Positions 1-64,000 of a DNA stretch of 64,000 bases are shown here, in pieces. Under the pieces are notes generated by a model. That model saw only the letters and a list, made by a program, of their open reading frames with translations, searched no databases and had not been told where the DNA came from. A program made the position numbers and the translations under genes. How positions within the stretch are numbered: position 1 is the stretch's first letter; each line of letters starts with the position of its first letter. The stretch is from Bacteroidaceae bacterium (lineage in GTDB: Bacteria > Bacteroidota > Bacteroidia > Bacteroidales > Bacteroidaceae). The DNA lies in NCBI GenBank assembly GCA_024699495.1, contig JAILPK010000014.1, positions 1 through 64,000 on the forward strand. Reading direction: 5' to 3'.

Positions 1-448
1 TGGTGCCCTGGAAACGCAGGACGGTGTTGTCGCGCGTGATGTACCTATCCAGGCTCTCCACGGCGGCAGGGATGACGAACTCGTGGATGTTGGGGAAGGC
101 GTAGAACACGTACTCACCAATATGGCGTAGCGTAGCCGGCAGCGTCAGCGACTTTGTCTGCGGCTGGGTGTAGGTGGCACCCTTGGCAGAGACCACGGTG
201 TAGGTCTCGTCCTGATAGGTGACAGTGGACGGGATGACCACCTCCTCTGGGGCCGCATTAGAAGGCCAATAAAACCATTGCGCCAGCTTGTGGGTGGTGT
301 CCAGTTGATAGCGAATATTGTCAATAGTTACATAGCTCGACGCAAACGACCATTCATTGATGGGAGTGTCGGCCTGGGCATGAGCGCTCGTGCTCATGAG
401 CAAGAAGATGCCTGAAAGCATCAGCACTTGAATGATTTTTTGTTTCAT
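1..448 (-). CDS. Leucine-rich-repeat (BspA-like) surface protein, N-terminal part; runs off the window edge
   Basis: Reverse-strand translation MKQKIIQVLMLSGIFLLMSTSAHAQADTPINEWSFASSYVTIDNIRYQLD...SLTLPATLRHIGEYVFYAFPNIHEFVIPAAVESL: signal peptide then LRR_5-like 'L.LP..L..IG...F' repeats. Missing from the ORF track because it is open at the edge. Confidence 0.7.
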   Translation of the reverse strand, partial: MKQKIIQVLMLSGIFLLMSTSAHAQADTPINEWSFASSYVTIDNIRYQLDTTHKLAQWFYWPSNAAPEEVVIPSTVTYQDETYTVVSAKGATYTQPQTKSLTLPATLRHIGEYVFYAFPNIHEFVIPAAVESLDRYITRDNTVLRFQGT

Positions 449-942
449 AGGGCTTTGTCTGAATTAAAAGTGATTTAATGTGATTTTTATATATGTTCCT
501 ATATGTGCAAACACGCTGTAAGCCTTAAAACAATAATTGCGGGCACAGACCTTAAGCCGAAGTCTTTACATGTCTGTTCCCTGCTGATATTTGTACTAAA
601 AGATGTTGTTTTGCGAGTAATAACTGCCGCAAAGATATAGAAATTTATAATACACAAAATATTTTGGGCATTTTTTTTACGAATTTGTCTGTTTTTTATT
701 GTCAATAAAGCGGAGCGGAGAGGTGCGGGCGCAGATGGCTGTCATCGGCAGAGACAGCTCGCTATCAGAGGGCTCGGTGCCCTCCAGGCAACTGTCAGAG
801 ATGCTCTACATCCCGGATATGTAGTAATCAGTTCATTACTCTTATGCGCTGCAAAATGAAAATCGATTACATAAAACCTACCCTTCCGACACTTGTGATT
901 GATTCTTCTGCCGATTTTTGATTTGTTTTTCTTTGTTTTTCT

Positions 943-972
943 TTGCACATTGTCGGAAATGGCCTATCTTTG
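943..972 (+). promoter_or_regulatory. Bacteroidetes-type promoter (TTG-N19-TATCTTTG) for fumarate hydratase
   Basis: TTG at 943-945 and TATCTTTG at 965-972, 19-nt spacer, about 100 nt upstream of the CDS. Confidence 0.6.
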
Positions 973-1075
973 TGGCGCAATAAAGAAAAAACATAAAAAC
1001 TAATTTGCCCCCCATGACTTTACCCTCTCCTACAAAGAGATGGGACCAAGGGGGATAAAAACAAACTGAAGAATT

Positions 1076-2722
1076 ATGGCTAACACTCCCGATTTCAAGT
1101 ACGCCCCTATGTTCCAGCTGGGCGCCGACAAGACCGAGTACCGCCTCCTCTCCAAAGAGGGCGTGACCATCTCGGAGTTCGAAGGCAAGGAAATTGTTAA
1201 GGTCTCTCCCGAAGCCCTGACATTGCTGGCCCAACAGGCATTCCACGATGTGGAATTTATGTTGCGACGCGAACACAACCTGCAGGTCGCTGCCATCCTT
1301 AGTGACCCCGAGGCATCTGAAAACGACAAATATGTCGCTCTTCAATTCCTGCGCAACGCGGAGACCGCAGCCAAGGGGATTCTGCCTTTCTGCCAGGACA
1401 CTGGCACTGCAATCATTCACGGCGAAAAAGGCCAGCAGGTCTGGACTGGATTCGAAGATGAAGAAGCTCTCTCACGGGGCGTCTTCAACACCTTCACCCA
1501 AGACAACCTGCGCTACTCTCAGAACGCGCCCCTGAATATGTATGACGAGGTGAATACCCGCTGCAACCTGCCCGCACAGATTGACATCGAAGCCTGCGAG
1601 GGAGCTGAATACCGCTTCGTGATGGTAGCCAAAGGCGGCGGCTCTGCCAACAAGACATACTTCTATCCGATGACGAAGGCAACTATACAAAACGAGGGCA
1701 CTCTGATTCCCTTCCTCGTGGAGAAGATGAAGAGCCTCGGCACTGCCGCATGCCCGCCATATCATATTGCTTTCGTAATCGGAGGAACAAGCGCCGAAAA
1801 GAACCTGCTCACAGTAAAACTGGCCAGCATCAAATACTACGACAGTCTGCCAACTACGGGCGATGAGACCGGCCGCGCCTTCCGCGACATTGACCTGGAG
1901 AAGAAACTGCTGAAAGAAGCACACAACATCGGGCTCGGCGCTCAGTTCGGAGGCAAGTACGTGGCCCACGACATCCGTGTCATCCGCCTGCCGCGCCACG
2001 GCGCATCATGCCCCATTGGCATGGGCGTCAGCTGTTCTGCCGACCGCAATATCAAAGCGAAAATCAACCGCGACGGCATCTGGCTTGAGGTGATGGACAG
2101 CAACCCCACAGAACTCATCCCCGAAGCTCTGCGCCGACCGGGCGAAGGAGGCAAGGGCATCGAAATCGACCTCTCCAAGGGTATTGATGCGGTGCGTGCC
2201 GAACTGACAAAATATCCCGTCAGCACGCGCGTCAACCTCAAAGGGACTATTATCGTAGCGCGCGACATAGCCCATGCCAAACTCAAAGCACGCCTCGACG
2301 CCGGAGAAGATATGCCACAATATTTCAAGGACTACCCAGTTCTCTATGCCGGACCGGCCAAAACTCCCGAAGGATATCCCTGCGGCTCCATGGGACCGAC
2401 CACAGCCAACCGCATGGACCCTTACGTAGATGAGTTCCAGGACCACGGCGCCAGCCTCGTCATGATTGCTAAGGGCAACCGCTCCCAGCAGGTCACCGAC
2501 GCATGCAAGAAACACGGCGGTTTCTATCTCGGGACAATCGGCGGCGTAGCTGCCGTGCTCTCCCAGAGCAGCATCAAGAGCATCGAATGTGTGGAATACC
2601 CCGAACTCGGCATGGAAGCCATCTGGAAGATTGAGGTGGAAGACTTCCCCGCATTCATCCTCGTTGATGACAAGGGCAATGACTTCTTCAAACAGCTGAA
2701 ACCCCTCTGCTGCAAGAATTGA
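1076..2722 (+). CDS. Fumarate hydratase class I
   Basis: 548 aa; [39 protein letters not shown] and [16 protein letters not shown] are typical of class I (Fe-S) fumarases. Confidence 0.93.
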
Positions 2723-2740
2723 ATTCGTAAGTTCTTAACA

Positions 2741-2786
2741 AGGCCTCACCCCCGACCCCTCTCCAAAGGGCGAGGGGCGTGAATAG
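2741..2786. repeat. GC-rich intergenic element (GGCCTCACCCCC..CCCCTCTCC..GGGCGAGGGG)
   Basis: aggcctcacccccgacccctctccaaagggcgaggggcgtg; related copies near 4441, 16716, 19697 and 55838. Confidence 0.6.
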
Positions 2787-2862
2787 CCTTGAGGCCGCGA
2801 GCCCCAGCTTGCTAAAATAGCTAGAATATCTAGCTGTGCCAACAGCCCACAAGCCCTTTGCG

Positions 2863-2883
2863 TTAGTCGGTTTTGCCGACTAA
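2863..2883. terminator. Perfect 8-bp hairpin TTAGTCGG-ttttg-CCGACTAA downstream of fumarase
   Basis: Inverted repeat read directly; no T-tract on the + strand, so the function is uncertain. Confidence 0.4.
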
Positions 2884-3093
2884 AATAATAACATCCTTCA
2901 CCCAAATTCAGGCGCAATATTTAATTGCGAAGGCAAACAGCGAGCCCAATAGCCCCAAGCAGAGCAGCAGCCCCAAGCCCCAACAGGCCCCCAAGCCCTC
3001 GCTGCTCCAAAATTGTGTCTTCGTCTCGATTCTGCTCACGCTCGGCCATCAGAAAGCAAGTTTTCATTTAAAGAAATTCTTCATCTTCTAAAA

Positions 3094-4047
3094 GTGTTAT
3101 CCCAATTATATACCGCCAAGAGAGGGCCGATAGGCTTCTCGTTCGAAGTGTTGCCGCCACTGAAAGGGACAGGCACTGCTACCCTATTCAAGACCATTGA
3201 GATGCTGGCGCAGTTCAGTCCGCGCCACATCAACATCACCACCCACAGGGCAGAATATGTCTATCGGGAACTGGAGGGAGGACTCGTAGAGCGCAGCCGC
3301 GTTCGCCGCCGACCGGGAACTATCGCTATCGCTGCCGCCATTCAACAGCGATGGGGCATTCCCGTGATTCCACATATCGTTTGCTCTGGCTCCACAAAAC
3401 AGGATATCGAATATGCGCTCCTTGACCTGCAGTTCCTCGGCATCAGCGACATCTTCATCCTGCGAGGCGACAAAGCGAAAGAGGAGTCTATGTATCAGCC
3501 CACACCAGGCGGCTACACCCACGCCGTAGAACTGATAGACCAGGTAAACCGCTTCAACGATGGATTCTTTGCCGACGGCACCCCGATGAAAGTCAAGGGC
3601 ACCCCCTTTGAGTTCGGCGTTGCCGCCTACCCCGAGAAGCATGAGGAAGCGCCCAATCTGGAGAGTGACATCCGCGTCCTGCTGGACAAAGAAAGACGAG
3701 GCGCCAAGGTGGCATTCACCCAACTGTTCTACGACAACGAGAAGTTCTACGCTTTCATGAAGCAGGCACGCCAGGCCGGAGTAACCATCCCCATCATCCC
3801 CGGTCTGAAACCGCTTACGAAACTCACACAACTCGCCTCTGTGCCCAAGACCTTCCGCTGCGACCTCCCATTTGCCTTGAGCGAAGAACTCCGCCGCTGC
3901 AAGACTGACGACGACGTGAAACAGGTGGGCATAGAATGGGGAGTCAACCAATGCCGCGACCTCATCGCGCACGGAATACCCAGCCTCCATTTCTACACTC
4001 TCAGCGCTGTTGACAGCATAAGACAAATCGCCTCACAGATTTATTAA
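3094..4047 (+). CDS. metF: Methylenetetrahydrofolate reductase (NAD(P)H); start uncertain (track ORF starts at 3013; in-frame GTG at 3094)
   Basis: GFSFEVLPPLKGTGTATLF, NITTHRAEYVYREL, RRRPGTIAIAAAIQ, HIVCSG, LQFLGISDIFILRGDKA. Confidence 0.9.
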   Translation: MLSQLYTAKRGPIGFSFEVLPPLKGTGTATLFKTIEMLAQFSPRHINITTHRAEYVYRELEGGLVERSRVRRRPGTIAIAAAIQQRWGIPVIPHIVCSGSTKQDIEYALLDLQFLGISDIFILRGDKAKEESMYQPTPGGYTHAVELIDQVNRFNDGFFADGTPMKVKGTPFEFGVAAYPEKHEEAPNLESDIRVLLDKERRGAKVAFTQLFYDNEKFYAFMKQARQAGVTIPIIPGLKPLTKLTQLASVPKTFRCDLPFALSEELRRCKTDDDVKQVGIEWGVNQCRDLIAHGIPSLHFYTLSAVDSIRQIASQIY

Positions 4048-4061
4048 GCCGCGGTTCGAGG

Positions 4062-4097
4062 GTTTAAGAGGTTTAAGAAGTTTAAGAAGTTTAAGAG
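4062..4097. repeat. 9-bp minisatellite GTTTAAGAR x4
   Basis: gtttaagag gtttaagaa gtttaagaa gtttaagag, read directly. Confidence 0.85.
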
Positions 4098-4325
4098 TCG
4101 AACGGCAAGCCGTTTTGGGTCAACAAGTTGAGCGGCCGTGGCCGCGGTTTGAGAGTTTAAGAGGGTTTAAGGGTTTCAAGGGGCCGGAGGCCTACATTTC
4201 GGCCGCAAGCGTCCTACATTTCGCTAATGCTACTTTTCGGCTTCGCCTACCTTTCGGCCAGGTGCAGCCGCTTGAATCTTGTATTCTAGCATTTCTAGAA
4301 CTACTTGCACCCCGCCTCGGATCCA

Positions 4326-4418
4326 TCGCGTCAGCCCAAATTGTAAGCGGTAAGCAGTAAGCGGTAAGCCCGTCGCGTCAGCCCAAATTGTAAGCAGTAA
4401 ATAGTAAGCAGTAAGCGC
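4326..4418. repeat. Direct repeat tcgcgtcagcccaaattgtaagc.. with GTAAGCRGTAAGC microrepeats
   Basis: Two copies beginning at about 4326 and 4373; a related reverse-complement copy lies at about 6188-6262. Confidence 0.7.
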
Positions 4419-4488
4419 GGCCGCGGCTCCATCGCGGCTTTGCTCCATCCCCCTCGCCCACGTGAGAGGAGGTGAGGGGGTGAGGCCT

Positions 4489-4528
4489 AAAAAAAGTAAG
4501 TCGCTGAAATTCAGCGACCTACTTTTTT
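4489..4528. terminator. Long A/T-flanked hairpin downstream of tRNA-Lys
   Basis: aaaaaagtaagtcgctgaaattcagcgacctactttttt: inverted repeat with GTCGCTGAA/TTCAGCGAC core. Confidence 0.75.
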
Positions 4529-4533
4529 GGAAG

Positions 4534-4606
4534 TGATCCGTTTGGGGCTCGAACCCAAGACCCCAACATTAAAAGTGTTGTGCTCTACCAGCTGAGCTAA
4601 CGGATC
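4534..4606 (-). tRNA. tRNA-Lys (anticodon TTT)
   Basis: Minus strand GATCCGTTAGCTCAGCTGGTAGAGCACAACACTTTTAATGTTGGGGTCTTGGGTTCGAGCCCCAAACGGATCA; cloverleaf with CTTTTAA loop. Confidence 0.95.
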
Positions 4607-4750
4607 ATCATAAATCCAACGTCTGTGGAAATCGGGCGCAAAGGTACATAGTTTCTGCGAGTAGAGCAAACTTTTTGCGTTTTTTTTGCTTCTTAGTTTG
4701 CCATTTAGCCATTTTGAGGCCCGTAAGACAGGGCGGAGAGGTCCATTTTC

Positions 4751-4972
4751 CACTTATGAATCAACCGCCGCCGCTTTGTCTTTATTCCTGTTGAAGCCTT
4801 TTCCGCTTATGTGGCAGTCTCCTCCGCCGCTTTGTCTTCATTCCTGTTGAAGCCTTTTCCGCTTATATAGCAACCTCCTCCGCCGCTTTGTCTTCATTCC
4901 TGTTGAAGCCTTTCCGCTTATGTAGCAACCTCCTCCGCCGCTTTGTCTTCATTCCTGTTGAAGCCTTTTCAG
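4751..4972 (-). repeat. ~53-56-bp tandem repeat, four copies, each re-encoding the C-terminal tail and stop of the adjacent AI-2E transporter gene
   Basis: CTTAT anchors at 4753, 4806, 4862, 4917, 4973. Minus-strand copies read NEDKAAEEVAT*, NEDKAAEEVAI*, NEDKAAEETAT*, NKDKAAAVDS*; the gene end is NEDNAEEEAAT*. Confidence 0.9.
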
Positions 4973-4973
4973 C

Positions 4974-6077
4974 TTATGTGGCAGCCTCCTCCTCCGCGTT
5001 GTCTTCATTCAGAATGAAGCGGCGGTAATAGGAAATCATAAGAGTTGTCACCGGGAGAGCTATGATCAGTCCGATGAAGCCCAGCAGATATCCCCATACA
5101 GAGAGCGAGAGCAGAATGACGGCGGGATTGAGTCCCATGGCGTTGCCCATAATCTTCGGCACGAGGAACATATCCTGAATACCTTGCACTACGGCGAAGA
5201 CGATGAGGGCGGGAATAAGAATCCACCAGAAGTTCTCCCCCGTGTCTGCCGCCTTCAGCAGAGCGAGCAGGATTGTGGGGATGAAACCCACCGTCTGCAG
5301 ATAGGGGACAAGATTCAGGAAGCCTATGAACATCCCGAGGCCGATTGCCATCGGAAAGCCGATGATGAGGAAGCCGATGCTGAAGAGCACTCCTACGAAA
5401 AAGGCTACTGTGGCCTGTCCTCTGAAATAAGAGTTCATTCCGCTCTCCACATCACTGACGAGCTGGGCCGCGAAATTGCGGCTCTGCTTCGGAATATATT
5501 TTATCCACCCCTGCGATATCTTCTCATAGTCCTGAAGGATGAAGAACATATAGAGGATTACGATGATTGAGCCCACGACCCCAATGACGAAATTGATTGT
5601 CCCCGCAAGGAAATCCCATACATATCCGATCACCGACTGAAGCGCATTCACCACATTCTCCTGGTGTATCAGAGTCATCAGCTCCTGCTGGTATTTGTTT
5701 CCGTATTCATTGAGAAACTGCTCAATATATGGCGCCACGTCTGTGCCTCCGAGATATTTGTTGCTGAACTGAGCCAGCAGTCCGCTCAGTTTTGAGAACT
5801 CATCGACAGTTGGGATTACCACGAAGAGAGTGACTACGCTGAGGGCGGCGAGCACAATGACAAACGCAACCACGCTAGCCAGCATCCGCCAATGCAGATG
5901 GCATTTATACTGCAGAAATCTCACCAGCGGATAGAGCAGGTATGCCAGAATCCATGCTATGAAGAAGGGCAGAAGCACCCCGCTGAGCATATCAAGCACA
6001 TATATGCCGCACACAAACAGCATAATATAACAAATGGCGCGGATAAAGCTGTCGAAAGTAATCGGTTTTCTGAACAT
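4974..6077 (-). CDS. AI-2E family transporter (PerM/UPF0118-like membrane protein)
   Basis: 367 aa multi-TM protein; GFPMAIGLGMFIGFLNLVPYLQTVGFIPTILLALL and VQGIQDMFLVPKIMGNAMGLNPAVILLSLSVWGYLLGFIG. Confidence 0.9.
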   Translation of the reverse strand: MFRKPITFDSFIRAICYIMLFVCGIYVLDMLSGVLLPFFIAWILAYLLYPLVRFLQYKCHLHWRMLASVVAFVIVLAALSVVTLFVVIPTVDEFSKLSGLLAQFSNKYLGGTDVAPYIEQFLNEYGNKYQQELMTLIHQENVVNALQSVIGYVWDFLAGTINFVIGVVGSIIVILYMFFILQDYEKISQGWIKYIPKQSRNFAAQLVSDVESGMNSYFRGQATVAFFVGVLFSIGFLIIGFPMAIGLGMFIGFLNLVPYLQTVGFIPTILLALLKAADTGENFWWILIPALIVFAVVQGIQDMFLVPKIMGNAMGLNPAVILLSLSVWGYLLGFIGLIIALPVTTLMISYYRRFILNEDNAEEEAAT

Positions 6078-6187
6078 CTGTATTTATATATATAAGAAGA
6101 GTTAGATGAATTGTTTTGTCGGGATAATTATATCTCTGCATCTCTGCCGGCGGCGGTATGCCTGCTCACCGGGGTCGAAGGCCTCGA

Positions 6188-6262
6188 TGCGGCGCTTACG
6201 GCTTACCGCATACAGTTGGGCTGGCGCTATGGAGCCGCGATGCGGCGGTTACAGTTTACTGC
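6188..6262. repeat. Inverted-orientation copy of the 4326-4440 intergenic repeat
   Basis: gcttacggcttaccgcatacagttgggctggcgctatggagcc resembles the reverse complement of the 4326-4440 sequence (GCTTACCGCTTACAATTTGGGCTGACGCGATGGATCC). Confidence 0.6.
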
Positions 6263-6342
6263 TTACAGGTTAGGTGAAGGCCCCACCATGGCAGGTCCGA
6301 AGGGGGGGGATGGGAGGTACGCTGGCGGCGGGTGCTGACCGC

Positions 6343-6924
6343 TCAGTTCTCCTTTGTGGCCTGCGCGTAGCAGGCGCGGCAGAGAGGCTCGTACTCGTGG
6401 GTCTCTCCGAGCATGACCTGCTTCTCTCCGGCCACAATACGGTGGCTCACATAGGCCAGCGCTCCGCAGCGCACACAGATAGCGTGAACTTTTGTCACAT
6501 CGTCTGCCACAGCGCACAAGGCGGGCATAGGCCCGAAGGGCTTCCCCTTGAAGTCCAGGTCCAGGCCGGCCACGATGACGCGGATGCCGCGGCTGGCCAT
6601 CTCGTTGACCACATCTACAATCCCGTCGTCGAAGAACTGAGCCTCGTCTATCCCTATCACATCTGTGTCTGAGCCCATCAGCAGGATGCTGGCGCTGCTC
6701 TCCACCGGGGTCGATGAGATGCTGTTGCCCTCGTGGCTCACCACGTCCTCTTCACTGTATCTTGTATCTATGGCGGGTTTGAATATTTCCACCTTCTGCT
6801 TAGCAAACTGTGCCCGCTTCATGCGGCGGATGAGCTCCTCGGTCTTGCCAGAGAACATGGAGCCGCAAATCACCTCCACGCGCCCTCTGCGCATCATCTC
6901 GCCGTTAGTTTCCCGTTCGTTCAT
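6343..6924 (-). CDS. tdk: Thymidine kinase (type II)
   Basis: [21 protein letters not shown] (P-loop), IDEAQFF, and Cys pairs CVRCG / CRACY. Confidence 0.95.
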
Positions 6925-7140
6925 TAATATATAATGTAAGTGATTTTATTGCAGCAAAAGTAATAAGAATCGTTTAGAGCACAAAGAAAAAAAGCCAAAA
7001 ATATATTCAAAAGGGTAAAACTTGCGCTTGCACATCTTAAATACCGTTAAAAAGACTAGCAGAAGCCTAAAAATATATATGTCTTGCTGACCATAGATGC
7101 AATTTCTTTGTACTTTTGCCAATCTAAGACTGAGTGAAGT

Positions 7141-7809
7141 ATGCTTTATATCGTCCCGACCCCAGTAGGAAATCTGGAAGACATCACGCTGCGAGCCTTG
7201 CGGGTGTTGCGCGAATGTGACTTGGTTCTTGCCGAGGACACTCGCACCACTGGCATCCTGCTGCATCACTTCGAGATAAGCAAACCAATGCAGTCATATC
7301 ATAAGTTCAATGAGCATCAGACAGTCTCGAGAGTGGTCGGACGCCTTCTGGCCGGAGAGACTGTGGCGCTGGTGAGTGACGCCGGGACGCCGGGAATCAG
7401 CGACCCCGGCTTTCTCGTGGCGCGCGAGGCAGTTAAAGCTGGCGTGGAGGTCACATGTCTGCCTGGTTCCACAGCCTTTGTCCCGGCGCTTGTAGGTAGC
7501 GGCCTGCCCTGCGACAAATTCGTATTCGAGGGCTTCCTGCCTCAGAAGAAAGGGCGACAGACACGCCTCTCTGCTCTCGCCGACGAGGAGCGCTCGATAG
7601 TGTTCTACGAGTCGCCCCACAGGGTGCTGAAGACTCTCCAGCAGCTGGCGGAGACCTGCGGCAGCGACCGGCACGTGGCTGTATGCAGGGAGATAAGCAA
7701 AATCCATGAGGAATATGTCCGGGGCTCTCTGGCCGACGCCATAGCCCACTTCTCGGAGCATGAGCCGCGGGGCGAGTTTGTCATAATCCTCGGCGGAAAA
7801 GAGAAGTGA
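7141..7809 (+). CDS. rsmI: 16S rRNA (cytidine(1402)-2'-O)-methyltransferase
   Basis: LYIVPTPVGNLEDITLRALRVL, LAEDTRTTG, VSDAGTPGISDPG. Confidence 0.95.
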   Translation: MLYIVPTPVGNLEDITLRALRVLRECDLVLAEDTRTTGILLHHFEISKPMQSYHKFNEHQTVSRVVGRLLAGETVALVSDAGTPGISDPGFLVAREAVKAGVEVTCLPGSTAFVPALVGSGLPCDKFVFEGFLPQKKGRQTRLSALADEERSIVFYESPHRVLKTLQQLAETCGSDRHVAVCREISKIHEEYVRGSLADAIAHFSEHEPRGEFVIILGGKEK

Positions 7810-7947
7810 TTCTGGCTCCCGGCTGTGCGGGGCGCGGGATGCCCTCACCGCGAGTCCTCGCCGCATAAGACATCATAAACACCGCCTACGGGCCGCATAA
7901 ACACAAAAATACTTAAACACAGATATATAAATCTAATTTCTCACAAT

Positions 7948-8799
7948 ATGAAAAAACTATTTTTTCTGCCGCTCTGCCTTCTGGCTATGACGGCTTGCAA
8001 CGATGGAAAGAAAGTTGACGAGCGCGCTCAGCATGAGCGTGATTCTCTCGTGCAAATCATTGAGAGCAAAGACGCCGAACTGAATGAAATTATGGGAGCC
8101 ATCAACGAAGTGCAGGAAGGTTTCCGCCAGATAAGTGAGGCTGAAGGCCGAATCACCGTGGCCAACGGCAATCCCGAAGCCACCTCTTCCAAAGAGACTA
8201 TCCGCGAGAACATTCAGTTTATCCAGGAGACGATGGAGCAGAACAGGACCAAAATCGCTCAGCTGCGCGAGAAACTGAAGACCACCACCGTCAATGTCGA
8301 AAAACTAACCAAGACGATTGAGAACCTGCAGACGCAGCTGGAGGAGCAGACCAAGCACGCCCAGGAACTGGAGGCTCAGCTGGCCGACCGTGACGAGACC
8401 ATAGCCCAGCAGGGGGCCACCATAACCGACCTCACCCAGAATGTGACCTCCCTGAAGGAAGAGAGCTCCGCCCGCCAGCAGACTATCCAGCAGCAGGAGA
8501 AGGAGCTGAACACCGCATGGTTCGTCTTCGGAACCAAGTCGGAGCTCAAGGAGCAGAAGATTCTGCAGAAGGGCGACGTGCTGCGTTCCAGCGACTTCAA
8601 CAAAGACTATTTCACCAGCATCGACATCCGCGTCGTCAAGACCATCAAGCTCTACTCCAAGAATGCGCAACTGCTGACTGCCCACCCCTCGGGCACTTAC
8701 ACTCTGGCCAAGGATGCCAACAAAGAGTATGTCCTGCAGATAACCAATCCCACCCAGTTCTGGAGCACCAGCAAATATCTCGTAATCTTAGTTAAATAA
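7948..8799 (+). CDS. Coiled-coil lipoprotein of unknown function
   Basis: Lipobox MKKLFFLPLCLLAMTACNDG followed by heptad-rich Glu/Gln/Lys coiled coil and a small C-terminal domain. Confidence 0.75.
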   Translation: MKKLFFLPLCLLAMTACNDGKKVDERAQHERDSLVQIIESKDAELNEIMGAINEVQEGFRQISEAEGRITVANGNPEATSSKETIRENIQFIQETMEQNRTKIAQLREKLKTTTVNVEKLTKTIENLQTQLEEQTKHAQELEAQLADRDETIAQQGATITDLTQNVTSLKEESSARQQTIQQQEKELNTAWFVFGTKSELKEQKILQKGDVLRSSDFNKDYFTSIDIRVVKTIKLYSKNAQLLTAHPSGTYTLAKDANKEYVLQITNPTQFWSTSKYLVILVK

Positions 8800-8937
8800 C
8801 AGCATTTAAGCCGTTTACGATTTACAATCTGCCTTCCCTCTATTCCCGGCTGCCCTTCTTTCTGTGGCGCTGAGAACAGAAGCCCGGGGTCTGACGCAGA
8901 CCGCAAAAAGTAAATTGTAAATCTGTAAATAGTAAAT

Positions 8938-10188
8938 ATGAAGGAGTTCGTAATTACCGAAGCCCAGGCTGAGACAGCCATTCTCGTGGGTATCATCACC
9001 CCCCAGCAGAATGAGCGCCGCACTCAGGAATATCTTGACGAACTGGAATTTCTTGCCACCACGGCCGGCGCAGTCACCGTAAAGCGCTTCACACAGCGCA
9101 CAAGCGGTCCGAGCGCCATTTCATACGTGGGCAAAGGCAAACTGGAGGAAATCCGCGCATTCATCGAAAGCGAGGAGGAGGCCGACCGCGAAGTCGGGAT
9201 GGTTATCTTCGATGACGAACTCTCCGCAAAGCAGCTACGCAATATCGAGCAGGCGCTCAGGGTCAAGATTCTCGACCGCACAAGCCTCATCCTGGACATC
9301 TTCGCCATGCGCGCACAGACCGCGAACGCGAAAACTCAGGTGGAGCTCGCTCAATACCGCTATATGCTGCCGCGACTGCAGCGCCTGTGGACCCACCTCG
9401 AACGCCAGGGCGGAGGCTCCGGCGGCGGCGGCGGCAAGGGCAGCGTGGGACTCCGCGGCCCGGGTGAGACCCAGCTGGAGATGGACCGCCGCATCATCCT
9501 CAACCGCATGAGTCTGCTCAAGCAGCGACTCGCGGATATAGACCGCCAGAAGAGCACCCAGCGCGGCAACCGCGGCCGGATGATCCGCGTTGCTCTCGTG
9601 GGTTATACAAATGTGGGGAAGAGCACTCTGATGAACCTCCTGTCCAAGAGCGAGGTATTCGCCGAAAACAAACTCTTTGCCACCCTTGACACCACTGTGC
9701 GCAAGGTAATCATCGACAACCTGCCCTTCCTACTTTCCGACACCGTAGGTTTCATACGCAAACTGCCCACAGACCTCATCGAGTCCTTCAAGAGCACTCT
9801 CGACGAGGTGCGCGAGGCTGACCTGCTTGTGCATGTCGTGGACATCTCACACCCCGACTTCGAAGAGCAGATACGCGTAGTCGAAAAGACTCTTGCCGAC
9901 CTCGGATGCGCCGAAAAGCCGTCGATGATAATCTTCAACAAGATAGACGCCTACACCTTCACACCCAAGGACGAGGATGACCTCACACCCGCCACACGCG
10001 AGAACCTCTCACTCGAGGACCTCCAACGCACTTGGATGGCAAAACTGAATGGCGACTGCCTTTTCATCAGCGCCAAGGAGCGCACTCACATCACCGAACT
10101 GCGCACCACCCTCTACAACCGCGTCCGTGAATTACATGTGCAGAAATACCCTTATAACGACTTCCTTTTCCAACATTTTGAAGAGTAA
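8938..10188 (+). CDS. hflX: GTPase HflX
   Basis: GRMIRVALVGYTNVGKSTLMNLLSKS, LSDTVGFIRKLPTDLIESFKSTLDEV, Gly-rich GGGSGGGGGKGSVGLRGPGETQLE linker. Confidence 0.95.
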   Translation: MKEFVITEAQAETAILVGIITPQQNERRTQEYLDELEFLATTAGAVTVKRFTQRTSGPSAISYVGKGKLEEIRAFIESEEEADREVGMVIFDDELSAKQLRNIEQALRVKILDRTSLILDIFAMRAQTANAKTQVELAQYRYMLPRLQRLWTHLERQGGGSGGGGGKGSVGLRGPGETQLEMDRRIILNRMSLLKQRLADIDRQKSTQRGNRGRMIRVALVGYTNVGKSTLMNLLSKSEVFAENKLFATLDTTVRKVIIDNLPFLLSDTVGFIRKLPTDLIESFKSTLDEVREADLLVHVVDISHPDFEEQIRVVEKTLADLGCAEKPSMIIFNKIDAYTFTPKDEDDLTPATRENLSLEDLQRTWMAKLNGDCLFISAKERTHITELRTTLYNRVRELHVQKYPYNDFLFQHFEE

Positions 10189-10807
10189 GGGGAATTAACG
10201 TGAGGGCGAAGCGCACCTCCTCTTCCCGACATCGGCTTCACATCATCGGCGGCAGGAAAAGAAATAAAGAACTTGCTGATGAATACAGAACAAAGTGAGG
10301 AGTGGTCTGCGCCGTTTTCCATTTACTGATGTTGAGGTGAGCTCAAATGACAACGTACAAACGGTAAGATACCAGGCTACACATTTAAGGTGGAGGCTCA
10401 AGAATATGGGGACCAGAACCGCGGGCTTTGAATCTGACTTCTGAAGGCTGAGGATTAGGCTTACAAAGTGTTTTTTGGGGGATAGATTGACAAATCTTTG
10501 CGACGGTGAGTGCGAAACCGCCCATCGTACAAATTTACCAATTTCCCACGTAAAAATCTACCAATTTCACCTCGCGAGAATTATGTATATGCCGCCCTGC
10601 TGCCCTCAAATTGAAAATAAACGATTCTCGAGAGGCCATTTTCGGCGTAATCATCTGACATACAGCCCGTTATTGCCAATTTTCATCACCGTCAACACGG
10701 ACAATCCAAGAGAAAACATTTGCTCTTGAGTCTCTCTCCTACCGCAAAAGGGCTAACTTGCTGTATATCAGGCCATGTGTCTAAATACACCATGGTCTAC
10801 AGTACTT

Positions 10808-10867
10808 TACATCAAGGTGTATTGGTCATTACACCTTGATGTATTCGTTTGTATGCCTCGATGTATT
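10808..10867. repeat. Palindrome cluster A: TACATCAAGGTGTA / TACACCTTGATGTA plus CCTCGATGTATTA
   Basis: 10808-10821 and 10830-10843 form a perfect 14-bp inverted repeat with an 8-nt loop; half-copy at about 10855-10867. Confidence 0.85.
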
Positions 10868-11244
10868 AGCCCCTCCTTTCTTGTGAAAGCACCCCTTTTC
10901 CTCGATATATTACCCTATATGTCGCTCTATATTGAATCTTTCTTCGTGTTTTATAGCCTCAGAATAGCATAAAAAGTGTTCAATATGTACACTGGAAAAT
11001 CGTACATTTAGAACAATTAATTTCTGCTATGCTATAACAAATATGCCGTTTTTGGGTGTCGCGTGATTCTAATTTACGCTTACCGTTTACGACAAACAAA
11101 TAAAGATAATAATTTGCGTGAGAGGACCAAAGGATGGTAAACATAAAAGCATCCCAACTCCTGAGACATAGAGTAGGTATAGATGGAGGACAATATTTAG
11201 CGGACTGTAATAATTAAAAATAAATGATTTTGAGCATAATTTTT

Positions 11245-11272
11245 TTGCTTTCAGAATCTTTTATTATCTTTG
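11245..11272 (+). promoter_or_regulatory. Putative Bacteroidetes promoter upstream of the M60 gene
   Basis: TTG 11245-11247 and TATCTTTG 11265-11272, 17-nt spacer, about 100 nt upstream of the ATG. Confidence 0.5.
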
Positions 11273-11372
11273 CGCGCTTTTTTAGACAGCTCCTGACCAA
11301 TCGCCTACCACAATGGGGTTAAGGGAGGTTTGTGCAGAGCTGAAATTAACTGGCTAACAATAATTTACAAAT

Positions 11373-14300
11373 ATGAAGAAACGGATTCTACTTGTTTTCG
11401 CGGTTATTTGGACTGTAACCACCTCTGTATGGGCGCTGAGTGGCAACGTGACAGTGACGATTGCTGACTTCGAAAACCTGCCTACCACCTATGGGGCGCA
11501 CACCACCAGCTACCTCTTCACGACCAACGACGCCTCAGGTCTGGCCGGCGTAACCCTCCAGGCCACCAACTCCGACGTCACCATCGGTTCGAAGTACGTT
11601 AATGCCGACTATGGCAACTGCCTGAGTCTGACCACCTCGGACACGCAGGAACACACCCTTACGCTGACGGCCCCCGAAGGCTACATCATCGCAGGATATA
11701 GAATCGGAGCCTCGTCCAACTCACACGAATATCAGCACACGCTGACAGCAGCTGACGGCACCACGACGGGCTCCATAGACTCCTACGGCTACGTGGGTAA
11801 GTTCATCTACCTGGAGCCCGGGAATCCCTCTTCGCAGACCACCACGTTCACCATCCAAACAGCCACCGGCGGCAACACCCTCTATATCCCCTACTTCACC
11901 GTGACGCTGCGAAAAGCTTATGTCTCGAGTATTGAGAGCGGGAAATACTATCGTCTGTATAACAACAGCTACTCATCGCTGAGCATGTCGGACGTAGGTG
12001 GAGCTGTCAGCGGCAAGACGTCTGACGACGCAGACTATAGCCAGGTGTGGCAGCTGACCGCCTCGGACACCAAATACACGCTCAAGAACCTGTTCACCGG
12101 AAAATATATCCAGAGCAACCCGGGCACGAGTGTGCAATATGCAACGGCTGAGGGCAGCTATGCCTTCAATGCCCAAACAAGCACTGACGCAAGCGGCAAC
12201 ACCATCTTCTCGTTCCAGGACCCCTCTGCCACATGGTATGGTCTGCACTGCGCCAACACACAGAACTATATGGTCGTAGGTTGGAACTACACCGATGACC
12301 CTTCCTACTGGAAGATGGAAGAGGTGACGGTGAGTGAGGACGACCTCGCCGCAGTGGACGAAGTCAGGAGCGCATTGAGCAATGCCAACAGTTATACTTC
12401 GACGCTGCTGACCTTCTTTGACGACTATGCCTGCACCACCCTCAAGAGCACATACGCCAGCTATAGCGACGACGACCTGAAGAGCGCGATGGCTGCAGCC
12501 GGACTGCCCACAGCGCTGCAGGAGATGGCCGTAAGGGTGAAGAACGACACCTGGAACGGCGAGAAGGACGAGACCTACAACGCCTACGAGAAGAGCTTCC
12601 GCATCAACAGCTACGACATCTGGAGCGACTGCGACCTCTGGGCCACCAAGACCGGCATCGGACCTTTCGCCAAACTCTTCAACCCCACCGGCATACAGGC
12701 CACGAAGGGTGACATCGTATATATCTACGTCGATGACGTGCCCAGCGACGGCGACGTGACCCTGCAGGCAGAGATAGTGACGGGCACGGCACAGACGGGC
12801 GTCACCAAAACCCTGCAGAAGGGTTGCAACGCCATCTACGCCACTGAGGAATGCGAGATTTTCGTGAGCTACCTGCTGCACAACGTGGAGAAGAGTTGCA
12901 ACGACTACGCCGACATCAAGATACACATCGAGGGTGGTACCTGCACGGGCTACTTCGACATGCAACGCGGCCATACCGACACGGACTGGGCATGGCTTAA
13001 AGAGAATATGTTCACGGGCACGTACCTGCACGTGCGAGGCAACGCCGTGCTGCTCAACGTCATCACCGACCTGGTGACGAGCGAGACGAGCGCCGTGAAC
13101 GTGATGCGCGTGTGGGACTTCATCTTCCAGACACTGCAGAAGCTGGCTGGTTGCCAACAGTGGGCCGAAGACGGGCGCTACAAGATGATGGCCAACTGCT
13201 ACGATAACGACAACGACAGCAGCAACCCATTCTGGAGCGCCTATGGCTCCAGCCACCCCATCATCAGCAGCGACAATATCTTCAACAGCAGCAACCTGCG
13301 CAACGTGGGCACTGATGGCGGCAGCATCTGGGTCATCACCCACGAACTGGCACACGGCCACCAGACGCCCATCAACATGGCAGGCCTCACAGAGAGTTCC
13401 AATAACTCGCTGGCACAATGCGTGAACTTCCTCACAGCTACGGCCACCGACGCCAGCGGCGCCATCTTCGACACCCCACGCTCCAGCCGCGAAGACGGCG
13501 TGAACGGCCTCATCAGCCGCTTCAACAGCGGCTACTCATGGATTGACATGGGTGGCAGGCGCACGCAGACTGGAACCTACAACGACGTGTGGATCAGCAA
13601 CCGAATGTACTACCAGCTCTGGCTCTACTTCGACTATATGGGCAAATACCAGCCCGCAGGCGGCAACGACGGCTTCTCATTCATGACCGCCCTCTATGAC
13701 GCCCTGCGCGCTGACGCCATGGTGCATAGCACCGACAAGAGCAACCCCGCTGCCGCCACCGACGACTGGCTGAAGGTGGCCAAGTACGCAGCTCAGATCA
13801 CACAGACCGACCTTAGCGAGTTCTTCGAGGTATGGGGCATGTGGGATCTGGAGCCCAGCGTGAGCAACAGCAACGACGACACGGAGAACAAGACATGGTA
13901 TTTCGAAGACTACAGCGACACCTACGTGCAGACGGCCGAGAGCTATGTCAGCAGCGTCAAGAGCGCCATGCAGGACTATGAGACCAAGGCCAACAACCTC
14001 TTCTTCCTCGAGGACCGCTGCACGGGCAGCACTCTGGCAACCTACAACGGAGCCGCCGCGAGCACCTTCGGCGACACAGGCTTCTACGGCAGCTTCGACA
14101 CGACCATCACGGGCACTTATTCCTACTCTATTGATGGCACCACGATAACGATGGGCGGCGACGGCAACGGAGCCGTAGGCTTCAAGATCTATGATAACAG
14201 CGATAACCTTGTGGCCATCGCCAACACCAACACCTTCACTGTAAGCAGCGACATCGCCACCGCACTGGCTGAAGGGACCTACACGCTGAAGGCCGCTCAA

Positions 14301-16139
14301 GGTGACGGCACGGACATAACTGCCGTGGCTGGCTATGTTGGTTATATAGTGATGCTCAATGGCGAACGCGTGGTGTCAGAAACCGTAGAACTAGAAGAGG
14401 GCGCACCATCTCTGCCCTCAGATATGCAGAGAGACTATTGCACGTATGACTACTACTCTGACGAGGAATGCACCATCGAACTCAATACCATCTCATCTAC
14501 CACCACGAAGGTTTACGCTAAATGCACCTTCGCACCTCCCTTCACGGTGTCTGAGAGTTATGCCAGCGCCAATTGGAGTCTGCTGAAACTGCGTGGGAAA
14601 TATGCTGTGTATGAAAGCGATGTAGAAAAATACCCCCTCTACACTGACAAGCATGGCGAGGCTGCCGCACAGTGGGCTTTCATAGGTGACCCATACTCGG
14701 GCATCACCGTCATCAACAAGGCTGCCGGTGAGGACAAGACGCTCTATGCCGACACCAACCCGCTGATGTCGGAGTCCAACACAACGGCTTGGTTCCTGGC
14801 CCAAAACGGCGAATCGGGATTCACGCTCCGCGCATCCAAGGACGGCAACAATTACTTGAATGACACCAGCCAAAAGGGCTATCTGGGCTATTGGAACAAT
14901 GCCGCTGCCGCATCTGATGCCGGCTCCACCTTCGTCATAGAAGCTCTGCCTGCCGATTATATGGACCAAGTGACATCCAATATCACACCTTATTATAATA
15001 CCGCCGGCCAATGCTTCAGCATCACAGAAGCCGGCAAGGAGGCGCTCGAAGCGGCTGGATATTCTAGTGAAATGACATCTTGCACCAGTGATCTCTACGA
15101 GACATTCCTCACGATTGTCAACAACAACAAGAAGGGTCTGACCAATGGCTTCTATCGCATCAAGAATGCTGTAACGCCTACCGACCGCGGCGGAAACGTA
15201 ATCAACTACATCGGCCTCTACTCCACAGGCGAAGCCAACCAGCTGCAAGGCGTGAAGACAGGCAGCGAGGAAGCTGACGCAAGCACAATTGTCTATCTGC
15301 AAGACAGTGGCGACAACAAGAACTTCACAATGCAGACGCAGGGACTCACCGTGCAAGCGTATGTGAAGGACAACGAACCTATCCAGGCCACAACGGGCGC
15401 AAACACGATGACCGTAGGTTCCAGCGCAGCAGGGCAAGCTTACTTCAAGGTGAGCACAAGCACCGACCGCTGTCTGCACCTGGCCAACAAGAACTTTGAT
15501 AACACGAACGCCAAGATTGTCACCTGGACAGCCAGCGACAACAACTCGAAATGGATCATCGAGGAGGCTGAGACGCTGACCACCAAACTGAACTCCGACG
15601 GCACCAACGCGTGGGGAACACTCTACGTGCCATTCTCAGTGACACTGCCCACGGGAGTGCATGCCTACGCCATCGAGTCGGAAACGGATAAGAGCGTGAC
15701 GCTGACGCAGGTGGATAATGAAAGCGTGGTGCCTGCCGCAACTCCCGTAATCCTCTACAAGGCCGGGCAGACTGTGACGCAGACCATAACGCTCACTGAA
15801 ATAGGCCAGAGCAGCGCCACCTACGACGACACCAACCTGCTGGAGGGCACTTACACGAGGGCTGCTGGAACGGGAGCCAAGAACTACGTGCTCTCAATGA
15901 TTGACGGCGTCATAGCACTCTATGAATATACAGGCACCTACATTGCGCCCAACAAGGCTTACTATCCCGCCGCGAGCGGTGGCAGCGTGAAGGCATTCAG
16001 CTTCGGCACCACAGTCGGCATCCGTCAGACGGGTGACATACACGAGAAGAATGCCATCTACGACCTGAGCGGACGGCGTGTCAGCAAGGCAGCACGCGGA
16101 CTTTATATCCAAGGCGGTCAAAAGATGATTGTTAAATGA
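11373..16139 (+). CDS. Secreted M60-like (enhancin/mucinase family) zinc metallopeptidase with lectin-like regions and a C-terminal sorting-like motif
   Basis: 1588 aa; signal peptide; WVITHELAHGHQTPINMAGLTE fits the M60 HEXXH-X(12)-E gluzincin motif; ricin-B-like GKYYRLYNNSYSSLSMSDVG...YTLKNLFTGKYIQS; C-terminus AIYDLSGRRVSKAARGLYIQGGQKMIVK. Confidence 0.9.
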   Translation: MKKRILLVFAVIWTVTTSVWALSGNVTVTIADFENLPTTYGAHTTSYLFTTNDASGLAGVTLQATNSDVTIGSKYVNADYGNCLSLTTSDTQEHTLTLTAPEGYIIAGYRIGASSNSHEYQHTLTAADGTTTGSIDSYGYVGKFIYLEPGNPSSQTTTFTIQTATGGNTLYIPYFTVTLRKAYVSSIESGKYYRLYNNSYSSLSMSDVGGAVSGKTSDDADYSQVWQLTASDTKYTLKNLFTGKYIQSNPGTSVQYATAEGSYAFNAQTSTDASGNTIFSFQDPSATWYGLHCANTQNYMVVGWNYTDDPSYWKMEEVTVSEDDLAAVDEVRSALSNANSYTSTLLTFFDDYACTTLKSTYASYSDDDLKSAMAAAGLPTALQEMAVRVKNDTWNGEKDETYNAYEKSFRINSYDIWSDCDLWATKTGIGPFAKLFNPTGIQATKGDIVYIYVDDVPSDGDVTLQAEIVTGTAQTGVTKTLQKGCNAIYATEECEIFVSYLLHNVEKSCNDYADIKIHIEGGTCTGYFDMQRGHTDTDWAWLKENMFTGTYLHVRGNAVLLNVITDLVTSETSAVNVMRVWDFIFQTLQKLAGCQQWAEDGRYKMMANCYDNDNDSSNPFWSAYGSSHPIISSDNIFNSSNLRNVGTDGGSIWVITHELAHGHQTPINMAGLTESSNNSLAQCVNFLTATATDASGAIFDTPRSSREDGVNGLISRFNSGYSWIDMGGRRTQTGTYNDVWISNRMYYQLWLYFDYMGKYQPAGGNDGFSFMTALYDALRADAMVHSTDKSNPAAATDDWLKVAKYAAQITQTDLSEFFEVWGMWDLEPSVSNSNDDTENKTWYFEDYSDTYVQTAESYVSSVKSAMQDYETKANNLFFLEDRCTGSTLATYNGAAASTFGDTGFYGSFDTTITGTYSYSIDGTTITMGGDGNGAVGFKIYDNSDNLVAIANTNTFTVSSDIATALAEGTYTLKAAQGDGTDITAVAGYVGYIVMLNGERVVSETVELEEGAPSLPSDMQRDYCTYDYYSDEECTIELNTISSTTTKVYAKCTFAPPFTVSESYASANWSLLKLRGKYAVYESDVEKYPLYTDKHGEAAAQWAFIGDPYSGITVINKAAGEDKTLYADTNPLMSESNTTAWFLAQNGESGFTLRASKDGNNYLNDTSQKGYLGYWNNAAAASDAGSTFVIEALPADYMDQVTSNITPYYNTAGQCFSITEAGKEALEAAGYSSEMTSCTSDLYETFLTIVNNNKKGLTNGFYRIKNAVTPTDRGGNVINYIGLYSTGEANQLQGVKTGSEEADASTIVYLQDSGDNKNFTMQTQGLTVQAYVKDNEPIQATTGANTMTVGSSAAGQAYFKVSTSTDRCLHLANKNFDNTNAKIVTWTASDNNSKWIIEEAETLTTKLNSDGTNAWGTLYVPFSVTLPTGVHAYAIESETDKSVTLTQVDNESVVPAATPVILYKAGQTVTQTITLTEIGQSSATYDDTNLLEGTYTRAAGTGAKNYVLSMIDGVIALYEYTGTYIAPNKAYYPAASGGSVKAFSFGTTVGIRQTGDIHEKNAIYDLSGRRVSKAARGLYIQGGQKMIVK

Positions 16140-16165
16140 GAATTTCCTGTTGCCAACAATAAAAA

Positions 16166-16375
16166 ATGCAGAAAATAATGAGAAAGTATTATATAGCTCC
16201 CCAAACCATAAATGTAGAACTGCTCGAAGGCGACGACATCACACAGTCATTAGTAGTCATGTCCGGCCAAGGGAAACAAGTGGCCGATGAAGAGGATATC
16301 TTCGTGAAGGAAGAATACGAAGAATCCAGAGGCAGCAATGTCTGGAGTGACGACTGGCAAAGCAGTTCTTACTGA
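16166..16375 (+). CDS. Small acidic peptide/protein of unknown function (possible start at 16178)
   Basis: M(QKIM)RKYYIAPQTINVELLEGDDITQSLVVMSGQGKQVADEEDIFVKEEYEESRGSNVWSDDWQSSSY; pattern shared with the ORF at 63702-63839. Confidence 0.6.
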   Translation: MQKIMRKYYIAPQTINVELLEGDDITQSLVVMSGQGKQVADEEDIFVKEEYEESRGSNVWSDDWQSSSY

Positions 16376-16640
16376 ATTGATAGCTTCGCAGTTGACAAGT
16401 AAACGAGTTGATAGCTTCGCAGTTGACAAGTAAACGAGTTGATAGCTTCGCAGTTGACAAGTAAACGAGTTGATAGCTTCGCAGTTGACAAGTAAACGAG
16501 TTGATAGCTTCGCAGTTGACAAGTTGACGAGTTGACAGCTTCGCAGTTGACAAGTAAACGAGTTGACAGCTTCGCAGTTGACAAGTTGACGAGTTGATAG
16601 CTTCGCAGTTGACAAGTTGACAAGTTGACGAGTTGATAGG
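16376..16640. repeat. 31-bp tandem repeat (8 copies) made of GTTGACRA 8-mers plus CTTCGCA
   Basis: Unit gttgatagcttcgcagttgacaagtaaacga; starts at 16376, 16407, 16438, 16469, 16500, 16531, 16562, 16593; last copy expanded by additional 8-mers. Confidence 0.97.
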
Positions 16641-16678
16641 TTTGAGGGTGAGGTAAGTTATTGAGTTTTTAAGTTTTT

Positions 16679-16710
16679 GAGTTCTTAAGTAGTTGAGTTC
16701 TTAAGTAGTT
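16679..16710. repeat. 16-bp tandem repeat gagttcttaagtagtt x2
   Basis: Read directly. Confidence 0.85.
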
Positions 16711-16715
16711 GACAA

Positions 16716-16765
16716 GGGCCTCACCCCCTAACCCCCTCTCTCCTCTCCCGTGGGCGAGTGGGAAG
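16716..16765. repeat. GC-rich intergenic element copy
   Basis: ggcctcaccccctaaccccctctctcctctcccgtgggcgagtggg. Confidence 0.6.
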
Positions 16766-16822
16766 CGGCCGGGGGCCGCGGCTTAGGGCTAAGGGTTAGG
16801 CTGCGCGATGGAGCCGTGGCAA

Positions 16823-18292
16823 TTAAATCGCAAACAGAACGAGGAGGATGGCCAGGTGCTTGAGTTTCAGGATGAAGCGTGTGCCCTTGGTAAATTCAGG
16901 GTCTATGGACAAATCGCCGCCAATAAGTTTGGCCATGCGGCGGCAAATAGGAAGGCCGAGGCCGTCGCCTTTGGTGAGGTCGTGGATTTCCACAAAAGGC
17001 ATAAACACCTCTTCCCGCTTCTCTTCGGGGATGACCACCCCTGTATCTGAAACCTGGAACTGCCCAGTCTGGGCGCTGCGTTTCTTGAAGTCGAGCCATA
17101 TTTTACCTCCGGCAGGGGTAAATTCAGCTGCATTTACAAGCAGATGCCTCAGGATGCGGGTTACATATTCGCGGTTGATCTTCGCATTCATCTTAGGCGC
17201 ATTCACCGAGAGAGTCACCCCACCCTTCACCTTATTGCGGATTTCATCCATGAGCTCCTCGCAGAAGGTCTGGATCTGAGTATCTTCCAACTCCACTTCG
17301 CCGGGATCGGCATTCTCCAGTTGAGAGAGGGTCTGAACATGCGCGGTGAAGTCGAGCAGGGCACGCACCTCGGGGGTTGTGGTGTTCAGTTTCATCAGCG
17401 TGGGAGAGATCTGCGCAGAGATATTGCCGATGAACTTCGCCTTGAGGGCATTGTCCTCATTAGCCAGGCGAATTTCCTTCTTCTGCTTGCGGGTAAGCAC
17501 CACAAAACGGAGAAGGACGATAGCGCCAAGCACAAGCGCAGCGACAAGGAGAGCGACAAGGACGAGCAGGCCGCTGATTATCGCGCTGCGCGAGGACAGT
17601 TTGGCATCTCTCTCAGCCACCAGAGCCTCGCCGTCGGCAATCTGCTGTTTCAGAGTTCCTATCTCGGCTGCAGTCTTCAAGGCGCTGACAGAGTCTTTCC
17701 ATATAATATAATTACTGTAGGCTTGAGCCACCATATTCCCGTTGCCCGATTTGCGGGCGTTGGCAATCAGGGACTGATAGACTTCGTCCACCTTGTCAAA
17801 GTCTTTACTGGAGATCATCCGGCCCATCATCTTCTTCATCACGGCATTCCCCTTGGCACTCTGACCGAAAGAGTAGTAATAGACAGCCTGGTTGTAGAGC
17901 AAATCGCTCTTGAGACTCTCGTCGCCCGAAGCGGCCGCCATATTCTCCATGATATCGAGCTGCTCCTTCACCTTGGCGCCCCGGTTCATGCGCTTGTACA
18001 TCTCCATGCGCTCTCTGGTGGTGAGGTAACGGAGGGCAGCCCGCTGACTCTCTGACAGCTGTGAGGAGTTGATGGAATGGTCAGCGAGACGCAGCAGTTC
18101 GAAGGCTTCCTGGTAGTTGCTCGCACCATAGTAAATAGCTGCCGCCTTCGTGGCATGCTCTACCCCCTCTTTGATTTGCCCCTTGGCAACACAATTCTCA
18201 AATGCGCGGATATTATTGGCCACCTCCTGTGCGACCAGGGCAGAACAGGAGATGAGAAAAACCGCAATTATGACAGATAATCTTCGAAACAT
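16823..18292 (-). CDS. TPR-containing sensor histidine kinase-like protein, degenerate (no canonical phospho-acceptor His)
   Basis: Signal peptide, TPR-like helices, one TM, DHp-like KFIGNISAQISPTLMKL (canonical S-H-E replaced by S-A-Q), N-box HLLVNAAEFTPAGG, G1 DTGVVIPEE, G2 GDGLGLPICRRMAKLIGG. Confidence 0.85.
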   Translation of the reverse strand: MFRRLSVIIAVFLISCSALVAQEVANNIRAFENCVAKGQIKEGVEHATKAAAIYYGASNYQEAFELLRLADHSINSSQLSESQRAALRYLTTRERMEMYKRMNRGAKVKEQLDIMENMAAASGDESLKSDLLYNQAVYYYSFGQSAKGNAVMKKMMGRMISSKDFDKVDEVYQSLIANARKSGNGNMVAQAYSNYIIWKDSVSALKTAAEIGTLKQQIADGEALVAERDAKLSSRSAIISGLLVLVALLVAALVLGAIVLLRFVVLTRKQKKEIRLANEDNALKAKFIGNISAQISPTLMKLNTTTPEVRALLDFTAHVQTLSQLENADPGEVELEDTQIQTFCEELMDEIRNKVKGGVTLSVNAPKMNAKINREYVTRILRHLLVNAAEFTPAGGKIWLDFKKRSAQTGQFQVSDTGVVIPEEKREEVFMPFVEIHDLTKGDGLGLPICRRMAKLIGGDLSIDPEFTKGTRFILKLKHLAILLVLFAI

Positions 18293-18470
18293 ATATGCCG
18301 GTTATTATTTTGCAGTGCAAAAATAGGGATTATTTACCAAACAACGTAACGATTTGAAGAAAAAAATGCTGTTTTATGCGTCAAAACGGTTAGAAGATGT
18401 ATCTTTGCAAAAAATCCCTCCTGAATAAATAAAAATCCCTCACCAGCTATTTATCTTAAACCAATTCAGC

Positions 18471-19340
18471 ATGCCACGCCTCTTATGTTATATATTTGCC
18501 TGCGTTATATGCGCATCGGCTGCCTGTCAGATTTTAACTGTAGGCAGCTATAACATACGCTACAGAAATTCAGATGATATGCGTAACGGCAATGGGTGGG
18601 AACGCCGATGCAAAAGCATCTGTAAGCAGATTAAGTGGGAACACCCAGACATCTTTGGCGCGCAGGAGGTGCTGCACCAACAGCTCTCGGATATGGCCGC
18701 CGAACTGGACGGATATGACTGGATAGGGGTGGGACGTGACGACGGGGATAGCAAAGGCGAATACGCTCCTATCTTTTATGACAGCAGACGCCTGAGGCTC
18801 GTTGAAAAGGGCCATTTCTGGCTGAATGAGACTCCGGAGCGGCCCAAGCTCGGATGGGATGCGGCCTGCATACGCATCTGCACCTGGGGACATTTCGAAG
18901 ATATCGAGACGGGCAAAGATTTCTATTATCTCAACCTGCACATGGACCACGTAGGCGTCAAGGCACGAAGCGAATCTGCCAAACTGGTGATGAGACGCAT
19001 CTCGGAGATGACTTGCGGCGGAGAGAAAACGGCTGTGCTCACAGGCGATTTCAATGTTTCACAGGAAGACAGCCTTTACGCTCTGTTCACCAGGCAGGGA
19101 CTGCTGAAAGACAGCTACGAATGCGCCAAAGAGCGCTGGGCTGAAAACGGGACATATAATGCATTCAAGACAGATAGATTCACATCTGAGCGCATAGATC
19201 ATATCCTCGTGACGAAATCCGTAGAAGTGATCGCATATGCGGTGCGCACAGACAGTTACTGGCTCAAGGACGACAAGGGGAAGGTGTCGCGCCGTAACCC
19301 CTCTGACCACTACCCCATTTTTGCACGCATACAATTGTGA
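18471..19340 (+). CDS. Secreted endonuclease/exonuclease/phosphatase family protein
   Basis: VGSYNIRYRN, DIFGAQEVLHQQLSDM, NLHMDHVG, TGDFNVSQEDSLY, RIDHILVTKSV, SDHYPIFARI. Confidence 0.9.
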   Translation: MPRLLCYIFACVICASAACQILTVGSYNIRYRNSDDMRNGNGWERRCKSICKQIKWEHPDIFGAQEVLHQQLSDMAAELDGYDWIGVGRDDGDSKGEYAPIFYDSRRLRLVEKGHFWLNETPERPKLGWDAACIRICTWGHFEDIETGKDFYYLNLHMDHVGVKARSESAKLVMRRISEMTCGGEKTAVLTGDFNVSQEDSLYALFTRQGLLKDSYECAKERWAENGTYNAFKTDRFTSERIDHILVTKSVEVIAYAVRTDSYWLKDDKGKVSRRNPSDHYPIFARIQL

Positions 19341-19420
19341 GGGAAGCTAAGAACACTCCGAATGGCGCCTGTATATCTCTAAAAAATGCAAAATTATTTT
19401 TATGTTTGGGCAGATATGTC

Positions 19421-19428
19421 TATCTTTG
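19421..19428 (+). promoter_or_regulatory. -7 element TATCTTTG for the tRNA-Leu/tRNA-Val pair
   Basis: TATCTTTG ends 19 nt before tRNA-Leu; no well-spaced TTG, so only the -7 is called. Confidence 0.5.
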
Positions 19429-19447
19429 CGCCGTCTTAACCAAAAAT

Positions 19448-19529
19448 GCGCTTGTGGTGGAATTGGTAGACACGCCAGACTTAGGATCTGGTGCCGCGAG
19501 GCGTGTAGGTTCGAGTCCTATCAGGCGTA
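19448..19529 (+). tRNA. tRNA-Leu (anticodon TAG)
   Basis: GCGCTTGTGGTGGAATTGGTAGACACGCCAGACTTAGGATCTGGTGCCGCGAGGCGTGTAGGTTCGAGTCCTATCAGGCGTA; long variable arm. Confidence 0.95.
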
Positions 19530-19570
19530 CTTGTCTTAACCCAGGCAAAGATTTTTATTACAATTGTTAA

Positions 19571-19644
19571 GTCGGCATAGCTCAGCTGGTTAGAGTATCA
19601 CCTTGACATGGTGGGGGTCCTTGGTTCGAGTCCAAGTGTCGACA
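19571..19644 (+). tRNA. tRNA-Val (anticodon GAC)
   Basis: GTCGGCATAGCTCAGCTGGTTAGAGTATCACCTTGACATGGTGGGGGTCCTTGGTTCGAGTCCAAGTGTCGACA; loop TTGACAT. Confidence 0.93.
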
Positions 19645-19645
19645 C

Positions 19646-19675
19646 AAAAAAAGAGGATTAGTCCTCTTTTTTTTG
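19646..19675 (+). terminator. Rho-independent terminator of the tRNA pair
   Basis: aaaaaagaggattagtcctctttttttt. Confidence 0.85.
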
Positions 19676-19696
19676 TGACCAGGGGCGGGAGGCGGA

Positions 19697-19733
19697 AGAG
19701 CGAATATGGACCCCTCCCGAGAGGAGGGGGCAC
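19697..19733. repeat. GC-rich intergenic element copy (partial)
   Basis: gacccctcccgagaggagggggca. Confidence 0.45.
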
Positions 19734-19736
19734 AGC

Positions 19737-20040
19737 GGCATCACCAATGGGAGCTCGCCGATGGGCAAGGACACCGATGGGAGGGGGCACCGATGGGAGG
19801 CATCGCCGATGAGAGGGACCCAGAGGCATCACCAATCGGGTTCACAGCTGTGGGGCTCGCCGAAAGGAGGGGGCACAGAGGCTTCACCAATAGGGACTCA
19901 CAGCCAGGGACCTAGAGGCATCACCGCTGGGAGCTCGCCGATGGGCAAGGACACCGATGAGCGGGGGGCACCGATGGGAGGCATTGCCGATGAGAGGGGG
20001 GCACAAAAAGGCAGGGACCCAGAGGCATCACCGCTGGGGG
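19737..20040. repeat. ~180-bp imperfect direct repeat (about 1.7 copies) with internal ACCGATGGGAGG / GGCATCACC modules
   Basis: ggcatcaccaatgggagctcgccgatgggcaaggacaccgatg (19737) recurs at 19917; third ggcatcaccgctggg at about 20023, overlapping the sulfatase stop. Confidence 0.85.
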
Positions 20041-21752
20041 TCATCGTATTTGATTTGGAGGAGTTCAAGTCTGTGATGCATGTGGCGCTGCAGCTTCTCA
20101 TAGCCGGGTTTGCCATAGAGGTTGTGCTTCTCCCGAGGGTCATGCTTCAAGTCGTATAATTCCCACTTGTCAATATCATGACCATAGAAATGAATCAGTT
20201 TGTAGCGGTCTGTGCGGATGCCGTAATGACGTCGAACGGCATGTTCTGCCGGATATTCATAATAATGATAATAAATGGCATCGCGCCAGTTCTTGCGTCT
20301 CTCTTTCTCTTCTTTGGTTTCAGCCCTGCCGCGCAGTAATGGCACAAGGCTCTCACCCTGAATGTCCGGAGGGATAGGGATGCCTGCCATCTCGAGGAAG
20401 GTGGGGGCATAATCGATGTTCTGAACCATATCCTTTATCACTCCGCGGCGCTCGTAGCCTTTTGGAAGCAACATAACGAGCGGGGTAGCCAGACTCTCCT
20501 CATACATAAACCGCTTGTCGAACCACCCATGTTCGCCCATATAAAAGCCTTGGTCAGAGGTATAAACCACAAGCGTGTTTTCCATGAGCCCCTGCTGCTG
20601 AAGATAATCAAGCAGGCGGCCGACCTGATTATCCAGCTCGTGAACCACTTTGGCATAATCCCGCATATAGCGCTGGTATTTAAATTCTGCCAGGGAGCGC
20701 TGCAGAGGGGTGAACGCGCTCATCTTCGCATCCTTTCGCCCCGGTTTCTGCCACGGAATCTCCACCTTGGAGAGAGGAGAGGAATAGAACTCGCGTGAAA
20801 GCGGGATATAAAAGGAGTCGTAACGTGCCAAATCCCTATCGCTAAGCCGCTGCACCATAGCCCTATAGGAGCGGCTCAGACGCGTGCGAGGAGTATCTTT
20901 TCCGGCCCACATCTTGGTGTCATAGACTATATCCATGTGACGCCCGATTTCCATCTCCTGGAGGTCAGAGGCATCACGGCTTTCGTAGTCATCCCAGAAG
21001 TTCTCAGGAAGGGGGAATGTCTTGTCCTCATAGAGGGTGAGGTCGTCAATGTCAGGCAACCAGCAGCGGTGGCATGCTTTATGGTGGAGGAAGAGAGCAA
21101 ATGGTTTTGCGTGATGTGCAGACGGCTGGTGGATATAGCTGTCAATCCACGAGATGGCTTTGTCGGTCAAGATACGGGTGACATAACCGCTGTCAACCGC
21201 TCGAGTGCCATCCTGATGTATAAATGTGGGGTTATAATAGTCACCTTGCCCAGGTAAAATCTCCCAATGGTCGAAGCCAGTAGGTGTGCTCACAAGATGC
21301 CACTTGCCGATGATAGCTGTGGTGTAGCCAGCGCTCTGAAGGAGTTTGGGCATTGTCTGCTGCGAACCGTCAAAAATCCCATGTTCATTGTTGGTAAAAC
21401 CATTTTTATGGCTGTGCTTTCCAGTTATCATGCAAGCACGCGAGGGGCCGGACAGGGAGTTGGCCACAAAACTCTGAGAGAAGCGCACGCCATCTCTGGC
21501 GATTCGATCCAGATTGGGTGTTTCCACAAAACGCGAGTCGTAGCAGGACATCATCTGCGCGGTGTGGTCATCCGCCATAATATACAGGATATTCGGACGG
21601 GCATCACCATCAACGCCTTCCCCCTGCCCGCCGACGAGGGGGAAGGGGGAAGAGGGATTTGCGGAGAGCGGGAGGGCCGTAATAAATACAGGGGCAAAAG
21701 GAAATGCCGAAAGAACGGTCCGCTTGATTCTTGCCATATCCGTTTGGGACAA
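20028..21752 (-). CDS. Sulfatase (S1 family, serine-type FGly motif), secreted
   Basis: RPNILYIMADDHTAQMMSCYD; SFVANSLSGPSRACMITGKHSHKNGF (S-x-P-S-R motif); VVYTSDQGFYMGEHGWFDKRFMYEES. Confidence 0.93.
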   Translation of the reverse strand: MSQTDMARIKRTVLSAFPFAPVFITALPLSANPSSPFPLVGGQGEGVDGDARPNILYIMADDHTAQMMSCYDSRFVETPNLDRIARDGVRFSQSFVANSLSGPSRACMITGKHSHKNGFTNNEHGIFDGSQQTMPKLLQSAGYTTAIIGKWHLVSTPTGFDHWEILPGQGDYYNPTFIHQDGTRAVDSGYVTRILTDKAISWIDSYIHQPSAHHAKPFALFLHHKACHRCWLPDIDDLTLYEDKTFPLPENFWDDYESRDASDLQEMEIGRHMDIVYDTKMWAGKDTPRTRLSRSYRAMVQRLSDRDLARYDSFYIPLSREFYSSPLSKVEIPWQKPGRKDAKMSAFTPLQRSLAEFKYQRYMRDYAKVVHELDNQVGRLLDYLQQQGLMENTLVVYTSDQGFYMGEHGWFDKRFMYEESLATPLVMLLPKGYERRGVIKDMVQNIDYAPTFLEMAGIPIPPDIQGESLVPLLRGRAETKEEKERRKNWRDAIYYHYYEYPAEHAVRRHYGIRTDRYKLIHFYGHDIDKWELYDLKHDPREKHNLYGKPGYEKLQRHMHHRLELLQIKYDDPQR

Positions 21753-21797
21753 GGAGTTTATCAGATTCGTCGGGGCGGCAATCTGCGTATTCCGAAT

Positions 21798-23186
21798 TTA
21801 TTTCACCATGCTATAGACCACCTCCATGATATCCTTGCCGAGTTGGTCGGCTTCAGCCATAGTGGCAGCTTCGGAATAAACTCGAATGATTGGCTCTGTG
21901 TTGGATTTGCGAAGATGAACCCATTTGTCGGGGAAGTCAATCTTAACGCCATCGATGTCATTGACCTCCTCCTTGGCATAGAGTTCTTTCACACGTGCGA
22001 GGATTGCATCCACATTCGTGTCGGGAGTGAGGTCTATGCGGTTCTTGGCTATGCAGTAAGGAGGATAGGTGGCCCTCAGTTCGCTGGTCTTCATACCCCG
22101 CTTGGCGAGATAGGTGAGGATAAGGGCAATGCCAACGAGGGCGTCACGTCCGTAGTGAGCGGCGGGATAAATCACTCCGCCATTGCCTTCGCCTCCGATC
22201 ACAGCGTTGGTGGCCTTCATCTTAGTCACCACATTCACCTCGCCGACGGCGGCAGCATTGTATTCACAACCATATTTGCGGGTCACGTCTCTCAGAGCGC
22301 GGGTGGAAGAAAGATTTGACACGGTGTTGCCCGGAGTGTGCTGCAGAATGTAGTCGGCAACTGTGACAAGAGTATATTCCTCTCCATACATAGTTCCGTC
22401 CTCGCAGAAGAGTGCCAGACGGTCAACGTCCGGGTCAACGACAAATGCGATGTCGTAACCGCCCTTCTGCATCAGAGCCTTGATGTCCCCGAGATTCTTC
22501 TCCAGAGGTTCGGGGTTGTGCTGGAAGTCGCCGGTAGGTTCGCCATACAGACAGGTCACAGTCTCGACTCCAAGCTGTTGCAGCAGTTTGGGCAGGATGA
22601 CGCCTCCGACGCTGTTTACTGTGTCGAGAGCTACGCGGAATTTGCGGGCCTTGATGGCTTCGACATCAACCAAATCAAGAGCCTTAACGAGGTCGATGTG
22701 TTTCTGGTCATAGCTGTCATCCTCGCAATAGTGGCCGAGATGATCTACATCAGCATACTCAAAATCCTCGGCTGCAGCAATCCGGAGCACCTCTGCGCCC
22801 TCAGCCGCATTAAGGAATTCGCCGTCCTGATTCAGCAGTTTCAGCGCATTCCACTGGCGCGGATTGTGGCTCGCAGTGAGGATAATACCACCGCATGCGC
22901 CCTCTTTGGTGACGGCAATCTCGGTCGTCGGTGTTGTGGCAAGTCCGATATTAACGACATCGAAACCCATACCCATAAGAGTTCCACATACCACATTCTT
23001 GACCATCTCACCCGAGATGCGGGCATCACGCCCAACGACAATCTTGTTGCTCCCGACCTTTGTGGTCTTGCGAATAAGAGTGGCATAAGCAGACACAAAC
23101 TTGACAATATCCAACGGATTAAGAGTGTCACCGGCTCGCCCGCCTATAGTGCCGCGAATACCTGAGATAGATTTGATAAGTGTCAT
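21798..23186 (-). CDS. glmM: Phosphoglucosamine mutase
   Basis: IKSISGIRGTIGG, ILTASHNPRQWNALK, VVDPDVDRLALF, GGEGNGGVIYPAAHYGRDAL, RKSNTEPIIRVYSEA. Confidence 0.88.
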   Translation of the reverse strand: MTLIKSISGIRGTIGGRAGDTLNPLDIVKFVSAYATLIRKTTKVGSNKIVVGRDARISGEMVKNVVCGTLMGMGFDVVNIGLATTPTTEIAVTKEGACGGIILTASHNPRQWNALKLLNQDGEFLNAAEGAEVLRIAAAEDFEYADVDHLGHYCEDDSYDQKHIDLVKALDLVDVEAIKARKFRVALDTVNSVGGVILPKLLQQLGVETVTCLYGEPTGDFQHNPEPLEKNLGDIKALMQKGGYDIAFVVDPDVDRLALFCEDGTMYGEEYTLVTVADYILQHTPGNTVSNLSSTRALRDVTRKYGCEYNAAAVGEVNVVTKMKATNAVIGGEGNGGVIYPAAHYGRDALVGIALILTYLAKRGMKTSELRATYPPYCIAKNRIDLTPDTNVDAILARVKELYAKEEVNDIDGVKIDFPDKWVHLRKSNTEPIIRVYSEAATMAEADQLGKDIMEVVYSMVK

Positions 23187-23348
23187 ATCAATTATGTTTT
23201 AAGGTTTATAAATTAGCTGTTAGTGACTGATAACGCCGCAAAATTAAGCAAAGAGTGATGATATACCAAGAAAAATGCCCCAAAATTCATTTTATATTGA
23301 AAGAAAAACGTAACTTTGTCGCGGATAAACCCTATAACAATATACCTT

Positions 23349-24434
23349 ATGAATGAGAATCTGCAAAAAATCGTTGACCAGTTTGCTATTTGCGGGACAA
23401 TAGCCGAAATCAAGCCCCTCGGCGAAGGGCTCATCAACGACACCCTGCTCGTGAAGACAGCCGGAGACACACCAAACTACGTACTTCAGCGCGTGAACAC
23501 CAATGTATTTCCGGATGTTGACATGCTTATGGGCAATATTCACGCTGTGACCTCCCACATACGCAAGAAACTGGAAGCACGGGGAGAGAAAGACATAGAC
23601 CGCAAGGTGCTGACCTTTGTCCCGCTGAAATCAGACCCGGAGAAGTTTTATACCTGCGTGAATGATGCCCCCTGGCGCATGATGGTATTCATCGCTGATG
23701 CCGTCACAAAGCAGGCCGTCAATCCCGAGTCAAGCGAGGCCGCCGGCGAAGCATTCGGCGAGTTTCAGGCTATGCTGGCAGACATCCCTGTAGCTCTGGG
23801 CGAAACCATCAAGGACTTCCACAATATGGAATTCCGTCTGCAGCAGCTGAAAGACGTGATTGCCAAAGATCCTGCGGGGCGGGTGGAGTCAGTAAAGGAC
23901 ATCATAGACGAGCTGCTCAGCTATGCTGAAGAAATGACTCTCGCCGAGCGTCTGGGCCGCGAAGGTAAACTGCCGAAACGCATCTGCCACTGCGACACAA
24001 AGGTCAACAACATGATGTTCGACAAGCAGGACCGCGTGCTCTGCGTCATTGACCTCGACACAGTGATGCCCAACTTCATCTTCTCCGACTATGGCGATTT
24101 CCTGCGCACGGCAGCCAACTTCACAGCCGAAGATGATCCGGACCTCTCGAAGGTAGGCTTCAATATGGAGATATTCAAGGCATTCACGCGGGGATATCTG
24201 CGCTCCGCCAACAGCTTCCTCACCCCGCTGGAAAAGGAACTGCTGCCCTATGCCGCAACGCTCTTCCCATATATGCAGGCCGTTCGTTTCCTATGGGACT
24301 ATATCAGCGGTGATAAATATTGGAAATGCAAATACCCCGAGCACAATCTGGACCGGGTAAAGAACCAGCTCACTCTGTTCAAAAGCGCCTACGCGCTGAA
24401 GGATGAGATGGCAGCATTTATCGCAGCTCAGTAA
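23349..24434 (+). CDS. Aminoglycoside phosphotransferase-fold sugar kinase; N-acetylhexosamine 1-kinase-like
   Basis: NYVLQRVNTNVFPDVDMLMGNI, ICHCDTKVNNMMFDKQDRVLCVIDLDTVMPNFIFSDYGDFLRTAAN. Confidence 0.8.
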   Translation: MNENLQKIVDQFAICGTIAEIKPLGEGLINDTLLVKTAGDTPNYVLQRVNTNVFPDVDMLMGNIHAVTSHIRKKLEARGEKDIDRKVLTFVPLKSDPEKFYTCVNDAPWRMMVFIADAVTKQAVNPESSEAAGEAFGEFQAMLADIPVALGETIKDFHNMEFRLQQLKDVIAKDPAGRVESVKDIIDELLSYAEEMTLAERLGREGKLPKRICHCDTKVNNMMFDKQDRVLCVIDLDTVMPNFIFSDYGDFLRTAANFTAEDDPDLSKVGFNMEIFKAFTRGYLRSANSFLTPLEKELLPYAATLFPYMQAVRFLWDYISGDKYWKCKYPEHNLDRVKNQLTLFKSAYALKDEMAAFIAAQ

Positions 24435-24469
24435 GTATTCAGGTAAGCGCAAAAGTACATTTCGAACAG

Positions 24470-24505
24470 AAAAAGCGGAAAAAGGCAAATCTTTATCCGC
24501 TTTTT
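24470..24505 (+). terminator. Rho-independent terminator
   Basis: aaaaagcgga-aaaaggcaaatcttta-tccgcttttt. Confidence 0.8.
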
Positions 24506-24643
24506 ATCAATTAATAACAGCCCTAATTCGGAATAAATCCGTATCTTTGTCGCCGATATTAGCCGTCGGTATAAGACAGATGACATAAAATCATGATTAT
24601 CCTAACACATAAATATATATAAGATACAAATTTTTAATATAAT

Positions 24644-26011
24644 ATGTCTGACTCTATTCAAGGTTCTTCTCTCGCGGGGCTGATACGCCGATATGTCAGT
24701 TCAAGCGTAATGTTAATTGTGGCTACTGTGTCAGCCCTCATCTTTGCAAATCTGTCTGCCACGAGCGAAAGCTATGCTAAGTTTTGGGAACAGACCGTCA
24801 GCCTCAGCATCGGCAGTTTCAATGTGTTCAGTCATTCAGGGCATGACATGACACTGATGGATTTCATTAACGACTTCCTCATGTTCTTCTTCTTCCTGAG
24901 CGTGGGGCTGGAGATAAAGCGGGAGATACTATGCGGCGAACTCAGCAGCCGACAGAAGGCTCTGCTGCCGATTATCGGAGCCTGCGGCGGAATGTTGATG
25001 CCGGTTATAGTGTTCTATGCCGTTTGTTTCGGTCACCCATTGATGGAGCGCGGATGTGCTATACCTATGGCTACTGACATAGCCTTCTCGCTGGGTGTGC
25101 TGTCAATGTTCGGCAAGCGCGTACCCGTTGGTCTGAAGATATTCCTGGCGGCGTTGGCTGTGGCCGACGACCTGGGAGGTATAATCGTGATTGCACTGTT
25201 TTACAGTCAGGGCCTTCACTGGCAATATCTGCTCGGGGCAGCAATAGTAGTGGCAATACTTATCACCGGCAATCTGCGTGAGATCAGGGCAAAGGCATTC
25301 TACATGTCTCTTGGAATTGTACTCTGGTTTATGGTGCTCAATTCAGGCATCCATGCCACCATCGCCGGCGTAATTCTGGCCTTCTGTATCCCTGCGAACC
25401 TGGGCAAGGGCACCAGATATTATCTGCATCAAATCCGGCATATCGCCGAGCAGTATCCCGATATAGAGAATGACGACTCGGGCAGTCAGCGCCGAGCAAT
25501 GGTTCTGGCAAAAGAAGACATTCAGATGCTGCGCCGGATTGAGAAAGCATCCGACTATCTCATATCCCCCCTTCAAGATATAGAAGACCAGCTTGCAATG
25601 CCGATAAACTATGTTGTAATTCCCGTTTTTGCCTTTGCCAACGCAGGGGTTAACTTCGAAGGGATGAGCATCATGAGCTTGTTCAGCGGCGTGGCGCTCG
25701 GCGTCTTCCTTGGTCTGCTGTTGGGTAAGTTTATCGGTGTCCTCTCATTCTCTTGGTTAAGCATCAAACTGAAGATCTGCCAGATGCCGGATGGAGCCAA
25801 CTGGCACTCGTTGGCGAGCGTTTGCATGATATGCGGAATAGGATTTACGGTCTCAATGTTTATAGCAGCCCTAAGCTATCCAACTAATCTCGGAGCAGAA
25901 GGAGCCGCGATGCTCAACGAAGCGAAATTAGGCATCCTATGCGGGACAATAGCCTCCGCATTAGTAGGGTCATTATTGTTAAATTACACGCTGCCTAAGA
26001 CATCAGAATAA
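24644..26011 (+). CDS. nhaA: Na+/H+ antiporter NhaA
   Basis: DFINDFLMFFFFLSVGLEIKRE, GCAIPMATDIAFSLGVL, ALAVADDLGGIIVIALFY, FANAGVNF. Confidence 0.95.
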   Translation: MSDSIQGSSLAGLIRRYVSSSVMLIVATVSALIFANLSATSESYAKFWEQTVSLSIGSFNVFSHSGHDMTLMDFINDFLMFFFFLSVGLEIKREILCGELSSRQKALLPIIGACGGMLMPVIVFYAVCFGHPLMERGCAIPMATDIAFSLGVLSMFGKRVPVGLKIFLAALAVADDLGGIIVIALFYSQGLHWQYLLGAAIVVAILITGNLREIRAKAFYMSLGIVLWFMVLNSGIHATIAGVILAFCIPANLGKGTRYYLHQIRHIAEQYPDIENDDSGSQRRAMVLAKEDIQMLRRIEKASDYLISPLQDIEDQLAMPINYVVIPVFAFANAGVNFEGMSIMSLFSGVALGVFLGLLLGKFIGVLSFSWLSIKLKICQMPDGANWHSLASVCMICGIGFTVSMFIAALSYPTNLGAEGAAMLNEAKLGILCGTIASALVGSLLLNYTLPKTSE

Positions 26012-26018
26012 AAAAAAA

Positions 26019-26068
26019 AACGCCGCAAATGTGCATCATATAAAGAAAATGTTTACATTTGCGGCGTT
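26019..26068. terminator. Strong hairpin AACGCCGCAAATGT / ACATTTGCGGCGTT
   Basis: 14-bp perfect inverted repeat with 22-nt loop between nhaA and the DUF4859-type gene. Confidence 0.75.
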
Positions 26069-26134
26069 AAAGCTTCAAAATAAGGGAAAAATAAGAACAG
26101 AACAACTATACCAACTATTCTTAATCTTTCAATT

Positions 26135-28621
26135 ATGGAAAAAATCTACTCAAGACTTTTGATGTCCCTAATTGGCTTGTTTATGGCAATTAGCGCATCT
26201 GCTGCCGATTTCACAGGACAGAGTGTACAGAAGCCTGCTGAAGACTACACCACTGTTCCCGTTGTGTTCAAGCTAAGCGAAGTCGCAACGCTCATGAACA
26301 CGGATGCAACCTCGTTAGTCACTGCTCTTGATGCTTGGGCCGAAGCTTACGACCCAGACGCTCAGGAGCACGAAGGCAATATGCTTTTCCTTCAGGACGG
26401 CACGGGAACCTCCGGCCTCAACGACGCCTACACAGCTACTGGCACCAACGGCTATGCCGGCTGTTTCTGGATGAACAAGGAGGGCAAGGCCGTGGCTTAC
26501 GCTGACGGATATTGGTTTAACGACTTCTATTGGAGTTCAGCAGAAAACGACTCCCTTGTCTTTGCCATAGGCCAGAAGCCCGGATCGCTGCTCGTGAGCG
26601 GTGAATACAAGGCTTCTTTCGTTCTTTCTTACATGGGTTTCGAAGCTTCCTTCGACATCACTCTCTCTATTGACAGCGACGTGGAGCCTGTGGAGACCTC
26701 TTTCTCCAAACTGACTATCGTAGGTGAGAAGGTTGACACCATAGAGCAATTCCCACGCGAGGATTATACCGCCGACTCTATAGCTATTGATGTGACCGAG
26801 GCCATCACAGCTCTTGGCTGCACCCCAGAGTATCTGATCAATAATCTCTCAGCATCACTGTATGTAGCCCAGTTGGATAACTCCGAAGAGTCTGAAATGC
26901 CCACTGCACGCGGCGACGAACTGACTAACCAGGTCTCCGCTAACGGCATTGGCTGGTGGTTTGCCGGATGCACTGACGCCGAGGGACAGGATATCGACGA
27001 GGTGGTACGCGCATCATGGAGTTCCTCATGTAAATACTTCATCGAAGGCCTCTCGCTCAGACAAAACGAAGAGGAGAAATACATTCTCGAGGGTATTCTC
27101 GGCCAATATCCAGGCAATCTCCTGGAAGGGCAGAGTTTCTACAACTACATTTATATCATTTTCGGGAACAAAGCATATTCTTTGAAATGCGTCTTGAATA
27201 TCGTCAAGGACGAGACTCAGCCCGAACCGGGCGAGGTGAAATCTCTTGCCATCGCCGAAATGGAGAAGGTAGGCAATGCCGAAGTTAAGTTTGAAGAGTT
27301 CAGCGGTGGCACCGGCTCTGCAACTGTAAACCTCAATGAGGTGGCAGCTCTGATGGGCGAGACCTGGACTGCAGACACCTTGATTCTGGCAGCTCTGGCA
27401 GACGAGAGCGCTGAGAATATGACTCTTAAGTCAACCGCAAACAACGGCGGATATTGGATGACCACCAAAGGAGTCGCTGTTGCTTGGAACTCCAACGGAT
27501 ATGCTCTTTATATAGAGCCCACTTTAGAGGATGGGGAAGTGACCCTCACCTCAGGCCACAACGAGGGCGCCATCAAAGAGGGTGACTCATACACTTTCCC
27601 GATGTTCTACATCACTCCGGACTCCACCAAGTACTTCCAGTTGGATGTCACTGTAACGATAAAGGAACGTGATGTGGTAGATCCAAACAACCTCGTTGAG
27701 GTGGCAGTAATTCCTATAGAGGTAGCCACTCTTGCCGGAGGCGACTATCCTATTGAAGAAGAGCCGGCATTAGACATGGCTAATCTGGAAGAACTCATCG
27801 GCACACGTGCACCGACCTTCTATGCTTGGACTGCCCCCGATGCAGAGGGGAACCAAGAAATGACTGACAAATATTCTTGCACTCCTCACCCAGGCTTCTG
27901 GATGAGCTCAGACGGCTATGCTGCCACTTGGGGCGCTTCCAACCCTGTAGGTGTTTGCTATCTCAGCAACGGACATTTCGATCTCTATCGCTATCCGGGC
28001 ACACCTAAAGCCGGCGATACATGGAACGGAAAGTTCGTTTTGCTCAACTCTGCAACAGGCCAGTATGTGACCATCGACCTGACCGTCAAATTCTTTGAGA
28101 CTATCGTTAAGACAGAAGTAGTTGGCGAAGAGACCGTGAGCGTCAAGGGTGGCGACGAAACCACAGTTGACCTGACCGCCATGCTCACCGCAACCGGGAT
28201 GGCAGTGGCAGATCTGAATGACTTCCAGGTTCTCACCGCCAAAGATGCCTCCGGCGAATGGATAACACCTGTGGATCCTTATAACGGAGTCAACTTCAAA
28301 GACGGAGTATGCATCGAAGGCACCGATTTCGAGCAGGCTGTGAGCATAAATGTTGATACTGAGACCACATCTACGATTGAAGTGGTTCTTGGCGAAGGCT
28401 ATACTCTCAGCGGTTCGGTAAACCTTGATATCGCTATCCTTTACGACAGCAAGATGTATATTTACCACCTCGTGGTCTGCGACGCAGAGACATGGGCCAG
28501 CGTAGAAGGAATTCAGGCAGATTCTGCTGCAAAGGCTATTTACAATATTGCCGGACAGCGCGTCAAGAAAGCCACTAAGGGCCTGTATATCATAGGTAAC
28601 CGCAAGGTAGCAGTGAAGTAA
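26135..28621 (+). CDS. Secreted DUF4859-type multi-repeat surface protein with C-terminal sorting-like motif
   Basis: 828 aa; signal peptide; about five diverged repeats (VPVVFKLSEVATLMNTDATSLVTAL / ATVNLNEVAALMGETWTADTLILAAL / TTVDLTAMLTATGMAVADLN); C-terminus AIYNIAGQRVKKATKGLYIIGNRKVAVK. Confidence 0.75.
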   Translation: MEKIYSRLLMSLIGLFMAISASAADFTGQSVQKPAEDYTTVPVVFKLSEVATLMNTDATSLVTALDAWAEAYDPDAQEHEGNMLFLQDGTGTSGLNDAYTATGTNGYAGCFWMNKEGKAVAYADGYWFNDFYWSSAENDSLVFAIGQKPGSLLVSGEYKASFVLSYMGFEASFDITLSIDSDVEPVETSFSKLTIVGEKVDTIEQFPREDYTADSIAIDVTEAITALGCTPEYLINNLSASLYVAQLDNSEESEMPTARGDELTNQVSANGIGWWFAGCTDAEGQDIDEVVRASWSSSCKYFIEGLSLRQNEEEKYILEGILGQYPGNLLEGQSFYNYIYIIFGNKAYSLKCVLNIVKDETQPEPGEVKSLAIAEMEKVGNAEVKFEEFSGGTGSATVNLNEVAALMGETWTADTLILAALADESAENMTLKSTANNGGYWMTTKGVAVAWNSNGYALYIEPTLEDGEVTLTSGHNEGAIKEGDSYTFPMFYITPDSTKYFQLDVTVTIKERDVVDPNNLVEVAVIPIEVATLAGGDYPIEEEPALDMANLEELIGTRAPTFYAWTAPDAEGNQEMTDKYSCTPHPGFWMSSDGYAATWGASNPVGVCYLSNGHFDLYRYPGTPKAGDTWNGKFVLLNSATGQYVTIDLTVKFFETIVKTEVVGEETVSVKGGDETTVDLTAMLTATGMAVADLNDFQVLTAKDASGEWITPVDPYNGVNFKDGVCIEGTDFEQAVSINVDTETTSTIEVVLGEGYTLSGSVNLDIAILYDSKMYIYHLVVCDAETWASVEGIQADSAAKAIYNIAGQRVKKATKGLYIIGNRKVAVK

Positions 28622-28660
28622 AGAAGGCTCTGCAACTGGATTTTAAAATAAAACCAGCAT

Positions 28661-28702
28661 AAACGGGGGCTGTGCCACATACGAATGGCGCAGCCCCCGT
28701 TT
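28661..28702 (+). terminator. Strong terminator hairpin
   Basis: aaacgggggctgtgcca..tggcgcagcccccgttt. Confidence 0.85.
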
Positions 28703-28887
28703 CATTATCCCACCATATAATCAGGCCGCGCTAAACCCTCCTGTCTGTTTATACCTATTTTCATCTTCTTTCCATATGCTGCAACGTTCCCTTCCGGACT
28801 TGAAGTGATGCCTAGACCTGAATTGATGATTTTCAGCCTTTTAGTCTAAATATTTGTATAATCGATGCTACTTTCGTGTATTTTTTG

Positions 28888-28895
28888 TACCTTTG
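28888..28895 (+). promoter_or_regulatory. -7 element TACCTTTG upstream of sufB
   Basis: TACCTTTG about 30 nt upstream of the start. Confidence 0.45.
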
Positions 28896-28917
28896 CGCTC
28901 GCAAAAAACAATGAGAA

Positions 28918-30369
28918 TTGGAAATGAAGAATGAATTTGTACGCTCCGTGGTGGATAAAGCCTATGAATACGGCTTCACCACTGACATTGAGACCGAGGT
29001 GATTGAACGCGGCCTCACCGAGGAGACTGTACGCCTAATATCAGAGAAGAAAGGCGAACCAGAATGGCTGCTCGACTTCCGTCTCAAAGCTTTCCGTCAT
29101 TGGCTTACTCTGGAACAGCCAGCCTGGGGCCATCTGACAATGCCCCCAATAGACTATCAGGCCATTTCCTATTATGCAGACCCGACAGCGAACAAAAAAC
29201 AAGGGCCGAAAAGCCTCGATGAGATAGACCCCGAACTGATGAAGACATTCGACAAGCTCGGCATTCCTCTCGAGGAGCGCCTTGCGCTGAGTGGCACAGC
29301 GGTTGATGCTGTGATGGATTCCGTCTCAGTAAAAACCACATTCAGAGAGCACCTGGCCGAGAAAGGCATAATATTCTGCTCCATAAGCGAAGCCGTAAAG
29401 GAACATCCCGATTTGGTTCGGAAATATCTTGGCAGCGTGGTGCCATACAGAGACAATTTCTTTGCAGCCCTGAATTCAGCAGTCTTCTCCGACGGTTCAT
29501 TCGTGTATATCCCCAAGGGGGTACGCTGCCCGATGGAACTCAGCACCTATTTCCGCATCAATGCGAGAGGCACTGGACAGTTCGAACGGACTCTTATCGT
29601 GGCAGACGAAGACGCATACGTGAGTTATCTCGAAGGCTGCACAGCCCCGATGCGCGACGAGAACCAACTGCATGCTGCGATTGTGGAGATTGTGGTTGAG
29701 CGTAATGCGGAAGTCAAATACAGCACTGTGCAGAACTGGTATCCTGGCGACAAAGAGGGGAAAGGCGGTGTGCTGAATCTCGTAACCAAGCGGGGACTGC
29801 TGCGCGGCGAGAACAGCAAACTCTCATGGACACAGGTAGAGACCGGTTCGGCAATAACATGGAAATACCCTTCGTGCGTGCTTCAGGGCGACGGCTCTCA
29901 GGCTGAATTTTACAGCGTAGCCGTGACGAACAACTTCCAACAGGCAGACACTGGCACCAAGATGATTCATCTGGGTAAGAACACCCATTCGACAATAATA
30001 TCAAAAGGAATAAGCGCCGGGCGCAGCCAAAACTCTTATCGGGGACTGGTAAGAGTGGCATCCGGAGCAGAAGGAGCACGCAACTATTCCAGCTGCGACA
30101 GCCTGCTGCTGAGCAGCACCTGCGGAGCACATACCTTCCCATACATGGACATACAGAATCCGTCGGCTGTAGTAGAACATGAGGCGACGACATCCAAAAT
30201 CAGCGAAGACCAACTCTTCTACTGTCAGCAGCGCGGTATCTCACAGGAAGAGGCAATCGGCGTAATCGTTAACGGCTATGCCCGGGATGTTCTCCGCAAA
30301 CTACCCATGGAATTTGCTGTGGAAGCCCAGAAACTGCTCAGCGTATCCTTAGAGGGAACTGTAGGATAA
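28918..30369 (+). CDS. sufB: Fe-S cluster assembly protein SufB (alternative start 28924)
   Basis: [88 protein letters not shown]. Confidence 0.96.
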
Positions 30370-30468
30370 GTTCCACTCTCCTTCTCCGCAATATAAGCCC
30401 ACTACCTGGCTGTAAGCAGGCCCCACAATTAATACTTGTCATTAAAAAAATCTATTATACCAACACCT

Positions 30469-31848
30469 ATGGCTGAAGTATTTATTTCTTGCACCAACAA
30501 CGACATAAATGATGCACAACAAGTTAAGTATGAGATAGATGACTATCTTGGCACTAACTGCTCAATAAACAACAGCAGCAGCCGAGGTGGGCAACTGCCC
30601 TCAGATGTGACTGATGCAATTGACCGCGCCGGAGTCTTTGTCTTTATGCTTAGCGGCAGTTCGTTGTCAGACCAGAAAACCATCGATGAGATTGCTTACG
30701 CCCATTTTCGCGGCAAGAGGATTGTTGTTATTTCTCTCGAAGGGACTACAATGCCAAATGAGTTCATCGACCGATTTGGCTATCGCAGTCCTATCGACTA
30801 TTCCATAGATACCCAACGTATAAAATTACTGCGGAACCTCCGTGCCTGGCTCGGAGTTACAAGCGCAGCTCTTATGCCTCCCCCACGTGGAGCTCGTGTA
30901 ACAGCCCAGCCCGCATCAATTCCGCCAAGTCGCCCCTCATCAGGCACTGCGACGCCCGCTGCAACCACGTCCCCAACACCAAAACCAGGCGGAGGTAAGT
31001 TTGGTTCTGATGCGCTAATGAAAGCGATGGCCAGACTGAAGGGGACATCCACAACGCCAGCCTCAACTGCGACAACCACGCCAGCCACACAAACAGTAAC
31101 TCAGCCGACAAATTCCGACGAGCCGGAGATATCAGACGATGAGATGCGCAGATATTCAGCAGAGCAACTGTATGATTTAGGCTATGACTATTACAACGCA
31201 ACGGGAGGTAGGAGAAGAGACTATGTGCAAGCTGTAAGATTCTATACGGCGGCAGTCCGTCTCGGCCACGTCGGCGCGGCCTGTAATCTGGGTCTATGTT
31301 ATGAATTTGGCAACGGCGTCCCCGCAGATATACAGGAGGCTGTAGTACTCTACCGCCAGGCAGCTAACGGCGGAAATGCAAATGGCGCATGCAACTTAGG
31401 CTGGCTCTATGAGAGCGGCAGCGGTGTTCAAAAAGACTTTGCTGAGGCCGTACGCTACTATCAGATGGCAGCTGACAAGGGGCTCGCTCGGGGACAGTGC
31501 AATCTGGCATATATGTATGACTCAGGCATGGGTGTGGCGCAGAACTATTCCAAAGCGCTCTTCTGGTATCATAAGGCCGCAGACCAGGATTATGCGAGGG
31601 CCATGTGCAATATAGGCTGGTGCTACGAGGCCGGTCACGGAGTAACAAAAGACTTGGTCGAGGCCAACAAATGGTATCAGAAAGGGGCTGAAAAGGGAAA
31701 TCCTCAGGCAATGCATAATCTGGCATGGAATCTGGAAAATGGTTATGGCATCGCCAAAGATATCGAAGCCGCAGTGGTTTGGTACCGAAAAGCCGCTGAC
31801 ACAGGTCACGATAAATCGAGGAAAGCTCTGATTCGCCTTGGCAGGTAA
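30469..31848 (+). CDS. TIR-like domain + Pro/Thr-rich linker + Sel1-like repeats
   Basis: AEVFISCTNNDINDAQQVKYEIDDYLG...GVFVFMLSGSSLSDQKTIDEIAYAHFRGKRIVVISLEG (TIR-like); about six Sel1 units (e.g. AEAVRYYQMAADKGLARGQCNLAYMYDSGMGVAQNYSKALFWYHKAADQ). Track ORF starts at TTG 30436; ATG is at 30469. Confidence 0.8.
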   Translation: MAEVFISCTNNDINDAQQVKYEIDDYLGTNCSINNSSSRGGQLPSDVTDAIDRAGVFVFMLSGSSLSDQKTIDEIAYAHFRGKRIVVISLEGTTMPNEFIDRFGYRSPIDYSIDTQRIKLLRNLRAWLGVTSAALMPPPRGARVTAQPASIPPSRPSSGTATPAATTSPTPKPGGGKFGSDALMKAMARLKGTSTTPASTATTTPATQTVTQPTNSDEPEISDDEMRRYSAEQLYDLGYDYYNATGGRRRDYVQAVRFYTAAVRLGHVGAACNLGLCYEFGNGVPADIQEAVVLYRQAANGGNANGACNLGWLYESGSGVQKDFAEAVRYYQMAADKGLARGQCNLAYMYDSGMGVAQNYSKALFWYHKAADQDYARAMCNIGWCYEAGHGVTKDLVEANKWYQKGAEKGNPQAMHNLAWNLENGYGIAKDIEAAVVWYRKAADTGHDKSRKALIRLGR

Positions 31849-31945
31849 ATCCCCCTTCATTCATCCCTTTGCCAGCCTCTAAATCATCTCCTGGCTGACC
31901 TCTTAACCAAATCCCTTGTTAATCTCTTAAATCATAGATATTACC

Positions 31946-32749
31946 ATGCAGTGGTGGGTTTATGTCATAATATTTATCGTCACGCAACTGGCAGGTGGTG
32001 TGGCGGGAGGTTGTCTCAATCTTATAGAAATACATTTCGGGTTAGACATACAAAACAGTGTGTCCCTGGCGCTGTTGACAAGTAACGTGCTTGCTGTCGT
32101 GTTGGCACTCTCTCTTCGCCCGGCCGGACTCACGTGGAAGCATACTCTTGAGGGCTGGACGCGCCCCGAAAGGCGCTGCTACACAATAAAAGCGCTGCTT
32201 ATGGCTCCGCCTACTATCTTTATTGTGAACATTGTAGGAGAGTGGCTCCCGACCCCGCCTGATATTGTCGGCAGCGAAACTATGTTTGTGTTGATGAACA
32301 GTGGCATAGGCATCTTGACAGTGGGGCTACTCGGTCCGATATCTGAAGAACTGCTTTTTCGCGCCGGAGTGATGGGCAGAAGCCTGCAAAAATCAGAGGA
32401 ACTGCAAGAATCGGAACAGGCTCCCTCCAACCACAGGAAACTCATTATTCTCTCAGCATTATTGTTCTCCTTGGTTCACTTGAATCCGGTGCAAATGCCT
32501 GTTGCGTTTATTCTTGGATTATTGCTTGGATGGGCTTATGCAGGCAGCCGCTCGCTACTGGCTCCGTGCGCAATACATATATTTAATAATAGCATTGCGG
32601 CGGTTCTCACCATTATATACAAGAATCCCGACGTTACTATCACCCAGATCCTTGGCAGCAGAACTACGGTGGGCATCACTGTGGTTATTGCCGTATTTTG
32701 GCTTGCGGCCTGCATCTTCATGCTCCCCACGTCAAAAAAAATGAAATAA
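31946..32749 (+). CDS. CPBP family intramembrane metalloprotease (Abi/CAAX-protease-like)
   Basis: GPISEELLFRAGVMG (EExxxR), LFSLVHLNPVQMPVAFILGLLLGWAY, APCAIHIFNNS. Confidence 0.9.
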   Translation: MQWWVYVIIFIVTQLAGGVAGGCLNLIEIHFGLDIQNSVSLALLTSNVLAVVLALSLRPAGLTWKHTLEGWTRPERRCYTIKALLMAPPTIFIVNIVGEWLPTPPDIVGSETMFVLMNSGIGILTVGLLGPISEELLFRAGVMGRSLQKSEELQESEQAPSNHRKLIILSALLFSLVHLNPVQMPVAFILGLLLGWAYAGSRSLLAPCAIHIFNNSIAAVLTIIYKNPDVTITQILGSRTTVGITVVIAVFWLAACIFMLPTSKKMK

Positions 32750-32813
32750 AGGAATGGAAACGTAATGACTCCTTTATACCAATCAGATAATTAGGATTCC
32801 CATCTATGATATT

Positions 32814-32857
32814 ATCAAAACCGCCCTGGACATCTCTACTGTTCAGGGCGGTTTGAT
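32814..32857. terminator. Bidirectional terminator between convergent genes
   Basis: atcaaaaccgccctgg...gttcagggcggtttgat inverted repeat. Confidence 0.85.
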
Positions 32858-32874
32858 TTCCGGCTGGGGGCTGT

Positions 32875-34482
32875 TTAGCGGTCTCTCTTGCCGCCCCCGA
32901 AGAATTTGCGGCGGGATTCCTGCCGCGCTTCGCGGTTAGCTCCTTTCGGACGATAATCATGCGAACGGGAGCCGCGCTCGTCATCTCTGCGGAATTCTCT
33001 ACCTGAAGGCCTCCCCTCGTCATCTCTGCGGAATTCCCGGCCATAGGGTTTGCGCCCCTCAGTCCTGCGGCCACCACGTCCGAACCTACTTTCGCGGCCT
33101 CCTCTCTCATCACCGTCGTCATCACGTCTGAACCGGCGTCGCTCGCCATCGCCTTCGCGTCGCGAATATTTATTATAACGGTGGCGCTCGTCTCCCTCGT
33201 CGCTGAAACGACGCGGACGTATTTCAAGCCCCTCTTCATCGTCGTCATCAAAGCGGCGCTTGAATTCACGCTTCTGCTTAAACCTGTGCTTGTCGGCCAT
33301 CTGCCGGCGTTCTTCATCAGTCTTCACTGTCCCGCCTGTGGCGCGATGGTCTTCCAGGCGACCGGAGAAAAGAACATACTTGCGCAGCTCACATTCCAAA
33401 GAGCCGTTATACAGAGGGGTCTTCAAAGATGGTTTCAGCCCAATCTCGTCAAAACACTCCTCACGATAGCTCAGCACCCACGCTTCGCCCCCGGCAAACT
33501 CGTGTTTCAAGGTGGTCCCAATCATCTTATAAAGACCGAGGAGGTCAGGACTGGAAATTCGCTCGCCGTAAGGAGGATTCATAACCATAATAGCCTGTCC
33601 GAATGGTTTCTTGAAGTCCTTAAAATCCTGCATCTCTACAGTGATATATTTGGTGAGACCTGCGGCGCGGACATTTCGGAGTGCTATTCCAACCGCTTTG
33701 GCGTCAACATCGCGGGCATAGATATGATGTGTAAACTCACGGTCGTGGCTGTCATCGTCAAAAATACTCTCGAACAGTTCCTTGTCAAAGTCAGGCCATT
33801 TTTCGAAAGCAAATTCCTTGCGGAAGACACCAGGCATGATGCCGCACGCAATCAGAGCTGCCTCGATGGCGAAAGTGCCGCTGCCGCACATCGGGTCGAT
33901 GAAATCACATTCTCCCTGCCACCCCGTCATCATGATAATTCCTGCAGCAAGCACCTCGTTGAGCGGTGCAGCAACGGATTCTGTGCGGTAACCGCGGCGG
34001 TGAAGGCTCTCCCCACTGCTGTCCAGAGCGAGTGTTGCGTCGTCTTCAGCTATATGTATATGCAGTTGGATGTCAGGATTAGAGACACTCACGTTCGGGC
34101 GGTTGCCACTACGCTCTCGGAACTGGTCCGCAATAGCGTCTTTCACCTTATAAGCCACAAACTTCGAGTGTGTGAACTCTTCGGAAAACACCACGCTGTC
34201 AACGGCGAACGTGGTTTGTGGTGTCAGATACTCCGACCAGTCTATAGCTTTCACAGCCTCATAGACATCGTCTGCGCTTCTGGCCTTGAATCGCTTGATC
34301 GGCTTCAGGATTCGAATAGCCGTCCGGAGACAGAAATTAGCCTTGTACATCATCTCTTTGTCTCCACTGAAAGTAACCATGCGGCGCCCGATCTGAATAT
34401 CGTCAGCACCCAGTTCGGTCAGTTCTCTGGCGAGCAGCGGTTCCAACCCCTGGAAGGTCTTAGCGATTAATTCGTTCTTCAT
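32875..34482 (-). CDS. THUMP-domain class I SAM-dependent RNA methyltransferase (RlmL-N/Trm14-like) with long Arg/Asp/Gly-rich C-terminal tail
   Basis: MKNELIAKTFQGLEPLLARELTELGADDIQIGRRMVTFSG, DPMCGSGTFAIEAALIA, MVMNPPYGERI; tail RRRFRRDDDGDERGGRESRFGRGGRRTEGRKPYGREFRRDDEGRPSGREFRRDDERG. Track ORF starts at 34557; ATG 34482 is preferred. Confidence 0.9.
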   Translation of the reverse strand: MKNELIAKTFQGLEPLLARELTELGADDIQIGRRMVTFSGDKEMMYKANFCLRTAIRILKPIKRFKARSADDVYEAVKAIDWSEYLTPQTTFAVDSVVFSEEFTHSKFVAYKVKDAIADQFRERSGNRPNVSVSNPDIQLHIHIAEDDATLALDSSGESLHRRGYRTESVAAPLNEVLAAGIIMMTGWQGECDFIDPMCGSGTFAIEAALIACGIMPGVFRKEFAFEKWPDFDKELFESIFDDDSHDREFTHHIYARDVDAKAVGIALRNVRAAGLTKYITVEMQDFKDFKKPFGQAIMVMNPPYGERISSPDLLGLYKMIGTTLKHEFAGGEAWVLSYREECFDEIGLKPSLKTPLYNGSLECELRKYVLFSGRLEDHRATGGTVKTDEERRQMADKHRFKQKREFKRRFDDDDEEGLEIRPRRFSDEGDERHRYNKYSRREGDGERRRFRRDDDGDERGGRESRFGRGGRRTEGRKPYGREFRRDDEGRPSGREFRRDDERGSRSHDYRPKGANREARQESRRKFFGGGKRDR

Positions 34483-34581
34483 ATTTTTATTTACTTGTTG
34501 TTTCTTGTTGTTCGTTATTATCCTTTTTTTAACCTGTAGAATCCCCCGTCGCTTCATATTCGGGGATAAAGACGTGGTTGC

Positions 34582-35502
34582 TTACCGTTGGTATTTGTTC
34601 TGAAGGATCCGCTCGCCCGGAGCAACGTCCTCAGTAACCCAGATGTTACCGCCGATAACCGCATCATTTCCGATATGTATTCGGCCCAAGATGGTGCTAT
34701 TTGCATAAACTATGACATTGTTGCCAAGAATTGGGTGGCGCGCAATTCCCTTTATCGGATTTCCGTCAGCATCTACAGGGAAACTCTTTGCCCCGAGAGT
34801 GACACCCTGATACAATTTCACATTGTTGCCTATAATGCATGTTGCGCCTATAACCACTCCGGTTCCGTGGTCTATGGTGAAGTGGTGTCCTATCGTAGCT
34901 CCAGGATGGATGTCAATGCCAGTCTCCGAATGTGCCATTTCTGTGATGATGCGCGGGATGAGAGGCACACCAAGCAATAGCAGTTCGTGGGCTATGCGAT
35001 AGCTGGTGATTGCTTTTATCACTGGATAACATGAGACTACCTCCTCGTAATTTTCTGCTGCAGGATCACCGAGATAGGCAGCCTCGACATCTGTGGCCAA
35101 AGTCTGGCGCAGCATAGGCAACTTACTTATAAACTCACGGGCCAACTCGCTCGTCTTATATCTCCGCTTTTCCTGCGACGACGACATCATCGGGCCATCG
35201 GCTTCTGTCTCGTCGAATCCCGTAGAGAAGCACAAGCCCGCCTGAATCTGCTCGCACAGGATTACATAGAGTTTTTCCAAAGCCACTCCCATGTGGTAAA
35301 TCAGGTTCTGATTGTTGACATTGCTCTTTCCATAGAAGCCCGGAAAGAGAATGCTCCTACATAAATCCATAGCCTCCGCTAAAGCGGTCTGTGAAGGCAG
35401 CGGGTCGCCGTCGCGGTGTTCGTGAAAGAGGCCGCAGAGTGACTCCGGGCTTGAGAGTTCCCTTGCGATGGAATTAAGCAGATCTTGTGAAGATGGTAAC
35501 AC
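34582..35502 (-). CDS. cysE: Serine O-acetyltransferase
   Basis: DIHPGATIGHHFTIDHGTGVVIGATCIIGNNVKLYQGVTLGAKSF hexapeptide repeats. Confidence 0.93.
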   Translation of the reverse strand: MLPSSQDLLNSIARELSSPESLCGLFHEHRDGDPLPSQTALAEAMDLCRSILFPGFYGKSNVNNQNLIYHMGVALEKLYVILCEQIQAGLCFSTGFDETEADGPMMSSSQEKRRYKTSELAREFISKLPMLRQTLATDVEAAYLGDPAAENYEEVVSCYPVIKAITSYRIAHELLLLGVPLIPRIITEMAHSETGIDIHPGATIGHHFTIDHGTGVVIGATCIIGNNVKLYQGVTLGAKSFPVDADGNPIKGIARHPILGNNVIVYANSTILGRIHIGNDAVIGGNIWVTEDVAPGERILQNKYQR

Positions 35503-35538
35503 TTTGGTAATGATTTATAGATGTTCTTATATTGGGAA

Positions 35539-35895
35539 TTAAATATGAGCTATTATACTGAACGCCAGATATCCTATTATGAAGCTTGAGGCGTTGCAAA
35601 GAAGACTGTAGGCAGCAGCTCTCCGGATATTGTTAAGGAAGCAATAATACCAGAAGGCTTCAACTGTGACCACCGACACCTCCCCGATGACTATGCTTCT
35701 CAATGAATAACAGAAATGTATCACACACAGGTTCAGCGTTATGTTTGTTATGAGGTTTATCAGAACTGACGAATGGCGAACTCGCTTATCCGGCTCTCTG
35801 AGCAGCACAAGCACCACATATTCGATGATGATTGTAGGGATTGTCGCTGTGAACAAAATGCCTGAGAGGGTATATATGATTGTCAGGGAGTCCAT
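35539..35895 (-). CDS. Small hydrophobic membrane protein
   Basis: 118 aa with several hydrophobic segments; no family recognised. Confidence 0.55.
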   Translation of the reverse strand: MDSLTIIYTLSGILFTATIPTIIIEYVVLVLLREPDKRVRHSSVLINLITNITLNLCVIHFCYSLRSIVIGEVSVVTVEAFWYYCFLNNIRRAAAYSLLCNASSFIIGYLAFSIIAHI

Positions 35896-35950
35896 CGTCA
35901 GCAGGTGGTTGTGTCGTTAAGTGGATTATTCTGAATGAGAGTTTACGTAT

Positions 35951-36952
35951 TTATGTCAGAGCTATCAGATATGGAGGGATGAGTGCGGCTGCAAGCAGTC
36001 CGAATGCGAGCCCTTCTCGTCTCGGAAGCAAGCGGTTAGCGAGATACAAAGTAATAGGCATAGTGCAATTTATGGCGAAGATGCCCCCTATTACGGCGAC
36101 ATTAGTTGCCCCGAGGGGGATGCTGCCAAGGCTTCCGCAGGTATCTGCGCCTCCAATCATAATGATATATGCACACACCGCAACCACGAGGAGACTGAGC
36201 AGCGCAGCAGGTACCCACCCTATCGCTTTCGATATGAACCCGCCAGCCATTTTTCCAAACATGGTTACTGCTGCCAGAATCATAATGGAGCGGTCAGTCC
36301 TTTCTATCCCTTCAGCAAACACGCCTCCTACATACGATCGGAACATAACGAAAGACATTATCGCAAGCAGCAACAAACTCACCAAGGGGAGACCAACTGC
36401 GGAAGTTTCTCTCTCGCGCGCTTCGCACTTGCCGCGACTGTACATCATCCAGACGCCCACCCAGACAGCGGCCTGCAGGCCAAATAGCAGAGCCAGCGAG
36501 CACAAAACCATTCCTGCAGCCAGGCCAAGTGCGCCAGTTGAAACGAACACTCCGAGTGAGCGCATATCGTTGTCCGACTGAAGAGCCACTGCCCTTCCGC
36601 CCCAGACATGAAACAGGGAGTTGCCCATCCCCATCAGCGTAGCTGAAACCGCCATAAACCATCCCGAAGGAGCCCACGCCGCATTCTTCCCCGCAGCCAA
36701 ACAGCCAAGGGCGCCGACAGTAAGCAGAGCTGCCGAAGATAACAGAATCGTGCCCTGCCGCTCAGTCCGGTCTGCCACACTGCCCGTAAGGGGCTGGCTC
36801 AGGAATGCCCACAGGTTATATACGACGAAGACGCTTAGGATATCTGCAGCCCCGCAGTCGGAGGCCATAAGATACAAGGCACATCCACACATTCCATCTA
36901 CGAGAAGATGAAGAACGGAACAAATGAGTACAGAACGATGTATCGGATTCAT
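35951..36952 (-). CDS. MFS-like transporter
   Basis: FLSQPLTGSVADRTERQGTILLSSAALL, LMGMGNSLFHVWGGRAVALQSDNDMRSLGVFVSTGALGLAAG. Track ORF starts at 36997; ATG at 36952 is an alternative. Confidence 0.7.
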   Translation of the reverse strand: MNPIHRSVLICSVLHLLVDGMCGCALYLMASDCGAADILSVFVVYNLWAFLSQPLTGSVADRTERQGTILLSSAALLTVGALGCLAAGKNAAWAPSGWFMAVSATLMGMGNSLFHVWGGRAVALQSDNDMRSLGVFVSTGALGLAAGMVLCSLALLFGLQAAVWVGVWMMYSRGKCEARERETSAVGLPLVSLLLLAIMSFVMFRSYVGGVFAEGIERTDRSIMILAAVTMFGKMAGGFISKAIGWVPAALLSLLVVAVCAYIIMIGGADTCGSLGSIPLGATNVAVIGGIFAINCTMPITLYLANRLLPRREGLAFGLLAAALIPPYLIALT

Positions 36953-37031
36953 AAAAGCGCGGCAAAAGTACTTGTTTCCCTCCAAACGGCAAAGCAAAGC
37001 AATACTTTTTCTGAAAAAATAGTTCTAATAC

Positions 37032-37505
37032 CTATTTTAGAAGGGTTTCATCCAAGTCATCCATAGTGTAGCCGCGTGAAAGAGCAAAACGAATCAGCTT
37101 CGCCCTTCGGACACGTGGATCCTCGTCTTTCAGAGTGCGCGCCTTGGCCTCCATCGCAGAACACAGCTTTTGCAGATAGTCGGCCCGTGACCCCTCAGAA
37201 TCCATCTCGTCGGCTATCGCTGCTGCTATCTCGTCGGCGGGAAGCCCTTTCTGGCGCAGCCCCATCTCTATCTTCATGCGCCCCCAACGGGCAAAAAGCA
37301 CTTTGTCCCGCACATAAGCGTGGCAGAAACGCTCCGCAGAGAGGAATCCCTCTTCATAGAGGCGCTCTATGACACGGTCTGCGTCAGCGTCCGGCAGACC
37401 GCCGCGACGCATTTTCTCGCGCAGGTCTTTCTCACAGTATTCTGCGGAAGAGCACAGCGCTGCCATTTTGGGCAGCGCTGTCTCATAGGTCATCTGTTTT
37501 CTCAA
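37032..37505 (-). CDS. recX: Regulatory protein RecX
   Basis: AEYCEKDLREKMRRGGLPDADADRVIERLYEEGFLSAERFCHAYVRDKVLFARWGRMKIEMGLRQKGL. Confidence 0.9.
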   Translation of the reverse strand: MRKQMTYETALPKMAALCSSAEYCEKDLREKMRRGGLPDADADRVIERLYEEGFLSAERFCHAYVRDKVLFARWGRMKIEMGLRQKGLPADEIAAAIADEMDSEGSRADYLQKLCSAMEAKARTLKDEDPRVRRAKLIRFALSRGYTMDDLDETLLK

Positions 37506-37514
37506 AACGTCAGT

Positions 37515-37922
37515 TTAGTAGCTTACTTTGGGCTCCATTTCCTTTGCCTGGTCAATCATCTTCTGCACTTCCTTAACCGACGGCACTCTGTTGACCAGAT
37601 TCTTCTGCGAGTTCACTTCCTCGAGTTTCGGCACCAGATTCTCGGCCACCCTATGGCGGAATTCTTTCACGGTGTCAACTCCGGCTGCTTCAAGCAGTTC
37701 GGCAAACTGAGGGCCTACGCCGCTGATACGGAACAGGTCAGCGTGATTTGTCCAGCGCAGTATCAGTTTTTCGCTGATGCCAGTGGCCTCGGCCAGTTCC
37801 TTGCGCCCCTTTGCAACGGCACATTTCTCCAGCAGTTCTTCCACTTTATTGATTCCTGCTGCATTCAGTTTCTCAGCATAGACGTCACCCACGCCCTCAA
37901 TGTCAATAATCTTGTAGCTCAT
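37515..37922 (-). CDS. Helix-hairpin-helix DUF4332-type protein
   Basis: MSYKIIDIEGVGDVYAEKLNAAGINKVEELLEKCA; DLFRISGVGPQFAELLEAAGVDTVKEFRHR. Track ORF starts at 38009. Confidence 0.75.
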   Translation of the reverse strand: MSYKIIDIEGVGDVYAEKLNAAGINKVEELLEKCAVAKGRKELAEATGISEKLILRWTNHADLFRISGVGPQFAELLEAAGVDTVKEFRHRVAENLVPKLEEVNSQKNLVNRVPSVKEVQKMIDQAKEMEPKVSY

Positions 37923-37999
37923 AATTTCTTTTGGGTTTAAAAGGATTAAAAAGATTAGTATTAAAGTCTTGAATACGCCGCAAATATACAAAATTATAT

Positions 38000-39136
38000 T
38001 TATCTGCAAGAATTTCCAGATAAAATATTGGCAGGTGGCCGGCCAGAGAGCAATTCTTTAGACATAAAAGACATGGAGGGGGCGACATGAGAAAAGAATT
38101 TGCGGTATCCAGCGCACAGACGATTAAGGCCGGACTCCCCGTCGGCGGTCGTTGCGGTGCGCAGGCGGGGACACTCTCCCCGGCAGGCAAAGAGCCACCT
38201 GCAAGCCTTACACTGACGGGGCAGGGACAGTTCCTTGTCCTTACCGAACTGAATCTGCCTCCTGCTATACAGAAGGGACGCTATGGTGTCCCCCTCCATA
38301 ATATTTCCGAGGCGGTGGGCCGAGTCCACAAAATGGTCGCACATATATACATCACCATTGGATTCTATCACAGCAGCATGGCCGCAGGTCCTCGACATGG
38401 AGCACACTCCGGGCGTCTCACCGACCCAGTTGGCCAAAGTGGCGTCGAACATCTGCACAAATACACTTCCCACGTCGCTGCGCACCCATTCGTCATAAAC
38501 ACCACACAGGAAATCGCCCCAGGCCTCGGACTCCAGTTCCTCCCCGACTGGGGTAAACTGAATAAACCTGCACTTTAGGGTATCCCTGAAAAAGCGGTAG
38601 AATGCCTGCGGGTGCTGCAGGTTTGCGCGGTTCACTGTTGCCATCACATTCCACTCCACATGATACTTATTCAGAAGATCCGCCGCTCGCATGACACGGT
38701 CAAAAGTCGGGGCTCCGCTCCGTGTCCGGCGCCCTTCATCATGCATAGACTGAGGCCCGTCGATGCTCAAACCCACCAACCACCCATGTTGAGCCAGAAA
38801 CCGGCTCCACTCATCAGTCAGCAGTGTGCCGTTAGTCTGTAGCGCATTTGCAATCCTCATTCCATGACCATATTGCCTTTGGAATTTCAACACCCTGCGA
38901 TAGAAAGGCAAACCAGCTAAAGTGGGTTCGCCGCCATGCCATGTGAAGAGAACATCCGGCATGCTCTGGGCCTCTATATACTGCCTGACAAAGGTCTCCA
39001 ACACAGTGTCTGACATCACTCCTCCGCCAGTTTGTCTGTCTAAATAATAGCAATAACGGCAGTTTAAGTTGCAAGCCGAGCCAACAGGCTTGGCCATAAC
39101 ATACAGAGGGTGGGAAAATGGTTGAATCATAATCAC
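38000..39136 (-). CDS. Anaerobic sulfatase-maturating enzyme (radical SAM/SPASM)
   Basis: CNLNCRYCYYLDRQ (CxxxCxxC), VLFTWHGGEPTLAG, GLSIDGPQSMHD, C-terminal CSMSRTCGHAAVIESNGDVYMCDHFVD...CKACRWLFACRGECPR SPASM cysteines. Confidence 0.92.
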   Translation of the reverse strand: MIMIQPFSHPLYVMAKPVGSACNLNCRYCYYLDRQTGGGVMSDTVLETFVRQYIEAQSMPDVLFTWHGGEPTLAGLPFYRRVLKFQRQYGHGMRIANALQTNGTLLTDEWSRFLAQHGWLVGLSIDGPQSMHDEGRRTRSGAPTFDRVMRAADLLNKYHVEWNVMATVNRANLQHPQAFYRFFRDTLKCRFIQFTPVGEELESEAWGDFLCGVYDEWVRSDVGSVFVQMFDATLANWVGETPGVCSMSRTCGHAAVIESNGDVYMCDHFVDSAHRLGNIMEGDTIASLLYSRRQIQFGKDKELSLPRQCKACRWLFACRGECPRLRTATTADGESGLNRLCAGYRKFFSHVAPSMSFMSKELLSGRPPANILSGNSCR

Positions 39137-39170
39137 TGAGGCTGTTTGGAATTGTGAGGCTGTTCATTTA

Positions 39171-39194
39171 GTTGACGAGTTGACAAGTTGACGA
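39171..39194. repeat. 8-bp GTTGACRA repeat x3 (same motif as in the 16376-16640 array)
   Basis: gttgacga gttgacaa gttgacga. Confidence 0.85.
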
Positions 39195-39362
39195 GTTGCT
39201 TCTTTAAGAAGATTGGTAATGATTTAACTACTTTTCTCTACTTAACCACTTGGCGCTCCTTAGCTCCTAAACTCCTTGTCTTCTTATCTCTATGTCCACA
39301 AAACTTCTTAAGTTAATGTTGATGATTATGGAGTTTTTTTTGAATGAAACTATACTTCAAAA

Positions 39363-39420
39363 TACATCGAGGTGTATTTGCATTTACATCGAGGTGTATT
39401 TGCATTTACACCTCGATGTA
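39363..39420. repeat. Palindrome cluster B: TACATCGAGGTGTA x2 direct and one inverted
   Basis: 39363-39376, 39385-39398 (same orientation), 39407-39420 (inverted, TACACCTCGATGTA); TTTGCATT spacers. Confidence 0.9.
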
Positions 39421-39552
39421 TTTTATGGTATGCCTAAATGGGTTAAAATACGAAACAAGATGAGAAACTTTATAGGTTATGATATAACAATTCTAAGCCT
39501 GGTCTAAGCCGAAAAAGCCAACAGCAAATAAGGCAACAGCCACGACTAACAT

Positions 39553-39586
39553 TACTCAAGAACTCATAAACTCAAGAGCTCATAAA
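39553..39586. repeat. 16-bp repeat actcaagarctcataa x2
   Basis: actcaagaactcataa actcaagagctcataa. Confidence 0.7.
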
Positions 39587-39640
39587 CTCACAAGTACGGT
39601 CTATCACGCCAGCCCGTCAGCTGTCAGTTGCCGTTTAGGC

Positions 39641-40468
39641 TCACCTCAACTCACAGACTACGAATCTTTCTTTGTCAAAGCAATCACGTAGGATGTGCGA
39701 GTCGCTGAATTCCATTTGAGAGAACAGACGGGCGACATCTGCGGCAAGGGATGTATTTACTTCCACCGCAACTATGCCTCCATGGCGCAGACGACGCTGC
39801 CCCACGGTGGCGATGGCCCGATAGAAGAGCAGGGGATCATCATCTGGAACAAAAAGAGCTGATGGGGGCTCGAATGAAGAGACGGTCATCGACATTGTTT
39901 CCCGCTCAGACTGTCGGACATAAGGAGGGTTTGAGACTATGCAATCCAGCTGTGGCAAGCGGCTGCACAGGGCATCCGCATCGAGCATATCTTGTAATAG
40001 AAATTCTATGTCGGCCCCAAGAAGCGCTGCGTTCTGCCTCGCTATATTCAGGGCTTTTTCACTAACGTCAACGGCTACGGTCTGTTTGGGCTCCCGCTCT
40101 AAGGCGGCGGATATAGCTATGCACCCGCTGCCTGTTCCCAGGTCGGCGACGACAGAGCCGAAGGGGATGAGATCTGTCAGCATCTCCGTCTCAGGGCGGG
40201 GAATAAGTACGTCGGGGCTGACGAGAAAACGCTTTCCGCGGAAGGTGGCCGAGCCGAGAACATACTGCACAGGAGCTCCGGAAAGCAATTCATGCATTAT
40301 TTTTTCCAATTCTTGGCGGTCTTTTGCAGATAAAGCCTTATCTTTGCCCAGCAAAAGGTCGGAAAGCGACAAACCAAAACGCTCCTCCATCACCGTCCGC
40401 ACTATGGCGGTAGCCTCACCGCGGCCGTGCAAAGGAGTCAGCAGAGAGATGTATTCGCTGTAATTCAT
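39641..40468 (-). CDS. prmC: Peptide chain release factor N(5)-glutamine methyltransferase
   Basis: VQYVLGSATFRGKRFLVSPDVLIPRPETEML, VADLGTGSGCIAISAALE, DCIVSNPPYVRQSE. Confidence 0.95.
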   Translation of the reverse strand: MNYSEYISLLTPLHGRGEATAIVRTVMEERFGLSLSDLLLGKDKALSAKDRQELEKIMHELLSGAPVQYVLGSATFRGKRFLVSPDVLIPRPETEMLTDLIPFGSVVADLGTGSGCIAISAALEREPKQTVAVDVSEKALNIARQNAALLGADIEFLLQDMLDADALCSRLPQLDCIVSNPPYVRQSERETMSMTVSSFEPPSALFVPDDDPLLFYRAIATVGQRRLRHGGIVAVEVNTSLAADVARLFSQMEFSDSHILRDCFDKERFVVCELR

Positions 40469-40493
40469 GGCGCAAAGATAAGCAAAAGAATTC

Positions 40494-40677
40494 TTAAAAG
40501 GCCTTAAGAGGAAAGATTTTTTAATGGAGTTAACAAGAATGAATCCTTAAAAGGCTGAACCGGAAGAGAATATTTTAAGTGGCTAAACTGCAGAGTATTT
40601 ATTAAGCGGCTTAACAGGAAGAGAATTTATTAAGCAGCTTAACAGGAAGAGAAAGTCTTAAATGGCTAAACAGGAAA
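40494..40677 (+). repeat. Seven ~28-bp tandem units with a TTAAGCnGCTTAA-type palindrome, ending at the ribD start codon
   Basis: Palindrome starts at 40494, 40521, 40547, 40575, 40602, 40630, 40658 (26-28 nt spacing); 40602 and 40630 copies are perfect; most units carry an (A)AGGAAGAG-like stretch. Confidence 0.85.
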
Positions 40678-41661
40678 ATGAAGGAACTTATGTCAGATGA
40701 CGAGAAATATATGTACAGATGCCTGCAACTGGCGCGGCAGGGAGAGCTCTTTGCATTTCCGAACCCCATGGTCGGAGCTGTTATTGTGCATGAGGGACGC
40801 ATAATCGGAGAGGGATGGCATCGGCGATGCGGAGGGCCGCATGCCGAAGTGAATGCTATAGCTTCTGTGCATCCTGAAGATATCCGATTGCTCAACCAAA
40901 GCACCATCTACGTGAGTCTGGAGCCTTGCTCCCATTGGGGGAAGACCCCTCCGTGTGCAGATTTGATTATCGAAAAGGGCATACGGCGAGTGGTATGCGG
41001 CTGCATGGACCCCTTTGCAAAGGTGAGAGGGCGCGGCATAAAGCGTCTGAGAGAAGCCGGTTGCGAGGTGGTGGTCGGGGTTCTGGAAGTAGAGTGCCGC
41101 GCCCTGAACAGACGTTTTATGGCCGTTCAGACCAACGGCCGGCCATGGATAACGCTGAAATGGGCACAGAGCGCAGACGGGTTCATTGACCGCAAGCGCA
41201 ACAGCATAGCCGACGGCAAGCCATGTCAGTTCTCTACAGCATGGACACGGATGAAGGTTCACAAACTGAGAGCTATGCACGGAGCCATCGTAGTAGGCCG
41301 CAGGACTTGGGAACTGGACGAGCCGTTGCTGACCACGCGCTTCTGGCCCGGCCCCTCTCCTCTTAGATATGTGCTTAGCAAGTCACTTGCCACACTCGAG
41401 CCTCAGCGCTCACCGGCTCAGAATAGCTCAGCCCCCGCGTGGATACTCTGCCATTCCATCGACGAACTGCTGCTTGACATGGCGGAAAGGAATATCCAGT
41501 CGGTGTTGATTGAGGGCGGGAGAGACACTCTGCAGGGATTTATCGACCGGGATTTATGGGACGAAGCTTATATTGAAAAGACAGATATAATGCTCGGAGA
41601 AGGGGTCAAAGCTCCGTCAATAGACCTAAAAAGGCGCTGCAAGGACGTTAATTTTACCTAA
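40678..41661 (+). CDS. ribD: Bifunctional riboflavin deaminase/reductase
   Basis: NPMVGAVIVHEGRIIGEGWHRRCGGPHAEVNAI, YVSLEPCSHWGKTPPCADLII, ALNRRFMAVQTNGRPWITLKWAQSADGFI. Confidence 0.95.
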   Translation: MKELMSDDEKYMYRCLQLARQGELFAFPNPMVGAVIVHEGRIIGEGWHRRCGGPHAEVNAIASVHPEDIRLLNQSTIYVSLEPCSHWGKTPPCADLIIEKGIRRVVCGCMDPFAKVRGRGIKRLREAGCEVVVGVLEVECRALNRRFMAVQTNGRPWITLKWAQSADGFIDRKRNSIADGKPCQFSTAWTRMKVHKLRAMHGAIVVGRRTWELDEPLLTTRFWPGPSPLRYVLSKSLATLEPQRSPAQNSSAPAWILCHSIDELLLDMAERNIQSVLIEGGRDTLQGFIDRDLWDEAYIEKTDIMLGEGVKAPSIDLKRRCKDVNFT

Positions 41662-41737
41662 TAATACGCGCGAAGAAGTCTTTTTGGGCCTTTATATTTC
41701 GAAAAAGACAGAAAAGTCTGTACTTTTGCAGCCGATT

Positions 41738-43105
41738 ATGAGAAATTTGGCATCCGCTCTCGCGAGCATCATTATCCTCTCCCTGATAATTTCAGGCTGC
41801 AAGAAGGAAGAGGAGGTAGAATACAGCAGCAACTGTTATATAAGTTCCTTCACTCTCGGAGCTATGAAGAGAGTGGTGCATGTCACTTCGTCAAGCGGAA
41901 GCGATAGCACTTATAATGTGTCGTTCACAGGGTCACTTTACCCTCTTGTCATAAACCAGCGCGAGCAGACTATCCTGCTGAGAGATTCCCTCCCGATGGG
42001 CACCACAGTGTCCGCCGTAGTAGTGAGCGTGGGGTTCAACGGAGTGCTGATGCATCAGACATGGAGCGACGAGCCCACAGAGGACTGGATAACCTACAGC
42101 AGCAAGGACAGCCTGGATTTCTCCCAGCCGCGGCGTTTCCGAGTGATTCCCTCGGACGGCGTTGGATATCGTGATTATTTCGTTCGCCTCGACGTACGTA
42201 CCAACGAAGCCACGTCATTCACCTGGAATCCCGTGACAGATGCCACGACTCTTGCAGAGCGTGCCAGTATGAAGGCAACCACGCGCGACACAGACATCTA
42301 CGTGCTGAGCACAGACTCAGCCGGCAAGGCATTTGCCACCAAGAGCAATATGACCCAGATGCCAGCTGTATGGACCGAGTCTGCATGCACAGGCCTGCCG
42401 ACAAATGTGGATGTTAACTCGCTGCAGGTGTTCAAATCGAAATTCTGGATTACAGACAGCGTAGGACAAATGTACCAGTCGGACGACTGCATTTTGTGGA
42501 GTCCGGAGGCCACAGCTACACCACTGACACTCATCGCCGCTTCAGACTATGCCCTATATGCCCGCAACGCTGTGGGCACCTCCCCACTGTCTCTCTGCTA
42601 TTCGACTGGAACAGGATGGACCCCCATCGGCATAGATGAGGAAGAGTCTCTCTTCCCCACCACAACGGCTTCGGTGGCCATCACCCAGGAAAACGGCATC
42701 CAAAGAGTGCTTATCGCAGGTCCCAAAGCCCCGACAGCCGAGGGAAACGACAGCACCTGCGCGGTATGGAGTCTGCTGGAAAGATTCGACGAGCCCTGGA
42801 CTTACTATTCCGATGGAAGCGCATACGTCTATACCCTGCCCGCAATGAGCAGCCTGAATATCGTAGAATACAACTACTGGCTCATAGCATTTGGAAGCCG
42901 CATGGATGCAGACGGCCCAACCACCATGTGCTACCTCAGTCAGGACAACGGCATAACATGGAAGACGTTCTCTAACCTGACCGCGCCAACATCCATAAGC
43001 AACACCACCAGTCCAATCACCGCAGTAGCGAGTGACGAATACTTCTGGGTTCTGGCCGGAAGCAAGGTGTGGCGCGTAAGGTTGAACAGTTACGGTGAAA
43101 ACTGA
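41738..43105 (+). CDS. DUF6242-like lipoprotein
   Basis: Lipobox MRNLASALASIIILSLIISGCKKEEE; beta-propeller-like VYVLSTDSAGKAFATKSNMTQMPAVW. Track ORF starts at 41684. Confidence 0.7.
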   Translation: MRNLASALASIIILSLIISGCKKEEEVEYSSNCYISSFTLGAMKRVVHVTSSSGSDSTYNVSFTGSLYPLVINQREQTILLRDSLPMGTTVSAVVVSVGFNGVLMHQTWSDEPTEDWITYSSKDSLDFSQPRRFRVIPSDGVGYRDYFVRLDVRTNEATSFTWNPVTDATTLAERASMKATTRDTDIYVLSTDSAGKAFATKSNMTQMPAVWTESACTGLPTNVDVNSLQVFKSKFWITDSVGQMYQSDDCILWSPEATATPLTLIAASDYALYARNAVGTSPLSLCYSTGTGWTPIGIDEEESLFPTTTASVAITQENGIQRVLIAGPKAPTAEGNDSTCAVWSLLERFDEPWTYYSDGSAYVYTLPAMSSLNIVEYNYWLIAFGSRMDADGPTTMCYLSQDNGITWKTFSNLTAPTSISNTTSPITAVASDEYFWVLAGSKVWRVRLNSYGEN

Positions 43106-43824
43106 TGAATCGCGTAATCCTGACAACACTGCTCCTGGCCTTCTGTGCTACTATCTATGCTCAGGACGGCGAACTTCTGGAATACCAGCAGGAGATTGGC
43201 GGAGGTGCAGGTATAATGAACTATATAGGAGACTCCGGAGGGTCGCCGCTGAAGCACCCTGGCCCTATGGTTTCGGTGTTCTGGAGACGAAACTTCAACC
43301 AGCGAATGGTGGTTCGGACACACATGCTGATGGGACATATCAGCGGCAACACGAAAGGAAACTTCGTACCCACAGACCCACTGAGCGAGACCCCGGCGGG
43401 AGGCACTCCTACAACAGTAGAGTTCAGCAGGAACGTGATGGAAGCAGGAGCCCAGTTTGAGTTCAATTTCTTCGGCTATGGCAGAGGCGCCGCATACAAA
43501 GGGCTGAAGCCCTGGACTCCCTACCTGCTCTTCGGAGCAGGTGTCACCACCGCTTTCGGCGGCGGCGGCAAATTTGTAGGCGGGCTCAATATACCCGTCG
43601 GCATAGGGCTCAGATACAAGGTCAGGCAACGCCTGAACCTCGGTTTTGAGTGGGCCGTACGCTTCACTACCTCTGACCGCCTGGACGACAGCGGGAACAT
43701 GACAAAGCTCAATGACCCCTATGGCACACGCAGCGGAATGTTCAAGAACAAGGATTGCTACACCACTGCGATGTTCAGCATCTCTTACGACATATCACCC
43801 AAATACCGCAAGTGCAATAATTAA
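43105..43824 (+). CDS. DUF6089/outer-membrane-beta-barrel family protein
   Basis: Signal peptide; [48 protein letters not shown]; beta-rich; immediately upstream of uppS. Confidence 0.75.
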
Positions 43825-43826
43825 AT

Positions 43827-44561
43827 ATGGATATAGATACTAATCACATCCCGACTCACATCGCTATCATAATGGATGGGAACGGGCGCTGGGCCAAGGC
43901 TAAAGGGCTGCCGCGCACCGCTGGGCATGTCCAAGGCGTTGAAGCCGTGAAGACAATAACCGAAGAATGTACCCGTTTAGGTGTCAAATACCTGACTCTA
44001 TATACATTCTCAACAGAGAACTGGAGCCGTCCGGAGGATGAAGTCAACACCCTGATGGGACTTGTGCTTACGAATCTGGAGACAGAGTTGTTTCAGAAAA
44101 ACGACGTCCGATTCCGCGTAATCGGAGATAGGCAGCGTCTGCCTAAGGACGTTCAGGAGAAACTCAGCGAGACAGAGAGCCGCACTGCTGGGAACAAAAA
44201 GATGACGATGGTGGTTGCACTCAGCTATAGCGGCCGATGGGAAATCACCCAAGCTATGCGGGACTTATACAAAGAAATAATGTCAAAAGGCAAGACGATG
44301 ACAGAGGATTCGATTACTGAGGAATGGGTCAGCCAGCACATGCAGACGGCGTTCATGCCAGACCCCGACCTGCTTATCCGCACTGGTGGCGAGCAGCGCA
44401 TCAGTAATTATCTGCTGTGGCAGCTGGCTTACAGCGAGCTCTATTTCTGCGGCACTTTCTGGCCTGATTTCGGAGTGGAAGAGCTTCACACCGCAATAGC
44501 CTCATACCAAAATCGCGAACGCCGCTACGGCAAGACGAGCGAGCAAGTACAGACCGCATAA
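43827..44561 (+). CDS. uppS: Isoprenyl transferase (undecaprenyl diphosphate synthase)
   Basis: [77 protein letters not shown]. Confidence 0.96.
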
Positions 44562-44581
44562 AAAAAGTAAAGAAAAGATAG

Positions 44582-47209
44582 ATGAACTCAATATTGAGAA
44601 AATATATAAGCTTAGTTTTCCTGCTCCTGTTTACAGCTCTGAGCACAAAAGCCCAGACTGAACGCATCATAGCTCCGAACATCGACTATTCCAGAACGCC
44701 CAGGCAATATACGATTGGCGGGATTTCGATTGAGGGTGTGCAGAACTATGAGGACTACGTAATTATCGGACTGTCGGGCCTCTCCAAAGGGCAAAAGATA
44801 ACTATCCCTGGAGAGGAAATCACGAAAGCCATCAAAAGATATTGGAAAAACGGTCTGTTCTCAAACGTATCTATAAGTGTGGACAGCCTGGTGGCTGACT
44901 CGGCCTTTCTGCATATCAAACTGGCTATGCGCCCGAGGATATCCCAGATAAACTATACTGGAGTAAAGAAAAGCGAGCGCGAAGACCTCGAAGAGAAGCT
45001 CGGGCTGATTAAGGATTATCAACTGACGCCGAATCTGATAAACCGCACGAAACTGCTCACCCGGCGCTATTTCGACGAGAAGGGTTATAAGAATGCTGAT
45101 ATTGAGGTGGTGCAGCACGATGACATATCCAACCCGGGCAAGGTGATTCTTGAAATCAACATAGACAAGAAGGAAAAAGTCAGAGTGAACTCTATCACCA
45201 TCACTGGCAACAAGGCCCTATCAACCCGCAAAATCAAAGGTAATCTCTTCAAGAATGGAGTCTTCAAGAAAACTCATGAGAGACACATGATGTCCTCCTG
45301 GTTCCGCTCAAAGAAATATATCGAGGAGAATTGGAACGAGGACAAGAATAATCTTATCGCCAAATATGCGGAATTAGGATACCGCGACGCGCAGATAGTG
45401 TCAGACTCAGTGGTGTCAAGAGATGACAACCTTGTAGATATCTATATTAATGTAGATGAAGGCCGCCGCTATTACATCCGCAATGTCGAGTGGGTCGGAA
45501 ACACCCTCTACTCATCGGACATGCTGAACGAATACCTTCGCATGAAGAAGGGGGATGTATATAATCAGCGGCAGATCGACGAGCGGACAAGAGATGACGA
45601 GGACGCCATTGGCAATCTGTATTACAATAACGGATACGTATTCTACCAGCTCGACCCGAGGGAGACGAATATCGTAGGTGACTCTGTAGATCTGGAGATG
45701 AGGATTCAGGAAGGCCCCCAGGCATACATCAGCCACGTCACCATTACGGGTAACGACCGAGTATATGAAGATGTGGTACGCCGCGAGCTGCGCACCAAAC
45801 CGGGCGACCTCTTCTCGAAGAAGGCTCTGGAACGCTCATACCGCGAAATAGCCTCCATGGGACACTTCGACCCCGAGCATATCGATTACAAGATCGAACC
45901 AAACCAGGAAAACGGAACGGTTGACATGGCTTGGAACCTGACACCAAAGAGCAACGACCAAGTGGAATTCTCACTCGGCTACGGACAGACCGGTGTGATT
46001 GGTAAAATAGGACTTAAGTTCAACAACTTCTGCATGGCGAACCTCTTTAAAAAAGGCGGCCTGCGCAGGGGAATCCTACCCAACGGCAACGGTGAGACAT
46101 TCAGCATCAGCGGACAGACCAACGGAAGATACTACCAATCATATTCTATCAGCTATCTGAACCCATGGTTCGGAGGTAAACGTCCGACATCACTCAGTCT
46201 CTCCGCATTCTTCTCCAGGCAGACTGACGTGAGCGACAGATATTACAACTCCGCATACTACAACTCATATTACAACTATCTTTACGGCTACGGAAACTCA
46301 TACTCCAATTACTATGAGAATTTCTATGATGCTGACAAGTATGTGATGATTTACGGCGCTACTCTGGGATGGGGTAAACGCTTGAGCTGGCCAGATGACT
46401 ATTTCCAGCTTTCAGCAGAACTGTCTTACACTCGTTACAACCTGAAACAATGGAGATACTTTCTTATCACTGATGGCACATGCAACAACCTGAATTTAGG
46501 CTTAACCATTGCTCGTTCGAGCACTGACAACCCGATTTACCCACGCAGCGGTTCTGAATTCGTCTTCTCTGTGAATGCTACTCCGCCATATTCCCTCATT
46601 GACGGCAAGGACTATGCAAACCTGGCCAACAACGAGTACTCTGCAACTTACCAGAAAGAGCTGCAGCAGAAATACAAATGGATTGAGTACCACAAATGGA
46701 AATTCAAGAGCCGCACCTTCACTGCGCTTACCGGCCAGAACAAATGTCCAGTGCTGATGACACGCGTGGAATTCGGTATCCTGGGTTCGTACTCTCCGCA
46801 CAAGCGTTCACCCTTTGAGACCTTCTATATGGGAGGTGACGGTATGAGCGGATACAGCTATAGCTATGCCACGGAGACCATCGGACTGCGCGGTTACGAC
46901 AACGGTTCGCTGACTCCTTCCGGTTACAGTGGCTACGCATACGACCGCTTCACATTAGAACTGCGCTACCCGTTTATCCTCGGCAATAGCACCAACATCT
47001 ACGGCCTGGCTTTTGTAGAAGGCGGTAACGCATGGAGCAGCGTAAAGGACTTCAACCCGTTTGACATGAAGCGCTCGGCAGGCGTAGGCGTCCGTATATT
47101 CCTGCCTATGGTCGGTCTGCTCGGTATTGACTGGGCATACGGATTCGACAAGGTTTTCGGACGCAAGGGCGGCAGCAATTTCCACTTCGTTCTTGGACAG
47201 GAGTTCTGA
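44582..47209 (+). CDS. bamA: Outer membrane protein assembly factor BamA
   Basis: POTRA-like repeats and C-terminal barrel SAGVGVRIFLPMVGLLGIDWAYGFDK...HFVLGQEF. Confidence 0.93.
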   Translation: MNSILRKYISLVFLLLFTALSTKAQTERIIAPNIDYSRTPRQYTIGGISIEGVQNYEDYVIIGLSGLSKGQKITIPGEEITKAIKRYWKNGLFSNVSISVDSLVADSAFLHIKLAMRPRISQINYTGVKKSEREDLEEKLGLIKDYQLTPNLINRTKLLTRRYFDEKGYKNADIEVVQHDDISNPGKVILEINIDKKEKVRVNSITITGNKALSTRKIKGNLFKNGVFKKTHERHMMSSWFRSKKYIEENWNEDKNNLIAKYAELGYRDAQIVSDSVVSRDDNLVDIYINVDEGRRYYIRNVEWVGNTLYSSDMLNEYLRMKKGDVYNQRQIDERTRDDEDAIGNLYYNNGYVFYQLDPRETNIVGDSVDLEMRIQEGPQAYISHVTITGNDRVYEDVVRRELRTKPGDLFSKKALERSYREIASMGHFDPEHIDYKIEPNQENGTVDMAWNLTPKSNDQVEFSLGYGQTGVIGKIGLKFNNFCMANLFKKGGLRRGILPNGNGETFSISGQTNGRYYQSYSISYLNPWFGGKRPTSLSLSAFFSRQTDVSDRYYNSAYYNSYYNYLYGYGNSYSNYYENFYDADKYVMIYGATLGWGKRLSWPDDYFQLSAELSYTRYNLKQWRYFLITDGTCNNLNLGLTIARSSTDNPIYPRSGSEFVFSVNATPPYSLIDGKDYANLANNEYSATYQKELQQKYKWIEYHKWKFKSRTFTALTGQNKCPVLMTRVEFGILGSYSPHKRSPFETFYMGGDGMSGYSYSYATETIGLRGYDNGSLTPSGYSGYAYDRFTLELRYPFILGNSTNIYGLAFVEGGNAWSSVKDFNPFDMKRSAGVGVRIFLPMVGLLGIDWAYGFDKVFGRKGGSNFHFVLGQEF

Positions 47210-47302
47210 TCCTGCATCAAATTATTAAACTTTTAACTTTATCAATAGTCTAAACATAACAACCACTAAACCGTAAAACCTTAAACATTAAAACAGAAGA
47301 TT

Positions 47303-47854
47303 ATGAAAACATCAAGATTTATCACAGCTTTATTCGCCATATTGTTTCTCCTTCCGCTGACGGGAGGACAAGAAGGGGCTCTATCCTCTCTGAAGGCACA
47401 GAAGTACGCTCTTATCGATATGGAATATATCCTGAAGAATGTGCCTGCATACGAGCGCGCCACAGAGCAACTCAATCAGGTAAGCCGCAAATGGCAAGCA
47501 GAAGTGGAGGCTCTGCAGACCGAAGCCCAGAACCTCTTCAAGAAGTATCAGAGCGAGGCTGTTTTCCTCAGTGCTGAGCAGAAGACAGCACGCGAAGAGG
47601 CAATTGTGTCCAAAGAGAAAGAGGCTGCAGACCTGAAGAAGAAATATTTCGGTCCGGAGGGCGAGCTGTTCAAAAAACGCGAGAGCCTGATGACACCTAT
47701 TCAGGATGAGATCTACAATGCTGTAAAGGACATCGCCGAGTCAAAAGGATATAGTCTTATACTCGACCGTGCATCTGACAGCGGAATCATCTTCGCCTCA
47801 CCAAAGATTGACATCAGCAACGAGGTTCTGCAAAAACTCGGCTACGGACAGTAA
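47303..47854 (+). CDS. OmpH/Skp family periplasmic chaperone, paralogue 1
   Basis: KYALIDMEYILKNVPAYERATEQLNQVSRKWQAEVEALQTEAQNLFKKYQ. Confidence 0.9.
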   Translation: MKTSRFITALFAILFLLPLTGGQEGALSSLKAQKYALIDMEYILKNVPAYERATEQLNQVSRKWQAEVEALQTEAQNLFKKYQSEAVFLSAEQKTAREEAIVSKEKEAADLKKKYFGPEGELFKKRESLMTPIQDEIYNAVKDIAESKGYSLILDRASDSGIIFASPKIDISNEVLQKLGYGQ

Positions 47855-48005
47855 GACTAATCCGGGCGCAGGCCCCAACTTTATAGCAGACACAATGTTC
47901 AAGCCAAACGCAAATGCAACGTTGTCGTTGTTATCTGCCAGGACCCGAGCCTCAATAATATATTATTAATAAGGTATAACAATAAATTTTTATATAAAAC
48001 AAATT

Positions 48006-48524
48006 ATGAAAAAATTGATTATCGCAATCCTCATGATGGTTGCAACGCCCCTTGCCATGATGGCACAAAAGTCAAGCGCAACACCCAAGTTCGGACATTT
48101 TGATTCCTCTGTCATTATGCAAGCTATGCCAGAGTTCAAATCAGCTCAAGACACATTGCAAGCTCTTGGCAACCAATATGACGAGGAGATAAAGCGTCTG
48201 CAAAACGAGTTGCAGAAAAAACATGAAGAGTATGAAGCTCAGAAGAACAACCTTTTGGAACCTGTACGTCAACGTCGCGAGCAGGAACTCACCGAGCTCA
48301 ACAACCGGTTCCAGCAGAGCCTGCAGGATAGCCAGGTAAACTTCCAGAAAGTCCAAAACGAAAAGCTGCAGGCAATCCAGAAGAAGTTGTTAGAAGCCGT
48401 GAAGAAGGTAGGTGACGCCGGAGGATATGTCTATATAATGGACACAGCAGCCGGAATACCATATATCAGCACAACCATCAGCAATGATGTAAGCGTTGAG
48501 ATTAAGAAAGCCTTAGGCATTTAA
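48006..48524 (+). CDS. OmpH/Skp family periplasmic chaperone, paralogue 2
   Basis: KFGHFDSSVIMQAMPEFKSAQDTLQALGNQYDEEIKRLQNELQKKHEEYE. Confidence 0.9.
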   Translation: MKKLIIAILMMVATPLAMMAQKSSATPKFGHFDSSVIMQAMPEFKSAQDTLQALGNQYDEEIKRLQNELQKKHEEYEAQKNNLLEPVRQRREQELTELNNRFQQSLQDSQVNFQKVQNEKLQAIQKKLLEAVKKVGDAGGYVYIMDTAAGIPYISTTISNDVSVEIKKALGI

Positions 48525-48611
48525 GTAATTAAGTCATTCACAATAAAGCAAGTCCCCTCAAGCCTAAAAACTCTCTCTAACCAGAGAGCTGAAGAGGGGC
48601 CGAAGAACATT

Positions 48612-49181
48612 ATGAAGAAGCATTTCATCTCATTTATTCTCCTCGCGGCACCTCTCTTTATTTCAGCTCAGGAAGTTACAGAATTGCCTGTAGCGCCAAC
48701 TGATTCCACAGCGGAAACAACCGCTGAGCCCAAACTGCAGTTCGGATATCTCAGTTATAACTCTGTATATGAGAAACTGCCCGAATATGCTGAGGCGCAG
48801 AAACAGTTCGAGGCCCTCAAAGCTAAGTATGAAGCAGAAGCCAAACGCTCAGAGAACGAATTTCAGAAGAAGTTTGCCGAATTCCTTCAGGGCCAGAAGG
48901 ACTTCCCCGCCAGCATCATGCAGAAACGCCAGGTGGAATTACAGGAACTGATGGAAAAGAGCATCTCTTTCCGCAGGGAGAGCCGTTCGCTGCTCAAAAA
49001 GGCTGAGGCTGACATGCAGAAGCCGGTTCTTGCAAGACTGAATGCCGTCATCAGCTCCATAGCTGCAGAGCAGGGCCTTCAGTTTGTAATAAACACAGAC
49101 GGCAACACTCTTCCTTTCGTCAGTTCTGCCGTAGGAGTGGATATTACAGATGCCGTTCTTGATAAGCTGAATATCCAATAA
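48612..49181 (+). CDS. OmpH/Skp family periplasmic chaperone, paralogue 3
   Basis: LQFGYLSYNSVYEKLPEYAEAQKQFEALKAKYEAEAKRSENEFQKKFAEF. Confidence 0.88.
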   Translation: MKKHFISFILLAAPLFISAQEVTELPVAPTDSTAETTAEPKLQFGYLSYNSVYEKLPEYAEAQKQFEALKAKYEAEAKRSENEFQKKFAEFLQGQKDFPASIMQKRQVELQELMEKSISFRRESRSLLKKAEADMQKPVLARLNAVISSIAAEQGLQFVINTDGNTLPFVSSAVGVDITDAVLDKLNIQ

Positions 49182-49211
49182 ATCCATCGCGGACACTAAA
49201 CTGCAAACAAA

Positions 49212-50030
49212 ATGTCACCTATCGGCATCTTCGATTCTGGCTATGGAGGTCTGACCATCCTGCATCAGATAAGGCAGATGATGCCGCAATACGACTATCT
49301 GTATCTCGGAGATAACGCGCGGGCTCCCTACGGCCCGCGCTCCTTCGAGGTTGTTTATGAGTTCACACTCCAGGCAGTAAAGAAACTGTTTTCCATGGGC
49401 TGCCCGCTTGTTATACTCGGATGTAACACCGCCAGCGCCAAGGCCCTGCGCTCAATTCAGCAGAATGACCTGCCTGAAATGAGCGACCCCACCAGACGAG
49501 TTCTCGGTGTAGTGCGTCCCACTGCTGAGTGCGTCGGAGATATTACGAGAAGCCGCCACGTGGGTATTGTAGCAACACAGGGCACTATATCCAGCCGGAC
49601 ATACGAACTGGAAATCGCCAAACTGCACCCGGACATTAAAGTTACAGGCGAGCCCTGCCCTATGTGGGTGCCATTAGTCGAAAACCATGAAGCTGACAGC
49701 CCCGGTGCCGATTATTTCGTAGAGAAAAACATAAGCCACCTTCTGAGCATTGATCCACAAATAGACACAATAATACTTGGCTGCACCCATTTCCCGCTTC
49801 TACTTAATAAAATAATAAAGTACACGCCCGCGCACGTACGCATAATACCACAAGGGACATACGTGGCCGAAAGTCTCAAAGACTATCTCCATCGGCACCC
49901 TGAGATGGAGACAAGAATAAGCCGCAACAAAACAACCCGCTTCCTCACTACTGAACAGTCAGACACCTTCGACCATTCAGCCACCTATTTCTTATCCACA
50001 CCCGTAAAGGCTGAAAGGATTACACTATAG
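49212..50030 (+). CDS. murI: Glutamate racemase
   Basis: IGIFDSGYGGLTILHQIRQMMPQYDYLYLGDNARAPYGPRS, ILGCNTASAKALR, ILGCTHFPLL. Confidence 0.96.
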   Translation: MSPIGIFDSGYGGLTILHQIRQMMPQYDYLYLGDNARAPYGPRSFEVVYEFTLQAVKKLFSMGCPLVILGCNTASAKALRSIQQNDLPEMSDPTRRVLGVVRPTAECVGDITRSRHVGIVATQGTISSRTYELEIAKLHPDIKVTGEPCPMWVPLVENHEADSPGADYFVEKNISHLLSIDPQIDTIILGCTHFPLLLNKIIKYTPAHVRIIPQGTYVAESLKDYLHRHPEMETRISRNKTTRFLTTEQSDTFDHSATYFLSTPVKAERITL

Positions 50031-50146
50031 CAGTAACATAACAAATGGCAGAGAAGCCGCAATGTTGCTTTTTCTACTGCAAGCCATAAAGACCAATATG
50101 CAATTCTCCATGTAAGCTATACAGCGCCTTACATTCTTTTTTTTGC

Positions 50147-50169
50147 AAAGCCTTTTAGGGGCTTTTTTT
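50147..50169 (+). terminator. Rho-independent terminator of murI
   Basis: aaagcc-ttttagg-ggctttttttg. Confidence 0.75.
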
Positions 50170-50234
50170 GTTATAAGACTTACGGATTATTTTAACTCGC
50201 AGGTTAATGCAACAACTATTATATAGACATAAAA

Positions 50235-50279
50235 ATAATTACAGCCAACCGCTCATAAAAGAGGATTAGCTGTAATTAT
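50235..50279. terminator. Hairpin ataattacagc / gctgtaattat between murI and tRNA-Pro
   Basis: Perfect 11-bp inverted repeat, 23-nt loop. Confidence 0.6.
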
Positions 50280-50292
50280 CTGCTACAAAATG

Positions 50293-50365
50293 TCGGGGCG
50301 ACCCGACTCGAACGGGCGACCGCCTGGTCCCAAACCAGGAGCGCTACCAACTGCGCTACACCCCG
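50293..50365 (-). tRNA. tRNA-Pro (anticodon TGG)
   Basis: Minus strand CGGGGTGTAGCGCAGTTGGTAGCGCTCCTGGTTTGGGACCAGGCGGTCGCCCGTTCGAGTCGGGTCGCCCCGA. Confidence 0.95.
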
Positions 50366-50515
50366 GAAAGCGGGCGCAAAGGTAAGAATAATTATTAAAA
50401 GAAAAGAAGGGAAGCGAGAAAAAATGATTTTTTAGCAGAAAAAAAAGGCTCTTTAGCTTGAAAAACACAATTATATGCTACTTTTACATACCTTTTACGT
50501 ACCTTTGCACCCGAA

Positions 50516-51121
50516 ATGGAAATTCCATCACAATATTTAGAGAGGGCTGTTGACCAATTCAGTCTGCTGCCTGGCATCGGGCGTAAGACTGCGATGCGAC
50601 TCACATTGCATCTGTTGCGCCTTGACCGTGAGGACATTTATGCTTTTGCAGATTCGCTGACGGAGTTGGCTAACAATGTAAAGTACTGTTCTGTTTGCCA
50701 CAATATCTCTGACGAAGAGCAGTGTTCTATATGTGCCAATCCCTCGCGCGACCACACAACAGTATGTGTAGTTGAAAATGTTCAGGACGTGATGGCAATA
50801 GAGCAGACGCAGCAGTATCGCGGTGTATATCATGTTCTTGGGGGAATAATCTCCCCTATTGACGGCATTGGGCCAGGCGATTTGCAGATTCAGAGTTTGG
50901 TGGAGAGGGTTGAGGCCGGAGGCATAAAGGAAGTGATTCTGGCTTTGAGTCCGACGATGGAAGGAGATACCACTGACTTCTATATCTACCGCAAGCTGGC
51001 CGGCTGTGATGTGCGAATTACAACTATAGCCCGAGGCATAGCTCAGAACGACCAATTACAATACACCGATGAGGTTACCCTCGGACGTTCCATAGTAAAT
51101 AGAATAGACTTCAAAGTATAG
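50516..51121 (+). CDS. recR: Recombination mediator protein RecR
   Basis: [58 protein letters not shown]. Confidence 0.96.
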
Positions 51122-51224
51122 ATATTCGACCAGCCTCCGCGCCGAAAGGATGCGGGGCCTTAGGGAGAGATGAATCTGAGATGCGAAACAGAACAATATG
51201 AGTCTGGGATCAGGACAAAAAGAT

Positions 51225-51641
51225 ATGGGAAATAAGAAAAATAACATTATTCTTTGGGCGCAGTTTGCCGGCTATCTGTTTCAGGTATGTCTTTTCGTTA
51301 TTCTGTGTGAGTCAGGCTTTCTGGAGCATCCCTTCTACATAGTTTCTGAAGAGACAGAATATTGGATTGGTGTTATTGCTGTGCTTTTGACAGTAACAGC
51401 AATACCTCTCGGACTTAAATTTATGACTTTTCCGCGCATTAAGGAGAAAGCAGAAGTCTCTGAGGCCGCATATCTGGAATATGCCTCTATACAAATGGGA
51501 TTAATCGGAGGCACACTCATACTCAACACTCTGATATACTATGGAATTGCTACAGGAGTGACCTGCGGTTACCTCGCGCTTATCAGTTTTGTAGCACTGC
51601 TCTTTATATCTCCCAAAACCCGCCCGTCCGCAGAAGGATAA
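51225..51641 (+). CDS. Small multi-TM membrane protein of unknown function (track start 51198)
   Basis: Four hydrophobic helices; no recognised family. Confidence 0.6.
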   Translation: MGNKKNNIILWAQFAGYLFQVCLFVILCESGFLEHPFYIVSEETEYWIGVIAVLLTVTAIPLGLKFMTFPRIKEKAEVSEAAYLEYASIQMGLIGGTLILNTLIYYGIATGVTCGYLALISFVALLFISPKTRPSAEG

Positions 51642-51648
51642 TTGAATT

Positions 51649-52911
51649 GTGGAAAAACAAGACATGGAAAGAGAAGCCAAATCATTAAACCCGACAACGG
51701 TCTCCCCCTCTGCATCAGAGAGGGAATCGGGAGGGGCTTGTCTTACTATAGTCATAGTTAGCTATAATGTAAGTGACTATGTGACTCAATGTCTTCACTC
51801 TGTGGCCCGTGCTGCAGAGGGTTTGGATGTTGACGTGTGGGTTGTGGACAATGCTTCCCAAGACAACACAGTGGAGCGCATTAAAGCTGAATTTCCGCAT
51901 GTCAATGTTATACCCAACTCTGAGAATGTAGGTTTTGCACGGGCCAATAATCAGGCAATCCGACTCAGCAAAGGGAAATACGTGTTGTTGCTGAACCCGG
52001 ACACGGTGATTGGAGAGGACGTGTTGCGCACATGCATCAGTTTCCTTGATGCCAACCCGTCTGCAGGCGCTCTCGGCGTGGCTATGCACGACCGTAACGG
52101 AGCCTTCGCGCGGGAGAGCAGAAGAGGTCTTCCCACACCAGCCACGGCATTCTATAAGATGTCCGGTTTATGCTCCGCGTTTCCTACGAGCCCCAGATTC
52201 GGTCGATATTATATGGGGCATTTAGATGCTTCTCAACCGAACCAGATAGAAGTAATCTCAGGCGCTTTCATGATGGCACGACGGGACGCCTTGGAGCAAG
52301 TGGGCCTGCTTGACGAAAGATATTTTATGTACGGAGAGGATATCGACCTTTCCTACAGTCTGATGCAAGCAGGATGGGAGAACTGGTATCTGCCATGCCA
52401 CATCCTACACTATAAAGGTGAAAGCACTCAGAAGTCGTCATTCCGATATGTCCAAAACTTCTATACTGCGATGCTCATCTTCTTTGACAAGAACTTTGCC
52501 CATCGCTATCGCTTCACAGCCTTTCTAATAAGAACTGCTGTCAACGGGCGCGCTGCCATCAGCTATATGACCAAGGCGGCCGTTCGGGTATGGAGAAAGC
52601 TGAATGGCGTGAAACGCAGACAACACAGCAATGAGTCAGGCCTCCCGGACAAGCTCAGTCTGGTTTTCTTCGGTAGTGACGAAGGGTGGGAAACTCTGCA
52701 GAATTGCGTCCGGCCAAGTTGGCAGCTGTCTCGAAGCGACAATCCCTATGATGCGTTTGATGCCGCCACCGAGCCAAATTGTGTAGTATTTGATACAGAC
52801 TCTTATTCCTACCATATTATACTTGAGATCATGGCTGGAAGAAATTCACAAGGACACACCGCATCGCTGGGCCTTATTTCCGCCTCAAGGCCCAAATTGA
52901 TTTTGCCATAA
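51649..52911 (+). CDS. Glycosyltransferase family 2 protein (rhamnosyltransferase-like)
   Basis: LTIVIVSYNVSDYVTQCLHSV, VWVVDNASQDNT, NVGFARANNQAI, LLNPDTVIGED, DERYFMYGEDIDLSYSLMQAGW. Confidence 0.92.
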   Translation: MEKQDMEREAKSLNPTTVSPSASERESGGACLTIVIVSYNVSDYVTQCLHSVARAAEGLDVDVWVVDNASQDNTVERIKAEFPHVNVIPNSENVGFARANNQAIRLSKGKYVLLLNPDTVIGEDVLRTCISFLDANPSAGALGVAMHDRNGAFARESRRGLPTPATAFYKMSGLCSAFPTSPRFGRYYMGHLDASQPNQIEVISGAFMMARRDALEQVGLLDERYFMYGEDIDLSYSLMQAGWENWYLPCHILHYKGESTQKSSFRYVQNFYTAMLIFFDKNFAHRYRFTAFLIRTAVNGRAAISYMTKAAVRVWRKLNGVKRRQHSNESGLPDKLSLVFFGSDEGWETLQNCVRPSWQLSRSDNPYDAFDAATEPNCVVFDTDSYSYHIILEIMAGRNSQGHTASLGLISASRPKLILP

Positions 52912-52950
52912 GAGGAAAGAAACCATAAAAAGAGAAAAGGAGATAACAAT

Positions 52951-53826
52951 ATGACTAAAGAGACAAAAGAACCTATGATTAGAATCGCAATACAGTCCAA
53001 GGGGCGACTGAACGAAGACACCATGTCGCTGCTCGCAGAGGCTGGGATAAAAATTCCTTCAAGCAAGCGCACCCTGCTTGTGCAGTCACCCTCATTCCCC
53101 ATCGAAGTGCTCTACCTGCGCGATGATGACATACCCCAGTCTGTTGCTACTGGCGTGGCAGATTTGGGCATTGTGGGTGAAAACGAGATGGAGGAACGGG
53201 GCGAGAAGGTCGAAGTTGTCCGTAGGCTCGGCTTCAGCCGTTGTCGTCTTTCTCTGGCTATACCCAAGTCCACCCCGTATTCCGGCATTGAATGGTTTGA
53301 AGGCAAGAAAATAGCCACCAGCTACCCGAATATCCTCCGTTCTTTCCTTGCGACGAAGGGGGTTAATGCAGATATTCACGTGATAACCGGGTCTGTAGAG
53401 ATTTCTCCGGGCATCGGCCTGTCTGATGCCATTTTCGACATCGTAAGCAGCGGAAGCACTCTCGTAAGTAATAATCTCAGCGAGGTCGAGACGGTGATGC
53501 AGAGTGAAGCCCTGCTAATCGCCACCCCAAATCTAGATAATGAAAAGCGGGCAATTCTCCAAGACTTGCTATTCCGCATCGAGGCTGTGAAAGCTGCCGA
53601 AGACAAGAAATATGTGCTGATGAATGTCCCTACAGAGCGCCTCGAAGATATAATTGCCGTCCTGCCCGGCGCCAAGAGCCCCACTGTCATGCCATTGGCT
53701 ACACCGGGTTGGAACAGCGTTCACACCGTAATTGAGGAAAGACGTTTCTGGCAAGTAATATCGCAGCTCAAAGCCTTGGGGGCACAAGGCATTCTGGTAA
53801 TTCCAATTGAAAAGATGATATTATAA
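52951..53826 (+). CDS. hisG: ATP phosphoribosyltransferase (long form)
   Basis: IRIAIQSKGRLNEDTMSLL, DIPQSVATGVADLGIVGENEM, KKIATSYPNILRSFLA; C-terminal regulatory-like region ending ALGAQGILVIPIEKMIL. Confidence 0.93.
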   Translation: MTKETKEPMIRIAIQSKGRLNEDTMSLLAEAGIKIPSSKRTLLVQSPSFPIEVLYLRDDDIPQSVATGVADLGIVGENEMEERGEKVEVVRRLGFSRCRLSLAIPKSTPYSGIEWFEGKKIATSYPNILRSFLATKGVNADIHVITGSVEISPGIGLSDAIFDIVSSGSTLVSNNLSEVETVMQSEALLIATPNLDNEKRAILQDLLFRIEAVKAAEDKKYVLMNVPTERLEDIIAVLPGAKSPTVMPLATPGWNSVHTVIEERRFWQVISQLKALGAQGILVIPIEKMIL

Positions 53827-53887
53827 TAAGAAGAGGAAAGTCCAATAAAATAAAATCCTTTAATCTGTTAACTCGTTAATCTGATTA

Positions 53888-54637
53888 TTGATGCTTGAAA
53901 TCAAGAACCTGCACGCCACTATAGGCGGCAAAGAAATTTTGAAAGGTATAAACCTGACTGTGAAACCAGGCGAGATTCACGCGCTTATGGGACTTAACGG
54001 GGCAGGGAAATCCACTCTCTCATACGTTCTTGCCGGCCATCCAGCATATACTGTAACAGAGGGCAGTGTGACTTACCACGGTAAGGACCTGCTGGCAATG
54101 TCGCCAGACCAAAGGGCTCATGAAGGCATTTTCCTGTCGTTCCAGCAGCCCGTGGAAATTCCTGGCGTAATGATGTACAACTTCATGCGCGCAGCCATCA
54201 ACGCGAAGCGCAAGGCCAGCGGACAAGAGCCTATCGGGGCTACAGAGTTCCGCACTCTGATGCAGGAGAAGCGTAAGCTGGTCGGTCTGGACAGCCATCT
54301 CGCCAACCGGGGTGTGAACGAAGGATTCAGCGGTGGCGAGCGCAAGCGCAACGAGATATTCCAGATGGCTATGCTTGAGCCAACGTTAGCTATACTTGAC
54401 GAGACAGACTCCGGCCTCGATGTCGATGCCCTGCGCATAGTTGCCGAAGGCTTTAACCGCTTGCGCCAGGCAGATACCAGCGCAATTGTAATCACTCACT
54501 ACCAGCGTCTTCTGGACTATATCCGTCCTGATATAGTGCATATCCTCATTGACGGACGCATTGTAAAGACTGGAGGACCGGAGCTAGCATCGGAGATAGA
54601 AGAACGCGGCTTCGACTGGATAAAAGAATCCTTATGA
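53888..54637 (+). CDS. sufC: Fe-S cluster assembly ATPase SufC
   Basis: IHALMGLNGAGKSTLSYVLAGHPAYTVTEGSV, FSGGERKRNEIFQMAMLEPTLAILDETDSGLDVDALR. Confidence 0.96.
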   Translation: MMLEIKNLHATIGGKEILKGINLTVKPGEIHALMGLNGAGKSTLSYVLAGHPAYTVTEGSVTYHGKDLLAMSPDQRAHEGIFLSFQQPVEIPGVMMYNFMRAAINAKRKASGQEPIGATEFRTLMQEKRKLVGLDSHLANRGVNEGFSGGERKRNEIFQMAMLEPTLAILDETDSGLDVDALRIVAEGFNRLRQADTSAIVITHYQRLLDYIRPDIVHILIDGRIVKTGGPELASEIEERGFDWIKESL

Positions 54638-55827
54638 ACCAATATATTGAACTGTTCCAGAACCATCGGGAGCTGATTGAGGGTCACAGTCTTCCTCTGC
54701 AGAACTCACTCCGTGAGACAGCGGCAAAGGCATTTTCCCGCCTTGGCTTCCCCTCGAAACGCGTAGAGCGGTATAAATATACCGATGTGCCAGCAGTATT
54801 CGCTCCCGAATATGGTGTTAAGTTGGATGAGCCTGTCAAGAATCAGCAGATTCCGGATAGTGTTGCACGCCGCTATGGCACTCTGGCCGATGTGGAAGGA
54901 GATGCAGTAACTGCCCTCAATACGATGCTGTCTCAGGAACTGACAGTCATTCACATTCCTGCAGGAGAACATAGGCAGCAGCCAATCCGCCTCACACGCC
55001 AACTGCATTCTACCGTACCTCTGATGCAAAACCGGCGCCTGCTTGTTGTTGTTGAAGACGGTGCTGAAGTCAGTCTGCTTATGAGCGACCAAGCCGATGA
55101 AGAACAGGACTTTCTTACAACTCAAGTGACTGAGATATTTGTCGGCAAGGGGGCCAGCGTGGAAGTCTATGACATAGAGCGTACGAATGCCCACTGCCAT
55201 CGCTTCCACCAGCTATATGCCGACGTTAGCGAGGGCGGGCGATTCCTGCATACCTCTTTTACCCTCACCTGTGGTCTGACGCGCAACACGACCAACGTGA
55301 GGCTCTCCGGAAAAGGAGCCAACGCGGAACTGCTTGGCGCAGCAATCATCGACGGCCAGCAGCACTGTGATAACAACACATTAATAGAACATATCTCTCC
55401 CGGTTGCACGAGCAATGAGCTATATAAATATGTGGCCGACGAACATGCCATAGGCGCTTTTGCCGGCCGCGTGCTGGTACATAAGGATGCACAGCAGACG
55501 GAGAGCCATGAGACTAATTCCAATCTTTTATGCACTCCATGGGCCCGCATATATACACAGCCCATACTCGAGATATATGCCGATGACGTTCAATGCTCTC
55601 ACGGAAGCACTGTGGGGCAAATGAACGACGCCGCCCTTTTCTATATGCAGCAGCGCGGACTGGGTGCCGACGAGGCCCGTCTGCTTCTCAAACAGGCGTT
55701 TACAGCCGAAGTGTTGCAGCGCATTCCTTTTGAGCCTCTGCGCGACTGGCTGCGCAACCTCTCCAACCTGCGTTTCCAAGGCGATCTGAACCACTGCCGC
55801 ACATGCCAATTATGTGGGAAAAGCTAA
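54634..55827 (+). CDS. sufD: Fe-S cluster assembly protein SufD
   Basis: CSHGSTVGQMNDAALFYMQQRGLGADEARLLLKQAFTAEVLQRI; 4-bp overlap with sufC. Confidence 0.93.
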   Translation: MNQYIELFQNHRELIEGHSLPLQNSLRETAAKAFSRLGFPSKRVERYKYTDVPAVFAPEYGVKLDEPVKNQQIPDSVARRYGTLADVEGDAVTALNTMLSQELTVIHIPAGEHRQQPIRLTRQLHSTVPLMQNRRLLVVVEDGAEVSLLMSDQADEEQDFLTTQVTEIFVGKGASVEVYDIERTNAHCHRFHQLYADVSEGGRFLHTSFTLTCGLTRNTTNVRLSGKGANAELLGAAIIDGQQHCDNNTLIEHISPGCTSNELYKYVADEHAIGAFAGRVLVHKDAQQTESHETNSNLLCTPWARIYTQPILEIYADDVQCSHGSTVGQMNDAALFYMQQRGLGADEARLLLKQAFTAEVLQRIPFEPLRDWLRNLSNLRFQGDLNHCRTCQLCGKS

Positions 55828-55837
55828 AACCTCGGCC

Positions 55838-55874
55838 AGACTCCCCTCTCCCGGAGAGGGGCTGGGGGTGAGGC
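55838..55874. repeat. GC-rich element copy between sufD and sufS
   Basis: gactcccctctcccggagaggggctgggggtgaggct; CCCCTCTCC/GGAGAGGGG hairpin. Confidence 0.65.
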
Positions 55875-55894
55875 TAATAACCAACTAAGAAACG

Positions 55895-57097
55895 ATGAAC
55901 AGAGAAGACTTCCCTATACTGACCAGAAATATTCACGGACATTCGCTGGTGTATCTTGACAACGCTGCCACGACGCAGAAGCCGCGCAGTGTGGTTGATG
56001 CCATGACGGAGGAATATTACAATGTGAATGCCAATGTTCACCGCGGAGTTCACTTCCTGAGCCAGCAGGCCACTGACCTCCACGAAGCTGCCCGCGAGAG
56101 CGTGCGACGCTTTATCAATGCGCGTTCTGCATCAGAAATAATCTTCACACGCGGCACTACGGAGAGCATCAATCTCGTGGCATACAGTTTCGGGCAGGAA
56201 TGTATGGAACCCGGGGATGAGGTGATTGTTACGGAAATGGAGCACCACTCTAACATCGTTCCCTGGCAACTGTTACAGACACGCAAGCCGATTGGCATTC
56301 GCGTCTGCCCAATAACAGATGACGCAGTTCTGGACATTCAGGCTTTGGAGAAACTCATATCACCCCGCACACGTATCATAAGCGTGGCACATGTGAGCAA
56401 TGTGCTCGGAACAGTAAATCCAATAGCTGAGATTATCAATATTGCGCACGCACACAATATTCCGGTTTTGGTTGATGCGGCCCAGAGCGCACCACACATG
56501 CCTCTGGATGTGCAGGCGCTGGACGCCGACTTCGTTGCGTTCAGCGGTCATAAGATGTATGGACCTACGGGCATTGGTGTGCTTTATGGAAAAGAAAAAT
56601 GGCTTGAACGAATCCCGCCGTATATGGGGGGCGGGGAGATGATAGGCAAGGTGACCTTTGAGCATACCACCTTCAACTCGCTCCCATATAAATTTGAGGC
56701 TGGCACCCCCGATTATATTGCCACGACAGGCTTGGCCCGGGCCATTGACTATATTGAGAGCATCGGTTGGGAGGAGATTCAGAAGCACGAGCACGAACTG
56801 ACCAGATATGCTTTGGAACAGTTGCAGACTATACCCGACATCCACATCTATGGGCACAAGGCAGATACGGGAGACCCTGTGATTTCGTTCAACATCGGGG
56901 CCATACATCATTTGGACCTCGGCACTCTGCTCGACCAACTTGGAATTGCTGTTCGCACAGGACATCATTGTGCCGAACCGCTCATCCACAGACTCGGAGT
57001 TGAGGGAACGGTCCGCGCATCCTTCGCCTTATACAATACAAAAGAGGAAATCGATATTCTCGTATCCGGGATTCGCCGCGTAAGCTCAATGTTTTAG
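55895..57097 (+). CDS. sufS: Cysteine desulfurase SufS
   Basis: YLDNAATTQKPRSVVDAMTEEYYNVNANVHRGVHFLS, VTEMEHHSNIVPWQ, FSGHKMYGPTGIGVLYGK, RTGHHCAEPL. Confidence 0.96.
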   Translation: MNREDFPILTRNIHGHSLVYLDNAATTQKPRSVVDAMTEEYYNVNANVHRGVHFLSQQATDLHEAARESVRRFINARSASEIIFTRGTTESINLVAYSFGQECMEPGDEVIVTEMEHHSNIVPWQLLQTRKPIGIRVCPITDDAVLDIQALEKLISPRTRIISVAHVSNVLGTVNPIAEIINIAHAHNIPVLVDAAQSAPHMPLDVQALDADFVAFSGHKMYGPTGIGVLYGKEKWLERIPPYMGGGEMIGKVTFEHTTFNSLPYKFEAGTPDYIATTGLARAIDYIESIGWEEIQKHEHELTRYALEQLQTIPDIHIYGHKADTGDPVISFNIGAIHHLDLGTLLDQLGIAVRTGHHCAEPLIHRLGVEGTVRASFALYNTKEEIDILVSGIRRVSSMF

Positions 57098-58521
57098 ATT
57101 ATCGGGAAGCTCATCCCGTTTATCTTGCGATAGAGATCCAAGGCATATACGTCAGTCATACCGCTGATGTAGTCAAGCACTGCCATGACTCGGTCATAAA
57201 GATGTTCTGCTCTGATATCATACTGCGATGAGACACGGTTCAGCAGCAGTTTGGAATATGCCTGATCCTGATGCGTCACCGCATTTATGAATAATTCTAT
57301 AAGTGAGGATATCACCCTGAAACCTGCCAATTCTATATCCAGCACATCCTTGGCTCGGTAGATATGCTCAAAGCTGAATCTCTCACATGCCTCGTAAGCA
57401 GCCCTCGGACGCTCACTGATATGCTTTATGAGCGAGCCTGTGAATGTTCCTGCAAGAATCTCTTCTTCATGGTCAATAAAGACCTTTACGCATTCGCTCT
57501 CAAGCAGACCGATGACACATGAACGCAAATACACCATTTGCTCGTTGATGTCAGACACATGCTGGTGGTCGATGGCTCGCAATATACGCTGTTGGCGTTC
57601 TTCATCAAAATAAGCCATCAGCAGCTTGCGGGTCTGATCTGTGGTTATAATCTTCAGTTTGTGGGCATCCTCAATATCCATAATCTCATAGCAGATATCA
57701 TCGGCAGCCTCAACAAGATATACCAACGGGAAGCGGGCAAAGCGCAGAGATGAGCCACACCCCTCCTCTCCAAGCAGACTGGAGAGCGGCCGGAGCCCGT
57801 CGTCTGTGATGGGCTGGCCTGTAAGCGGGTCTAGCTGTTGAATGCCCAATTCCTCTGCAATGCGCATATATAAAGCCCTCTCACTCTGGAAGAATCCAAA
57901 CTTTTGGTGATTGCCTGCCATATCCGATGAAAAGGGATATTTCACTATTGATGCCAAAGTGGAATATGTCATTACGAACCCACCCGGACGCCTGCCTACG
58001 AAATGGTGTGTAAGAAGACGGAAAGCGTTGGCATTACCCTCAAAATGGGTGAGGTCATTCCATTGCCCGTCGGTCAGTCTGTCGCCGGTGACCGGGTCAA
58101 CATAGTCCTGCAGCCATTTTCCTCCGCCTTCACTGAAATACTTGGCTATTGCTCGCTCTCCACTGTGCCCGAAAGGCGGATTGCCCATATCGTGAGCCAG
58201 ACAGGCGGCGCTGACTATTGCCCCAAGCTCCGTAAGATGAGTTTCACCCAGCTCTGGATGTCGTTCCAACAGTTGCCGGCTGACATCATTTCCAAGAGAG
58301 CGCCCCACACTCGAGACCTCCAGACTGTGAGTGAGGCGGTTGTGAACAAATATGCTTCCGGGAAGCGGAAAGACCTGAGTCTTATTCTGAAGACGACGGA
58401 ATGGCGAGGAGAATATCAGACGGTCATAATCCCGTTGAAATTCCGTGCGGTCGTCTCTCCTGCGTGTAGCGCTATCTTCTTGTCCCAGACGCTTATTGCT
58501 TAGTAATTGTTCCCAGTTCAT
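57094..58521 (-). CDS. dgt: dGTP triphosphohydrolase / dGTPase-like HD protein (track start 58620; ATG 58521 preferred)
   Basis: RTEFQRDYDRLIFSSPFRRLQNKTQVFPLPGSIFVHNRLTHSLEVSSVGRSLG, CLAHDMGNPPFGHSGE. Confidence 0.92.
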   Translation of the reverse strand: MNWEQLLSNKRLGQEDSATRRRDDRTEFQRDYDRLIFSSPFRRLQNKTQVFPLPGSIFVHNRLTHSLEVSSVGRSLGNDVSRQLLERHPELGETHLTELGAIVSAACLAHDMGNPPFGHSGERAIAKYFSEGGGKWLQDYVDPVTGDRLTDGQWNDLTHFEGNANAFRLLTHHFVGRRPGGFVMTYSTLASIVKYPFSSDMAGNHQKFGFFQSERALYMRIAEELGIQQLDPLTGQPITDDGLRPLSSLLGEEGCGSSLRFARFPLVYLVEAADDICYEIMDIEDAHKLKIITTDQTRKLLMAYFDEERQQRILRAIDHQHVSDINEQMVYLRSCVIGLLESECVKVFIDHEEEILAGTFTGSLIKHISERPRAAYEACERFSFEHIYRAKDVLDIELAGFRVISSLIELFINAVTHQDQAYSKLLLNRVSSQYDIRAEHLYDRVMAVLDYISGMTDVYALDLYRKINGMSFPII

Positions 58522-58622
58522 GCTTTTAATAATAAAAATCGGGTCAAAATTAGTTATTTTACCTGAAATTAAAGGTCGATTAGCATGCTTTTTTGTAATT
58601 TCGCGCCAAAATACATACAAAT

Positions 58623-59057
58623 ATGAACATCCCAGTTATCAACCGCTCCCACCACCCACTGCCAGCCTATGCTACAGCGCTGTCTGCCGGTCTGGATTTA
58701 CGTGCCAATCTGTCAGAACCGATATGTATAAAACCGATGAAGCGCGCGCTGGTCCCGACGGGGCTGTTCATTGCTCTGCCCGAAGGGGTGGAGGCCCAGG
58801 TACGCCCTCGGAGCGGACTGGCTTTGAAGCACGGCATAACGGTGCTGAACTCACCAGGCACCATAGATGCAGACTACCGCGGTGAGATATGTGTCATCCT
58901 TATCAATCTGTCAGAAGAGTCATTCACTATAAACGACGGAGAGCGCATCGCCCAACTCGTGATTGCGCGCCACGAACATGCTGAATGGCAACTTACCGAC
59001 CAACTGGACGAGACAGAACGCGCAGCAGGAGGTTTCGGACACAGCGGCAAGGAATAA
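58623..59057 (+). CDS. dut: dUTP diphosphatase
   Basis: [67 protein letters not shown]. Confidence 0.96.
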
Positions 59058-59087
59058 TGTGAATGAATAATAAGGAGTAACCATATA

Positions 59088-60968
59088 ATGAGAGGAGTAG
59101 TCTGCAATAAGAAACGGCACTATCCGTTTGGGATGCTGATGGCAGTCCTGACGGCTATCGTATTTATGTTGCTGCCACAAAGTTGCAGAACATCTGACGG
59201 CGCGGGTGTGACTACGGCTTCCCGCAAGGTGTCTTCTGCAGATAAATCCAGTTCCGCACTGCAGAATAAAAAGACATCATTAAGCCGCCTCCCCGCAGCT
59301 GAACGCAGACGCATAGACTATCTGTATATGGAGGCTGCGAAGCAGAAGATGGCCGAAAATTATGCAGCGGTATATGACATCTGCCGCCATCTTGTCCAAA
59401 TAGCTCCAGACATGGCCGAACTCCACTATGACCTGGGAATATGCGAGTTGCTTCTCGGGAAGGACTCTACCGCAATCTTTAGGCTGAATAAAGCATCTGA
59501 GCTGGACCCTTCGAACGCGCATTACAAGGAGGTCATCTCATCCTATTTCCTTAACCGTGGAGAGTACTCTAAGGCACTGCCAGCTCTTGAAGACCTCTCC
59601 AGACTCGAGCCGTCAAGAAGTGATGTGCTGGCACGTCTGGTGCAGCTTTACCGTGCTGCAGGGCAGACAGAGAATGCCATTCGCGCCCTTGACCGCATAG
59701 AAACACTGGAAGGGGTCATCCCATCCGTAGCCTATCAGAAATTCCAGTTATATCAGTCGCTGAAGAAATCTGACGAGGCTTTCGAATGTCTGGAAGCCCT
59801 TTGCCGGGAATACCCCAACGAGCTAAGCTACCGACTGACCATTGGCGACCAGATGCTTGAGTCCGGTCGCACCGGGGAAGCAAAAAAAATATATGAAGAA
59901 GTAGAGGCTCTGGAACCGAAGAACAAGGGTTTGCAACTCTCCTGGCTTGAGTTCTACCGAGCCACGGGGCAAGATGCTCTCTTCCACGCCAAACGCGACA
60001 GTATGCTCTTCGGCGAGAACACCGACGAGGAAATCCGCCTCGCACTCCTTCGTGACTACATCTCCGCAGAGGCCACTCAGGACAGCATAGGCAGGCAACA
60101 CATCAATGACACATTCAAGCGCCTTTCCGCCGACTATCCCAACAGTCTGGATCTGCACCAGTTGCATGCAGCATATCTTGCCACCTACGAGAAGGGAAAC
60201 GACAGCGTGTTCGTTGACGTCATGGAGCACATTATTACTCTCGACCCGACAAACACACAAGCAGTGTTCTATCTCATACAATACTATGGCACCCACAAGA
60301 AATTCAACCAGCTGGAGGCATTGTGCCGCCGTGCTGTTATAAATCACCCCGAGGAACTTGTCTGCCATTATTATCTTGGCGTAGCCTGTTGGCAGCTGGA
60401 GAAGAAGGAAGATGCGCTGAAGGCCTTTCAGGACGGAATCGTGCAGAAAACCAGCGAAAGCCGGCCAGCTATGGTTGCAGATTTGTTCAGTCTGATGGGA
60501 GATGTGCTTCACGAGTTAGGACGCGAAAAAGAGTCATACGCTGCCTACGACTCCTGTCTCACCTATCAGGATGACCACGTCGGCTGCCTCAACAACTACG
60601 CGTATTATCTCAGTCTGAAAGAACAGAATCTGGACAAAGCCGAAGAGATGAGCTATCGCACTGTGCGCATCTCTCCCGAGAACAAGACTTATCTCGATAC
60701 CTATGCCTGGGTGCTGTTTGTCAAAGGCCGATATATCGAGGCTAAAGCCTATATGGACAAGGTGGTGCCGCCGGACAGTTCGGATGAAGCGCTGCTATCT
60801 GATGCCTCCCTCTCCGGGGCTGTGTTTGAACATGCCGGAGACATTGCAGCCCAGAACGGGCTTGCCGAACAGGCAGTCCGCTTCTGGAAACTGGCTTCCA
60901 AGGCTGGAGGCGAAGGGCTCAGTGCGGCTCTGCCAAAGAAAATAAAACTCAAGAAATATGTCAAATAA
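59088..60968 (+). CDS. TPR-repeat (lipo)protein
   Basis: Signal/lipobox-like AIVFMLLPQSCRTSDG; many TPR units (MAELHYDLGICELLLGKDSTAIFRLNKASELDPSNAHY). Confidence 0.85.
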   Translation: MRGVVCNKKRHYPFGMLMAVLTAIVFMLLPQSCRTSDGAGVTTASRKVSSADKSSSALQNKKTSLSRLPAAERRRIDYLYMEAAKQKMAENYAAVYDICRHLVQIAPDMAELHYDLGICELLLGKDSTAIFRLNKASELDPSNAHYKEVISSYFLNRGEYSKALPALEDLSRLEPSRSDVLARLVQLYRAAGQTENAIRALDRIETLEGVIPSVAYQKFQLYQSLKKSDEAFECLEALCREYPNELSYRLTIGDQMLESGRTGEAKKIYEEVEALEPKNKGLQLSWLEFYRATGQDALFHAKRDSMLFGENTDEEIRLALLRDYISAEATQDSIGRQHINDTFKRLSADYPNSLDLHQLHAAYLATYEKGNDSVFVDVMEHIITLDPTNTQAVFYLIQYYGTHKKFNQLEALCRRAVINHPEELVCHYYLGVACWQLEKKEDALKAFQDGIVQKTSESRPAMVADLFSLMGDVLHELGREKESYAAYDSCLTYQDDHVGCLNNYAYYLSLKEQNLDKAEEMSYRTVRISPENKTYLDTYAWVLFVKGRYIEAKAYMDKVVPPDSSDEALLSDASLSGAVFEHAGDIAAQNGLAEQAVRFWKLASKAGGEGLSAALPKKIKLKKYVK

Positions 60969-61689
60969 GAAGCTCTTCTTTCTGCTCATAATATCAATAG
61001 CCCTGACCGGTTGCCGCTCCTCCCGCAACGCCGCCGGCGATGGCAGCACATCTACGGTCTCAGCCGACGGCACATCAGGAGCCACGCCCATCGCCGGCTC
61101 CGACTCAGCCATGCGCACCCAACCCGTCGTTCCCGCACCTCTTCAATATGTGACAGGCAAACTGGATTTCACAGCCAGGAAGAACGGCAAGAACAGCGCC
61201 TCTGTAGGTGGAAGCATTAAGATGGGGCGCAACGAAATAATACAACTCTCGCTGGTCTATTTCATTGTGGAGATAGGCAGACTTGAGATAACTCCCGAGT
61301 ATATCCTCGTCATCGACAAGTATAATTCGCGCTACATCCGAAAGGCATGGGCCGACCTGCCTTACACCGATGGTTTAGGATATGACGCCGTTGAGAAATT
61401 CTTTTGGGGAGAATATCCCATGCAGGGGAATAAAAGCCTCAGCATCCCTCTCTCCAACAACATCACTCTGGAACTTAGCTATTTAGAATGGACAGAAATC
61501 GAAGGACGTAAGTTCCCCGAGAAGATGCAGCTCACCATACTCGCAGGCAGACAGTCCTTTGCCGGCATCTTCAGTTACTCCAATCTGAAGGCGCCCTCAA
61601 AACTCGGGAACATCAAGACCAAGGTCAGCAGCAGCTACCGCGAGGCCGAACTATCCGAAATCATAAAACTATTTTCAGGAGCAAGATAA
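60958..61689 (+). CDS. DUF4292-type lipoprotein
   Basis: Lipobox FFLLIISIALTGCRSSRN; QYVTGKLDFTARKNGKNSASVGGSIKMGRNEIIQLSLVYFIVEIGRLEITPEYILVIDKYNSRYIRK. Confidence 0.85.
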   Translation: MSNKKLFFLLIISIALTGCRSSRNAAGDGSTSTVSADGTSGATPIAGSDSAMRTQPVVPAPLQYVTGKLDFTARKNGKNSASVGGSIKMGRNEIIQLSLVYFIVEIGRLEITPEYILVIDKYNSRYIRKAWADLPYTDGLGYDAVEKFFWGEYPMQGNKSLSIPLSNNITLELSYLEWTEIEGRKFPEKMQLTILAGRQSFAGIFSYSNLKAPSKLGNIKTKVSSSYREAELSEIIKLFSGAR

Positions 61690-61698
61690 TACAAGTTC

Positions 61699-63009
61699 AT
61701 GTTAAAGCATCTCTCTCTTCTCATTCTCGCAGTCTGCCTCGCCCTTCCCATATCTGCCCAGACCAAGAAAATCAAGAACCTCAAGAACCAGAAGGCTCAG
61801 ATGGAGCGCACCTTGAAGAAGACCAAGACGGACTTGGCCGTGACCAAGAAAAGCGTGGGCCAGAAAGAGGCGAGGATAGATTTCCTTGAAAACCAACTGC
61901 AGAGCCGCCTTACATATATCCATCAGCTTGAGGCCGATATCACCCGAATCGAGGTACAGATAGACACCCTCAAGGCTGAGGCTAAAAGACTGGAATCGCA
62001 GTTGGAAGAGAAGAAGAAGAAATACAAACACAGTCTTCGCATGGCCCGCAGTTCGTCAGCACTGCACAGTCCGTCGCTATTCATCCTATCCGCTCCCACC
62101 TTCCGGCAGATGAACCGCCGAATGCGCTATGCCCGCGAATATGCCTCGTACCAGAAGCAGCTGGGATTGGAAGTGATGGATCAGCAAAACCGCGTGCGAG
62201 ACAATCAGGCCGAACTGCTTCAGGTAAAGCAGCAGCACCACGCCGTAGTCCAGGAGGTCATCAAGCAGCGCCGTGCCCTGGCTCGCGAGCAATCGGTGGA
62301 GCAGAAAAACGTGGTGACTCTGCGCAAGAAACAGAAAGAGATGGAACAGCGCGTGTCTGAACAGCAGAAACAGATCAATGCGCTCAACAAGAAGATTGAC
62401 GAACTGATAGCCTACGAGATAGAGCAGGCCCGCCGCAGAGCAGAAGAGAAAGCACGGCGCGAAGCTGAGGAACGCCGCCGGCGCGAGGCTGCTGCCAGCA
62501 AAGGGAAATCAGGCAAAAGCAAGGGCTCCAAAGGAAAAACCACTCCACTCCCCTCCTCCTCTCCGACTAAATGGCTTACTGCCCGCGAGCAGAAACTGGA
62601 CGGTTCATTCCAGCAGAACAAAGGGCGTTTGCCAGTGCCTATCACAGGGCCCTACCGCATCGGCAACCGCTTCGGGCTATATCAGGTAGCAGGCCTCTCC
62701 GGAGTAACTCTTGACAACAAAGGAGTCAACTATATCGGGCAGGCGGGAGCACGAGCCAGAGCAGTATTCGACGGCGAGGTAAGCGCCGTATTCGCTTTGG
62801 GCAGCACCAAAAACGTACTGGTCCGACATGGCTCATATATAACTGTCTATTGCAACCTATCCAGCGTGATTGTATCGAGGGGCGCACAGGTGAAAGCCCG
62901 CGACATACTTGGCACAGTGGCCGAAGATGCTTCCGGAGTCTATGTCCTACATTTCCAGCTACGCAAAGAGCGGCAGAAACTAAATCCTGAATCGTGGATT
63001 GGCCGTTAG
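61699..63009 (+). CDS. EnvC-like murein hydrolase activator (coiled coil + degenerate M23/LytM domain)
   Basis: Coiled coil KIKNLKNQKAQMERTLKKTKTDLAVTKK..; LytM-like FDGEVSAVFALGSTKNVLVRHGSYITVYCNLSSVIVSRGAQVKARDILGTVAEDASGVYVLHFQLRKERQKLNPESWIGR. Confidence 0.88.
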   Translation: MLKHLSLLILAVCLALPISAQTKKIKNLKNQKAQMERTLKKTKTDLAVTKKSVGQKEARIDFLENQLQSRLTYIHQLEADITRIEVQIDTLKAEAKRLESQLEEKKKKYKHSLRMARSSSALHSPSLFILSAPTFRQMNRRMRYAREYASYQKQLGLEVMDQQNRVRDNQAELLQVKQQHHAVVQEVIKQRRALAREQSVEQKNVVTLRKKQKEMEQRVSEQQKQINALNKKIDELIAYEIEQARRRAEEKARREAEERRRREAAASKGKSGKSKGSKGKTTPLPSSSPTKWLTAREQKLDGSFQQNKGRLPVPITGPYRIGNRFGLYQVAGLSGVTLDNKGVNYIGQAGARARAVFDGEVSAVFALGSTKNVLVRHGSYITVYCNLSSVIVSRGAQVKARDILGTVAEDASGVYVLHFQLRKERQKLNPESWIGR

Positions 63010-63315
63010 GCCCCCTCTCCTCTTACCGTTTCAGCTGATAGCAATATCCGATTGTATTGCTGTATGCTGAGAGTTGGGAATCAATAAATCAAGTGTCTGC
63101 AATGCCAATGGATAGACACTACGGTCTGATTCTTCATAAAGTAAATCCACCCACGCAAAATATCTATCTTAATTTGTTTGCCTTGCAAGGTATGGTGGCA
63201 ATCTGAATCTCCTGCATACCGATTTTCCCCATTTAGGGCCACATCTCTTTGCATTTAGCATCACAACTCTTCTTACTTCGGCTCACATCGCTTTACACTC
63301 AACCACACAGGCAAA

Positions 63316-63400
63316 TACACCTTGGTGTAAAGTGTGCTACACCTCGATGTAAAGTACAATAGGCCTCGATGTATTGAGGTGTATCCCCCGATGTATTTTG
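63316..63400. repeat. Palindrome cluster C: TACACCTTGGTGTA, TACACCTCGATGTA, CCTCGATGTATTGAGGTGTA, CCCGATGTATT
   Basis: 63316-63329 (TACACC/GGTGTA inverted repeat), 63338-63351, then half-copies to about 63400. Confidence 0.9.
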
Positions 63401-63701
63401 ACACGCGTTCTGATAAATAGTTTTCCAGTAATGTATATGCATAGAAGGGGGCTAATATGTTTTCAGCGGACAGCAATATCCGATTTTTGTAATTAGGGTA
63501 GGTAAACCTTTCGGCTGTGCCTAATGCCAGATTCCAACTTATATATTAAAGCAGCCCCCTCACGTTAAATATGCAAGGGGGCTATAAGGGGTTTCTTCGA
63601 CTTATGAATTCTATCAGGACTCTTGGCCTTAAAGACCTACTCGTCGTTCATTTTTGGGGGTATTCTGCTGCGGACATCTTTCCGCTATCAGTTTCTACAT
63701 C

Positions 63702-63839
63702 TCATCCGGGATAGTCACCTAAATCTTCTGTCTCATGGCTTTGGAAATCGTTGACTTTGTAGTCTTCGCTTGCGGCCAGCATGTTGTGCGCGCTGAGCGG
63801 GACAACGTGCAATGTGGGGGTACTATAGTTCTTTTTCAT
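63702..63839 (-). CDS. 45-aa peptide of unknown function, overlapping the fimbrillin-like stop by ATGA
   Basis: MKKNYSTPTLHVVPLSAHNMLAASEDYKVNDFQSHETEDLGDYPG*, translated by hand; resembles the 16166-16375 peptide; below the ORF-track size cutoff. Confidence 0.6.
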   Translation of the reverse strand: MKKNYSTPTLHVVPLSAHNMLAASEDYKVNDFQSHETEDLGDYPG

Positions 63840-64000
63840 AATCCGCTATTAATAAATGATGCTCCGACGTAGATGTTAACTGTGTATTCGTAGCCTGTCT
63901 GCCAGGTGCCGGTGAGGGGGTAGTTTTTGGACTTTTCGGTGCCGCCGTCGGTGTAGCTGATGGTCAGCGAGAGGCCCTCTTTCGTCTGCGGAATCAGGAA
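63836..64000 (-). CDS. C-terminal end of a fimbrillin-like surface protein (runs off the window)
   Basis: Reverse-strand ...FLIPQTKEGLSLTISYTDGGTEKSKNYPLTGTWQTGYEYTVNIYVGASFINSGL*, typical fimbrillin-family C-terminal strand pattern. Confidence 0.7.
   Translation of the reverse strand, partial: FLIPQTKEGLSLTISYTDGGTEKSKNYPLTGTWQTGYEYTVNIYVGASFINSGL

Follow-up and report, generated by a model that had tools for sequence, protein, structure and literature searches.

The window analysed here, a stretch of 64,000 nucleotides from the genome of an uncultured Bacteroidaceae bacterium, contains a gene for an AI-2E family transporter (4974..6077, minus strand, taken from the list of open reading frames). 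Its 367-aa product bears an AI-2E_transport domain (PF01594, E 7.3e-52) and ends in ...YYRRFILNEDNAEEEAAT, the tail before the stop codon at 4974-4976 (minus strand) reading ...RRFILNEDNAEEEAAT. Orthologues of this transporter were found in 53 of 61 genomes. The next gene downstream encodes tRNA-Lys(ttt) (4533..4606, minus strand) and has a conserved promoter element, TACCTTTGC. This promoter-proximal element lies 328 nt past the transporter stop in the window, compared with 39 nt in the sister genome G015, whose transporter shares 83% amino-acid and 77% DNA identity with the window gene. On the other side of the tRNA, between it and another gene, intergenic short-unit repeats (GGTTTAAGA, GTAAGCAGTAAGC) occupy positions 4061-4416; other intergenic regions that we read in the same genome hold simple-word repeats of a similar kind with different sequence. 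The nearest named relatives are metagenome-assembled Bacteroidaceae and Prevotellaceae, several of them from ruminants, and, judging from that origin, the organism itself is probably rumen-dwelling.

Between the transporter and the tRNA, the only genes identified in its flanks, lies a tandem array, which Tandem Repeats Finder places at 4768-5010 (minus strand; span 243 bp, period 56, 4.4 copies, 93% matches, score 409). With imperfect units of 53-56 bp set head to tail, it falls within the ~10-100 bp range of minisatellites, and it begins inside the final ~45 nt of the transporter gene. The first unit, unit 0, is the homologous 3' end of the gene itself, including its stop codon (4974..5024, minus strand). 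Four copies follow on the same strand: copy 1 (56 nt, 4918..4973) encodes FNRNEDKAAEEVAT with a stop at 4918-4920; copy 2 (55 nt, 4863..4917), which shares the gene's own frame, encodes FNRNEDKAAEEVAI with a stop at 4863-4865; copy 3 (56 nt, 4807..4862) encodes FNRNEDKAAEETAT with a stop at 4807-4809; and copy 4 (53 nt, 4754..4806), the most diverged, encodes FNRNKDKAAAVDS with a stop at 4754-4756. The initial annotation had described four same-strand units of ~53-56 bp that each re-encode the transporter tail and its stop, and this description holds: the stop-to-stop spacings from the gene through copy 4 are 56, 55, 56 and 53 nt, the tail-frame translations are as quoted there, and the transporter tail aligns to its downstream DNA with a score of 59, as against a maximum of 27 among shuffled gene/downstream pairings (n=612). 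Identity is 91-98% among copies 1-3 and 80-84% between these copies and the gene tail over 45 nt, and every copy is set apart by its own substitutions and indels. Homology between gene and copies starts at GCTTCA, ~45 nt before the stop, and extends ~11 nt 3' of it, so that the stop codon lies within the repeat unit.

The array is restricted to this lineage. In a comparison using one genome per species, with the copy number of the window taken from one metagenome-assembled contig, 58 orthologous gene ends were examined, and a single one, that of the window's own gene, was followed by a copy of the tail. Among 139 genomes of the genus, array DNA was matched in no other genome save for a 30-nt match in G027, which falls inside the gene-end part of the array query. 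The sister G015 has no array, and its transporter tail, RRFVLEDNDEET, has L and EDN in common with the window gene (RRFILNEDN); the array copies, which read FNR..EDK (FNRNEDK), differ from both tails, and the gene tail is therefore the older state. That copies 1-3 are closer to each other than to the gene suggests one older duplication, after which the diverged copy was amplified. With ~80-84% identity between gene and copies, the first duplication is not fresh, so that, with two species compared, loss of the array in G015 keeps a small probability beside gain here.

Considering these relations together, we regard it as highly probable that the array arose through a neutral, lineage-specific tandem duplication across the stop codon, followed by expansion through slippage or unequal exchange. 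In this process, ~56 bp straddling the transporter stop (~45 nt of coding end and ~11 nt of 3' flank) would have been duplicated in tandem into intergenic DNA. Once the first copy had drifted away from the gene sequence, this altered unit would have expanded to four copies, either by replication slippage or by unequal recombination. As the old gene end is part of every unit, each would spell a near-copy of the tail and its stop; with translation ending at the first stop, the copies would be untranslated 3' DNA and the event would be tolerated as neutral or nearly so.

Arrays that span a stop codon recur in the same genome. Our survey covered ~580 kb in stretches (~22% of the genome, 432 called genes), with control stretches from congeners, from the order and from E. 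coli; genes were called naively by taking the longest ORF, so that their start positions are blurred. The scan of the 432 genes yielded seven gene tails followed by a significant copy of themselves and seven stop-crossing arrays; the head-side duplications that it returned concern mostly short, probably spurious ORFs. Besides the window, four genes in the ~580 kb are clear stop-spanning cases. At L039, a 158-bp duplication with 98% identity has duplicated the stop; at L040, a 93-bp segment including the stop recurs 213 bp downstream with 93.5% identity; at L091, an 84 bp x 2.1 array encodes PAPDSE[HQ]TS and a stop twice; and at L090, a 51 bp x 3 array is found. All three of the orthologous sites checked in G015 (those of L040, L090 and L091) are without an array. 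The copied stop of L090 is already out of frame, leaving an open frame across both copies. The 51-bp x 3 array, seen both at L090 (8518-11430, minus strand) and at L153, lies over the stop of a ~970-aa protein, with LSASKYLRIK as the read-through sequence.

Arrays with a period of at least 10 occur at 23 per 100 kb in the window's own genome and likewise at 23 in G015, at 14-15 in three congeners, at 3-11 in four families elsewhere in the order and at 1 in the E. coli sample. Among arrays with a non-coding part, five crossings of a stop and none of a start were counted, compared with ~18 crossings of each kind under random placement by the same rule, the start-crossing figure being approximate because of the naive gene calling. 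Arrays are avoided at gene boundaries, less strictly so at stops, and the weaker avoidance at stops fits the prediction from tolerance on the 3' side. We count the recurrence of stop-spanning duplication within ~580 kb, along with the repeat-rich genome, in favour of neutral duplication. The five stop crossings with no start crossing, the frame-blind differences between gene and copies (see below) and the out-of-frame stop of L090 give no hint that the arrangement has been selected for.

Repeats of other kinds were also encountered. The L091 gene (7850-8602, minus strand, contig C30) encodes an ABC-type ATPase with a ~45-residue low-complexity tail ending in SAEESAPSAEKSASSAEKPAPDSEHTS; its stop-spanning 84-bp array lies after the gene, and its orthologues in G015, G016 and G018 terminate just past the domain. 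The tail of this ATPase may have been born from tandem repeats. The core TTGATAGCTTCGCAGTTGAC forms an intergenic array of a 31-bp unit x 8 at 16377-16628 of the window and belongs to a dispersed repeat with 26 genome-wide matches at two mismatches or fewer, as against none for the reversed control pattern; it is also present in contigs C16, C20, C26, C32, C59, C78, C88 and C89 of the same genome, among others. Dispersed satellite families have been described as rare in prokaryotes (PMC6749651). A 22-bp repeat resembling ACATCGAGGTGTATTTGCATTT forms short arrays at 39363-39423 of the window and at 1926-2010 of L040, and thus occurs at at least two sites in the genome.

Three readings of the array had been offered in the initial annotation: replication slippage, spare 3' ends kept in reserve, and structured 3'-UTR RNA. 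The first, as slippage or tandem duplication, is supported, the second finds no support, and the third is favoured slightly by the fold of the whole array and disfavoured by its parts. If the array acted as a structured RNA or terminator, its hairpins would serve to stabilise or terminate the transporter mRNA or to shield the tRNA-Lys promoter, and the location of the array exactly between the transporter gene and that promoter would suit such a role. Together with the gene end, the array folds better than shuffled sequences (z = -2.8, 1 of 200 as good), but this value derives partly from pairing between gene and copies, which is expected of any such duplication. Single units are near random, with z from -0.8 to -2.0 and, for copy 4, +1.4; this last copy lacks the hairpin, so that no fold is kept by every copy, and the palindrome CTTCATTCTGAATGAAG of unit 0 is lost in the copies. 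An Rfam scan of the region returned the tRNA only, with no match inside the array, and a terminator scan gave no terminator-like site in the array, its one hairpin with a T-run lying outside at 4500 on the plus strand. Moreover, relatives function with 39 nt and no array at this position. We therefore consider a role as structured RNA improbable.

Tandem repeats are error-prone in short-read metagenome assemblies, and the copies or their number could in principle have been created during assembly; the genome is a draft (92 contigs, 86% completeness) whose nearest named relatives are themselves metagenome assemblies. The copies are nevertheless separated by distinct substitutions and indels, the array measures just 243 bp and sits within a 68.9-kb contig, 4.8 kb from the contig end, and comparable arrays of other sequence occur at further sites in the genome, all of which makes an assembly artefact very unlikely.

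The data also speak against the idea that the copies are kept as a reservoir from which the gene, once frameshifted or hit by a deletion, regains a near-equivalent tail, an explanation to which we give hardly any credence. Each downstream copy does provide a similar tail and stop, and, by sequence logic, a hybrid tail would result if a homologous deletion joined the gene end to a copy. However, when every 1-nt insertion, 1-nt deletion and 2-nt deletion was simulated over the last 147 positions of the gene, none ended in a copy tail: the shifted frames stop inside the gene or enter an unrelated frame of the array (for example RLPHKLKRLQQE before a stop). The proposal that a frameshift would swap in a copy tail is thereby rejected. 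Loss of the transporter stop would add 37 residues and terminate at copy 2, which is not a near-equivalent tail; that it ends there is an accident of 56+55 = 111 nt. Across the family the tail is also hypervariable and dispensable. Orthologues carry between 7 and 35 residues beyond the last conserved SYY, and several proteins end in RRFVLKE; tail length so variable, with several orthologues nearly tail-less, leaves hardly anything to preserve, and an array is absent from every other orthologue tested. At the codon level, where constraint in the copies had been suggested as a check, a comparison of the gene with copy 1 gives one, four and three differences at the first, second and third codon positions, respectively, and five of the changed codons are non-synonymous and one synonymous. 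Substitutions without regard to the tail frame, named in the initial annotation as evidence against a reservoir, are what this 1/4/3 spread displays, although the differences are few and the test is weak. The same spread, together with unit lengths of 53-56 nt, agrees with the frame-blind evolution of a non-coding minisatellite, subject to the same small number of differences. There is no sign of selection keeping the tail coding in the copies.

The array is of the minisatellite type, the product of a tandem duplication that crossed a stop codon; it is real, and its origin looks like a harmless copying accident of an ordinary kind. By itself it matters little, being a clean case of a tolerated stop-straddling duplication that leaves decoy gene ends untranslated. 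The repeat-rich character of the genome is the part that might merit a survey, as it points to a group in which the birth of repeats at gene ends could be followed across sister species, and in which comparison of these species would perhaps also reveal new protein tails derived from such repeats. More speculatively, the lineage might have unusually active intergenic tandem duplication and dispersed non-coding repeat families that continually create gene 3' ends, duplicating stops and, where the unit is a multiple of three, building low-complexity C-terminal tails such as that of the L091 ATPase; the transporter array would then be one snapshot of this activity. We put this broader proposal forward as a doubtful possibility.

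Several known systems resemble the array in part. MIRUs, too, are repeats at a gene boundary with a small reading frame abutting a gene, but they belong to a dispersed and apparently mobile family whose insertion at start codons serves translational coupling (PMC12548453), whereas the window units derive from the 3' end of the local gene and occur at one locus only. We rejected assignment to MIRUs, as the array has one locus in its own genome and elsewhere in the genus a 30-nt match only, and we likewise rejected a dispersed or mobile element, given the single locus of the array DNA and no exact match in viral contigs. A diversity-generating retroelement would also place a near-copy of a gene 3' end just downstream of the gene; here, however, several copies stand head to tail, and the target would be a membrane transporter, which is no known variable-target type. 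This candidate was rejected because the differences are not restricted to adenines, 3 of the 8 between gene and copy 1 falling at copy adenines. Searching the literature for VNTRs that overlap stops, and for tandem repeats in Bacteroidales of the rumen, retrieved nothing specific. The closest counterpart is the bacterial minisatellite or VNTR, with which the array shares head-to-tail imperfect units of tens of bp, a non-coding nature, lineage specificity and a unique sequence; it differs in starting inside a gene end and hence in duplicating a stop codon. Satellites have been reported to arise from DNA replication anomalies, and some species grow many unrelated ones (PMC6749651); a text search of that survey gave no mention of Bacteroid-, and the host here is an uncultured member of the Bacteroidaceae. 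The repeats of archaeal Borg elements are similar in that many independent, recent and fast-evolving arrays exist per genome and in that some arrays are missing at the matching site of a relative with ~83% identity (PMC9879509). Borg repeats are perfect and A-rich and reside in archaeal elements (PMC9879509), whereas the copies in the window are imperfect, rich in the purines A and G on their coding strand, and part of a bacterial chromosome.
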